DNA from: a bacterium
Lineage (GTDB): Bacteria; Zhuqueibacterota; QNDG01; JAFGCO01
Assembly (NCBI GenBank): GCA_016932575.1
Contig: JAFGCO010000030.1
Coordinates: forward strand, 1 to 46,173
Length of the DNA stretch: 46,173 nt
Direction: 5' to 3'
In this document: one piece after another, positions 1 to 46,173 of the stretch
How positions within the stretch are numbered: the first letter of the stretch is position 1
Layout: each line of letters begins with the position of its first letter
The notes under the pieces: model-generated
Databases searched by the model: none
Seen by the model: only the letters and a program-made list of their open reading frames with translations
Told to the model about the DNA's origin: nothing
Translations under genes and position numbers: made by a program

Positions 1-30
1 ACAGAAAAATTAATATAATCTAACACCGCT

Positions 31-85
31 CGGGTGGCCGGTTTTGAACTGCCCCCGACTGGCCGGTTTTAAAGTGCCCATTGAC
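31..85. mobile_element. Probable insertion-sequence end fused to hsdS
   Basis: Two 20-bp direct repeats, TGGCCGGTTTTGAACTGCCC at 35-54 and TGGCCGGTTTTAAAGTGCCC at 60-79, match at 18 of 20 positions with a 25-bp period. Tandem imperfect repeats of this sort are known at the ends of IS21-family elements; assignment to that family is from memory and unconfirmed. The repeats run directly into hsdS coding sequence at about 80-92, so the element probably extends left of the window. The same GGGTGGCC tip (32-39) begins the two dispersed repeats at 7174 and 9038. Confidence 0.5.
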
Positions 86-841
86 AAGGTATTTTTACAA
101 CTTATTCCAGTACCCTCAATAAATACACAAAAAATATTGATTCACAAAATTGAAGAATCGCTATCCCTTCATCGAAAAATGCGGGATAAAGCTCAAGTGC
201 AATTTGAGGCATCACAAAGACTATTTAAATCATTTCTTCAAGAAATTTTTTGTGATCAAAATACAAAAAAATGGGGAAGATCAAGATTAGGTGATATATG
301 TACTTTTGTAGGTGGTATGCAACCTCCAAAATCATTGTTTAAGTACACAAAAGAAAAGCGATATATTCGGCTAATCCAAATTCAAGATTTCAGAACTAAT
401 GAATTCCCCGTCTATGTACCTGAAAGTGAAGGTAAAAGAAGGTTTGAAAAAGATGATGTTATGATTGGCCGATATGGCCCTCCTCTTTTTCAAATTCTGA
501 GGGGTCTGTCAGGTGCGTATAATGTGGCTTTAATGAAGACAGTACCTAAGGAAGGATTATTTAAAAGATTCTTATACTATTTACTTCAAGAGGAAAATAT
601 TCAAAGAGCAGTTATTGATCAATCTCAGCGAGCCGCAGGACAAACAGGTGTACAAAAAACATTTTTAGAAAAATATGAGGTGAAAGTACCATCAATTGAA
701 GAACAGATAAAAATTGCCAATAAATTGGACGATAAAAAAAATCTTTGTGATCAATTGATCAACTCTATTAAAAGCCAAAGCGACACAATCAAAGCCTTAC
801 CTCAAAGTATCTTAAGAGATGCATTCCAAGGAAATATGTAA
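44..841 (+). pseudogene. hsdS: Type I restriction specificity subunit HsdS, 5'-truncated
   Basis: HsdS gives type I restriction-modification complexes their DNA target through two target-recognition domains (TRDs), each followed by a long helix. Here the first TRD is missing. From about residue 20 the protein shows the end-of-TRD1 motif (LIPVPSINTQ) and a central helix, then a complete TRD2 (about residues 78-215), a second EEQIKIA-type motif and the C-terminal helix. The first 13 or so codons, including the TTG at 44, come from the insertion-sequence end, so no native start remains. The 265 residues compare with roughly 400-450 in full HsdS. hsdM follows after 4 bases. Half-size HsdS can work as a dimer in some systems, so residual function is possible if it is translated. 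Confidence 0.8.
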
Positions 842-845
842 TACT

Positions 846-2636
846 ATGAAAAATAAAAATAATAAAAAATTAGTCACCCAACAATCTGTTGATCAAGCTG
901 TAAAATCCATTTGTGATATTATGCGACGTGGCAATGTGGCTGGCGCACTACAATATGTACCTGAACTAACCTGGATTCTCTTTTTACGCATTCTGGATGA
1001 ACGGGAAGAAAGAGAAGTACAAGAATGTGAAGCTGTCGGCATTCCATTCAAACAATCTCTTCAAGCACCTTATCGTTGGCGAGATTGGGCCGCACCTTTC
1101 GATAAAGATATTCAAGTGAATGTGAATGGTTCAACCAAACCACAAGGCTGGAAAAGAAAAGAACTTCAGGAAAGTGCCATTGGTTCTTTTTTCGCATTTG
1201 TTAATGGGTATCCGGGCGATGACGGCAAATTGATTGGCTTGCTTCCCTATCTAAAAGAACTGGAAAGCAAACCAGATGCCTCGCCTCGTCAAAAAGTTAT
1301 TAGCGAAGTCATGACAGGTGTTGAGCGTGTTCGTATTGATACAGAACGCAATTTATTGGATGTGCTTGACAAAGTTCATGAAATCAGTGCTGAAAATGTT
1401 GATCCTACCCATGTATTTACACTGTCACAAGTCTATGAAGGCTTGCTGCTGAAAATGGGCGAAAAGGGGAATGATGGCGGGCAGTTCTTCACGCCTCGTC
1501 AAGTGATTAAAGCAATGGTTCAGGTTATTGATCCAAAAGTAGACGAAACCGTTTATGATCCTGGGTGTGGTACTGGCGGCTTTTTGGCACAAAGCTATGA
1601 ATACATGAAAGAAAATCTTGGCGACAATGCCACAGCCGATCAAATAGAGAACCTAAAACAGAATACTTTTTGGGGCCGGGAAAAAGAAAATCTAATCTAT
1701 CCCATCGCTTTAGCCAATCTCGTTTTACACGGCATCGACAAACCCAATTTATGGCATGGGAACACGCTTACAGGTCAAGAAATTTATGGTGGTCTATTTG
1801 AAGGTGCACCTCAGCAATTTGATGTTGTTATTACAAATCCTCCATTTGGGGGAAAAGAAGGGAAAGAAGCTCAAACCAATTTTGATTATAAAACCAGTTC
1901 AACGCAAGTTCTTTTCCTTCAACATATCATCAGAAATCTTCGGGATGGGGGCCGTTGTGGTATTGTACTGGATGAAGGTTTGCTCTTTCGCGCCAATCAG
2001 GATGCTTTCGTAAAGACGAAACAGAAACTATTAAATGACTGTAACCTTTGGTGTATCGTCAGTCTTCCTGCTGGCGTTTTTACTGCTGCTGGTGCAGGTG
2101 TAAAAACGAATCTCCTCTTTTTCACAAAAGGCAAGTCAACCAAAGACATATGGTATTACGATATGTCAGATATCAAGGTTAGAAAGAAAACACCCCTCAC
2201 AATGAATCACTTTGATGATTTTTTCAAACTATCATCAAAACGGGAAGAAACTGAATTAAGCTGGATTATCGATATTGAAGAAAAGAAACGCATTGCTTCA
2301 GAAGAAGCCCAACCTTTTAAAGATGAATCACATAAAAAGAACCAAGAAGCCGCACGTTGGAAAGAACGAATATCGGAATTAAAGAAAGAAAAGCCAAGAA
2401 ATGATACAGCCATTGAAGAAGCTGAAAATAAATATAAAGAAGTATTAAAAGAAGCAAAAGAATCAGCCGCCAGAGCTAAAGAAATTGAAGATGCTGTTTA
2501 TGATTTGAAAGCAGTTAATCCAAATAAAAAGCCTGTAATTGATACCAGAACCCCTGAAGAGCTACTTGATATTATTGAAGAAAAAGGTAAAGAAGTACAA
2601 GAAATATTGGCAAAGTTGAGAGAAATATCAAAATAA
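846..2636 (+). CDS. hsdM: Type I restriction-modification DNA methyltransferase subunit HsdM
   Basis: N6-adenine methyltransferase subunit of a type I system, using S-adenosylmethionine. The start is placed at ATG 846, directly after the hsdS stop (839-841); an in-frame ATG at 819 would overlap hsdS. The protein is 596 residues. An N-terminal HsdM helical domain is followed by SAM motif I DPGCGTGGF from residue 238 and catalytic motif IV NPPF at 331-334. The last ~120 residues are charged and coiled-coil-like, rich in KEAKE/ELKKEK, as expected for contact with HsdS helices. All key motifs are intact. No full hsdR is in the window, so the enzyme may act as an orphan methylase if HsdS still works. 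Base composition is AT-rich. Confidence 0.95.
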   Translation: MKNKNNKKLVTQQSVDQAVKSICDIMRRGNVAGALQYVPELTWILFLRILDEREEREVQECEAVGIPFKQSLQAPYRWRDWAAPFDKDIQVNVNGSTKPQGWKRKELQESAIGSFFAFVNGYPGDDGKLIGLLPYLKELESKPDASPRQKVISEVMTGVERVRIDTERNLLDVLDKVHEISAENVDPTHVFTLSQVYEGLLLKMGEKGNDGGQFFTPRQVIKAMVQVIDPKVDETVYDPGCGTGGFLAQSYEYMKENLGDNATADQIENLKQNTFWGREKENLIYPIALANLVLHGIDKPNLWHGNTLTGQEIYGGLFEGAPQQFDVVITNPPFGGKEGKEAQTNFDYKTSSTQVLFLQHIIRNLRDGGRCGIVLDEGLLFRANQDAFVKTKQKLLNDCNLWCIVSLPAGVFTAAGAGVKTNLLFFTKGKSTKDIWYYDMSDIKVRKKTPLTMNHFDDFFKLSSKREETELSWIIDIEEKKRIASEEAQPFKDESHKKNQEAARWKERISELKKEKPRNDTAIEEAENKYKEVLKEAKESAARAKEIEDAVYDLKAVNPNKKPVIDTRTPEELLDIIEEKGKEVQEILAKLREISK

Positions 2637-2657
2637 AAAAGCTGCAAATATAATTAG

Positions 2658-3758
2658 ATGAGACTAAATATGAAACTGAGAAAGGGAAAAACAAAGACTA
2701 TCCTTGAATCAGCAATCGATGCAGCTTTACTTGCTGTTGAAGTATATAATAAACCTCGTGAAGCATTCAGAAGTGAATGCTATATTTCTTTGATGATAAT
2801 GGCCTGGACACGCTTGTTGCATGCCTATTTTAATACAAATATAGGTGACAAATATTATTATAAGAAAAAAAACAGTAATAGATATGAACAAATTGATGGT
2901 GATAGAAAAGCGTGGGAACTATCGACATGTATAACAAAATATGGCAAGCTATCTGAGCCAGCTAAGAAGAATATAGATTTTTTTATAAAACTTAGGAATA
3001 AGATTGAACATCGTCATATAGATAAACGGGAAATAGATATTCTTATTTTTGGTGAATGCCAATCACTGCTGTTTAATTTTGAAAATACTTTGGTTTCTTT
3101 ATTTGGGAAAGAATATGCGCTAAATCAATCACTGGTCTATAGTTTACAATTCTCACATTTACGAACACCACAACAAAGAACATCGAGTAAAGTCGCATTA
3201 TCAAAAGATCTAAAGGAAATAGTTACTTATGTCGAGAAGTATAAATCTAGTCTTTCAAATGATGTTTATAATTCTCAAGAGTATAGCATTAAGTTATTAC
3301 AAATACCAAAGATCTCGAATACAAATCGCTCTGATCTGGCAGTTGAATTTGTGCGGTGGGATGAATTAAGTAAGGAAGATAGAGATGCATACGAAAAAGT
3401 AACAGCTATTATTAAAGATAAAAGAGTCACTATCGAAGCAACTAATGTAGGCAAATTGAAACCTAGCGATGTAGTTGATCGAGTATGTAAGGCTTTACCT
3501 GATAGTGGTTTTAATATGCATACTCATGTTTGTCTCTATAAGCTTTTAAAGATTAGGCCTAAAAGTAACGCTGATGATCCATTTGATACCAATACAGAAT
3601 ATTGTCATTATGACGAAGTGCATGGCGACTATGTCTATCAAGATTTATGGTCAGAATTTATTATTGACATGTTAAAATCAGGAAGGGCTACTGTTGAAAT
3701 GATTAATAAATCATGTAAGGGGAAGGAGAATTGGGATATAAAAGCCTTTATAATTTAA
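2658..3758 (+). CDS. DUF3644 domain protein with HEPN-like motif
   Basis: A 366-residue protein whose N-terminal half (ESAIDAALLAVEVYNKPREA...) matches DUF3644, a family I recognise from restriction-modification and defence islands; its activity is not established. A helical stretch ends in RNKIEH (R113-H118), which fits the Rx4-6H motif of HEPN ribonucleases and suggests, without proving, an RNA-cleaving role. The C-terminal half (residues ~220-366) has no domain I recognise. It starts 21 bases after hsdM in the same direction, so probable co-transcription links it to the type I locus. No strong ribosome site precedes ATG 2658; ATG 2670 is an alternative start. Confidence 0.7.
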   Translation: MRLNMKLRKGKTKTILESAIDAALLAVEVYNKPREAFRSECYISLMIMAWTRLLHAYFNTNIGDKYYYKKKNSNRYEQIDGDRKAWELSTCITKYGKLSEPAKKNIDFFIKLRNKIEHRHIDKREIDILIFGECQSLLFNFENTLVSLFGKEYALNQSLVYSLQFSHLRTPQQRTSSKVALSKDLKEIVTYVEKYKSSLSNDVYNSQEYSIKLLQIPKISNTNRSDLAVEFVRWDELSKEDRDAYEKVTAIIKDKRVTIEATNVGKLKPSDVVDRVCKALPDSGFNMHTHVCLYKLLKIRPKSNADDPFDTNTEYCHYDEVHGDYVYQDLWSEFIIDMLKSGRATVEMINKSCKGKENWDIKAFII

Positions 3759-3763
3759 AATCT

Positions 3764-3789
3764 GATCGCCCCGGACATACTTGTTCGGG
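3764..3789. repeat. Hairpin related to the 9390 repeat family
   Basis: CCCGGAC (3770-3776) and GTTCGGG (3783-3789) form an imperfect 7-bp stem with a 6-base loop just after the DUF3644 stop. The sequence GATCGCCCCGGACAT (3764-3778) resembles GATCGCCCGGGACAT at 9390-9404, so this may be a further member of that REP-like family. There is no T-tract, so it is not a convincing intrinsic terminator. Confidence 0.45.
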
Positions 3790-3810
3790 TAATGAGAATA
3801 TGCTTGAATT

Positions 3811-3818
3811 GGGGGGGG
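3811..3818 (+). repeat. G8 homopolymer in the ribosome-binding region
   Basis: Eight consecutive G residues lie 4 bases upstream of ATG 3823 and serve as, or overlap, its Shine-Dalgarno sequence. Tracts of this length can slip during replication; here slippage would change the ribosome-site spacing rather than the reading frame. Confidence 0.6.
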
Positions 3819-3822
3819 AAGA

Positions 3823-4488
3823 ATGTGTGAACAAGCAAAACCTTGGATAAGTGACAATGCCCGTGTTTTAGTTATAGGCCATGATCCGAGATTGCAGAAG
3901 TCAGATACTTTTGCCCGATATGCATTTTTTGCAGATTATTTTTTCAAACCAATCCCAACTTCACAATCCGAAAGAGCGAAATACAATTTGGCTGCTTCAA
4001 TATTTTCATGTATTGGGTATCTCACCAGCTACCAAATAAAAGTTGATGAGATTTCAATAACGAACTTATGTAATTGTGCTTGTGATCATGCACCAAAGGG
4101 CAAAACTGTATTAATCCCGGAAGAAAAGGCAATCCAGGGGCTTGAAGAAATTCGAGCAATATTAAATAATTCAAACATTGAAATTATCTTCTCCATGTCT
4201 CAGCAGGTGAATTATTGGTTACAGAAATTAGGATTTTGTTCGACAGATGAGGATTTTTTAAAAGAGGCTGAGCTAAAAGAAAAAGGGCTTCGTCATGATC
4301 CTCCTTATTATGAAGCAAACAAAGGCAGAGCTTTTACTCGTATATGCGGGGAAGAATTTTCAGCGGATAATCAATATAAATTATTTCCAATACTTCATGT
4401 GAAGAACTGGCCGTTGAAGGGGCCGTTTAAAAAGGCTTATGAAAAGGGATACATCAATTGTGTGAATTCATTGAAGTCTATAAACTGA
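3823..4488 (+). CDS. Uracil-DNA-glycosylase-superfamily-like protein
   Basis: A 221-residue protein. The segment VLVIGHDPR (residues ~15-23) resembles the active-site motif GQDPY/GEAPG of the uracil-DNA glycosylase superfamily. It is followed by ISITNLCN (~77-84), comparable to the ITNVVK strand of family 4, then IPEEKAIQGLEEI, a strand IIFSMSQ comparable to 'ivlLG', and a late histidine in FPILHVKNWP at the place of the HPS motif. The order and spacing of these pieces fit the fold, but the residues diverge from catalytic families, so the chemistry is unknown. It sits between two defence-type genes and may act on foreign or modified DNA; that role is inference. Its ribosome site is a G8 tract. 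Confidence 0.5.
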   Translation: MCEQAKPWISDNARVLVIGHDPRLQKSDTFARYAFFADYFFKPIPTSQSERAKYNLAASIFSCIGYLTSYQIKVDEISITNLCNCACDHAPKGKTVLIPEEKAIQGLEEIRAILNNSNIEIIFSMSQQVNYWLQKLGFCSTDEDFLKEAELKEKGLRHDPPYYEANKGRAFTRICGEEFSADNQYKLFPILHVKNWPLKGPFKKAYEKGYINCVNSLKSIN

Positions 4489-4590
4489 GTATACTAATAT
4501 AGAATAAATATTGGCATGAATATTCAATTCTAAAAATGTCGCTTAATATTTATCAAAGTGATAATGGATTGAATTCTACAAGGAGATATT

Positions 4591-5520
4591 ATGATTAGTA
4601 AAATCGAAAGACTTCGAATCAAAGATATCTGGAAGAATGAAGCTTATGACTTTACTCCATGGTTACGTGATAATATTGATACTTTAAATGAAATTTTAGA
4701 TACTTCATTATCTAATGCCGAAAGCGAGCAAAGAGTTGGTTCATTCAGTGTGGATCTAATTGCTGAAGATGAATCCGGGAATCCAATTATTATTGAGAAT
4801 CAATTTGGGAAAAGTGACCATGATCATCTGGGTAAATTGTTAACTTATTCCAGCTTTATTGAGGCAAAAGGGGCAATATGGATTGTCGAAAATCCCCGCC
4901 CAGAACATATTAAAGCGATAACCTGGCTTAATGAAGAAACAGCTTTCCCTTTTTATTTAATTAAAGTTGAAGCGATCAAAATAGATGATTCTGATCCAGC
5001 GCCTCTGTTTACACTTATAGTTGGCCCCAGCGAGGAATCTCGTGATGTTGGTGAAATCAAGAAAGATATCGCTGAACGGTATGGGATTAGAAAAAAGTTT
5101 TGGACGGAATTATTAAATAAAGCTAAAGGAAAAACAAAACTTCATGCTAATATTTCACCAGGCCAATATAATTGGGTAGGTACAAGTTCAGGGAAGAGGG
5201 GATTAAATTATAATTATACTGTACGTCAACATTCTTCTACTGTAGAGTTGTATATTGATCGAGGGACAGATTCAGACGAAGAGAATTTGGATATTTATAA
5301 TAAATTATTAGAGAATAAAAAGGAAATAGAATCTGAATTTGGTGCTGATCTGCTTTGGGAAAGTCTAGAAAACCGCCGGGCTTGTAGAATCAGCAAGACG
5401 ATAAATATTGGTGGTTATAAAGATGATGATAAATGGGAGAATATACAGGAGGAAATGATTGATACAATGATAAAATTTGAGAAAGCTTTAAAACCATATA
5501 TCAAAAAAATCGATGTATAA
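4591..5520 (+). CDS. DUF4268 protein with PD-(D/E)XK-like nuclease domain
   Basis: A 309-residue protein. The N-terminal half carries a restriction-endonuclease-like core: E44/E46 on a preceding helix, D55 in FSVDLIAED, and E69-x-Q71 in IIIENQFG, with the usual lysine replaced by glutamine, a variant found in some families of this fold. H79 and Y86 on the next helix may support the site. The C-terminal half (from ~165, KFWTELLNKAKGKT) matches DUF4268. Proteins of this design are common in restriction islands; no specific target is known to me. AAGGAG lies upstream of ATG 4591. The downstream HNH gene starts 9 bases after the stop, so the two are probably translated together. Confidence 0.75.
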   Translation: MISKIERLRIKDIWKNEAYDFTPWLRDNIDTLNEILDTSLSNAESEQRVGSFSVDLIAEDESGNPIIIENQFGKSDHDHLGKLLTYSSFIEAKGAIWIVENPRPEHIKAITWLNEETAFPFYLIKVEAIKIDDSDPAPLFTLIVGPSEESRDVGEIKKDIAERYGIRKKFWTELLNKAKGKTKLHANISPGQYNWVGTSSGKRGLNYNYTVRQHSSTVELYIDRGTDSDEENLDIYNKLLENKKEIESEFGADLLWESLENRRACRISKTINIGGYKDDDKWENIQEEMIDTMIKFEKALKPYIKKIDV

Positions 5521-5529
5521 CAGAAAATA

Positions 5530-6435
5530 ATGCATGCAGACTCCCAAATCCGCCTTGCTGCCTTTAACTGGCTCAAAGAACAAACCCAAATTCATGGAGA
5601 GGTTCTATCAAGACAATTATTGGTTGAAGGTTTTCCATTTCAAGATAAACAAATTCCCTTAATGTCACCTCAAGGCATATTCAAACCAAAAGACATGAAA
5701 TTGCCTCTCACCATCACAACCGCACCTAATGGCCCTTATAAAGACAGCATCAGAGACGACGGTTTTTTGTATTACAAATATCGCGGGACGAATCCGAATC
5801 ATCGTGATAATGTGGGTTTACGGGAGTGCATGAAACAGCAGATACCTCTCATTTATTTTCATGGCCTTGCTCCGAGCAAATACGAACTTGTATGGCCTGT
5901 GTATATTGTTGGAGACGATCCGGAGCATCTTACATTCAAAGTATCCGCAGATGCATTTGAATCTGTGCTCTATGAAATCAAGCAGGATCCAACGGCTGTA
6001 TCTGAAATCGATATACGGAGAAAATACATAACAACAGAAGTTCGCCACAGAATTCACCAGCATACATTCAGGGAGCGGGTTTTAAACGCTTACCGAAATC
6101 AATGTTCATTCTGCAGGCTGCGCCACCCTGAGCTGTTGGATGCCGCTCATATCATCGGCGACAAAGAACCCGAAGGCGAACCCATTGTAAATAATGGACT
6201 GGCATTGTGCAAGATTCATCACGCGGCCTTTGATAATCTATTTGTGGGCATCCGGCCTGATAATTATACCATTGAAGTACGAGAAGATGTTCGTAAAGAA
6301 AAAGACGGGCCCATGTTGCTTCACGGATTGCAGGAAATGCACAACAGAAAAATCATCCTGCCCTATGAAACGCGTGACTGGCCGGACAGGGATTTGCCGG
6401 GGATGAAGTATGAAAAGTTCAGAAAGGCGATTTAG
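5530..6435 (+). CDS. HNH restriction-type endonuclease
   Basis: A 301-residue protein with a C-terminal HNH nuclease: C192 and C195, H207 in DAAHIIG, N222, C227 and H230/H231 in CKIHH. The cysteine pairs suggest a bound zinc ion. The first ~170 residues, with YYKYRG (~81-86) and PLIYFHGLAP (~106-115), look like the N-terminal domain of the 'putative restriction endonuclease' HNH family, where it is thought to read modified DNA; that role is inferred from family resemblance. The gene starts 9 bases after the DUF4268 stop. Its codons are visibly GC-richer than the genes to its left, so it may have a different origin. REP palindromes follow its stop. Confidence 0.85.
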   Translation: MHADSQIRLAAFNWLKEQTQIHGEVLSRQLLVEGFPFQDKQIPLMSPQGIFKPKDMKLPLTITTAPNGPYKDSIRDDGFLYYKYRGTNPNHRDNVGLRECMKQQIPLIYFHGLAPSKYELVWPVYIVGDDPEHLTFKVSADAFESVLYEIKQDPTAVSEIDIRRKYITTEVRHRIHQHTFRERVLNAYRNQCSFCRLRHPELLDAAHIIGDKEPEGEPIVNNGLALCKIHHAAFDNLFVGIRPDNYTIEVREDVRKEKDGPMLLHGLQEMHNRKIILPYETRDWPDRDLPGMKYEKFRKAI

Positions 6436-6442
6436 CAAAAGC

Positions 6443-6508
6443 AAACCTGCCAGGTTTTCAAAACCTGGCAGGTTTAAATTTAAAACCTGGCAGGTTTAAG
6501 GCAGGTTT
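6443..6508. repeat. REP-like palindromes upstream of the RAYT gene
   Basis: AAACCTGCCAGGTTTT followed by AAACCTGGCAGGTTT (6443-6475) form a hairpin, followed by another AAACCTGGCAGGTTT (6483-6497) and a partial GGCAGGTTT (6500-6508). The same palindrome recurs at 7113-7165, 9164-9196 and 13448-13480. It abuts a REP-associated transposase, the expected partner of such repeats. Confidence 0.85.
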
Positions 6509-6529
6509 AACACAAAGAAAGCACATCGT

Positions 6530-7111
6530 ATGTCATATACAGAACCCTTATATCCGAATAGTTATTATCATATCTTCAACCGTGGCAACAACAGTGAAGA
6601 CCTGTTTCTCTGCGATGAAAATTATCAGTATTTCTTAACCCTGTATAAAAAATACATCTCGCGTCGCGCAGACACCTTCAGTTACTGCTTAATGAAAAAT
6701 CATTTCCATTTTCTGATAAGGGTAAACGAAAATCGTTCTGAAAAACCCCTATCCCAACGCTTTTCAAATTTTTTCAACGCCTATACAAAAGCGTTTAACA
6801 AGTCGACAAACCGCCATGGCAGTCTTTTTGAAAAACCGTTCAAAAGAAAGCGTATTAAAAACCAGGCCCATCTCATTCAGGTCGTCTACTACATCCACGC
6901 AAATCCCGTGAAACACCGCTGTGCAAACCGGTTTTCTGAATGGAAATACAGTTCGTATCACGCTTATGAGTCAGATCATAACACCCTGATTAAAAAAGAG
7001 GAATGTCTGTCCTGGTTTTCGGGGCCGGAGGGTTTTATAAAGGTCCATCAGGAAATGACGGAAAATAAAATAAACCGGGAACTGGAGCTGAATCAACTGG
7101 ACGTTACTTAA
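6530..7111 (+). CDS. REP-associated tyrosine transposase (RAYT, IS200-like Y1 HUH family)
   Basis: A 193-residue single-domain HUH nuclease. The hallmarks are YHIFNRGNN near the N-terminus (residues 13-21), the metal-binding histidine pair N57-H58-F59-H60, and YYIHANPVKHR (120-130) whose tyrosine (Y120 or Y121) should be the catalytic nucleophile. The family cuts and joins single-stranded DNA at REP palindromes and is believed to spread them. It is flanked on both sides by the AAACCTGCCAGGTTT palindrome, which supports a transposase-repeat unit. The reading frame is intact and the length is normal for the family. Confidence 0.92.
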   Translation: MSYTEPLYPNSYYHIFNRGNNSEDLFLCDENYQYFLTLYKKYISRRADTFSYCLMKNHFHFLIRVNENRSEKPLSQRFSNFFNAYTKAFNKSTNRHGSLFEKPFKRKRIKNQAHLIQVVYYIHANPVKHRCANRFSEWKYSSYHAYESDHNTLIKKEECLSWFSGPEGFIKVHQEMTENKINRELELNQLDVT

Positions 7112-7112
7112 T

Positions 7113-7165
7113 AAACCTGCCAGGTTTTGAAGGCAGGTTTAAATTTGAAAACCTGGCAGGTTTAA
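7113..7165. repeat. REP-like palindrome downstream of the RAYT gene
   Basis: AAACCTGCCAGGTTTT (7113-7128), a partial GGCAGGTTT and AAAACCTGGCAGGTTT (7148-7163) mirror the array before the gene, bracketing the transposase. Confidence 0.85.
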
Positions 7166-7173
7166 CAAAACGT

Positions 7174-7269
7174 GGGTGGCCCGGTTATATTGACCTGTAT
7201 ATAAAATTAAAATCCTCGTGTACTCCGGGCCCCGGCTTGAACATTACCGGGGCAAGCTTTCAGCCCGGG
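7174..7269. repeat. Dispersed structured repeat, copy A
   Basis: This ~96-bp sequence recurs at 9038-9124. It begins GGGTGGCC and ends CAGCCCGGG. The 3' half is nearly identical in the two copies and contains GCCCCGG / CCGGGGC arms around an 11-base loop, nested inside CCGGG / CCCGG arms. The 5' half is less well conserved. It contains no gene. The shared GGGTGGCC tip with position 32 suggests decayed ends of the same kind of mobile element. Confidence 0.75.
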
Positions 7270-7304
7270 TGGGATACCCTGTCATTGAAAAGGTTATTAT
7301 TTCT

Positions 7305-7350
7305 CGTTCCCAGCGTCCTCGCTGGGAACGTTGTTCAGAGGCTCCGCCTC
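7305..7350. repeat. Two adjacent hairpins (REP-like)
   Basis: CGTTCCCAGC (7305-7314) pairs perfectly with GCTGGGAACG (7321-7330) across a 6-base loop. GAGGC (7338-7342) pairs with GCCTC (7346-7350) across 3 bases. With copy A and the REP palindrome they fill most of the gap between the RAYT and abiE genes; 7351-7440 shows nothing else I recognise. Confidence 0.7.
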
Positions 7351-7435
7351 AGGTCACAAACCAATGATCTTGACAGACAGCAGTTCTGCCCTACTTCATT
7401 CGCCGGCAAAATCGATGTGCGTGAGTAAAAATAAT

Positions 7436-7481
7436 GTGCAAAAGTGTTGACATTTATAAATAATTGTGTACATTTATGCAC
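7436..7481 (+). promoter_or_regulatory. abiE promoter overlapping an inverted-repeat operator
   Basis: TTGACA (7447-7452), a 16-base spacer and TACATT (7469-7474) form a promoter facing abiEi. The region is bounded by TGTGCA on the left and TGCACA on the right (ending at 7481), an imperfect long inverted repeat; ACATTTAT is also directly repeated within it. AbiEi antitoxins are known to repress their own promoters by binding inverted repeats. Transcription is expected near 7481, at the ATG, so the message may be leaderless. Confidence 0.6.
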
Positions 7482-8081
7482 ATGGACACGCAAAAACAGA
7501 AAATCATTCATCTGGCAAAACAGAAGACCATTCTGACCACGCGGGATGTGCTCGATGCCGGGCTGCATCATGAAACCCTTAAAAGGATGTGCGATGAAGG
7601 CATTCTTGAAAAAGCGGGGCGCGGTTTGTACAGACTGATCAATGCGGATATATCCATCCATCATGATCTGGCTGTAGCAGCCGCCAAAGCGCCAAAAGGC
7701 GTGATCTGTCTGCTTTCCGCATTGCTCTTTCATGAGATTACAACTCAGCTGCCTCATGAAGTATGGATGGCGTTTATCCGGGGAAGTCGTGTCCCCAGAC
7801 TGGATCACCCGTGTCTTCGTGTGGTTTATTTTTCCAAATCGGCCATGGCCGAAGGAGTTGAACTCCAAACTGTGGACCATGTTCAGATCAATATCACAAA
7901 TCCTTCCAAGACAATCGCGGATTGTTTTAAATTCCGCAATAAAATTGGTCTCGATGTGTCACTTGAAGCGCTGAAGGAGGGGCTCAGAGACAGAAAATGT
8001 ACACGGGATGAAATCTGGCATTATGCTAAAATCAATCGCGTCTCCCAGATCATCAGGCCTTACCTGGAAGCAATGGTTTGA
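7482..8081 (+). CDS. abiEi: AbiEi-family antitoxin / transcriptional repressor
   Basis: Antitoxin of a type IV toxin-antitoxin (AbiE) system that restricts phage by abortive infection. From ATG 7482 the protein is 199 residues. The first ~60 (KTILTTRDVLDAGLHHETLKR..., GILEKAGRGLYRL) form a winged-helix DNA-binding domain, and the rest (VICLLSALLFHEI..., NPSKTIADCFKFRNKIG) is the AbiEi C-terminal domain. Upstream in-frame starts (TTG 7464, ATG 7476) fall in the promoter/operator, so ATG 7482 is preferred. There is no clear Shine-Dalgarno sequence. The stop overlaps the toxin start by 4 bases (TTGA), showing translational coupling. Confidence 0.88.
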   Translation: MDTQKQKIIHLAKQKTILTTRDVLDAGLHHETLKRMCDEGILEKAGRGLYRLINADISIHHDLAVAAAKAPKGVICLLSALLFHEITTQLPHEVWMAFIRGSRVPRLDHPCLRVVYFSKSAMAEGVELQTVDHVQINITNPSKTIADCFKFRNKIGLDVSLEALKEGLRDRKCTRDEIWHYAKINRVSQIIRPYLEAMV

Positions 8082-8956
8082 ATCCCAAAGAGCCCAAAAA
8101 TCTTCCTGCCTCGGTTCGACAGCAGCTGCTCAATATCAGTCGAGAAACAGACACCAATTATCAACTTCTGTTGATCCGTTATGCCATCGAACGACTGCTG
8201 TACAGGCTTTCAATTTCTCCATATCAGGAACAATTCATCCTGAAAGGGGCCATGTTGTTTGCAATCTGGTCAGGAATCCCTCAACGGGGGACAAGGGATC
8301 TGGATCTGCTTGCTTATGGTGAAAATAATCCGGATGCAATACGAGCAATGATGCATTCGATCATTCAGCAGCCGGTTGACAATGACGGCCTCATTTTCGA
8401 TGAAAACAGTATCCGGATTGATGAAATCCGGGAACCGGACGCCTATAACGGATATCGGATCAGGTTGAAAGTACTTCTTGAAAAAGCTGAAATTCCGGTT
8501 CAGGTCGATCTGGGATTCGGTGATGCGGTCACACCCGAAGCCCAGTTGATTGATTATCCCGGATTACTGCATTTTCCGGCGACCCATTTACGGGCTTATA
8601 CTCCAGAAACAGTAATCGCTGAAAAATTACAGGCCATTGTCAATCTGGGGATTGCAAACAGCCGGATAAAAGATTACTATGATTTGTTTGTGATACTCGA
8701 TCATTTTAATTTATCCTCAAAAGGATTGGCTCTGGCTATTCAAGCGACATTTCAACGACGAACAACGAATATTCCGACGGATATTCCTTCAGGATTATCT
8801 AATGAATTTGCACAGGACACTCAAAAGCAAAGTCAGTGGCGGCAGTTTCTGAGACGACAACAATTGGATGCTTTCACAGAAGACCTGCCGGTTATTGTCC
8901 ATCGGCTGCGTGAAACACTAATGCCCGTATTCGGATTGGCTTTACAGATGAAATAA
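8078..8956 (+). CDS. abiEii: AbiEii nucleotidyltransferase toxin
   Basis: Toxin of the AbiE pair. Members of this DNA polymerase beta-like family add nucleotides to target RNAs, tRNA in studied cases. The 292-residue protein starts at TTG 8078 inside the antitoxin stop. It keeps SVRQQLL near the start, FILKGAMLF (54-61), RGTRDLDL with D74 and D76 as metal ligands, a later VDLGFGDAV strand, and the family motif SRIKDYYDLF toward the C-terminal third. Every expected motif is intact, so it should be active if expressed. Expression depends on the upstream promoter/operator. Confidence 0.9.
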   Translation: MNPKEPKNLPASVRQQLLNISRETDTNYQLLLIRYAIERLLYRLSISPYQEQFILKGAMLFAIWSGIPQRGTRDLDLLAYGENNPDAIRAMMHSIIQQPVDNDGLIFDENSIRIDEIREPDAYNGYRIRLKVLLEKAEIPVQVDLGFGDAVTPEAQLIDYPGLLHFPATHLRAYTPETVIAEKLQAIVNLGIANSRIKDYYDLFVILDHFNLSSKGLALAIQATFQRRTTNIPTDIPSGLSNEFAQDTQKQSQWRQFLRRQQLDAFTEDLPVIVHRLRETLMPVFGLALQMK

Positions 8957-8975
8957 GAGAGTTATACCAGCTTAA

Positions 8976-9038
8976 CACACAGAACACGTCTTTGAAACCG
9001 CCATTGAAGAGCATTTGCTGACAAATAACTATGAAAAG
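8976..9038 (+). pseudogene. hsdR: Relic of the N-terminus of type I restriction subunit HsdR
   Basis: An in-frame stretch of about 21-22 codons after a stop at 8973-8975 reads ...VFETAIEEHLLTNNYEKG, which matches the conserved start of HsdR (xFExAIExxLLxxGYxKG). It has no start codon and at 9038 runs straight into the dispersed repeat GGGTGGCC..., where the similarity ends. I infer that an hsdR gene once began here and was lost when a mobile element or rearrangement replaced the remainder. A 22-codon match is short, so chance cannot be fully excluded. Confidence 0.5.
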
Positions 9039-9124
9039 GGTGGCCTGGCTATATATGTAGTTAAATATCCTCGTGTGCCCCGGGCCCCGGCTTGAACATT
9101 ACCGGGGCAAGCTTTCAGCCCGGG
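9038..9124. repeat. Dispersed structured repeat, copy B
   Basis: Second copy of the 7174-7269 element, with the same GGGTGGCC tip and the same GCCCCGG...CCGGGGC hairpin and CAGCCCGGG end. A few bases are lost in its 5' half. It joins directly to the hsdR relic. Confidence 0.75.
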
Positions 9125-9163
9125 AGGTGCAGACTGAAATCCGTGTTCCTTGGTTGGTTTAGC

Positions 9164-9196
9164 AAACCTGCCAGGTTTTGAAAACCTGGCAGGTTT
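9164..9196. repeat. REP-like palindrome
   Basis: AAACCTGCCAGGTTTT and AAAACCTGGCAGGTTT form a near-perfect hairpin 32 bases before the broken membrane-protein copy at 9229, matching the arrangement at 13448. Confidence 0.85.
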
Positions 9197-9228
9197 ATTC
9201 GTATCATCAACATCATTGAGAGGAAATA

Positions 9229-9366
9229 ATGAAAAAAAGATTGTTCATCATACAGGGAATAATACAATTTTTTGTCGGTATCGGGGCCGTGATTTGCGGT
9301 ATTCTTTTTATGCTGTTTCCTTCAGGGCAGGTGCTGGGGATGCCGCTGAGTCTGCTTGAGGAATAG
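9229..9366 (+). pseudogene. Truncated duplicate of the small membrane protein at 13496
   Basis: The first 45 codons are nearly identical to the gene at 13496 (MKKRLFIIQGIIQFFVGIG...). A TCG-to-TAG change makes a stop at 9364-9366. DNA similarity continues past the stop to about 9389 and then ends exactly where the REP-like repeat flanking a transposase remnant begins. The copy therefore lost its 3' part to that insertion or an associated deletion. It keeps a ribosome site (GAGAGGAAATA) and a REP palindrome upstream. Confidence 0.85.
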
Positions 9367-9389
9367 CCGTTTTCAAATTTTCTGATTCT

Positions 9390-9410
9390 GATCGCCCGGG
9401 ACATCCGTCC
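9390..9410 (+). repeat. Left inverted repeat flanking a transposase remnant
   Basis: GATCGCCCGGGACATCCGTC(C) at 9390-9410 matches the reverse complement of 9734-9754 at 19 of 21 positions. The pair brackets the remnant at 9423-9683. A weaker relative is at 3764-3778. Confidence 0.7.
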
Positions 9411-9422
9411 CATGAGACAATG

Positions 9423-9683
9423 CTATCTTTCATTCAAATCCAAAGAAATAACATCATGTCTGTCCAGAATCCAATTTCCCGCACTGCTGTATTTCCATGC
9501 TTCCGGATTCACTAAAAATCTCTTTTGTACAGGATTCGCATGCATATATTTCATTTTTTCATTAAACCATTTTTCAATGATTTGTGCGTACTGCTCTGTC
9601 TTAAATACACATTGGCATTCGATGATCGTACTCGTACAAAAATATACAGACGTTGTTTCAGGATAGATCTTATATCTTTTCAT
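9423..9683 (-). pseudogene. Internally deleted REP-type transposase remnant
   Basis: An 86-codon frame in which an N-terminal segment typical of REP-associated transposases (PETTSVYFCTSTIIECQCVF) is joined directly to a C-terminal segment (MKYMHANPVQKRF, EAWKYSSAGNW). The middle part, which should contain the metal-binding HxH, is absent, while the catalytic-tyrosine segment (Y of KYMHANP) remains. It therefore cannot be an active nuclease. It differs from the RAYT at 6530 and represents a second subfamily. Inverted repeats lie 13 bases outside its stop and 51 bases outside its start. Confidence 0.8.
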
Positions 9684-9733
9684 AAGCTGATTTGTGCCAT
9701 TTCGGGATAGATATCCCGCCTATCCAGCGCCCA

Positions 9734-9754
9734 GGATGGATATCCCGGGCGATC
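9734..9754 (-). repeat. Right inverted repeat flanking the transposase remnant
   Basis: Inverted partner of 9390-9410 (19 of 21 positions). A further hairpin, CGGGATA / TATCCCG, lies at 9703-9718 between it and the remnant. From 9755 to 9844 I see no other feature. Confidence 0.7.
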
Positions 9755-9844
9755 GGAAATTAAGAGATATATTCTTTAAATTCAAACATTCTTTTTGTTA
9801 TAGTATACATTTACAGGGCCTGATAAAAAAACCGGGCCTCTCCC

Positions 9845-12559
9845 CTACTTCTGCAGAACCAGTTTTTTGGTCATTCTGAAATCTCCGGCTCTCAGCCGGC
9901 ACAGATAAATACCGGCTGCGTGATCCCGGCCGTTCCATACGGCTGAATACACGCCCGCGGTCTTTGCTTCATTTACCAAAACAGCGACTTCTCTGCCCAG
10001 CAGGTCAAAAAGTGTCAGCCGGACCAGGTACGCTCTGGGAACCGAATACCGGATGCAGGTGCAGGGATTAAAGGGATTCGGAAAATTCTGGAAAAGATAA
10101 AAATCCCTGATTTCAGATGCAGCCTGTGCTTCACCAATATCACTGATCTCTCCATCAAGTTTCACGGTGCCGAGGATAGAGGGGTGGCTCCAGCTGATGT
10201 CATCATCGGACCACCACCGGCACCACAGATCGCGCCCGGCATCGTCGTTGTCATTCAGCTGTATTTCCATACCCATCAGATGGCCGGGCTCCAGTGGAAT
10301 GCCCGTATCTTCACCCACATCCATGACAGCTTCAGCGGTCCATCCATTCTCGGTCAATGTAAATACCGGATTACCTGAAACCGCATCTGAAGGAAGAAAC
10401 ATATATTCATGGTCATTCGCATCCGTAGAGATGCCCTTGTCGTTGTTCCCGTCGATGAATATCTGAAATCCATCATTCATCCAGTAATCGGAGTGACTTG
10501 TTTCCGGCTGATCATCATACACATCCCCGTAAAAATAAAGCCGGTCTTCGAGCCACATCAGTTTGCATCGAAAACGGCAGTCATTCCAGCCGTCCGCGGT
10601 CTGAATATCAAACGGAGGTGTGAGCGGCTCGCCGCCTGAATGTTTCACAAATGTATTGCTGCCGATCCAGGGAATGTCTTCCCAGGCAGGTTCGTTTTCA
10701 GAACCGTCGATTACAGGAACTGAAGGCGCCTGCAGAATCAGCATGGGATATTCGGCCGAATAATCAATGATGCGGACCACACCGAGACAATCCGGATTGT
10801 CAGTAATATCCGACCGTGCAGATGACCATGTCCAGCAGTGTTCAGGGCCCGCTCCGTCATTATCATTCATACAGATATCAAAACGGAACTGATCGCCGAA
10901 AGTCAGGCCAGCCGCCACATTTCCGGCCGGTATTTTAATCTCCAGATGATAACCCGTCTCCGTGTCCTGAAACCGGCATTCGGAATCCGGGAGGATGCCT
11001 GTACTTTCCCCGGTTTCGCCATAGACATACCTCAGCTGCAGCACATCGCTGTTCACTTTTAAGAGTGCAGCCGCACTGCCTCTGTCCGGAGCAAAATAGA
11101 GTTCAAACGAATCTTTGAATTGTGATTCCTGTGCAGATGTATTCAGCATTTCATCGTGAGCTTCTATAAAAAGATAGCAGGCTTCATGATCGATCATCAT
11201 CCTGAAATTTGCATAACAGTCCAGCCAGTCTTCCGGAGCTGTATTCCCTCCGTCCAGGGCAGGCCTTTCCATTGGCACCGCGCATACACTGGCCCAGACA
11301 GGATCCGGCACGCCGTCGATGACGGGCGGCAATGCGGCCACAGGCACATCCAGAGTCAAAGGCGCAAAATCGGGGAGCTGTTCCGGGATAACAATTTTCA
11401 CCAGATCATTGTACCCGGTATTGTTTTTTTCATCGGACTCCGGAATCACACATTTCGCATCCGCGATGACTCCCAGAAAGTATTCACCCGGCGGCACGCC
11501 TGTCACTGTGGTCTTGATATCCCAGCTGGTTGCAAACGCATCGATGCCGAGCGGGGGATGCACGTTCCAGTCATTGATCTGATAATCGGAACCGGTGATC
11601 TGATCATCCTCGGAAAGATAAATCCGGTTCTTGAATTTATCCAGGGTAGCCGCCATGCCCGAGTTCCAAACACGGATTTTACAGATAATGTCCGGGCCCT
11701 CTCCGTCGATCACAAAAATATCCCGGACCCTGATATCCGGGCAAAGAGGATTCGCCCTGACCGTGAAACTAAACGGAAAAAAAACACGCGTGCCCGCGGC
11801 TTTATACCTGAACGAAATTTCTGCAGTCTGAACCCCTGCGGCAGTCGGCCTGAATTTTATTTTGTATGGGGTGTCAAAAAAGAATGCAGCGTCTGGCGGC
11901 TGTATCAGTGTAAAGGCACTGCTTCCATTCACGGATATATAGGGATCTTCGATAAACTCGATGCCTCCCACGGAACAGGACGGGCCGTCCGTATCATAGT
12001 TGAACAGGACAACATCGACTTTTGAGGTTGATCCGATGGCCACATCGACCGGCCAGTCATATGTAAATCCATCATATGGTATAAGGACTCCGTTGAAATA
12101 TTGTCCAAGGTAATGACTTTCGGCAATATTAATATTAAGAATGATATCGAAGGGATTTTCGTCCGGATCATTGTTCCCGATAGACAGATTCGCGGTATTC
12201 CATCCTTTGTTGCCGCCGGTAATCAGAAATTTTGCTTCCGTGCCCGAACCCGGTCCCACGACCGCCGCCGGCTGCTGAATCCATTCGAAAATACCGGCAC
12301 CCGGACCGGTCAGGGTCAGCGGGGTATCCAGGCTGAGATCTGCTGAGCCCGTATTGCTGATGATAATCTTAAACTCCACAACCCTTTTAATCGGACCAGA
12401 ATTATACGTGCCCCCGTCCGTCATGGTCTCGGGCAATGAGCACCATTCATTGGTTGCTCTGACGACGACTTCAATTTCCGGCTGGGCCAGAACCGGTAAG
12501 GCCATCACGAATAACAGTATCGTGATGCACAAGAATTTACAGGGATGAAAATTACACAT
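9845..12559 (-). CDS. Secreted protein with CARDB-like, two CBM9-like domains and a sorting tail
   Basis: A 904-residue exported protein. ATG 12559 is chosen because GGGAGG precedes it and a signal peptide follows (MCNFHPCKFLCITILLF..., cleaved after VLAQ); the frame is open further upstream. After the signal come an Ig-like ASH/DUF1573-type domain (~30-150), a second beta domain, and a CARDB-like region (PDIRVRDIFVIDGEGPDI...). Two domains that resemble family 9 carbohydrate-binding modules follow, each opening with PVIDG (...PVWASV, ...PAWEDI) and containing an FELYF or FQIFID strand. The C-terminus is a FlgD-like sorting domain (QNFPNPFNP...GIYLCRLRAGDF...KKLVLQK). It probably binds sugar polymers at the cell surface; no catalytic domain is evident. 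Confidence 0.8.
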   Translation of the reverse strand: MCNFHPCKFLCITILLFVMALPVLAQPEIEVVVRATNEWCSLPETMTDGGTYNSGPIKRVVEFKIIISNTGSADLSLDTPLTLTGPGAGIFEWIQQPAAVVGPGSGTEAKFLITGGNKGWNTANLSIGNNDPDENPFDIILNINIAESHYLGQYFNGVLIPYDGFTYDWPVDVAIGSTSKVDVVLFNYDTDGPSCSVGGIEFIEDPYISVNGSSAFTLIQPPDAAFFFDTPYKIKFRPTAAGVQTAEISFRYKAAGTRVFFPFSFTVRANPLCPDIRVRDIFVIDGEGPDIICKIRVWNSGMAATLDKFKNRIYLSEDDQITGSDYQINDWNVHPPLGIDAFATSWDIKTTVTGVPPGEYFLGVIADAKCVIPESDEKNNTGYNDLVKIVIPEQLPDFAPLTLDVPVAALPPVIDGVPDPVWASVCAVPMERPALDGGNTAPEDWLDCYANFRMMIDHEACYLFIEAHDEMLNTSAQESQFKDSFELYFAPDRGSAAALLKVNSDVLQLRYVYGETGESTGILPDSECRFQDTETGYHLEIKIPAGNVAAGLTFGDQFRFDICMNDNDGAGPEHCWTWSSARSDITDNPDCLGVVRIIDYSAEYPMLILQAPSVPVIDGSENEPAWEDIPWIGSNTFVKHSGGEPLTPPFDIQTADGWNDCRFRCKLMWLEDRLYFYGDVYDDQPETSHSDYWMNDGFQIFIDGNNDKGISTDANDHEYMFLPSDAVSGNPVFTLTENGWTAEAVMDVGEDTGIPLEPGHLMGMEIQLNDNDDAGRDLWCRWWSDDDISWSHPSILGTVKLDGEISDIGEAQAASEIRDFYLFQNFPNPFNPCTCIRYSVPRAYLVRLTLFDLLGREVAVLVNEAKTAGVYSAVWNGRDHAAGIYLCRLRAGDFRMTKKLVLQK

Positions 12560-12954
12560 GATGAATCCTCCCGTATGATTAACAGAAAAGGCTCTTGTCA
12601 ACAAGTGTAATATGATGAAAAACAATTCGATAAAAAAAGGATTTTGCAAATGATATGCCAATACTGGTTTTTTCGGAACGGATGAGTGCGGAAAGCGGTT
12701 TTTATGCCTTTGACATGCGTACATTAAGGATTTTTGCCCGGGTTTTTATGAAAAATGATTGCACATTGAATTCTGAAACGGATCCTTTTTCCGCATTCTC
12801 TCCTCTATGCAGGTTTATTTTACCCTCTTTTTTTCGACCACAAACCACATTAAGCAGGTTGGGGCTTGCCCCTGAATGTTTTATTAAAACTTCAATTCTT
12901 TATTCATCATTGTTTTTCTTGTTTCTTGCTTCCTGTTTCTTGAATCTTGTTATG
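12560..12954. other. Intergenic region between divergent genes
   Basis: About 395 bases between the starts of the sorting-tail protein (leftward) and the truncated arylsulfotransferase (rightward). It should hold the promoters of both, but I found no convincing -35/-10 pair. 12900-12950 is a T-rich run with repeated TTCTTG. An open frame from 12655 continues into the downstream gene but has no signal of being coding. Confidence 0.5.
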
Positions 12955-13281
12955 ATGAAAAAATACTTGATTTTACTCTTTTACATCGTCTTTTCGGCAA
13001 CCAGTCATGCCGAAAATCTTGATCAGGTTTTTCCAGAACCGGGTGTTAAAACGGGACCAGGATGGACAGAACATGGCGGCCTGATCAGAACGATTCATGG
13101 TGTGGCGGTCCCCAGTGATTTTCCGGAAATTGAAGTCAGGCAGTATGGTGCAACCGCCCCGGGAAATATATTTTTTATCTCAACATTCTGTAATCTAGGA
13201 AATTATCTGATTATTTTAAACAATGACGATACGCCCTATTTTTACCAACGGTTGGCCCGGATGTGTGACGCATTCAACTAA
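12955..13281 (+). pseudogene. Truncated arylsulfotransferase-like protein
   Basis: A signal peptide (MKKYLILLFYIVFSATSHA) is followed by ~90 residues resembling the N-terminal part of aryl-sulfate sulfotransferase-like secreted proteins: PSDFPEIEVRQYG..., PGNIFFIS, YLIILNNDDTPYFYQRL. Those proteins continue as a beta-propeller of several hundred residues; here the frame stops after MCDAFN and no continuation follows. A CATGGGAC/GTCCCATG hairpin lies just beyond. The family call rests on remembered motifs. A short functional exported protein cannot be ruled out. ATG 12952 is an equally possible start. Confidence 0.5.
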
Positions 13282-13292
13282 TCATCGTGTGG

Positions 13293-13310
13293 CATGGGAC
13301 TTGTCCCATG
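13293..13310. repeat. Perfect 8-bp hairpin
   Basis: CATGGGAC (13293-13300) and GTCCCATG (13303-13310) with a 2-base loop lie right after the truncated gene. There is no T-tract; it is REP-like rather than a clear terminator. Confidence 0.6.
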
Positions 13311-13447
13311 ATGCACAGCCTGAACTCAACCATGAGTGAGGTTAGATCAACATGTTTTATAAAAGTTAAACATGACGACAACCCATTTCATGCGTAACCG
13401 TTTGCCTTGGTTGAAGGAAACAGAAATATCGAATTCGTGTGATGAAC

Positions 13448-13480
13448 AAACCTGCCGGGTTTTCAAAACCTGGCAGGTTT
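13448..13480. repeat. REP-like palindrome
   Basis: AAACCTGCCGGGTTTT and AAAACCTGGCAGGTTT, one base different from the other copies in the left arm, end 15 bases before ATG 13496. Confidence 0.85.
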
Positions 13481-13495
13481 GTTTGAGATTAAATA

Positions 13496-13903
13496 ATGAA
13501 AAAAAGATTGTTCATCATACAGGGAATAATACAATTTTTTGTCGGTATCGGGGCCGTGATTTGCGGGGTGCTTTTTATACTGTTTCCTTCAGGGCGGTTG
13601 ACGGGGATGCCGCTGAGTCTGCTTGAGGGATCGCCGTTTTCAAATTTTCTGATTCCCGGCATGATTCTGTTCCTTGTCAATGGAATCGGCCAGTTGTGGG
13701 CAGGGATACTGAGTTTCAAGCAGCACGCGTGTTCAGGGCACACATTAGCGGTGTTCGGTATAGGGCTCATCATATGGATTTTCATGCAGATCAGCATGAT
13801 AGTCGGCTGGCACTGGCTGCAGTATACCTATTTCTTTTTTGGGGTCATTGAGACAGCGCTGGCGTTTTTGATGAGGAAAAAGCTGGCTGAGGAATGGCAG
13901 TAG
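13496..13903 (+). CDS. Small four-helix integral membrane protein, unknown function
   Basis: A 135-residue protein with about four hydrophobic segments (residues ~4-28, 49-73, 82-103, 107-127), a lysine-rich N-terminus and a charged C-terminus (MRKKLAEEWQ). I do not recognise a family. A broken near-identical copy lies at 9229-9366, so this is the intact parent or sister. A REP palindrome sits immediately upstream of both. The TTGAGATTAAATA leader gives only a weak ribosome site. Confidence 0.7.
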   Translation: MKKRLFIIQGIIQFFVGIGAVICGVLFILFPSGRLTGMPLSLLEGSPFSNFLIPGMILFLVNGIGQLWAGILSFKQHACSGHTLAVFGIGLIIWIFMQISMIVGWHWLQYTYFFFGVIETALAFLMRKKLAEEWQ

Positions 13904-13995
13904 TCCAGTATGAATAACAGAATAAAAGGAATAGCGTATTGCATGGTATTGTGTTTATCCGCAGGGGCGAAAAATTTTCTACCATATGACCACGC

Positions 13996-14024
13996 TTGAC
14001 AAAGTCCTGCAGAAGTCCTATATT
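13996..14024 (+). promoter_or_regulatory. Sigma-70-type promoter of the LVIVD-repeat gene
   Basis: TTGACA (13996-14001), a 17-base spacer and TATATT (14019-14024) lie 67 bases before ATG 14091, which has its own GGAGG site. One mismatch from the full consensus. Confidence 0.7.
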
Positions 14025-14090
14025 CAATAAAATCTACTTAAAACATCTCGCATAATACTGTCTCTCATTTTATTAACCGGAGGTATTGCC

Positions 14091-16217
14091 ATGAAAAGAA
14101 CAATGCTTATATCTCCGCTGCTTCTCTGCTCTCTGCTTTTCGCCCAGACGTATAACTGTACACTGGTCGGCCGTTGGGCACACGGCGGATCCATGGCAGT
14201 GGCGGTTGACGGAAACCGGCTGTACTACGGCGATGGCGGTTTTCTGAGGATTGCAGATATCACTGATCCGGCGAATCCGGAACCGCTGGGAGAGTGGCTG
14301 TCGCACGGACCCGTTTACAGTGTGGTTGTGCAGGGCAGCTACGCGTACGTCAGCAACGGCAGCGCCGGACTCAGGATTCTCGATATTTCGGATGCTTCTG
14401 CACCTGTTGAAATCAGTGCGGCAGATGTGAATTACAGGGCCACCGATGCGGTATTAATCGGTGATTATGCCTGTATCGCGGATCAAAATTATGGATTGCA
14501 AGTATTGAACATCACGGATCCGGAAAACCTGCCGGAAACGGTGTTTCTGCCGCTGACAGATGCAATGACGATTGCCGGAACCGGTAATTATGTTTATATG
14601 GCTGCGGAACATCACGGCGTGCTGGTTATCGATATCACCGATCCCAATGCACCGGTAAAGGTCGATTCAATCGACATCACATATGTGTATGACGTGGACG
14701 TGGGTAATGACATGCTTTTTGCGGCGGCCTCAGAAAGTCTGTTCATTTACAGCCTTGCGGATCCGGGTCATCCGGTTTTGATTGAAACCATCGGCGAATA
14801 CGGATTCAAGAACAGCGTCTTTTATGAAAACGGCATCGCCTGGGTGACCGATGCATACGAGGGGCTGCTGGGATTTGACGTTACAGATCCGGCGGCACCG
14901 GCTCAGCTGTTTCGGTTCAACCTTGGATATGAAGGCACCTATACCAGTGTGGTATCCGGAAATACAGCCTTTGCGGCCCATGAGAACTTCGGACTGAAAA
15001 TCGTGGATGTGACCGACACGGGCAATCCGCAGCTGCTTGCTGAAATCCCCACAGGATCCCATTCACGCAATGTCCGGATCCAGGGCAATCATGCCTATGT
15101 GTCACAGGGGCATGCCGGTATGAGAATTCTCGACATCTCCGATCCGGCTGGTCCCGTGGAAACCTGCTGGGAACACCGCATGGAATGGGCTATCAAAATC
15201 ATCCTTCACGGGGATCATGCCTTTGTCTGTCAGAAAAGCTACGGCGGGCCCATGGTTTTCAATGTCGGCAATCCGGCTGAACCGGATTCCGTATGCCTTG
15301 TGGAAACGGAAAACATTAAATATTCCAATGACTGTGTCATACAGGGAGATCTGATATATATTGCCATGAGTTCCAGCGGATTGGGCATTGCGGATATTTC
15401 AGATCTGCGGAATCCAGTGGAACTCAGCACCTATGATACAGGCGACGATGTGCACGGGCTGGATGTCAGCGGGAATCTGGCCTGTCTGGCCAATGACGAC
15501 AGCCTGCTTATCATGGACATTTCCGATCCGGCCAATCCCGTAAAAACCGGTTCTGTCGACGCCCGCAGAAACGCCTACGATGTGGCCATCCGTGATCAAT
15601 ACGCCTTTGTTGCTGATTATTATGAAGGCATGACCGTGGTCAACATCTCGGATCCGTTCAATCCGTTCATCGCAGGATATTTGAAAACACAGCGGGCCAA
15701 ACAGATCGAACTCAGAGATAATTTTGCTGTTATCGCTGATTATGTAGGTGGTGTGGCAGTTCTGGATATTTCCGATCCCTTGAATCCTGATCTTTATGCA
15801 CGGTATGTTACACCGTCCTCTTCAGACGGCGCGGACATGGATGAGCGGGGATTCATCTATGTGATTAATCGCGAAGACGGTCTGTATATCGCACAGATGA
15901 ATCCGCCCAGCGGATTTGAACCGGCAGCAGGGCAGGTCGGCGGTTTTCAGCTGGAATCCAATTTCCCCAATCCGTTCAATCCATCGACGTCCGTGCGGTA
16001 CACGGTTCCGGTCAGATCCCATGTGGAACTGAACGTGTACAACATTCAGGGACAGCTTGTGGCGCGTCTCGATCAGGGCGAGAAGGAAGCGGGCATTCAT
16101 TTGGCGGTTTGGTATGGTACGGATCTGCGGAACCGCCCAGTGCCCGGCGGTATCTATCTGTGCAGGCTGAAATCGAACACGTTTGAAAAAACAGTACGGA
16201 TGGTTCTGGTAAAATAA
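14091..16217 (+). CDS. Secreted LVIVD-repeat beta-propeller protein with sorting tail
   Basis: A 708-residue exported protein. A signal peptide (MKRTMLISPLLLCSLLFAQ) is followed by about a dozen LVIVD-type repeats, each with the form 'YAYVS...GLRILDISDPANPV', expected to build one or two beta-propellers. The end is a FlgD-like sorting domain: FPNPFNPSTSVRYTVP (~625-640) ... GGIYLCRLKSNTFEKTVRMVLVK. The protein is likely surface-attached; the ligand is unknown. It has a strong GGAGG ribosome site and its own promoter at 13996. No enzyme domain is present. Confidence 0.85.
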   Translation: MKRTMLISPLLLCSLLFAQTYNCTLVGRWAHGGSMAVAVDGNRLYYGDGGFLRIADITDPANPEPLGEWLSHGPVYSVVVQGSYAYVSNGSAGLRILDISDASAPVEISAADVNYRATDAVLIGDYACIADQNYGLQVLNITDPENLPETVFLPLTDAMTIAGTGNYVYMAAEHHGVLVIDITDPNAPVKVDSIDITYVYDVDVGNDMLFAAASESLFIYSLADPGHPVLIETIGEYGFKNSVFYENGIAWVTDAYEGLLGFDVTDPAAPAQLFRFNLGYEGTYTSVVSGNTAFAAHENFGLKIVDVTDTGNPQLLAEIPTGSHSRNVRIQGNHAYVSQGHAGMRILDISDPAGPVETCWEHRMEWAIKIILHGDHAFVCQKSYGGPMVFNVGNPAEPDSVCLVETENIKYSNDCVIQGDLIYIAMSSSGLGIADISDLRNPVELSTYDTGDDVHGLDVSGNLACLANDDSLLIMDISDPANPVKTGSVDARRNAYDVAIRDQYAFVADYYEGMTVVNISDPFNPFIAGYLKTQRAKQIELRDNFAVIADYVGGVAVLDISDPLNPDLYARYVTPSSSDGADMDERGFIYVINREDGLYIAQMNPPSGFEPAAGQVGGFQLESNFPNPFNPSTSVRYTVPVRSHVELNVYNIQGQLVARLDQGEKEAGIHLAVWYGTDLRNRPVPGGIYLCRLKSNTFEKTVRMVLVK

Positions 16218-16386
16218 AACCGTGCAGCAGAATGCACGTGCCGGGACTTTCCCCGACCTTGATATTCATCTTCATTACATCCTGCAGGCCGGGCCAGCAG
16301 ACGATGGATAGCCCGGATGGGCGGCGTGTTCAAATAATAATCGTGAAACGGGAGAAACGGATACTGTCTTTTATAAATCATAAAAA

Positions 16387-16761
16387 ATGAGGCTGAAAAT
16401 GGAGCGAATACAATTTATCGAGCATAAAGGCAAAAAAATACTGCTGGAGGATTTTTCCGGGATGAAACCCGGGGATGAATTTGCTGAGGTGCTTGCCGAG
16501 GCCCGGAAAATCATTCATTCACAGTCAAAATCCTCCGTGCTCGCTTTGTTTGATGCCACTGACGCCATGTATGACCATGACACACTTGACCAAGTGAAAG
16601 AATTTTCGGCGTCCAATACGCCGTATATCAAGGCTTCGGCTGTTGTGGGAATCACCGGCCTTCGAAAAATTGCCTTGACGGCTGTGTCAAAGCTTTCGGG
16701 CCGGGATTTTAAAGTGTTTAATAGCCGGCGCGAAGCCCTGGACTGGCTTGCGGATCAGTAA
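16387..16761 (+). CDS. STAS/SpoIIAA-like small cytosolic protein
   Basis: A 124-residue soluble protein of alternating strand and helix (IQFIEHKGKKILLEDF ... VLALFDATDAMYDHDTLDQVKEF ... IKASAVVGITGLRKIALTAVSKLSGRDFKVFNSRREALDWL). The pattern resembles small STAS-like proteins, including the characteristic GITGLRKI segment. Members are of unknown function in most genomes. ATG 16402 (fifth codon downstream, MERIQF) is an alternative start. No operon partner: the neighbours are more than 150 bases away. Confidence 0.55.
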   Translation: MRLKMERIQFIEHKGKKILLEDFSGMKPGDEFAEVLAEARKIIHSQSKSSVLALFDATDAMYDHDTLDQVKEFSASNTPYIKASAVVGITGLRKIALTAVSKLSGRDFKVFNSRREALDWLADQ

Positions 16762-16840
16762 CCGACATGCAGTGCTCGAGTGTGAAACAAAAAAAATTCA
16801 TCGTGTGGCCCTGTGAGATACATAAATTCATCCGCCTGGC

Positions 16841-16877
16841 GAGACCTTGCGAAGGTCGAAGACCTTCGCAAGGTCTC
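16841..16877. repeat. Perfect 17-bp hairpin
   Basis: GAGACCTTGCGAAGGTC (16841-16857) and its exact reverse complement (16861-16877) are separated by GAA. There is no T-tract after it on either strand. The arm itself contains the sub-palindrome GACCTTGCGAAGGTC. REP-like; the other ~300 bases between 16762 and 17103 show nothing I recognise. Confidence 0.8.
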
Positions 16878-17103
16878 TCGCGTCCAGGCCGGGGCTTATT
16901 TTGTGACCATCTTTCCACACAATCAAAAATTGTTATTCTGAAAAATAAAAACCGGAAATGCGGTACGGAAAATGCGAAGAATGCTTTGCCCCTACAAACA
17001 CCCGCACAATCCGCATTGCCACATGTTAACCGCGGGGCTATGCCCTCCCCCATTTATCCATATTCATAACAAACTGAATCGTTTGCCTGAAATTGCTGTT
17101 ATA

Positions 17104-17973
17104 TCATCGGATTTTTGAAGCCTGCCCTCCGCTGCCGAAAATGTCAATCTGCCCGGCAACCGTTTGTGAAACCGCTTGCTTAATGGACCGCAACAGCTCA
17201 GGAAAATCATGATATTTTCCATGCATATGGGTAATAAACTGTTTTGCAGCCGTCAATGCAGCCTGTGACATGCCGGTGTAAAAATTGATTTTTGCAATAC
17301 CCATGCGGATCGCTTTTTTGAAATCTGCTTCCGGGATTCCGGAGCCACCGTGCAGAACCAGGGGAATACCTGCGCGCTTATTAATGGCGGCAAGCCGGTT
17401 AAAGTCAAGTTCGGGTTTCCCTCTGTATTTTCCATGCGTATTTCCAATGGCAATGGCAAGTGCGTCAATCCCCGTCTTGTGAATAAACATTTCTGCCTGG
17501 ACAGGATCAGTAAAATATCGTGAATCCGCTTCGCTTTCCAGGCCGCCTTCTTCATCACCGCCAACCGCGCCAAGTTCTGCTTCAACCGAGATGTTTTCAC
17601 CCCTGCAAAGTTCCACGACGCTTTTCGTCTTACTGATGTTCTCTTCCAGTGATAATTTCGATCCGTCATACATAACTCCCGTGAATCCGTAACGTATCGC
17701 TTTCACCACACCCTGAAGGGTCATCCCGTGATCGAGGTTCAATGCGACCGGAACCTGACAGCTTCGGGCCATAAATCGAATGGTCGGGCTGAAATTTCTG
17801 ATATTTATGTAGGGAAAATGAGGCTCTGCAATATTGAGTATGACCGGAGAAGCAAGTGATTCCGCCGTCTCTATAATTGCCTCTAAAAATTCGATACTCA
17901 CCACATTGAAAGCGCCCACCGCATAACGATTTTCATATGCATGGTCCAATAATTTTTTCATACTGAAAAGCAT
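17104..17973 (-). CDS. Class II (zinc) ketose-bisphosphate aldolase
   Basis: A 289-residue TIM-barrel enzyme that splits a ketose 1,6-bisphosphate into dihydroxyacetone phosphate and an aldehyde. The expected residues are present: D81-H82 (NLDHG; H82 binds zinc), E133 (VEAELG), H180 (GNTHG), H208 (LHGGSG) and N230. Whether the substrate is fructose, tagatose or another bisphosphate cannot be decided from sequence alone. AAAGGAGA precedes ATG 17973. The gene follows the PfkB kinase after 81 bases in the same direction, so the two probably form a phosphorylation-and-cleavage pathway. Confidence 0.92.
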   Translation of the reverse strand: MLFSMKKLLDHAYENRYAVGAFNVVSIEFLEAIIETAESLASPVILNIAEPHFPYINIRNFSPTIRFMARSCQVPVALNLDHGMTLQGVVKAIRYGFTGVMYDGSKLSLEENISKTKSVVELCRGENISVEAELGAVGGDEEGGLESEADSRYFTDPVQAEMFIHKTGIDALAIAIGNTHGKYRGKPELDFNRLAAINKRAGIPLVLHGGSGIPEADFKKAIRMGIAKINFYTGMSQAALTAAKQFITHMHGKYHDFPELLRSIKQAVSQTVAGQIDIFGSGGQASKIR

Positions 17974-18054
17974 TTCTGTCTCCTTTAAAAAAAGGTTATA
18001 AACGCTCCAATTTATGTCTGAATCGATTCCGGTCTTTTTAAACGGGTCTTTGAA

Positions 18055-19086
18055 TCATTCGAGTAAAAATTTCTGTTTGCTGAATTTGTCGTATAATGTG
18101 ATTACCTTTTGCCATTTCGTCATAGCCCCTGTGCTGCTTAGATCCCGAAGGTTCTGTGCACCCGCACAGACAGCAAAATGCATCATATCATGAAAATCCC
18201 ATTTTTGATAAATGCCATAAATCACAGCCGCACAGAATGAGTCACCGGCGCCGGTGCTGCCGACAATAAAATTGTCAGGCAACTGCAATGAAGGCTGGCA
18301 GACTGTCTCACCCTGCTGCGTCTGTAATAAAGCGCCTTCAGGAAAATGGATCACCACAAATTCACCAACGCCTTTGCTTAACAGCATTTCAGCATTCTGC
18401 TGCAATGCATCAATATCAATTTTTCCATTGACCCGGATCGGGATACGGTTAAGCCGGGAAGCTTCCATCTCATTGATGATGAGATAATCTGTATACTGAA
18501 GCGCGGGGTCAACGATCTCGCAAAAGTCGCTCCTGTCTGTTGTAATTAAATCCACGGATGTTTTAATACCATGTTTTTGAAGCCGGCTTAACAGCCGGGC
18601 GCTTTTGGTTCCGTACCGGCTGTCCGATTGATCAAGTCCTTCAAGAATACCCAGATATCCCAAATGGAACAGGGCGACATTCAGATTCCCGATATCCACG
18701 GATTTATCACTGAACAGGGAATTGGTCCCCGGATAGTGAAAGAAAGTCCGGCTGTTGCCTGCACTTGCACTGTAAACATCCGTGTAAGAAGTCCGTCCCT
18801 TTTCTTTAGGAATAAGATGATCGAGGGATATGTTGGGATACTGACTGAGCTCTTCAACAATCCACCGACCATCGGCATCATCACCAATCAGGCCGACCGC
18901 TGTCAGCGGCAGCGCAGAATCAAATTTTGCCAGGTTCATGATGACATTAAAGGAACAGCCTCCGCCTGAGAATTTTTCATCTGCAATCATGGCAACAGAA
19001 AATTCCTGCGGATACTGGTCGATGCATTTTAAGCGGTCAACAATCCATTGCCCGCCGCATGCAATCCCCTTTCTATTCTTTTGCAT
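18055..19086 (-). CDS. PfkB-family carbohydrate kinase
   Basis: A 343-residue ribokinase-fold enzyme expected to transfer phosphate from ATP to a sugar or sugar phosphate. It has the N-terminal GGGCSFN (41-47) sugar-binding segment and the C-terminal PfkB signature STGAGDSF (277-284), with D282 as catalytic base. It is the first gene of a two-gene operon with the class II aldolase, which suggests that it makes the aldolase substrate (for example a ketose 1-phosphate or 6-phosphate kinase); the sugar is unknown. Confidence 0.88.
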   Translation of the reverse strand: MQKNRKGIACGGQWIVDRLKCIDQYPQEFSVAMIADEKFSGGGCSFNVIMNLAKFDSALPLTAVGLIGDDADGRWIVEELSQYPNISLDHLIPKEKGRTSYTDVYSASAGNSRTFFHYPGTNSLFSDKSVDIGNLNVALFHLGYLGILEGLDQSDSRYGTKSARLLSRLQKHGIKTSVDLITTDRSDFCEIVDPALQYTDYLIINEMEASRLNRIPIRVNGKIDIDALQQNAEMLLSKGVGEFVVIHFPEGALLQTQQGETVCQPSLQLPDNFIVGSTGAGDSFCAAVIYGIYQKWDFHDMMHFAVCAGAQNLRDLSSTGAMTKWQKVITLYDKFSKQKFLLE

Positions 19087-19549
19087 TTCATGTCTCCGTC
19101 TATCATTCAGCAGCAGCCATTTTCCAAAGCCGTATTACAAACACCGGCGCGTGCCCGGGATAATCACAAACATACCTGAAACCGCGCATCACCTGCCCCC
19201 CGATTGGTATCGAGGGTGCGCTCCGGACCGTATATGAAATTAATATACTTAAAAAAACGGAATAAATGATCAGAAAATTCCCATTGTATCAACTAAAGAC
19301 GGCAGGAATGCAAAACGGCCCGGTATTCAATATTATCCGCTATATGTCATCCTGCCGGACCTTTTTGGGTTAATTCACACTCTCAATATCAACCGTCTTC
19401 GCTATTTTTAATAAACTCAGGCTGCGGGGGCATTCATTGACACAATCGTAAAAACCAATCTCCTGCTTGTAAATTTGATTTAATTTGTTTTTATTGTAAC
19501 ATTGATAATGACGGATAACCATGAACAAAACGATTTGAAAGGAACCTGT
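19087..19549. other. Intergenic region, divergent starts
   Basis: About 460 bases between the starts of the kinase (leftward) and tautomerase (rightward). GGCAGGA near 19301 and TCCTGCC near 19350 are complementary but far apart. I found no convincing promoter, RNA or coding sequence. Confidence 0.4.
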
Positions 19550-19738
19550 ATGCCCTATATTGTTGCTGACGGACCCGTGATTAAAGATACGGACAAGAAA
19601 AGAATGCTTGTTCAGGAACTGACAGATACCGCCGCCAAAGTGTATGGTCTGCCGAAGGATGCCGTTGTTGTGGTGATAAAAGAAAATCCTCAGGAGAATG
19701 TGGGCGTTGGCGGCCAGTTGATCATTGACAGAAAATAA
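19550..19738 (+). CDS. 4-oxalocrotonate tautomerase-family protein
   Basis: A 62-residue protein, the standard length for this family, starting MPYIVADGP. After methionine removal, Pro1 would be the catalytic base. The family catalyses keto-enol tautomerisation and related steps. ATG 19550 is chosen over the upstream in-frame ATGs because GAAAGGA precedes it and it puts proline second. It has no obvious operon partner, so its substrate is open. Confidence 0.85.
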   Translation: MPYIVADGPVIKDTDKKRMLVQELTDTAAKVYGLPKDAVVVVIKENPQENVGVGGQLIIDRK

Positions 19739-19893
19739 TATCCATTTATCATCTGCCGTCTGCATTCCGGACCGGCCCGGTCATTGATACGCAGTACGAA
19801 CACACTATCTGCAATTTATAAAGCTCACGGGATTTTTACGCGGTCTCCGGCCCTGAGAACGAGAAATGATAAAGGGTGATATAAACAAAGTTC

Positions 19894-21909
19894 ATGCTGT
19901 CATATAAAATAAAAACAGGCCTGATGATCACCGTGGCTGCACTGGCTGCACCCATCCATTCGGAGATTCTGCCGGCGGAGCGGTCGACGGTTTGGAACCC
20001 GGGACTCAATGCTGCAGGCGGGATCCCGTACCGCACGGTCATATACAGGACACTCGCACCGTCCGGCGAGGACGACACACAGGCCATACAGGACGCTCTG
20101 GAATCCTGTCCTGAGGGACAGGTGGTTATGCTGGAACCGGGCGATTTCAACATCTCGGAAGAAGGACTGATAATGAACCGTTCGTACATCACGCTGAGAG
20201 GCTCCGGGCCGGACCGCACGCGCCTTTTGAAGGATCCGGAAATCAACTGGCTGCCGGTTATCGGCATGGGCAGCCGCTGGTCCGGGGACAAGCTGATGTC
20301 TCATTCATCGGACCTTGCCTCTGACGGGCTCAGGGGATCCTGCAGTATCACACTGACAGAGATCCCCGATCCACCGCTGTCAGAAGGAGAACTTGTGCTC
20401 GTGGATCAGCTGACCGATCCGGAGCTGACAGCATGGAGCCCGGATTCGCCTCCGGGAGACGAGTCCCGCGCATGGTTCTGCCGCATGAACCGGCCCCTTT
20501 CGCAGATTCTGGAAGTGTCCTCTGTAAGCGGTCCGACCGTTACTTTCACCACGCCGCTTCATATCGGCTTCAGCACGGCCTTCTCGGCCCAGCTCTCGCG
20601 CTACGGTGAAGACTGGATGGGACCGGATCCCATGCCCGCGACTGTGCGGACAGGAATTGAGGACCTTTGTGTGGAAAAAGGCAGCCGGGGGAATATCACG
20701 ATGGAGGTCTGCGCCTGCTGCTGGGTGAGAAACGTGGAAAGCAGGCACTCCGAGGGGTCGGGCATCAACATGATCAGCTGCTTCCGTTGTGAAATCAGGG
20801 ATTCGTATATCCATACCAGTGACAATCCCAATCCGGGCGGGGGCGGCTACTTGCTGAGCCTGGCCAGGGGATCGGCGGACAACCTGATCGAGAACAACGC
20901 GATCTGGAACGCGAACAAGGTCATGGTAATGCGGGCTACGGGCGGAGGCAATGTGATCGGGTATAACTATTTCGAGGATGCCTGGATAGCATATCAGCCC
21001 TCCTGGGTCGAATCCGGAGCAAATGCCAGCCATATGACCACACCCCATTTTGAACTGTTTGAAGGCAATCAGGCCTTTAACTTTGACGGTGAAAGCACAT
21101 GGGGCAATTCAATCTATATCACGGTTTTCCGCAACCACCTGACAGGAAAGCGGAGGTCCGTTCCGCCGCTTGAACTGACGGACGAAGGTTTTCCGAGAGC
21201 GGTCAGCCTGGCCTGGGGACACTGGTGGTACAGTTTTATCGGCAATGTGCTGGGTGAGGAGGACATGGATCCGGCGCCCTATTCATCCTATGTTTACGAG
21301 ACCGCATACCCGTGGGAGGCGGATCCTGTCGGTCTGTGGAAACTGGGAGTCGGTCAGGACTGGGGACCCGAGGATCCGAAGGTGCTGTCCAGCGTGATAC
21401 GGCACGGCAATTTTGACTATGTGAACAAACGAATAGTCTGGAATCCGGACAATCCGGATCATGACCTGCCCCCCTCACTGTATCTTGAAAAAAAACCGGA
21501 CTTTTTTAAAAACAGGACATGGCCCTGGGTGCAGCCGGAAAATACAGTCATGCTGTATTCGCTGCCGGCGCGCGAGCGGTTTGATGAAATTCACGGATTC
21601 ACGCTTACCGGCAAGACACGCGGCTCTGCAGCGGCCGTGCAGGTCTTAAGTCTTGCTGCCTGCCCCAATCCATTCAATCCGGCCGTGCGTTTTGAATACA
21701 GGATCTGCGGATTGCCGGGTGGATTGATACCGGTCCGGGTTTGTATTTATGATGTGACAGGGCGTCTGATCGCCGTGTTGACGGACAGTGCGGAAAAAAG
21801 TAAGGATTCTGTTGTGTGGCATGCGGACGGGCAGCCGACCGGGATCTACCTGGCCAGGCTGACAGCCGGGAATACGGTTTTGTCCCGCAAAGTAATGCTG
21901 ATCCGTTAA
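19894..21909 (+). CDS. Secreted pectate-lyase-like right-handed beta-helix protein with sorting tail
   Basis: A 671-residue exported protein. A signal peptide (MLSYKIKTGLMITVAAL..., ending near IHS) is followed by the N-terminal motif of pectate-lyase-superfamily beta-helix proteins, EDDTQAIQDALESCPEGQVV...EPGDF (~50-85). Beta-helix rungs (NLIENNAIWNANKVMVMR, NVIGYNYFED) fill the centre. Two adjacent cysteines (CACCW) lie near residue 275. The C-terminus is a FlgD-like sorting domain with CPNPFNP and IYLARLTAGNTVLSRKVMLIR. It is likely an extracellular polysaccharide lyase or hydrolase, but I cannot assign catalytic residues. Confidence 0.75.
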   Translation: MLSYKIKTGLMITVAALAAPIHSEILPAERSTVWNPGLNAAGGIPYRTVIYRTLAPSGEDDTQAIQDALESCPEGQVVMLEPGDFNISEEGLIMNRSYITLRGSGPDRTRLLKDPEINWLPVIGMGSRWSGDKLMSHSSDLASDGLRGSCSITLTEIPDPPLSEGELVLVDQLTDPELTAWSPDSPPGDESRAWFCRMNRPLSQILEVSSVSGPTVTFTTPLHIGFSTAFSAQLSRYGEDWMGPDPMPATVRTGIEDLCVEKGSRGNITMEVCACCWVRNVESRHSEGSGINMISCFRCEIRDSYIHTSDNPNPGGGGYLLSLARGSADNLIENNAIWNANKVMVMRATGGGNVIGYNYFEDAWIAYQPSWVESGANASHMTTPHFELFEGNQAFNFDGESTWGNSIYITVFRNHLTGKRRSVPPLELTDEGFPRAVSLAWGHWWYSFIGNVLGEEDMDPAPYSSYVYETAYPWEADPVGLWKLGVGQDWGPEDPKVLSSVIRHGNFDYVNKRIVWNPDNPDHDLPPSLYLEKKPDFFKNRTWPWVQPENTVMLYSLPARERFDEIHGFTLTGKTRGSAAAVQVLSLAACPNPFNPAVRFEYRICGLPGGLIPVRVCIYDVTGRLIAVLTDSAEKSKDSVVWHADGQPTGIYLARLTAGNTVLSRKVMLIR

Positions 21910-22193
21910 AAACAACCTGTATTGTCCGGTCATGATTCTGCTTTGTGCGTAAAAACCGGAGAATTCTGCTATCCCCCATTCACCCATATTCCGAACAGGC
22001 AGAATCTTTTGCATGGAATTGTTGTTATACGCAGAGGCAATCGGCCGGACGCTCCTGCGTTATTTTTACTGAAAGCAGGCATATTTCTGTCTGAATCATT
22101 GACGATGAAAAAAAAATGGCGGATCAAAGCCCACTTAAATCCGATGAACCCCGCAATGATGAAACCAAAAATTCCCAGTTGCCTGATGCGTTT

Positions 22194-23711
22194 TTATTCC
22201 AGCCTTCTTCCATAATTTAACCGGCTTTCACTGGTCAGTATCGGGAACGGAGGCACCGTCTCCGGATAAGGAACGTTCTCGTTCAATGCAACCATGTCGA
22301 TCCGGGTCAATTTAATATCCTCGAGCACCGGAATGTTGATGCGAATACTCTCGCTGTACCTGGAAAACAGGCTGTCTGTATAGGGATTCAGGTAATCGTC
22401 CAGGATACGGCCGAGATTTGCATCCGATAACCTGTCCGTCGTTTTGGTTTGCAGATACGCGAATTGCCAATATTTTGCAATCAGGGCGTCCTGCCACATA
22501 CTGGTATACGCCTGAACGGACGGCAACTTATCGATTCCTTTGTCATAGGCCTCCTGATTGATAATCTGATCTCTCATGAGATCTGCCACAGCGAACTTAA
22601 ACTGTTCGGGAAATTCATCCGTGCTGAACCTGCTTTTTCGAAAAACCAGCGGGTGCGATGCATAAATTGCCATGAAATCCGCCACAGTCCAAGTTTTTCC
22701 CTCGAACATAAAAAAGGAACGGCCTTCAAAATTCTGCTTTTTTAATTCGATACCGACAGAATCGATCACTGACTGCTGCGCGTCCCGGGCATCGTCCTGA
22801 TCCATGAAAGGCATGGTTTTCTGATGTGTCCGCATATACAAAGGCTGAAACAGCCTGGCCATTTTCTCAAATGTGTCCCGATTGAAATCCAGACGTTTGT
22901 TTTTCATAAGGCCAATGACATAATCATCCCAGACGGATTCCGCTTTTTCACGCTCCCAATCTTCGTACACCTCGTCGGTTATCCGCTTGATTTCGGTATC
23001 GGTGACAACCGGCCGGTAAATCCAGCTAAGTACTTTCAGCATCAAAAACTGATCAGCATCCACCTGTATCGGTCCAATCACCTGGTCTTTGACCAATGGT
23101 TCGGAAAACAAAGCCCTGTGAACAGCCCGAATTTCCTGCGACTTCCACGAGACCACTCTTTCCGCCGGAGCGCCCAGACCGCCCGCTTTCCGGTAAACGG
23201 CGTCGAATAAATCCTCTGGTGATGATTTGCTTTTCTTTTCGAGCACAAATCGGGCGATATCCCGGTCGATCGAACAATATGCCACACGATACTCTCTTCG
23301 GGCCATCCGGTATCGTTTGTTCAGTTCGGAAGTATCCGGCCTGATTTTTTTCCTGACGATTTCTTTGAATAAAGTCTGCCGCATCATCTGTTCTTTTCTT
23401 CCGCGGATATATGCCTGGAACGACGGCCTGCGCGCCAAAGGATTGTCAACACCCGCTTCAAGGGCAACCAATTCTTCCGCAATGATCGAATTAAGAATGA
23501 TCGTCTTATCCATATCGGAATTTTGTTTACAATAAGGTGGGCGTATCGTATACTCCGCTCTACGGATGAATTCATCCCTTGTGATAACCCGATCTCCCAC
23601 AATGGCGAGAATGCCGTCTTTACTTTCTTTTTTTGAGCATACAACAAAAACAGCCGCCAGGAGAACAACACTCATCACAGCGATGATTTGTTTTGAAATT
23701 GATGCCATCAT
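22194..23711 (-). CDS. Exported peptidyl-prolyl isomerase / SurA-like chaperone protein
   Basis: A 505-residue protein with an N-terminal hydrophobic segment ending in FVVC-SKKES, an atypical lipobox (C26) that suggests a lipoprotein. The next region (ILAIVGDRVITRDEFIRRAEY) matches the SurA/PpiC-type N-terminal chaperone start. Long charged helices follow, consistent with a SurA-like periplasmic chaperone; I do not see a clear parvulin catalytic core. The gene follows the GH95 gene after 59 bases in the same direction, which may be co-transcription without functional meaning. Confidence 0.55.
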   Translation of the reverse strand: MMASISKQIIAVMSVVLLAAVFVVCSKKESKDGILAIVGDRVITRDEFIRRAEYTIRPPYCKQNSDMDKTIILNSIIAEELVALEAGVDNPLARRPSFQAYIRGRKEQMMRQTLFKEIVRKKIRPDTSELNKRYRMARREYRVAYCSIDRDIARFVLEKKSKSSPEDLFDAVYRKAGGLGAPAERVVSWKSQEIRAVHRALFSEPLVKDQVIGPIQVDADQFLMLKVLSWIYRPVVTDTEIKRITDEVYEDWEREKAESVWDDYVIGLMKNKRLDFNRDTFEKMARLFQPLYMRTHQKTMPFMDQDDARDAQQSVIDSVGIELKKQNFEGRSFFMFEGKTWTVADFMAIYASHPLVFRKSRFSTDEFPEQFKFAVADLMRDQIINQEAYDKGIDKLPSVQAYTSMWQDALIAKYWQFAYLQTKTTDRLSDANLGRILDDYLNPYTDSLFSRYSESIRINIPVLEDIKLTRIDMVALNENVPYPETVPPFPILTSESRLNYGRRLE

Positions 23712-23770
23712 TAAACCTCTGTACTATACATTTCTTTTATTATCAAACAAATTTACGAGAATATTCTTTA

Positions 23771-26257
23771 TCAACGCGGATCCACGGTAATGAATGTACA
23801 GGTTTCGCCGGCCCGGGTGGGCAGATCGACCATATAAGTCTGTTGAAGCTGAAATGGATCAAGTCTGGCCTTTTCGGAAATCAGCGGCTTTTTGATTTCG
23901 GGAATCCGGTAAAACGGATTTGGATTTTTCATTACGGCCGGCTTCAAAAGAAGGATTCCTTCCGCCAGGACCGGGCAGCGGACACGGATCCGGCAGTTGC
24001 CGCCTAAATGGGATTTTATGATCAGTTCAGACAACTGACCGTCTTTCCATGCAAGATTCCGGATTTCAAACCCTCCCCTGGCCCTCAGTCCTGAGATGCT
24101 TCCTGTTTTCCAGACATCGGGAAGTGCAGGCAGGATATCGATGCAGCCGTCATCGCTTTGCACGAGCATTTCCGCGATGCCTGACGTGAATCCGAAATTG
24201 CCGTCGATTTGAAACGGGGGATGCGCGTCAAACAGATTGGGATAGGTGCCGCCTTCCTCGGAGAATCCATCCCCGTCAGGATTCATTCGCTGCGCAGGTT
24301 TGATCTGTTCCCGGATCAGTTTGTATGCGTGGTTGCCGTCGAGAAAATGGGCCCAGAGGTTGATTTTCCAGTTCATCGACCAGCCCGTCGAGGGATCCCC
24401 GCGAAAAATGAGAGAGGTCCGGGCGGCACCGGACAATTCGGGGGTCCGGTAAGGTGATATTTGACTGCCCGGAAAAACTCCGTACAGATGAGAGACATGC
24501 CTGTGGTGATCTTCGGGATTGTCCCAGTCTTCAATCCACTCCTGAAGCTGACTATATTGTCCGATCTGCATCGGAGGCAGTCTTTTCAGTGCATGATTGA
24601 TTTGCCTGATAAATTTCTTATCTGTATTCAGAATTTCCGCTGCTCTGGCTGTTCTGGTAAAAAGATCGAACAGCAGCTGATTATCCATGGTCGTGCCGGC
24701 GGAAATGGAAATTCTGCGATGAGACGAAGGCGCATTCTCCGGAGAAACAGACGGGCAGACCACCAGCCAGTGATGCTGTGGTTCTTCCACTAAAAAGGAG
24801 AGATAAAACAGAGCCGCGCTTTTTAAAACCGGATATACAGACTGAAGATATTCTGTATCACCGCTGAATTGATATTTTTCCCACAGATGCTGACAAAGCC
24901 AGGCACCCCCCATGGGCCACATCCCCCAGAAGGCTCCGTCGATGGGTCCGCATATACGCCAGATATCCGTATTGTGATGAAGCACCCATCCGTCTGCGCC
25001 ATACATATCCCTGGCTGTCTGTCTGCCTGTCTGCGAAAGCTCAAGGACCATCTGAATCAGCGGCTCGTTCATTTCACTTAAGTTTGTGCTCTCAGAGGGC
25101 CAATAATTCATTTCTGTGTTGATATTGATCGTATATTTACTGTCCCAGGGCGGGTACAGCTGATTGTTCCAGATTCCCTGAAGATTGGCGGGCTGACCGC
25201 CGGGCCGTGATGAAGAAATCAGCAGGTACCGGCCAAACTGAAAATATAATGCTGCCAATTGCGGATCATTGCCTGCGGCAAATTGTTCAATACGGATGTC
25301 GGTGGGATTTTTTACAGAATCCGTGACTCCCAGATCAATACGGATTCTTTTAAAATAGCGCTGATAGTCGGTCATATGATCTTTCAGCGCCTGATTATAA
25401 TTTTTTTTCATCGCATTCTGAAGGATCGTATCTGCCTTTTCACCGGCATTGGCGCTGATATCATGATAGTTATTAAAGCTCGATGCAATTGAAATATAGA
25501 GCAGCGCTGCATCCGCATTGCTGACAGCAATACTGTGATTGTCTGCCGATACCGATCCCCCTTCCGCGGCGATTTTGACCCGCACCTGAAACTCGACGGC
25601 CCCTTTGATGGAATCGCGGTCGCTTGTGACTCCCGCCATGATTAATTGATCATTGCCGGCAGAAAAAATACTGACCGGAGCGGGATGATTCAGCGAAGCT
25701 GTAAAATTAATTTTGCCGGACTGGCTGGCTGTCAATCTAACAACAATCACCTGATCAGGGAATGATGCAAAAACTTCACGATTATATGTCACGCCGTCGA
25801 CATCATAACGGGCAGCGGTCACAGCGGTTTCGATATTCAGTTCACGGTAATAATTGGTATAATTTTCATGTTCCGGAACAAGAAGAGACAAATGACCGGC
25901 CGTTTGATAAGGCATGCCCTGTGAATTCCGGCTGATAAATTTCTTGTTTGCCAGATCCTGCGCTTCCCCGTACCTGCCGTCAAAAATCAATTGCCGGACT
26001 TTCGGCAAAGCCTCTCTTGCGTCCGGGTTGTCATTACGGTGCGGCTGACCGGCCCAGATCGTATTTTCATTGAGCTGAATTTTTTCTTCTGAAGGATTTC
26101 CGAAAACCATGGCACCCAGGCGGCCGTTGCCGACAGGCAGTGCTTCAACCCATTGTCCGGCAGGCTCTTGATACCATAATTTCAGCAATGTACTGCTCTG
26201 CGCCCGCAAATTCAGGCCGGACATCACACATAAGGTGATGAGCAGCATATTTTTCAT
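23771..26257 (-). CDS. GH95 alpha-L-fucosidase/galactosidase family glycosidase
   Basis: An 828-residue enzyme of glycoside hydrolase family 95, which inverts terminal alpha-1,2-L-fucose or alpha-L-galactose. A signal peptide ([20 protein letters not shown]) is followed by the N-terminal beta domain ([26 protein letters not shown]). Family motifs are [12 protein letters not shown] (with the conserved asparagines), LQEWIEDW with the probable general acid at E573, and FQIDGNFG with D685; these correspond by motif to residues studied in bifidobacterial AfcA. The length is normal. It has no sorting tail and so may be periplasmic. The nearby GDP-mannose 3,5-epimerase also concerns L-galactose-type sugars. 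Confidence 0.92.
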
Positions 26258-26497
26258 AACAATAACTCCGATGACAATCTTTATTTTTTATAAACAAACT
26301 TGAAGTAATCCTCACTCCTGCCTTATCCGCTTATGCAGCTATCCTTGCTTATATTTTTCTTCGTCCGATTGTGCCATAAAAAATAAAATCGCAGCCGCTA
26401 AAACAGTTACAATAGCGACCATGGGACGATTATTCGTATCATGATCCCTGTTTTAAGATTGACCACGATAAATGTTTTCATACAAACATCATAAGAT

Positions 26498-29146
26498 TCA
26501 ACGGTCCAATTCATTCACAGCGCAGGAGAGAAAGATATACGCGGCACAACCGCCGATTGTACATTCGTTTTCTCCCCAGAGGAACGGCCAGTCATCTTTA
26601 TTTTCAAGGAAGTCCGGTTTCAGCAGCATCACTCCCGGAACAATACCTCCGGCAATGGTTGCGAAATCCGCCCGGTTATTTCCATAGGCGACTTTCTTGG
26701 AACGGGTTCCCACAGCATTGACAAACGATATATTGGAATATGGATGGCAGCCAAAAATGTAATTGACACTTTTGTAAATGGTTTCTTTATCAATCATATC
26801 CGGAAATGCTTTATAAACATAATAGTTGGTGATCGCCGAGTAGACAACCGTGCCGCTTCCGCCCCAGCCGCGGCCCGAGATCGGCAATCCGTATGGATTT
26901 TCCCTGTCGCTCTTCTCTATCGATTCTTTGTACCTGACAACAGCGTCTTTCAGTTTTGCTTTATATGCGGCATCCATATAGGGTATGGCTTTAATAGCGG
27001 GTTGAAGGCTTCTGCCTATAAAAAATCCGGGATCAAAGCCGGGCTGCATGTTTTCCTTTGGCGGTTCAAGCATTATCCAGATTTTTTCCTGAAACCTGTC
27101 CGCATATTTTCTGTCTTTCGTCGTCATATATAATTGAAGTAACGCAGTGATATCGGCGCCCCTGCCCCACATTCTTATCCAGGGATCGGTATGATCGCCT
27201 TGTTTTTTCATTAACTCATCCGCTTCTTCCAATAATCTTTTGGCATTGGCCAGGCTTCTCTCGGCAAGATCGTCGTTGAAACCTTTTAAGACACGACTTG
27301 CGGCAGCCAATGTTGCGGCGGTCTGATAATCCATAAACGGCATACGGGTAGTGAATGCCCAGCGATCATCCGGCGTTCCGCTTGATTGACCATCAGTTTC
27401 GTAAGGCTTCAGCTTCGGATTGTATGGAAGATTGTCTGTTTCAGTCATGGCATCGCCAAGATGATGGTATTGGTGCAGGTTAGGCACAATAATGCCTCGA
27501 ACCGGGTGACCGATATTTTCGCACTGAGCAACCAGATTTAATGTACCATGCTCAATTTGCTGCAAAATATCCGGCTTCCCGTCCGGGCGATGAATATCAA
27601 CATACCGGGTTTTCTGATCAATGTAAGTATCATCTCTGTCAATTTTAAAGTCTTCCCAGATATCGATAAACGTTGAAACAACCATATTGTGGGAACCGGT
27701 TTGAATATCGAAATCTCCGGCGTCAAACCAGCCTCCGACGGCCATGTTCGGGATACGTTCGAATGGCTTGTATTTTGTATCTGTCGTGTCATCCATCCTG
27801 TATCCGTCATAATGCTGATGATTCAGAGGTGCCTGCAGGCAATCATCCATGAAAGGCGCACCATGCCATGTACGGTAAGCCTCGTTGACCTGCATATGAT
27901 CCATTTGTACCGGAAACCAGACATCCAGAGTCGGGTGCCAGATATTTTCGTACACATTCGGAGCAATGACAAAGGTATTCGTTTTTTCATTGCCATACCG
28001 GATGAAATAAATGCCCGTTTCTTTGATTGAGCTGAAATCAAACTTTGCGTAATTATAGCGAAGGTAATGACCCCACACATTCACATCCCCTTTGAATTTC
28101 TCAATGGATTTTCCATCCTGAGTCACCCGGCAAAGTGATGCCGTTTTAAACGGCGTGTCATTTTTATCCAATTCGATAACAGCGATTTTAGCCTGACCCG
28201 GCGTATAGCCAACCTGGGAGAATCCAATATTGGGCTTCCTGATCCAGTTTTTAAGAGCATTCGGTTCGACGGTCCAGGTCAGCAATTTTCCGGTTTTGTT
28301 TACAGGGAGCAGACTGCGGACAATAAACCATCCGTTTTGTGCAAGGTTGCGTCCGTCAAAAAGCATCAGTTCACCATCAAGGGATTCAATTTTGACCAAA
28401 CGCTCCGGATCTTCCGGAGCCAGTACGAGTGTTTTGCCGGTTGCCAATGGGCAGGGAACAATGAATTCACCCCGGCCTCTGTCATCAAATGTTGTATGGC
28501 CTGCAAACTGGGGTGTTTTCTCGTTTATGGGTTTTATTTCCGTATTTCCGGAAGGATATTTTGGAAAACCTGCAGGCTTTCCATCCATGATATACATTTT
28601 TTCAAAATAGGCTGACGGTAAAAATTCTAAATTTAAGCCTGCTTTGCCTGCGAGTTCTTCGGGAAGCGGCTGATCGAGAGTGACGCTGATTAGCACACCA
28701 TCCTCTTTTGCGGTGACTCTGACTTTTGAATCAAATTCATACTCTTTGTACCGCAAAACAACCTCGATGCAATTGTTTTTTACATCGACTTTACGGTCAG
28801 CGACTGAAGGGATCAGATCCCATTGCTCGGGCGTGTTCTGCAGCCTGACTGCGCCACCTGTAGCCGTTCTCACACCGTGATGGATCAATTCAATACCGGC
28901 CGTTTTTTCATCAAAGAACATCCCTGTATATTGATTGCTGTAGACCAGGACATTCACACCACGGGCTTCAAAATATTCTGACTGATTTAACTGCAGCTTT
29001 TGACAGAACGAACAATTATTGAATAAAAAAAAGGATACAATGAATATTTCGGCTATGGATAACTCTTTAAAAATACAAATGATTAATTTAAACAAGGGAA
29101 GTTGCCCTCCCGAAAAATCATGGCAGTTTTTATCATGACTTTGCAT
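26498..29146 (-). CDS. GH9 glycosidase (endoglucanase-type) with Ig-like N-domain
   Basis: An 882-residue enzyme of glycoside hydrolase family 9. ATG 29146 is chosen because AAAGGGGG precedes it. A hydrophobic segment at ~35-50 may be a signal or anchor. After an unrecognised beta-rich region (~60-310), an Ig-like CelD-N domain (IGFSQVGYTPGQAKIAVIE) leads into the alpha/alpha-barrel. The catalytic motifs are GGWFDAGDFD (aspartates at ~475 and 478) and, near the C-terminus, the acid glutamate of WGENECTIGG (E861). The family acts on beta-glucans including cellulose; the long N-terminal extension makes the precise substrate uncertain. Confidence 0.88.
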   Translation of the reverse strand: MQSHDKNCHDFSGGQLPLFKLIICIFKELSIAEIFIVSFFLFNNCSFCQKLQLNQSEYFEARGVNVLVYSNQYTGMFFDEKTAGIELIHHGVRTATGGAVRLQNTPEQWDLIPSVADRKVDVKNNCIEVVLRYKEYEFDSKVRVTAKEDGVLISVTLDQPLPEELAGKAGLNLEFLPSAYFEKMYIMDGKPAGFPKYPSGNTEIKPINEKTPQFAGHTTFDDRGRGEFIVPCPLATGKTLVLAPEDPERLVKIESLDGELMLFDGRNLAQNGWFIVRSLLPVNKTGKLLTWTVEPNALKNWIRKPNIGFSQVGYTPGQAKIAVIELDKNDTPFKTASLCRVTQDGKSIEKFKGDVNVWGHYLRYNYAKFDFSSIKETGIYFIRYGNEKTNTFVIAPNVYENIWHPTLDVWFPVQMDHMQVNEAYRTWHGAPFMDDCLQAPLNHQHYDGYRMDDTTDTKYKPFERIPNMAVGGWFDAGDFDIQTGSHNMVVSTFIDIWEDFKIDRDDTYIDQKTRYVDIHRPDGKPDILQQIEHGTLNLVAQCENIGHPVRGIIVPNLHQYHHLGDAMTETDNLPYNPKLKPYETDGQSSGTPDDRWAFTTRMPFMDYQTAATLAAASRVLKGFNDDLAERSLANAKRLLEEADELMKKQGDHTDPWIRMWGRGADITALLQLYMTTKDRKYADRFQEKIWIMLEPPKENMQPGFDPGFFIGRSLQPAIKAIPYMDAAYKAKLKDAVVRYKESIEKSDRENPYGLPISGRGWGGSGTVVYSAITNYYVYKAFPDMIDKETIYKSVNYIFGCHPYSNISFVNAVGTRSKKVAYGNNRADFATIAGGIVPGVMLLKPDFLENKDDWPFLWGENECTIGGCAAYIFLSCAVNELDR

Positions 29147-29405
29147 GATACCCCCTTTACAGTTGTTGATTTTATTACGATTAAAAATCCCGTTTGCTTC
29201 ATTCGCCTTATATTCAACATCGGTCATTCTTTACACCGGGACCGGTACAGGTTCCATGTCCGTTATCGCTTTTCATTTTCCGGGCAGACACATTTATAAA
29301 TGGCAGCAATCATATCCGGGCAGCAAACAGGATCCGTTTCATGTTCTTTTCCATGGCGATTATCACTTAAACCGGTCCTCAGTTTATTAATTTACACTAT
29401 TTTCA

Positions 29406-29591
29406 CTATTTTAAAAGAATTATTTTTTTTGTCTGTACAAAACCTGTATTCGTTGCTAATCGACAAAAATAAACACCACTTGGGTTCTCCGAAGCATTCC
29501 ATCGCTTGAAATGCACTCCTGCGGCCAGCACCTTATTGACAAGCGTCGCCACTACCCGGCCAAAAATCAGCAACACTCGGGATCTGTTCAA
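29406..29591 (-). pseudogene. Orphan T9SS/FlgD-like sorting-domain remnant
   Basis: A 61-codon frame (FGRVVATLVNKVLAAGVHFK ... PSGVYFCRL...TKKIILLK) is the last ~55 residues of a FlgD-like sorting domain without any protein in front and without the FPNPFNP strand. The 5' side has no coding continuation in this frame. It is the 3' scrap of a lost secreted-protein gene. Confidence 0.8.
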
Positions 29592-29620
29592 TCCTTTTTC
29601 GCCGGTCAGGATAAGATCAA

Positions 29621-30766
29621 TCAGATTCGGATTTTTATTTTCTGCGCTTCCGGGATCGGCTCTTCCGAGGCCGCCACAATGTATCCGCCACCGCTCCCGG
29701 AAAAAATGGCACCCGGATATGAAGCATACTTTTTAAGTTCATCAAGTGATTCATCCAGAACAGTCATCGGGAGAATATGCTTCCAGGCCTGTAAACTCAG
29801 CGTGAGCGATCGGCCCAGGCCCGCGACGTCTTTGTTCCGGATACTCTGCCAGCACAGTTCTCCGGACTCAGCCAGTTTTTGAACCCATTTGACTGTCAGG
29901 TGTTTGATCCGGATTGGATCGTACTGCATCGGTCTGGAATGAATGGGAATCAAATGAATGACCTTTTCAAGCCATTCGGCCGTGTCAGGATCTGTTAAAG
30001 AATCAATCCGACTCGGCCAGTAATCCCCTTCATAAAATAACCGGTTGATGCCCGGCAGCATCAAACCGAGATGGTCCTGGGAACCTGAAACATACGGCGC
30101 ACCGGGCGGATTTTCCGCTCCGAAAAGCAGTCTGGCATTACGGACCGGATCTCCCTTTGGTATCCTGTCTCCCCAAAGTTCCCGGGCCACCTTCCTTGAG
30201 CTGGTCCCCAACCCCGATCTCTCATGAAAATCAATGGTCGGCTTGATCTGAACCACGATAACCGATCCGGGATGCCATTCGGATACCCAGGGCTGATCCA
30301 ACCATCCTCCGGCGAGACAGATGCGGTATGGCAGCCGCAGGTCTTTTTTTATTTCGGAACTTGCCTGGTCGGTTAAACCGGGTTCCGGGATGCGGTCCAG
30401 TACAATGTATTCCACACCATTTTCGCTGCAGAGCCTTTCTTTTTCTTCGGTATGACCATCGGAATTGACGATGAAAACCTCCGGTCGTAAACGAATCAAA
30501 TCGGGTTTGTAATCGAGAATACCGCTTCCGGAACTCAGGAATGCCTGATGGACATATCGGACAGCATTCACCATATAGAGACGCTCTTCCTGAGAAAAGG
30601 TTGGCGATTTGCCTTTCAGATTTCTGATATTCTGATCGGTACCGACCGATACATACAATTGACCATATGTGGAGGCTGTTTTAAAAAATGCGATATGTCC
30701 CGCATGAAGCAAATCAAAGCATCCGCTGACGAGAACTCTCTTTTTTTTCGATGTCAATTTTCTCAT
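29621..30766 (-). CDS. Nucleotidyltransferase-GHMP sugar kinase fusion
   Basis: A 381-residue fusion. Residues 1-~135 are a cytidylyltransferase-type nucleotidyltransferase, with GCFDLLHAGH (15-24; HxGH signature at 21-24). From ~145 the protein resembles GHMP-family sugar kinases: YRICLAGGWLD, RSGLGTSSRKVA (183-194; ATP-binding loop) and a late FSGSGGGYI glycine motif. Together they could phosphorylate a sugar at C1 and then activate it as a nucleotide sugar, as in the heptose HddA/HddC or FKP logic; the sugar is unknown. ATG 30766 overlaps the epimerase stop as ATGA, fixing the start and showing translational coupling. Confidence 0.82.
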   Translation of the reverse strand: MRKLTSKKKRVLVSGCFDLLHAGHIAFFKTASTYGQLYVSVGTDQNIRNLKGKSPTFSQEERLYMVNAVRYVHQAFLSSGSGILDYKPDLIRLRPEVFIVNSDGHTEEKERLCSENGVEYIVLDRIPEPGLTDQASSEIKKDLRLPYRICLAGGWLDQPWVSEWHPGSVIVVQIKPTIDFHERSGLGTSSRKVARELWGDRIPKGDPVRNARLLFGAENPPGAPYVSGSQDHLGLMLPGINRLFYEGDYWPSRIDSLTDPDTAEWLEKVIHLIPIHSRPMQYDPIRIKHLTVKWVQKLAESGELCWQSIRNKDVAGLGRSLTLSLQAWKHILPMTVLDESLDELKKYASYPGAIFSGSGGGYIVAASEEPIPEAQKIKIRI

Positions 30767-31740
30767 TCTGCCTGCTTTTCTGTCATCTGTGAGTAAATCC
30801 AGTCGTAGGTTTTTCTCATCCCGTTTTTCAAAGGAATGGAAGGCTCCCAATTTAAATATTTTTTAATCAGGGTATTATCACTGTTTCGGCCGCGAACGCC
30901 TTTGGGTGCATCGAGATCGTATCTGCGCTGCAGTTTGATTCCGGCGATCTCTTCAACGATATCCGTGAGCGCATTGATGGATACCATTTCGCTTGAACCC
31001 AGATTAATCGGTTCTTTTATCTGGCTGTACATGATATTGAAGATGCCTTGTATACAATCGTCGATATACATGAAACTGCGGGTCTGCAATCCGTCTCCCC
31101 AGATTACAATTTCATATTTGCCGGACAGTCCGGCTTCGATGACCTTGCGGCAAATGGCCGCGGGTGCTTTTTCCCGTCCCCCGTAATACGTACCGAAGGG
31201 GCCGTAAACGTTGTGGAACCGGGCGATACGTGTGGTCAATCCGAAATCCTCCCGGAAATGGCGGCACATCCGCTCGCTGAACAGTTTCTCCCATCCATAA
31301 CCGTCTTCGGCCAGGGCGGGATACGCATCCGATTCCTTCAGGCCGGGATTTTCGGGATCCGTCTGTTTCTCGGCATTGTACACACATGCAGAGGACGAAT
31401 AAAAATACCGGTCCACACCTTTATCTCTCGCAGCCATGAGAAGATGGGTATTGATCAGCACACTGATCATGCATGCCGCCTTGTGAGTTTCGATAAATCC
31501 CATCCCGCCCATATCCGCGGCAAGATTGTAAACTTCATTACATCCGTCAACTGATTTGATGCAATTTTCTTTTTCTCGAAGATCGAGAACCCAATTCTCC
31601 GTATCTGGAAATACCTGGTACCATTCGTTCAGCGGTTTCATATCCACTGCCCGGATGAGGTGATTTTTTCGTTTCCTCAAACTAGAGACCAGATGCCCTC
31701 CAATGAATCCGCCCGCTCCAGCAACGATGACTTTATTCAT
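30763..31740 (-). CDS. GDP-mannose 3,5-epimerase-like SDR enzyme
   Basis: A 325-residue extended short-chain dehydrogenase. The NAD site is GAGGFIG (8-14). SSSACVY places C119 at the active-site cysteine of plant GDP-mannose 3,5-epimerase, with Y148/K152 (YGWEK) and K191 (GGREKAPAA) at its other catalytic positions. The stretches NLAADMGGMGFIE, RFHNVYGPFGT, WGDGLQTRSFMYID and VRGRNSDN are typical of that enzyme. It would convert GDP-D-mannose to GDP-L-galactose (or the gulose epimer). The downstream kinase-nucleotidyltransferase overlaps by 4 bases, so both probably make one activated sugar for a surface glycan. GGAGAAAGG upstream supports ATG 31740. Confidence 0.9.
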   Translation of the reverse strand: MNKVIVAGAGGFIGGHLVSSLRKRKNHLIRAVDMKPLNEWYQVFPDTENWVLDLREKENCIKSVDGCNEVYNLAADMGGMGFIETHKAACMISVLINTHLLMAARDKGVDRYFYSSSACVYNAEKQTDPENPGLKESDAYPALAEDGYGWEKLFSERMCRHFREDFGLTTRIARFHNVYGPFGTYYGGREKAPAAICRKVIEAGLSGKYEIVIWGDGLQTRSFMYIDDCIQGIFNIMYSQIKEPINLGSSEMVSINALTDIVEEIAGIKLQRRYDLDAPKGVRGRNSDNTLIKKYLNWEPSIPLKNGMRKTYDWIYSQMTEKQAE

Positions 31741-32142
31741 TTCTGTTCAAGCCTTTCTCCGTAATTTTATTTGGTTTTGATGATTAGAAGAAAATCCTGC
31801 TCTGTCTAATGGTAAGGGATATCCTGAATCTGGATGGTCATTTTAACGGGTGTCAATAAAATTTTATCAGAATTGGTAACCCCCGGCTCATTGAACCCAT
31901 GATCAAATTGGTATCTGACCCTGCTGATTTACAATAGGCATGAAGATAAAACATGGCCGTTTAAGTGTCAATTCATATATTCTTGGTATCCGACGATAAA
32001 TTAATATTCATCAACGTGTGCCGTAGCGTTTTTCAGTTTATATGTTTTACAGCAGTGCCTGAATCATTCACTCCGAACAAAGAAAGGATATCACTTGATC
32101 AAATGTGTACTTGACTTCAACTTCATTCAAACCATGGACACT
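31741..32142. other. Intergenic region
   Basis: 402 bases between the end of the vWA/PA14 gene and the start of the epimerase. It should carry a terminator and the epimerase promoter. I see neither clearly, nor any coding sequence. Confidence 0.4.
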
Positions 32143-33888
32143 TTAGTCTCCCAGCCAGGCAGAAAGATTTTCCGAAGGAATCAGGCTCCTGTCAATGCCA
32201 GGCCCCTGCCACGCAACGGATACATTGTCGCCTCCACCGCCTTCCTTGTGAAGCACTTCGATATAATAGCATTTTCCCGCTTCCAGTTCAATATCAGCAG
32301 AATGTTGAGAGGAATATTCTTCATAAGACCGGCTTCCGGTCCAGTTGTCCACCCTGGCGATCACTGCTTTTGATTCCGGATTCTCATTGATGCTGAAATA
32401 AAGCTGGGACGCGTCATCACTGGCAATCCAGAATGAATATGTACCGCTGACATCCGGACATACAAATCCCCTCAGACGCGAGCTATAATTATCGCCGAAA
32501 TTCTGCGCTCCCTCCATTTGAGTGATATACTCCCTGCCGCTCGGGAAATCCGGAAATCTGGGATCGGAAGTGAGAGCGTTGATCGATGATCCGGTGATAT
32601 CTTTCCACCATTCCCGAAGAACGAATCGATTGTAGGATTGGACAGCCTTGATCAGAACTGTCCTGGTAAATCCATTGGCTGTGTCATTGACAATCAGCAG
32701 TGTATTGCCTTCGGTTCCTGCAAAAAGGACTGCCTCAGGAAAACCCTCCGTGACCGGTGTGACAGTCATGATTCCCGGATCCTCGGAGGACCACTCATAC
32801 ACCGGAGAGACGTCTCCGCCCTGGGATAACGCCATCACTGTTCGGGGCATGTTTACGCCGATAATCAGGGTATCGACTCCTGCCGGTTCGGCCGGTGTCC
32901 AATTGACAGTCATTCCGGTTTCCGAATCCTCGAACTGGTTTGTATTAAACGAGTTATTCATCGTGCAGCCTGGCCCATTATACGCATTGGCTGAAATGGA
33001 CATTTCAACAATCTGTGTTTCCGTTCCTCGCAGTGAAGACTGATAAGAGATCCAATAAAAACTGTCCGCAAATTTAGTGATGGATGCCTGGGTTTGTGTG
33101 AAGGCTTCTGAAAGCTGGTTTGCCTCTGTAACAATGCAATATCGGCGATTTCCGGTCTGGTTCAGGAAATCCCGATCCAGATCTCTGCCAAAACCAATAA
33201 TGTAGACATTGGTAAATTGCGAGGTATAAATGACCTCGTCTTTGTCCTTTTCGTTTTTTGTATCATTCCCGGCAGTAAAAACGACCAAATTCCCCTGTTG
33301 AACGGTTCCCAGGTTGTAAATTTCACTGTACAGATTGAATCCTTGCAGTACAGCTCCGTACAAATTTCTCTCCGCCGAACCCGCTGTCATCCCGTTAATA
33401 GCATTGATCAACTGGCCTGAATCCTGTGTAAAATCGTGTACCCTACTCAATGTGCTCGAAAAGGTATACACTGCAATTGACTGCATTGGATCAATATCGT
33501 TTACGAATGCCCTGGCGGCTTCTTTTAAGTCGTCCAGGATGGTTCCCGTACTGACATCCAACAGCAGGACCGTGTTCAAATGGTAATCGAACATATTCCG
33601 CTTTCTGACCAATACGGCTGCTTTTTTCTGATCGATGGCTGTTCCATTTTCCCTGATGATAAATCGGTTGTCAGTTAAAAAATCCACTGCCGTTCTGGAA
33701 GTGTCGATCACATTGCAGAACAGGTGCACCTCATGCGGGGGGGAGGTTATCACGCCGTGCGGCAGGATGACGTATGTGCCCACATTGGGGATGGGATCCC
33801 GTTCTTCGGGACCCACATTGTTGTCATTATCGCACCGAATAAAGCAAAGTATCGCGATAACCAGTATAAAAAAAACGGGTTTCTTCAT
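32143..33888 (-). CDS. Exported vWA-domain protein with C-terminal PA14 domain
   Basis: A 581-residue protein. The start at ATG 33888 has CGGAGG upstream; a hydrophobic stretch then ends in FIRC-DNDNN, a loose lipobox that suggests a lipoprotein. The von Willebrand A domain (~85-260) has a variant metal site DVSTG instead of DxSxS, followed by FTAGND. The C-terminal ~140 residues form a PA14 domain (FPSGREYITQMEGAQNF ... GTYSFWIASDDASQLYF ... YYIEVLHKEG), usually carbohydrate-binding. It is the last gene of the receptor operon, 41 bases after the PorV-like gene, suggesting a surface-exposed ligand-binding role there. Confidence 0.8.
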   Translation of the reverse strand: MKKPVFFILVIAILCFIRCDNDNNVGPEERDPIPNVGTYVILPHGVITSPPHEVHLFCNVIDTSRTAVDFLTDNRFIIRENGTAIDQKKAAVLVRKRNMFDYHLNTVLLLDVSTGTILDDLKEAARAFVNDIDPMQSIAVYTFSSTLSRVHDFTQDSGQLINAINGMTAGSAERNLYGAVLQGFNLYSEIYNLGTVQQGNLVVFTAGNDTKNEKDKDEVIYTSQFTNVYIIGFGRDLDRDFLNQTGNRRYCIVTEANQLSEAFTQTQASITKFADSFYWISYQSSLRGTETQIVEMSISANAYNGPGCTMNNSFNTNQFEDSETGMTVNWTPAEPAGVDTLIIGVNMPRTVMALSQGGDVSPVYEWSSEDPGIMTVTPVTEGFPEAVLFAGTEGNTLLIVNDTANGFTRTVLIKAVQSYNRFVLREWWKDITGSSINALTSDPRFPDFPSGREYITQMEGAQNFGDNYSSRLRGFVCPDVSGTYSFWIASDDASQLYFSINENPESKAVIARVDNWTGSRSYEEYSSQHSADIELEAGKCYYIEVLHKEGGGGDNVSVAWQGPGIDRSLIPSENLSAWLGD

Positions 33889-33929
33889 TTCTTGCCTCCG
33901 ATCTAACGTCAAACGCATGATATCTGTTT

Positions 33930-34988
33930 TTAAAACGTCATGCCAATGGTGAACATGGAATAATTGCCCAGGATATCCATCGTTTTATAGGCGTAATTCA
34001 ATTTCAATTCTCTGTTGTTCATCAAGGCCCAATGGATGCCTCCGCCGTAGGTTATTCCATATTGCGAGCGGTTCATAAACAAACCATGATAGCCGGCTCT
34101 CAGGAAGAATTTGGCCATACCTGGCAAAATCAGCCCGTATTCTCCACCCATATTGATCGATTCGCTGTTGTTGTTGGGATGAAGCGCGTCTACGGCGAGA
34201 CACAATTGATGATTGGCGGTTTTTAACGGAATTACCGATATACCAACCCTGAAGATCAGGGGCAGTTCCCAGGACTGGAGACGAAATTGACCCTCGACAT
34301 CTTTGAAATTGCCGTTTTCATCAAGAGAAATATCAATGGGCTGCAGCAGATCGATCCCGTCGTACTTCATCCGGGTGCCGTAGTTGGAAATGCTCATGCC
34401 GATGGTAAGGCCGTTTTCCCGTTTTCCGTCTGGTGAAAAGAAATCGGTATTGATTAAAAGCCCCAAATCCACGGCTGCCGCATTCGCCCTCATATGCCAG
34501 ATGCTGGAAGTCACATATTTAAATGAGGCTCCAAATCCAAACCATTGAGCAAGTTTTCGCGCGTACGAAAGGCTCGCTGCAATATCCATCGCTGAATAGG
34601 ATTCTCCTGTTCCCTCCTGCATTTCCATTGTCGTTACAGGGATTCTTCCATAATTCAAGCCTGTGAAAGAGAAAGCAAACGTGCCATAATCAGGCAGAAC
34701 CACAGCCACACCTACATGCGTGAAATGAATATCGGCAATCCAGGGTTGATAGGTGAACTGGACTTCATGCAGAGTCATATAAGAAAGTCCCGCTGGATTC
34801 CAATACACGGAAGAAAGATCCCGCACGACACTGACATAAGCCTCGCCCATGGCACACCCGTGGCTTTCGGCACCAATTTCAAGAAAATTGGCGGTTGTTG
34901 TGCCCACGCGATAAGGTTTGGTTTGTGCCAGAACCATGGTGCACAACAATCCCATTGTAAATAATACAGCAAGTCGTTTTGTATTCAT
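33930..34988 (-). CDS. PorV/PorQ-family outer-membrane beta-barrel protein
   Basis: A 352-residue protein. ATG 34988 is preceded by AGGAG and followed by a signal peptide (MNTKRLAVLFTMGLLC..., cleaved after VLAQ). The motif TTTANFLEIGAESHGCAMGEAYVSVVRDLSSVYWNPAGLS is the typical N-terminus of the PorV/PorQ (UPF0164) family. The remainder is alternating strands ending in a terminal aromatic (TIGMTF), as in outer-membrane barrels. PorV partners T9SS cargo in Bacteroidota. Here the gene directly follows the 1191-residue protein that carries a sorting tail, so the two may work together. Confidence 0.85.
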   Translation of the reverse strand: MNTKRLAVLFTMGLLCTMVLAQTKPYRVGTTTANFLEIGAESHGCAMGEAYVSVVRDLSSVYWNPAGLSYMTLHEVQFTYQPWIADIHFTHVGVAVVLPDYGTFAFSFTGLNYGRIPVTTMEMQEGTGESYSAMDIAASLSYARKLAQWFGFGASFKYVTSSIWHMRANAAAVDLGLLINTDFFSPDGKRENGLTIGMSISNYGTRMKYDGIDLLQPIDISLDENGNFKDVEGQFRLQSWELPLIFRVGISVIPLKTANHQLCLAVDALHPNNNSESINMGGEYGLILPGMAKFFLRAGYHGLFMNRSQYGITYGGGIHWALMNNRELKLNYAYKTMDILGNYSMFTIGMTF

Positions 34989-35034
34989 ATCGCATCTCCT
35001 GTGATGGGAATGAATGGGCATTTCAAAGGTTGTA

Positions 35035-38000
35035 TTATTTGATAACCGCAAATTTGCCCACTTTTTCATCCCCGGTTTCATTGGATTTCACGTGAAAAAT
35101 GTACATGCCGGCTGCGATTTCAAGCCCCTCGCGGGACAACAAATCCCAGTGGACTGTCCCGTTGGATGATTCTTCGTTGGCCACGTCGATCTTGTCGACC
35201 AGCACACCCGACGGGGTAAAAATCCGGATCGTGCAGTTGGCCGGGATATGCGTAAAAAGAAGCTGGCGCCTCTGGTTCAAATACTGGTTGGCAACTGCAG
35301 TCTCCATCAAATTTGTTGAGATATACGGATTGGGCACGACCTTGATGGAATCCATCATGGTCTTGATTCTCGATTTGTCCAACAGGATATCATCGAGGAC
35401 AGTAAAGGTCAGGGAATCATCTTCCGACAACGGTCTGTGAAAGGAAATTCTATATACATCACCGATCGCCGTAGGATTGCTGTTGCTTTCCGTCTGTTTG
35501 AAATCGAAAGCGAAGATCGTACCTCCCCACCAGAAACTGGTTTTCTCCTGAGTGGTATACCCCACAAGGAATTTATCCTTATTCCAGTCAAGTGAATCAT
35601 TTTCATTGGTATCATACAGAACTAAATCCAGTTTTTCATAATTGCCCAAACTATCCGTGATCATTTTATTTATGACATAAAACGGATACTTCATGCCCAG
35701 TACACGCAAATCGCTTACTACTCTGGTACCATCCACATCATCGATGCCGGTTCCTTTATTGGTTATGGCCTGGTATTCCTTGCCGGGATCGAATACGATT
35801 TCGTACTGATAGGGAAAGTACAGAGCCGCAGGTCCCAATTCGACATTGATTGGTGCCTGTCCCTGAATCCAGCCGGTGTTTTCCACATCCAATTTGACAG
35901 TGTCAGAAGGAATCGAGATCAGGCATTTGAGTCCATCGAAGATATCGGTAGTAATATCCCTGTTGGCTGGAAATTCCCAGGCTGCTTTATCGGTATTGTA
36001 TTGTAAATTATAATCTGTAAAACCGCTTTCGGCATTCTCAATATAAACACGCTCAGCGGTTTGTGTAATATCATAAACCTCAATGCCAGATGTCACCAGT
36101 TGTCCGTCCCTTAACGATCGTCTTGATTCCATTCGTTGATAAAAAGCGATCGGATTGCTTTGAAAAGTCAATTGATAAGTATGATCTCCCTGAACCGCAT
36201 CCGGATCGATAATCAAGGGTATGACCTGACCGTCTGTCAATCGCTCCGATGACCGGCCGGTATCGATTTCAATCTCTGGCGGTACATAACCCGCCGCTCT
36301 CTGTCTGGGCGTTACGATTTGTATATTTTGTCCGGTATGGACGATGTTTTCTGATTCGTCCAGTTCGATATCCACCATGTTTTCGGCCGGTGCAATATTC
36401 ATGTCCTTGATACCATAATCATACGCCACCAAAGCATAATAATAGGTTCTTCCGTTCTGTACATCAGTGTCGACAAAATAATGCCGGATCCCCGTATCGT
36501 CACCGAGATACACAAGATGACCATCTTTTTCACCGCCGATTGTGCTGTACCCCATAATCGAATCTATCTTGTCGCACTGGAATTCCGGTGCCCGGAACTC
36601 CCTGTCTCCTTTCCCGTTAGTAATAATGACTGGATCGGACATGAATTTGTCGGTTGATTTGTACAGTTTGTATCCTTCAAAATCATTTATATTCTGCAGC
36701 AGGGGTTCACGGGTTTTGGTATCGGCAACATTATCCCAGGTAAGGATCACTTTGCCATCTCCCGGATAAGCCCGCAGACTGGGCATGAGAGGGGGCCCGG
36801 CAAACTGATAGTCTCGCTCATAGATGGTCTGGGCTACCTCCTTGACACGGAACAAATTTGACGCCCGATGGTTCGAGGCGTTAAGCGCGGCGAGGTTCTC
36901 ATACGCGCACATGAATGCCATGGAAACCCTTTCAGTACGGCCCTTGTAGAAGGGAAACGGCGAAGAGGCAAAAATCATATACATCGATCCATAGGATCCC
37001 GCAATGAGAAAATCGGACAGCGAATCGGAATTCATCACACTCCATACATTTTTATCTTCATTGAGTGTCAACCGGAAAATGTTCTGCCACTGTGCCCAGT
37101 CGAATAAAAGAAAGCTGGTCAGTCCGACCATGTCTGATTCACCGATATCAAGTGGTCCAAAATTGGGCTCGCCTTTGGTAGCGACGAAATCCGGTTTGTG
37201 GTTGCACTCAGATCCGTCAGGATCCGGACCATAGTAATTTAAGTCCCCCGGTGCAACCCCATCGACACCCACATCATTACCTACAAATGCACCCGATTCA
37301 AGAATCCAGTTACCCTCCTCGTCCAGGTCGGCATATCTTCCGTCATTATCCGGGTCAATACCATCCTGCCAATCCTGATCTTCATCACCTTCCCAGTGGG
37401 ATCGGGGATCACGATTGAAAAAATTCCGGAACTTTGTCTCGTCGATGGGTATTCCTTCTAATCCCATATTGGGACCGACCCATTGACCTGCATCGTTGTC
37501 TCTTTTTTCATCGATAATACCATCGTCGTCATTATCAATCTGGTCATAAGCCATGCCCGGACTTTCCAGATAGGCATATCCCATCGTCCCGGGCATGCGT
37601 CCGCCTTCGCCCTGTCCCTGATATTCCCAGACATAGGAAAGATCAAGAACTTTATCGCGAAAAGCCACCTCGTTTTCTCCGCTGGCGTCACCTCCGATGC
37701 TGTTATCCACATAATATCCGAAACCGCTGATCGGGAGATTATAATCGGAGATATTGGATATGTTGTATTCCCAGAAAACAATATCCTGGGCCTCTTTGTT
37801 GGCCCACTGGTATCCCCGAACCTCAATACGGATACCGAGACCACCCCACGGCAAACCTTTCTGGATACTGACATTGGGATCGAAATCTCCAATCACCTTT
37901 CCAAGCCTGGGAAGGTACCGGGGCCCGTCAGTAATGAGTTTTTCTTCCGGATCATTTCGCTGGATTATGTATTCCATGTCCTGCGCATCATTCGCCACAA

Positions 38001-38610
38001 AATACGATTCCAGATGCGCCTTTGTAATGCCCCGTCCGTATCGTCCGTTCCACTCATCCGGCCAAACTTTGGTAAAACCGGTCAATGGCCAACCTTCTGG
38101 CGGCCAGGAATTCGGCTTGTTGCTCATGGCCGCATAATCTTGTGCCTCATTGCAATAACCCGGTACCGGGTAGAGCCCCCATTCCACGGTTCCGTCATAA
38201 TTCATATCAGGATTGGCATCAGAGTAAGAATGGGACTGCACAAAGTATAATGTATCGATGGCATCGGATTCATTTAATCGCGGATCGTTGAAATCGTCGA
38301 TGGGAATGGAATCATGGTAAACGTAGACCTGACTCCCCACCAACACCGAAGCGACGTCAATCATCCGCTGACCTGTGTAATCATTCGGCCATCGGCTTGT
38401 GCCGATTGTAGGATAATCTGCGATCTGGGTGTTATTTTCAAAATAAAGCAGCAGCCGGTTTATGTTCATATAACCTGCACGAATGGCTGAGATGTCGCCT
38501 GCAGGATCTTCGGGACCATTGTATATTTGGCCCTGAGGCAGCAGATTGGAAACACAGAGTACCATCCAAAGGCACGCTGCAAGGAATTGAGTCCGTTTTT
38601 TCATGCTCAT
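35035..38610 (-). CDS. Large surface protein with calcium-loop repeats and sorting tail
   Basis: A 1191-residue exported protein of unknown function. AGGAG precedes ATG 38610, and a signal peptide follows (CLWMVLCVSNLLPQG). Acidic loops such as DNDDDGIIDE and DPDNDGRYADLDE resemble calcium-binding thrombospondin-3/dockerin-type loops. A fibronectin-like region (GDGKVILTWDNVADTKTREPL) lies in the middle. The end is a FlgD-like sorting domain (VVPNPYIS ... IRIFTPSGVLVDKID ... GMYIFHVKSNETGDEKVGKFAVIK). It lies between the TonB receptor (64 bases upstream) and the PorV-like gene (46 bases downstream), where Bacteroidota would have SusD. It has no SusD-like helices, so I infer a non-SusD surface partner. 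Confidence 0.75.
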   Translation of the reverse strand: MSMKKRTQFLAACLWMVLCVSNLLPQGQIYNGPEDPAGDISAIRAGYMNINRLLLYFENNTQIADYPTIGTSRWPNDYTGQRMIDVASVLVGSQVYVYHDSIPIDDFNDPRLNESDAIDTLYFVQSHSYSDANPDMNYDGTVEWGLYPVPGYCNEAQDYAAMSNKPNSWPPEGWPLTGFTKVWPDEWNGRYGRGITKAHLESYFVANDAQDMEYIIQRNDPEEKLITDGPRYLPRLGKVIGDFDPNVSIQKGLPWGGLGIRIEVRGYQWANKEAQDIVFWEYNISNISDYNLPISGFGYYVDNSIGGDASGENEVAFRDKVLDLSYVWEYQGQGEGGRMPGTMGYAYLESPGMAYDQIDNDDDGIIDEKRDNDAGQWVGPNMGLEGIPIDETKFRNFFNRDPRSHWEGDEDQDWQDGIDPDNDGRYADLDEEGNWILESGAFVGNDVGVDGVAPGDLNYYGPDPDGSECNHKPDFVATKGEPNFGPLDIGESDMVGLTSFLLFDWAQWQNIFRLTLNEDKNVWSVMNSDSLSDFLIAGSYGSMYMIFASSPFPFYKGRTERVSMAFMCAYENLAALNASNHRASNLFRVKEVAQTIYERDYQFAGPPLMPSLRAYPGDGKVILTWDNVADTKTREPLLQNINDFEGYKLYKSTDKFMSDPVIITNGKGDREFRAPEFQCDKIDSIMGYSTIGGEKDGHLVYLGDDTGIRHYFVDTDVQNGRTYYYALVAYDYGIKDMNIAPAENMVDIELDESENIVHTGQNIQIVTPRQRAAGYVPPEIEIDTGRSSERLTDGQVIPLIIDPDAVQGDHTYQLTFQSNPIAFYQRMESRRSLRDGQLVTSGIEVYDITQTAERVYIENAESGFTDYNLQYNTDKAAWEFPANRDITTDIFDGLKCLISIPSDTVKLDVENTGWIQGQAPINVELGPAALYFPYQYEIVFDPGKEYQAITNKGTGIDDVDGTRVVSDLRVLGMKYPFYVINKMITDSLGNYEKLDLVLYDTNENDSLDWNKDKFLVGYTTQEKTSFWWGGTIFAFDFKQTESNSNPTAIGDVYRISFHRPLSEDDSLTFTVLDDILLDKSRIKTMMDSIKVVPNPYISTNLMETAVANQYLNQRRQLLFTHIPANCTIRIFTPSGVLVDKIDVANEESSNGTVHWDLLSREGLEIAAGMYIFHVKSNETGDEKVGKFAVIK

Positions 38611-38674
38611 ATTTATATCTCCTAAATGATATGAGTTGTTTTATTTTGTTCATCAAAATCCTGTAAACCCTATG

Positions 38675-41521
38675 CTAAAATGTATATCCCATGGTCAACT
38701 TGACCGATCTGGGATACGAATACATGGTCGGATTTTTAACCTGATCATAGTAATCGTTATAATCGCTGCGGAACTTGCTCAAATCGGATTCTGTCACTAT
38801 TCTTGTGTATGGCTGGCCTGTATCACCGTACACCCAGACGGTGTTGAGATTATCAAACAGGTTGTAGACATTGAGCGTGAATTTGACCGAATGCCCGCCG
38901 AACAAGGAGACCAGGTATGACGCCGTCAGATCGAAGCTTACTGACGTCGGTTTGGGCGAATTGTTCTCATAGAGATTGATCCGGTAAAGCGGACTGTATC
39001 CCGGAGGCTCATACGTGTATGGAGTTCCGGAATTGATATATCCGGTCATCGCCGCATTCCAGCTTTTTGCCGTATAGGCCACAGTGGCATTCGCCGTATA
39101 TCGCTGGTCCCATTCCATGGGGATCAGCCGGGTGATCGGATCCATACTGTCACCCGCACGATCATATGTATCCCTTGGATTGTTCGCATTGCCGCGCGTG
39201 AAAGAGTAGGTAAAATTCACAAACGAGGAAAAGCCGAGATAAACGTAATCCCATGTCAGTTCAATACCCCGGGCATTGCCGTAATCCTTGTTGGTGAACT
39301 GGCCGTATTTAACCTGATTGTAGGTAGTTATGATTTTCGTGCTGAGGAGGTTGTAGATGTCTTTATAATAAAGCGAAACCTCCAGTCCCATGCCGGTCAT
39401 GATCTGCTGCCAGAGACCGATTTCATACTGAATGGTTTTTTCCGCTTTGAGCTGGGAGTTGCCCATGGTGGTCTGAAAATTGAAGGGGGGCACGCGAAAG
39501 ATGTTGTTTTCATACAAAGCAAACATCTGAGGCATCTGGAAAAAATGTCCGTAGCTGAGCCGGAGCACGGCCTGATCGCTCAGCTTGTAGGATACACCCA
39601 GGCGCGGGCTGAGCTGGGTCTGCGGATCAGCTTTGGGGTAAACAGACATCATCTCCATATCGATAACTTCCTGACCATTTTCATCGATAACCACATGTCC
39701 GCTGTCATCTCTGACATAAAACGTTTGTTGATTGGCCGGATTTCGCCAGTTGGATGCATAATGGTAATCGGGATTAAAATAATCGTACCGCAAACCCAGT
39801 TTAATGACCATATCATCGAATTCCATCTTGTCCTGGATGTAGACCGACATTTCATACGGCTTCACCTTGTAAATATTGATCGTATTCTCCGTGACAGGGA
39901 CGATTTCGGGTACATAAAACGGAAAATCGATTTTTCCCGTCTCAGGATCGACAACCATCTCGTCTTCAATAGGCAGCCCGTCAAACTGGTTACGTACATT
40001 GACGCGCCAACGGTCGACAACATGAGATGTATACAGGAATCCTGTTTTGAAGCCATGAACCTTACTGGCCTGCCAGTAAAGATCAAACTTGATATCCCGC
40101 CTCTCGAATGTGTCTTTTCTCTTTCCGGGATCCACCGTGCCGCCTGTGTAAAAGCCTGTTTCAAGGCTCCCTCTGTAATTCGGACTGAGATATCGAAGAT
40201 CCAGCGGATCCTCATACAGGTAGGATTGTTCCACCCGATCGGTATAGGACAATTTCAGATCATAAAACAGAGATTTTGAAATCATGTGGTTGATATCAAA
40301 AGAGCCGAAATGAATGGTGCTGAAGTCCCATGGCAATCCATCCGGGTTGTATTTATACTGAAAGTCGCCCAGACCATTATTGAATCGTTTGCTCTTATTA
40401 CCGTTAAATGTGTAAAGCAGGTTCAGCTTGAAATTGCTGGTGATTTTGAATGTCAGCTTTCCCATGGCATTGTGATAATAATCCTGCTGAAGGGCCACAT
40501 ATTTGTTATCACCGGTGTGTTCGATATGCCAGGTTGTAGAATCGATTGCCGGGTAGACGCTGTAATCCCACGGATTGAACCGGCGGATACCGTTGATTGG
40601 CCCCCGATTGTTCTGGTACCGATAGTTAATAAATACGGTCAATCTGTCTTTGAAAATAGGTCCGTCAAGCTGAACCTTGTAATCCTGGCTCAGATTACGC
40701 TCAAGGTAATCGGATGTTCCAAGCCCCGTGAAAACTTTCTTGTTGCTGCGGGAAATTGAATATTTGTGTTTAGGATGATGAGTAGTGAAATAATTGCTGT
40801 ACCCGCTAGACAGAAATCCGTGCCATTCGTTGCCTCCCTCTTTCGTGACCGCGTTCACCATACCGCTCATGGCACGACCATATTCCGCATCAAACGTGCC
40901 TTTGATCACTTCGAGATCCTGGACCACTTCTTTTTCGACATACACGCTCTGCCTGGAATACTCACTGAATGAGTTGACAACCGACAATCCGTCGACCAGG
41001 TAGGAGACCTCGCTGCTACGGCCGCCACGAAAATGCCCCTGCACAATACCGGCCTGCATGTTTACCACTTGATTGATATTTTCGACCGGCAGTTTTGCAA
41101 TCTGATCAGCGGACACATTTCGGACCGAGCTGGTTTGATCCTTCTTTAACGAAACCGCACTCGCGGTTACTACCACGGTTTCCCCCTTGAGAACTGTCTT
41201 ATCCAGCTCGAATATCAGATGGGTCGTCGAATTGACGCTCACACGGACATTTTCCATTTTAATCGGTGCATAGCCGATCATACTGACCTGGATATCATAG
41301 ATGCCCGGTGCAATGTTAATGATATAAAAATGTCCGTCAGCATCGGCTGCAGTGCCGGATGAAGTTTGAAGCAGCATCACATTTGCGCCTATGAGAGGCT
41401 CACCCGTTTCTTTGTCCATAATATTTCCTGCGATTTTTCCTGTTGTCTGTGCAAAAGACAATGTAAATCCTAGAATTACTGCCAGGAATATAACGGTCAT
41501 TGCCCCATTCTTTTTATGCAT
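38675..41521 (-). CDS. TonB-dependent receptor with CarboxypepD_reg N-domain
   Basis: A 948-residue outer-membrane transporter. A signal peptide (FLAVILGFTLSFAQ) is followed by a carboxypeptidase-regulatory-like domain (GKIAGNIMDKETGEPLIGAN ... IIN-IAPGIYDIQVSMIGY, ~26-105). Next are a plug domain (SADQIAKLPVENINQVVNMQAGI ... VSYLVDGLSV ... EYGRAMSGMVNAVTKEG) and a 22-strand barrel ending in VKLTMGYTF with a terminal phenylalanine. AAGGGAGG gives an ideal ribosome site. It is first in an operon with the 1191-residue protein, the PorV-like protein and the vWA/PA14 protein. Two LacI-type operators flank its promoter, so it is probably repressed until a sugar ligand is present. Confidence 0.92.
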   Translation of the reverse strand: MHKKNGAMTVIFLAVILGFTLSFAQTTGKIAGNIMDKETGEPLIGANVMLLQTSSGTAADADGHFYIINIAPGIYDIQVSMIGYAPIKMENVRVSVNSTTHLIFELDKTVLKGETVVVTASAVSLKKDQTSSVRNVSADQIAKLPVENINQVVNMQAGIVQGHFRGGRSSEVSYLVDGLSVVNSFSEYSRQSVYVEKEVVQDLEVIKGTFDAEYGRAMSGMVNAVTKEGGNEWHGFLSSGYSNYFTTHHPKHKYSISRSNKKVFTGLGTSDYLERNLSQDYKVQLDGPIFKDRLTVFINYRYQNNRGPINGIRRFNPWDYSVYPAIDSTTWHIEHTGDNKYVALQQDYYHNAMGKLTFKITSNFKLNLLYTFNGNKSKRFNNGLGDFQYKYNPDGLPWDFSTIHFGSFDINHMISKSLFYDLKLSYTDRVEQSYLYEDPLDLRYLSPNYRGSLETGFYTGGTVDPGKRKDTFERRDIKFDLYWQASKVHGFKTGFLYTSHVVDRWRVNVRNQFDGLPIEDEMVVDPETGKIDFPFYVPEIVPVTENTINIYKVKPYEMSVYIQDKMEFDDMVIKLGLRYDYFNPDYHYASNWRNPANQQTFYVRDDSGHVVIDENGQEVIDMEMMSVYPKADPQTQLSPRLGVSYKLSDQAVLRLSYGHFFQMPQMFALYENNIFRVPPFNFQTTMGNSQLKAEKTIQYEIGLWQQIMTGMGLEVSLYYKDIYNLLSTKIITTYNQVKYGQFTNKDYGNARGIELTWDYVYLGFSSFVNFTYSFTRGNANNPRDTYDRAGDSMDPITRLIPMEWDQRYTANATVAYTAKSWNAAMTGYINSGTPYTYEPPGYSPLYRINLYENNSPKPTSVSFDLTASYLVSLFGGHSVKFTLNVYNLFDNLNTVWVYGDTGQPYTRIVTESDLSKFRSDYNDYYDQVKNPTMYSYPRSVKLTMGYTF

Positions 41522-41580
41522 AAGACCTCCCTTCTTAGTTGAAAAGATTGCAATATTTTTTGAATTTTATTTTATGGCAA

Positions 41581-41594
41581 CTTACTCGAGTAAG
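41581..41594. promoter_or_regulatory. LacI-type operator O1 (downstream of receptor promoter)
   Basis: CTTACTCGAGTAAG is a perfect 14-bp palindrome with the central CG step typical of LacI-family sites. It lies 60 bases before the receptor ATG and downstream of its -10 box. Related sites are at 41701 and 42772. Confidence 0.8.
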
Positions 41595-41663
41595 AATAAG
41601 GATAAAAATTATGGAATGACACAGCAGTCGACACCCAATTCTTTTTACCATAAAACCTCCACT

Positions 41664-41692
41664 ATTATATCTTTAAAATATTAATAAATGAA
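41664..41692 (-). promoter_or_regulatory. Candidate promoter of the TonB receptor operon
   Basis: Read on the minus strand, TATAAT (41669-41664) lies 17 bases after a weak -35 (TTCATT, 41692-41687). The start would be near 41657, giving a ~135-base leader. The two operators lie on each side, one just upstream of the -35 and one in the leader. Weak -35 boxes are common at regulated promoters. Confidence 0.5.
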
Positions 41693-41700
41693 TTTTTATA

Positions 41701-41714
41701 CTTACTCGAGTCAG
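41701..41714. promoter_or_regulatory. LacI-type operator O2 (upstream of receptor promoter)
   Basis: CTTACTCGAGTCAG differs from the perfect palindrome at one base. It is centred 120 bp from O1, an arrangement that would allow repression by looping. Confidence 0.75.
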
Positions 41715-41739
41715 CTTAACTGTATAAATATTAATCACA

Positions 41740-42768
41740 TTAATTTACCAAAGCCCCCTCAGATATTCGAAGCGACTCTCCAATTTCAATTTCCGCGGGA
41801 ATGAACACTTTTGTATTGGATAGTTCATGATCATCAATATGGCGAATTAATAATTCCATGGCTTTTTTACCCAGATCGTATGGATCGACATTAATGATTG
41901 TCAGTGACGGAGATATTATTTTTGCAAACTCATGATGACCAAAAGCCACAACCCCGACAGTATCCGGAAATTGAATGCCGAGTTCCCTCATCGCATCGTA
42001 TACGCCCAGGGCAATCTGGTCATTGGCCGCATAAACAACCTCAGGAATTTCATTCGTTTTGAAAAGTTCATTGAATCCGCGATAACCATCCATTCTTGTA
42101 AATCCGCCCTCAATGATCCACTCTTTCCTTACCGGAATTTTATTCGCTTTCAACGCGTCCACATATCCCAGACAACGCTTTCTGCCGATATCGACAAGCG
42201 AATCCCCTGCGATATGCCAGACGCGTTTATATCCGGCTTTCACGACAAAATCAATGAGTTTCCGGGCCGCTTCCCTGTCGTCTATGCCCACGGAGCTGCA
42301 GTCCAGATTTTCAATCGTGCGGTCAAAAAAGACCAGGGGGATTTCACTTTGATTGACCTTCCTGAAAATTTGCGTGCTTCGTGTTTCTTTTGAAATAGCC
42401 AGCAAAATCCCGTCCACCCGCATGGATAACAATGTTAAAATATTCTCCTTTTCAGTATCCGCTTTCTCTCTGGAGACAGTCAATATAATTTTATAGCCCG
42501 AACTTTGTGCAACATCCATGATTCCGTCAATCACAAACGCAAAAAAGGAATACGAAATATCCGGTACAATAACACCGATTGTAAAGGTCTTTTTCGACTG
42601 CAGATTACTTGCATGGTAATGGGGAATATAATTGTATTTTTCTGCCAGACGCCTGACACGCTTTTTCATTTCCTCGGAGATATCATCAGCGTCCTTCAGT
42701 GCTTTTGAAACCGTAGCCCGGCTGACATTCAATTGTTTCGCAATCGCGGATTGATTGATGATCGGCAT
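41740..42768 (-). CDS. LacI-family transcriptional regulator
   Basis: A 342-residue repressor. The N-terminal helix-turn-helix (SAIAKQLNVSRATVSKALKD, ~7-26) and hinge (NYIPHYHASNLQSKKT) are followed by a periplasmic-binding-protein-like sensor (TIGVIVPDISYSFFAFVIDG ... GILLAISKE ... PLVFFDRTI ... VYAANDQIALGVYDAM ... VGVVAFGHHEFA). The ligand is likely a sugar. It lies directly upstream of the TonB receptor in the same direction. The palindrome CTTACTCGGGTAAG sits between its own promoter and ATG, and two close matches flank the receptor promoter, so I infer autoregulation and control of the receptor operon. Confidence 0.92.
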   Translation of the reverse strand: MPIINQSAIAKQLNVSRATVSKALKDADDISEEMKKRVRRLAEKYNYIPHYHASNLQSKKTFTIGVIVPDISYSFFAFVIDGIMDVAQSSGYKIILTVSREKADTEKENILTLLSMRVDGILLAISKETRSTQIFRKVNQSEIPLVFFDRTIENLDCSSVGIDDREAARKLIDFVVKAGYKRVWHIAGDSLVDIGRKRCLGYVDALKANKIPVRKEWIIEGGFTRMDGYRGFNELFKTNEIPEVVYAANDQIALGVYDAMRELGIQFPDTVGVVAFGHHEFAKIISPSLTIINVDPYDLGKKAMELLIRHIDDHELSNTKVFIPAEIEIGESLRISEGALVN

Positions 42769-42771
42769 TGA

Positions 42772-42785
42772 CTTACTCGGGTAAG
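42772..42785. promoter_or_regulatory. LacI-type operator O3 (autoregulatory)
   Basis: CTTACTCGGGTAAG, within a 16-base match ACTTACTCGGGTAAGT, starts 3 bases upstream of the lacI ATG and lies just downstream of its expected transcription start. Binding would block early elongation and cover the ribosome site. Confidence 0.75.
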
Positions 42786-42797
42786 TTTATTGTAATT

Positions 42798-42826
42798 ATT
42801 ATACAAAGTAATCAATAAAAAGTCAA
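42798..42826 (-). promoter_or_regulatory. Promoter of the lacI-family gene
   Basis: On the minus strand, TTGACT (42826-42821), a 17-base spacer and TATAAT (42803-42798) form a near-consensus promoter. Transcription should start near 42791, about 23 bases before the ATG, with operator O3 in between. Confidence 0.8.
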
Positions 42827-43259
42827 GTGATTTCTGGAGGATAATAATAAATGCCGGCAATCATGCAAAATGATTACTGAATAACAACACAAAAAACAAA
42901 CGGGATTCGAATAACAATCCGATACAAATGGTGGCACCACAATGATTTCGAACACATCATCCGTGATGACAATGATCTGAACCAGATTATATTTTTCTTG
43001 ACAAATAATAATAAATTTAATATAATTAGACCATTATTACATTTTTCTTAAATATAAATCCCGTAAATAAAAACCGGATATTATCGCATGGGGATAATCC
43101 TGGACCGGTCATTTATGCTTGAATTATTGATAATTTCTGTTCAATACGGATTTGATTTATAGCCAGGAAACACTATATACTTATAAATTCCTTCAAAAAT
43201 TTATTGAATATCAAAATTTTTACTGGAAATTCAACAAACGAACAATATTGGGGGGTAAA
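42827..43259. other. Intergenic region and long leader
   Basis: Between the divergent lacI and lipoprotein genes. Apart from the promoters and the leader hairpin described, it is AT-rich with no coding sequence I accept. An open frame from 43152 joins the lipoprotein gene but precedes its ribosome site and signal peptide. Confidence 0.5.
42998..43026 (+). promoter_or_regulatory. Consensus sigma-70-type promoter
   Basis: TTGACA (42998-43003), exactly 17 bases, and TATAAT (43021-43026). It faces the lipoprotein gene at 43260, giving a leader of about 225 bases. Within the leader, ATTATC (43080-43085) pairs with GATAAT (43093-43098), extended by ACCGG (43073) and CCGGT (43105-43109), a possible structured element of unknown role. 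Confidence 0.8.
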
Positions 43260-45077
43260 ATGAAAATTAAAAAAGACAGATTTGGCATACTCTTTTTATT
43301 TCTGATCATATCTCTGCCCTTATTCTTAACCTGTGAAAAACAAAGCAACCCTTTAAAGTCAGATGAAACTGATTTAAATGGCAACATAGTCAAAGGCCAT
43401 GTTACCTATGAAGGAGGCACAGATTTTGGGGGCATTACCGTGACTCTTGAAACCATGAACGAACTTGGACAAACTGCCAGTGTGGCATATCAGCTATTGA
43501 AACAGGAAGATAATTCTGACAGAGGTCTGCTGAAATCAGAGCAGGGTTTAGCGAAAGCGCTTCATGATTCGACAAAAAAATACGAAACCATTACACAGCC
43601 TGACGGTTACTTCTGTTTTGAAAACATACCCCCCGGCCAATATTCACTCTCGGTTAAAAAATCGAATCTACATTATGCATATATCGATAATATTCATGTA
43701 TCGGCCGAGGGACCGGTGGTGATTAATCCGGTTTTAACACCGACAGGTTCCATAAAGGGCGTGGTCCGCATGGACGGTATAAACGATTTCAGCGGCACGA
43801 TGGCTTATCTTGGGGGCACTTCATATTTATCATTTACTGACAATAACGGTGTCTTTTTAATTTCAGATGTGCCCCTGGGTGACTATATAATTTCAATAGC
43901 AGCTCCGAATTATCAGGTCATTGAACGTTCTGTTTCATTGACAGAAGCAGGGGTGACAGTGGCTGTCGATACAATTCTTATTCAGAAGTATGGGTGGGTT
44001 TCGGGTAGAGTCGTATCTTATATTACCAAAAAAAGTCTATCGAATGTTACTGTAAACTCATTTTCCGGAGGTTCAACTCTTACTTCTTCAGATGGTCTTT
44101 TCTCATTGATGGTGCCTGCCGGCTCAGTCGGACTAATGTTTGAGAAGTCAGGCTACTCAATAAAAACTGTTTATGTTGATAATATTATCAGTGGTGAAAA
44201 TAGCAATATTCAAAATGATATTGAACTATTTAAAGGTCCGACTACTTCAGGAAGCACATCAGGTGATGAGTATTGGACAAAGGATATGGGAGAGATCATT
44301 ATTACTGATGATGTTCAAATTAGAACAGTTGATGTATTGAATATAAGTAGTGGTGTTATTGTGAAATCAGATATTATTCCTTCACCTGAGTTAATAGTAA
44401 AGGGTGAATTGAGTATTCTCGGTACTGAAAAAGAAAAGGTAATTTTTTATGGCGTTTCAATTAGAATTGATTCTGACATAGAATCTTCAATAGTTCATTG
44501 TAATATCCAGTATTGTAGCGGTACCGGAATCAATATTGGTGATGGTGCAGGTAGCAATTCTGATGCTACAATAGGTTTTTGCAACATTTCAGAAAATTAT
44601 ATAGGTATTTTTATAACTGGCAATTCTGATGGAAGAATTTATAACTCAACTATTGAAAAAAATCTCACCGATGGTATTAGGGCTTATTCAAGTGCTGGAG
44701 CAAATATAGAAAATTGTCTGATCGCTACGAATATTGATCATCAGTTATATTTTGCATCAGGGGCAGATGTTATTTCTTCAAACAATATAATTGTAGGTGA
44801 AACTAAGGGATTTACACCAGATAAGAGTGATCAAGTAGGCTATTATGTTTCTGGTTATGTAAGCCCTATCAATTATAATGTAATTATAACAGTTTTTGAC
44901 GGTGCCAATGTGATAAATTCGACTAACACCATATCAGGTTATTATAAAATTGTTGTGGAAGATGGCACGTATTCAATAAAAGCGGAAGCTTCAGGATATA
45001 ATGCTGTAACAAAGACAATAAATGTAGATGGCGAAAATGTGAAAAATGTCAATTTCATTCTGCAGCCAACCGCTTGA
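43260..45077 (+). CDS. Lipoprotein with CarboxypepD_reg repeats and beta-helix
   Basis: A 605-residue lipoprotein. ATG 43260 follows a GGGGGG site and opens a signal peptide with lipobox LFLTC (C25). Three carboxypeptidase-regulatory-like repeats follow (GHVTYEGGTDFGGITVTLE; GSIKGVVRMDGINDFSG...; GWVSGRVVSYITKKSLSNV...). Then comes a right-handed beta-helix (~355-520: SSIVHCNIQYCSGTGINI, ATIGFCNISENYIGIFI, GRIYNSTIEKNLTDGI) and a final CarboxypepD_reg/PEGA-like domain ending FILQPTA. The architecture suggests surface attachment and polymer binding; no enzyme motif is certain. From about 44000 the DNA is markedly AT-rich. It is transcribed from the consensus promoter at 42998. Confidence 0.8.
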   Translation: MKIKKDRFGILFLFLIISLPLFLTCEKQSNPLKSDETDLNGNIVKGHVTYEGGTDFGGITVTLETMNELGQTASVAYQLLKQEDNSDRGLLKSEQGLAKALHDSTKKYETITQPDGYFCFENIPPGQYSLSVKKSNLHYAYIDNIHVSAEGPVVINPVLTPTGSIKGVVRMDGINDFSGTMAYLGGTSYLSFTDNNGVFLISDVPLGDYIISIAAPNYQVIERSVSLTEAGVTVAVDTILIQKYGWVSGRVVSYITKKSLSNVTVNSFSGGSTLTSSDGLFSLMVPAGSVGLMFEKSGYSIKTVYVDNIISGENSNIQNDIELFKGPTTSGSTSGDEYWTKDMGEIIITDDVQIRTVDVLNISSGVIVKSDIIPSPELIVKGELSILGTEKEKVIFYGVSIRIDSDIESSIVHCNIQYCSGTGINIGDGAGSNSDATIGFCNISENYIGIFITGNSDGRIYNSTIEKNLTDGIRAYSSAGANIENCLIATNIDHQLYFASGADVISSNNIIVGETKGFTPDKSDQVGYYVSGYVSPINYNVIITVFDGANVINSTNTISGYYKIVVEDGTYSIKAEASGYNAVTKTINVDGENVKNVNFILQPTA

Positions 45078-45117
45078 AATTGATTCTGATTCAACATAAG
45101 ACATCATAATCATACCC

Positions 45118-46173
45118 ATGCAGAAATATTTATATATTTATTGTATCGTCATCTTCCTTTTTCAAAGGCTCTCCGGCCAGGAATTGAAAATACAAGATGA
45201 TGTATATTATGGCGAAATATCCAGTGTTGCTATTACTGTATCTGATAAAACAGCAGACTTAAATACAAACCTGCAAGAGCAAATTACAGTCCTTGTTTAT
45301 ACTGAAAATAGTGATAAATCAGGTGAATCAACTCAGCTATCAGAAATTGGCAAAAACACGGGCTTATTTTATGGCATAATTGGATTTGAACGGGCCTATA
45401 GTGACACACACGCCACACCACCAATTGCTGATAATGGGCTCATTGGTGTCTTTGCAGAAGGAGAATATATTAGTGGCGAAAAAATCTATGTGCAATACGG
45501 CACAAAAACAGATTCTGCCTTATATAAAGAGCCCTCGTCAACTATCACCGGTGTTGTAAAAGACCATATGGGCAATCCGGTCTCGGGTGCAATTATTGGC
45601 CTGATTGGCTCCCGGATTATAGGCTATTCTCGTACAGACGGCAGCTACGGGCTTCATGATGTGCCCGAAGGCAGCTACACCATGAAAATTATGCGCAATA
45701 ATTATGCGCCGCAGTATTATCAGGTCAGTGTGCCGGATGCATCACCGATTGCCTATGCAAATGGGCCATACTGGGATGCGGTTGGATCACAAGTTCAGTT
45801 AAATGGTAACGGATATGATTTAGAAGATGAAAGTCTTGTTTTCAAGTGGGATCTTGATGGGGACGGTTCATTCGATGATGCAAGCGGTCAAATGCCACTC
45901 TATACGATCCAAAAAACCGGGTTGGATACGGTCTGGCTGAATGTCATTGATGATTCCGGGAATGAAGATATTGATATGGCTATCGTTTACGGTGAATCAG
46001 ATAACATTAATCACAAACCCAACCTTACGCCTGCCGGGCCCTTTATAAAAAGTGAAGGACAACTCCTCTCATTCCCTGTCAATGCAAGCGATCCTGATGG
46101 CGGAACTGTTGACCTGACAATGAACCCTGACAACCTGCCGCCAGAAGCCACATTCACTGACCATGGAAACAAT
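45118..46173 (+). CDS. Secreted PKD/CarboxypepD_reg multidomain protein, 3'-partial
   Basis: An open frame from ATG 45118 to the window end (352 codons, no stop). A signal peptide (MQKYLYIYCIVIFLFQRLSG) is followed by an unrecognised beta-rich region (~22-140), a CarboxypepD_reg domain (SSTITGVVKDHMGNPVSGAI ... DGSYGLHDVPEGSYTMKI, ~140-205), a PKD-like domain (VQLNGNGYDLEDESLVFKWD-LDGDG..., ~220-300) and the start of an Ig/cadherin-like domain (NASDPDGGTVDLTM). It begins 40 bases after the lipoprotein stop and is probably co-transcribed. More tandem domains and a sorting tail may lie beyond the window. Confidence 0.8.
   Translation, partial: MQKYLYIYCIVIFLFQRLSGQELKIQDDVYYGEISSVAITVSDKTADLNTNLQEQITVLVYTENSDKSGESTQLSEIGKNTGLFYGIIGFERAYSDTHATPPIADNGLIGVFAEGEYISGEKIYVQYGTKTDSALYKEPSSTITGVVKDHMGNPVSGAIIGLIGSRIIGYSRTDGSYGLHDVPEGSYTMKIMRNNYAPQYYQVSVPDASPIAYANGPYWDAVGSQVQLNGNGYDLEDESLVFKWDLDGDGSFDDASGQMPLYTIQKTGLDTVWLNVIDDSGNEDIDMAIVYGESDNINHKPNLTPAGPFIKSEGQLLSFPVNASDPDGGTVDLTMNPDNLPPEATFTDHGNN

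Follow-up and report, generated by a model that had tools for sequence, protein, structure and literature searches.

Why does one short palindrome stand three times around a single regulatory gene, and which genes would it control? Within the 46,173 nucleotides analysed here from a genome of the phylum Zhuqueibacterota (the window), palindromic 14-mers occur at 41581 (CTTACTCGAGTAAG), 41701 (CTTACTCGAGTCAG) and 42772 (CTTACTCGGGTAAG), close to a gene for a LacI-family regulator and to a gene for a TonB-dependent receptor. An earlier note had read them as operators of a local sugar-responsive circuit, in which two sites flanking the receptor promoter would silence it by DNA looping while the third would allow the regulator to repress its own synthesis. 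To our knowledge, no regulon has been mapped experimentally in this phylum. Our analysis indicates that the three palindromes are very probably operators of the adjacent LacI-family protein and define a local circuit on lacI and the receptor operon.

The regulator and its putative operators

The argument begins with the following features.

42798..42826, minus strand: predicted sigma-70-type lacI promoter, TTGACT-17-TATAAT, consensus match 11/12
42771..42786, no strand: O1, putative operator ACTTACTCGGGTAAGT, between the lacI promoter and the lacI ATG; candidate autoregulatory site
41740..42768, minus strand: gene for the LacI-family regulator, 342 aa; PF00356 and Peripla_BP above cut-off; recognition helix VSRATVSKAL (TVSK type)
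41700..41715, no strand: O2, putative operator ACTTACTCGAGTCAGC, directly past the lacI stop and upstream of the TonB receptor
41664..41692, minus strand: predicted receptor promoter, TTCATT-17-TATAAT, with a weak -35; best intergenic candidate, 9.5 bits
41580..41595, no strand: O3, putative operator ACTTACTCGAGTAAGA, with the receptor ATG 60 bp downstream

Judged by its profile matches, the product of 41740-42768 is a member of the LacI/GalR family of transcription factors, scoring 40.8 bits against PF00356 (cut-off 27), 102 against PF00532 (22.2) and 85.5 against PF13377 (26.5). The profile search yielded no named equivalog; the CcpA model TIGR01481, for example, gave 196.8 bits against a cut-off of 442.35. 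The recognition helix is the same in orthologs, and TVSK occurs in the window protein, in three orthologs and in a paralog of the same genome on C20. TVSR is absent from the helix, and because the protein carries TVSK instead it lies outside the published TVSR recognition-code group (Camas et al. 2010, PMC2978694), with which it shares the HTH/hinge binding mode and a CG-centred site but from which it differs in a helix ending in TVSK and an outer half-site AAGT. The lac-type C-terminal tetramerisation domain is also absent from the 342 residues: the alignment with LacI stops at query residue 309 (LacI residue 306 of 360), and the C-terminus matches the end of CcpA, near CcpA residue 330.

The three sequences lie where the earlier note had placed them, and the sites at 41581 and 41701 are, as it had stated, exactly 120 bp apart from centre to centre. 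The site at 42772 likewise falls between the TTGACT-17-TATAAT promoter and the lacI ATG at 42768. The palindrome extends to a 16-bp operator, ACTTAC-N-CG-N-GTAAGT (pattern ACTTACNCGNGTAAGT), which has the even, CG-centred symmetry of LacI/GalR operators; in O3 the 14-bp core is perfect. Such operators, together with local regulons and autoregulation in 72% of cases, are the norm for the family according to Ravcheev et al. (2014, PMC4052901).

A scan of the whole window found no fourth site with three or fewer mismatches. Across the 4.41 Mb of the genome (94.5% complete), these three are the only sites with at most one mismatch; the circuit is confined to a single locus, and the motif, for which the earlier note had proposed such a scan, is not common at random. 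Two further sites at two mismatches, on C1 and C19, both lie within coding ORFs, and a wider regulon was rejected since the genome offers no other sites. The window also holds genes for an SDR protein, a GH9 and a GH95, none with an operator upstream; as the sites adjoin only lacI and the receptor, control of these genes is not part of the supported circuit.

A footprint before lacI in five genomes

A search of 82 genomes from the phylum for exact matches to ACTTACNCGNGTAAGT gave a single copy in each of five genomes. Every copy precedes the start codon of lacI or of its ortholog by 2-4 bp, and one of these lacI copies is degraded. The reversed control pattern gave a single chance match in each of two other genomes of the 82. 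Three genomes from the same order have lacI orthologs, at 72, 63 and 60% identity, and the gene order lacI-receptor-FlgD-tail-PorV is kept in G011, G003 and G008. When the 5' regions of lacI are aligned, only the N positions vary within the operator block, which sits in poorly conserved upstream sequence. This footprint argues strongly for autoregulation of lacI, and the reading of the palindromes as LacI-type operators, as well as the autorepression that the earlier note had predicted, gains accordingly in credibility from the five genomes.

On the receptor side, G003 and G008 each carry one variant site (ACTTACTCGATAAAGT and GCTTAATCGATAAAGT, respectively) in the short gap between lacI and receptor, at the position equivalent to O2. 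No receptor-side site was recognisable in G011, though its lacI-side site is present, and the corresponding intergenic regions of the four relatives examined contained no counterpart of O3. Taken with the phylum-wide footprint, the sites in G003 and G008 make a good case that LacI may control the downstream receptor operon, and so uphold the local circuit first proposed. The fifth genome with the 16-mer has the operator before a degraded lacI, followed by the receptor. At the locus L073 (G058:C214), the degraded lacI consists of an N-terminal ORF of 69 codons with internal loss, the operator before the ATG is intact and the receptor gene lies directly downstream; the degradation could be either real decay or a fault of the draft assembly.

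Predicted repression of regulator and receptor operon

The predicted lacI promoter scores 14.1 bits, and similar elements lie at about the same distance from lacI in G003 and G008. No clear SD was seen before lacI, its place being taken by O1. A dimer bound at 42771-42786, just past the -10 and over the position of the RBS, would repress synthesis of the regulator itself; since O1 lies between promoter and ATG, a dimer there should block initiation or early elongation. On the plus strand, a perfect sigma-70 consensus (TTGACA-17-TATAAT) at 42998-43026 would serve the divergent CarboxypepD_reg/beta-helix gene at 43260, and is more than 200 bp from the nearest operator.

The presumed target operon runs from the receptor through these genes.

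38675..41521, minus strand: TonB-dependent receptor with a CarboxypepD_reg-like N-terminal domain (PF00593, PF07715, PF13715); SD GGGAGG upstream
35035..38610, minus strand: 1191-aa secreted-type protein with a FlgD/PorZ-like C terminus; follows the receptor gene in the presumed operon, synteny conserved
33930..35081, minus strand: PorV/PorQ-family outer-membrane protein (NF033709, 214.8 bits, cut-off 90); synteny conserved
32143..33918, minus strand: VWA and PA14 protein, last gene ahead of a 402-bp gap

The locus is not of the SusC/SusD kind, TIGR04056 giving 64 bits against a cut-off of 368, and no SusD match was present among the neighbour genes scanned. The gap between lacI and receptor measures 218 bp in the window, longer than in G003 and G008, and holds both O2 and O3; comparison of its remaining sequence with 59 genomes gave no convincing relative at the nucleotide level. 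The contention that the sites flank the receptor promoter holds in part: the best candidate does lie between 41581 and 41701, with its TATAAT at 41669-41664, but it is a prediction whose -35 is weak, and a scan for the consensus that required 9 of 12 matches did not pick it up. Repressor dimers on O2 (41700-41715) and O3 (41580-41595) would repress the tandem operon of TonB receptor, FlgD-tail protein and PorV, either by occluding its promoter or as a roadblock, which is the simplest reading because the candidate sits between O2 and O3. A sugar or sugar derivative would be expected to release the repressor.

Also in this region, a leader ORF of 38 codons (41522-41657, minus strand) begins at an ATG preceded by GGAGG and ends immediately ahead of the receptor SD. 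The receptor leader was considered as an RNA element in its own right and rejected, its fold signal being weak, its sequence not conserved in orthologs and no credible Rfam match being found.

Gene context and candidate effector

Further downstream on the same strand, past gaps of several hundred bases, are genes for an epimerase homolog, a fused nucleotidyltransferase, a GH9 and a GH95, none with an operator of its own. The stretch 29621-31740 of the window holds two of these genes, a homolog of the plant-type GDP-mannose 3,5-epimerase (330 bits to the Arabidopsis enzyme) and, after it, a nucleotidyltransferase/GHMP-like fusion whose start is likely the ATG near 30766. The fused protein (409 aa) has a weak GHMP-kinase signal in Pfam at its C terminus, and its AlphaFold model is too poor for use (pLDDT 51), so that the kinase-like half rests on this weak match and on our reading of the sequence. 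The GH95 gene has the following position.

23771-26257: GH95, alpha-L-galactosidase-like; closest solved relative 4UFC

This GH95 scores 883 bits against the alpha-L-galactosidase 4UFC and about 306 against the fucosidase AfcA, and a 14-residue motif is identical to that of 4UFC, including the Thr at the position proposed to discriminate between L-galactose and L-fucose; in 4UFC this Thr was proposed to contact O6 of L-galactose (PMC4491172).

The closest LacI homologs in Bacteroidales and Melioribacter (44-47% identical) adjoin the same epimerase and nucleotidyltransferase genes, a pair that travels with this LacI subfamily there and in G058, hinting at a route of L-galactose salvage. In several of these homolog loci, either the epimerase gene or lacI is preceded by related palindromes of the ACACGTGAAAGT type. 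The window-type motif itself was sought there and rejected, only related variants being present. Before one Bacteroidetes lacI homolog (L043, 2333-2372) there are half-site repeats (ACCCGTGAAAGTACACGCGAAAGTACACGAGAAAGT) at a spacing of about 12 bp, an array of overlapping operators resembling a class spaced by 13 bp in PMC4052901.

The paralog on C20 is 54% identical to the window regulator and similarly arranged, with one variant palindrome before its ATG and another just past its stop, before the next gene. Its locus (L063, G000:C20, 13272-18100) comprises a FucP permease, a zinc alcohol dehydrogenase and a secreted protein; FucP, an L-fucose permease, is likewise present in G058. From the GH95, the epimerase, the homolog loci and FucP, together with the regulator's family, we regard L-galactose or L-fucose as the leading guess for the effector, with about an even chance of being right. 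It is also conceivable, if rather doubtful, that the TVSK-type LacI subfamily of this phylum, Ignavibacteria and Bacteroidales governs an undescribed route for L-galactose (or L-fucose). Here GH95 would free L-galactose, the nucleotidyltransferase/kinase-like fusion would convert it to GDP-L-galactose and the plant-type GDP-mannose 3,5-epimerase, working in reverse, would yield GDP-mannose. At the loci of related LacI homologs, related operators stand immediately upstream of epimerase or lacI genes.

Alternative explanations

That the palindromes are chance repeats without function is barely credible. Taken alone the window scan is a weak test, because three matches at up to three mismatches (chance mean 0.9) were also reached in 7 of 100 shuffles. 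However, of the 90 14-mers in the window that are nearly palindromic, only this family recurs within 1.5 kb, and three or more such copies arose in 2 of 5000 trials when the two stretches of non-coding flank were shuffled. The uniqueness in the genome also speaks against chance, and the same-position footprint in five genomes already contradicts it. It is highly improbable, too, that the sequences act as RNA hairpins or leader elements and not as DNA operators. Palindromes fold inherently, and the RNA of the receptor leader at 41522-41657 folds better than its shuffles (z -3.1), but the sites precede lacI in five genomes where the remaining leader is unconserved, perfect pairing is broken in the orthologous sites ACACGAGT and TCGATAAAGT, Rfam offers no credible match and O2 lies upstream of the predicted receptor promoter. 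Cross-regulation, in which another LacI paralog such as that on C20 would bind the window sites, is improbable to a slightly lesser degree: the C20 helix (VSRVTVSKAL) differs from that of the window protein by one residue and the C20 sites, ACTTTCACGTGTAAGA and ACTTACACGTGAACGT, are related to those of the window, but they differ by at least three bases, each regulator gene is accompanied by a variant of the site particular to it, and window-type sites are found nowhere else in the genome.

A loop in which the repressor would bridge O2 and O3 and so silence the receptor promoter deserves more attention, although we consider it unlikely. Two near-identical strong sites lie on either side of the best promoter candidate, near -50 and +70 of it and 120 bp apart, in a geometry like that of the E. 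coli gal operon, where another dimeric LacI-family regulator, GalR, acts on two operators that enclose a promoter and are separated by about 115 bp. In principle a loop could form here too, since GalR dimers bound at gal OE and OI (-60.5 and +53.5, 113 bp) loop with the aid of HU (PMC4693257). Against this, GalR operators spaced by 103, 113, 123 or 133 bp gave repression, while spacings of 108, 118 and 128 bp did not (PMC4693257), so that 120 bp, between the working 113 and 123 and close to the failing 118, would be unfavourably phased on the helix; moreover, none of the four relatives examined has O3. The loop of the E. coli lac repressor shares the family and the operator symmetry, but the helix by which that protein forms tetramers is missing from the present regulator. 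The looping repression envisaged by the earlier note is therefore disfavoured, and occlusion or a roadblock by separately bound dimers is preferred.

Discussion

The circuit is of an ordinary type. It resembles those in the LacI-family catalogue (PMC4052901) in its even palindrome with central CG, in having sites at the regulator gene and a neighbouring operon, in a regulon of one locus and in its carbohydrate context. It departs from them in that the lacI-side site lies 2-4 bp from the ATG, whereas more than 75% of the known sites are 30-140 bp upstream; nor did the portion of the catalogue consulted contain a counterpart of a TonB receptor/FlgD-tail/PorV operon with the operator ACTTACNCGNGTAAGT.

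What the locus adds is a well-footprinted LacI-family operator in this phylum, outside the TVSR recognition-code group. It also ties an operon of TonB receptor, PorV and FlgD-tail protein to a specific regulator, for which the gene context offers a candidate ligand, L-galactose or L-fucose.
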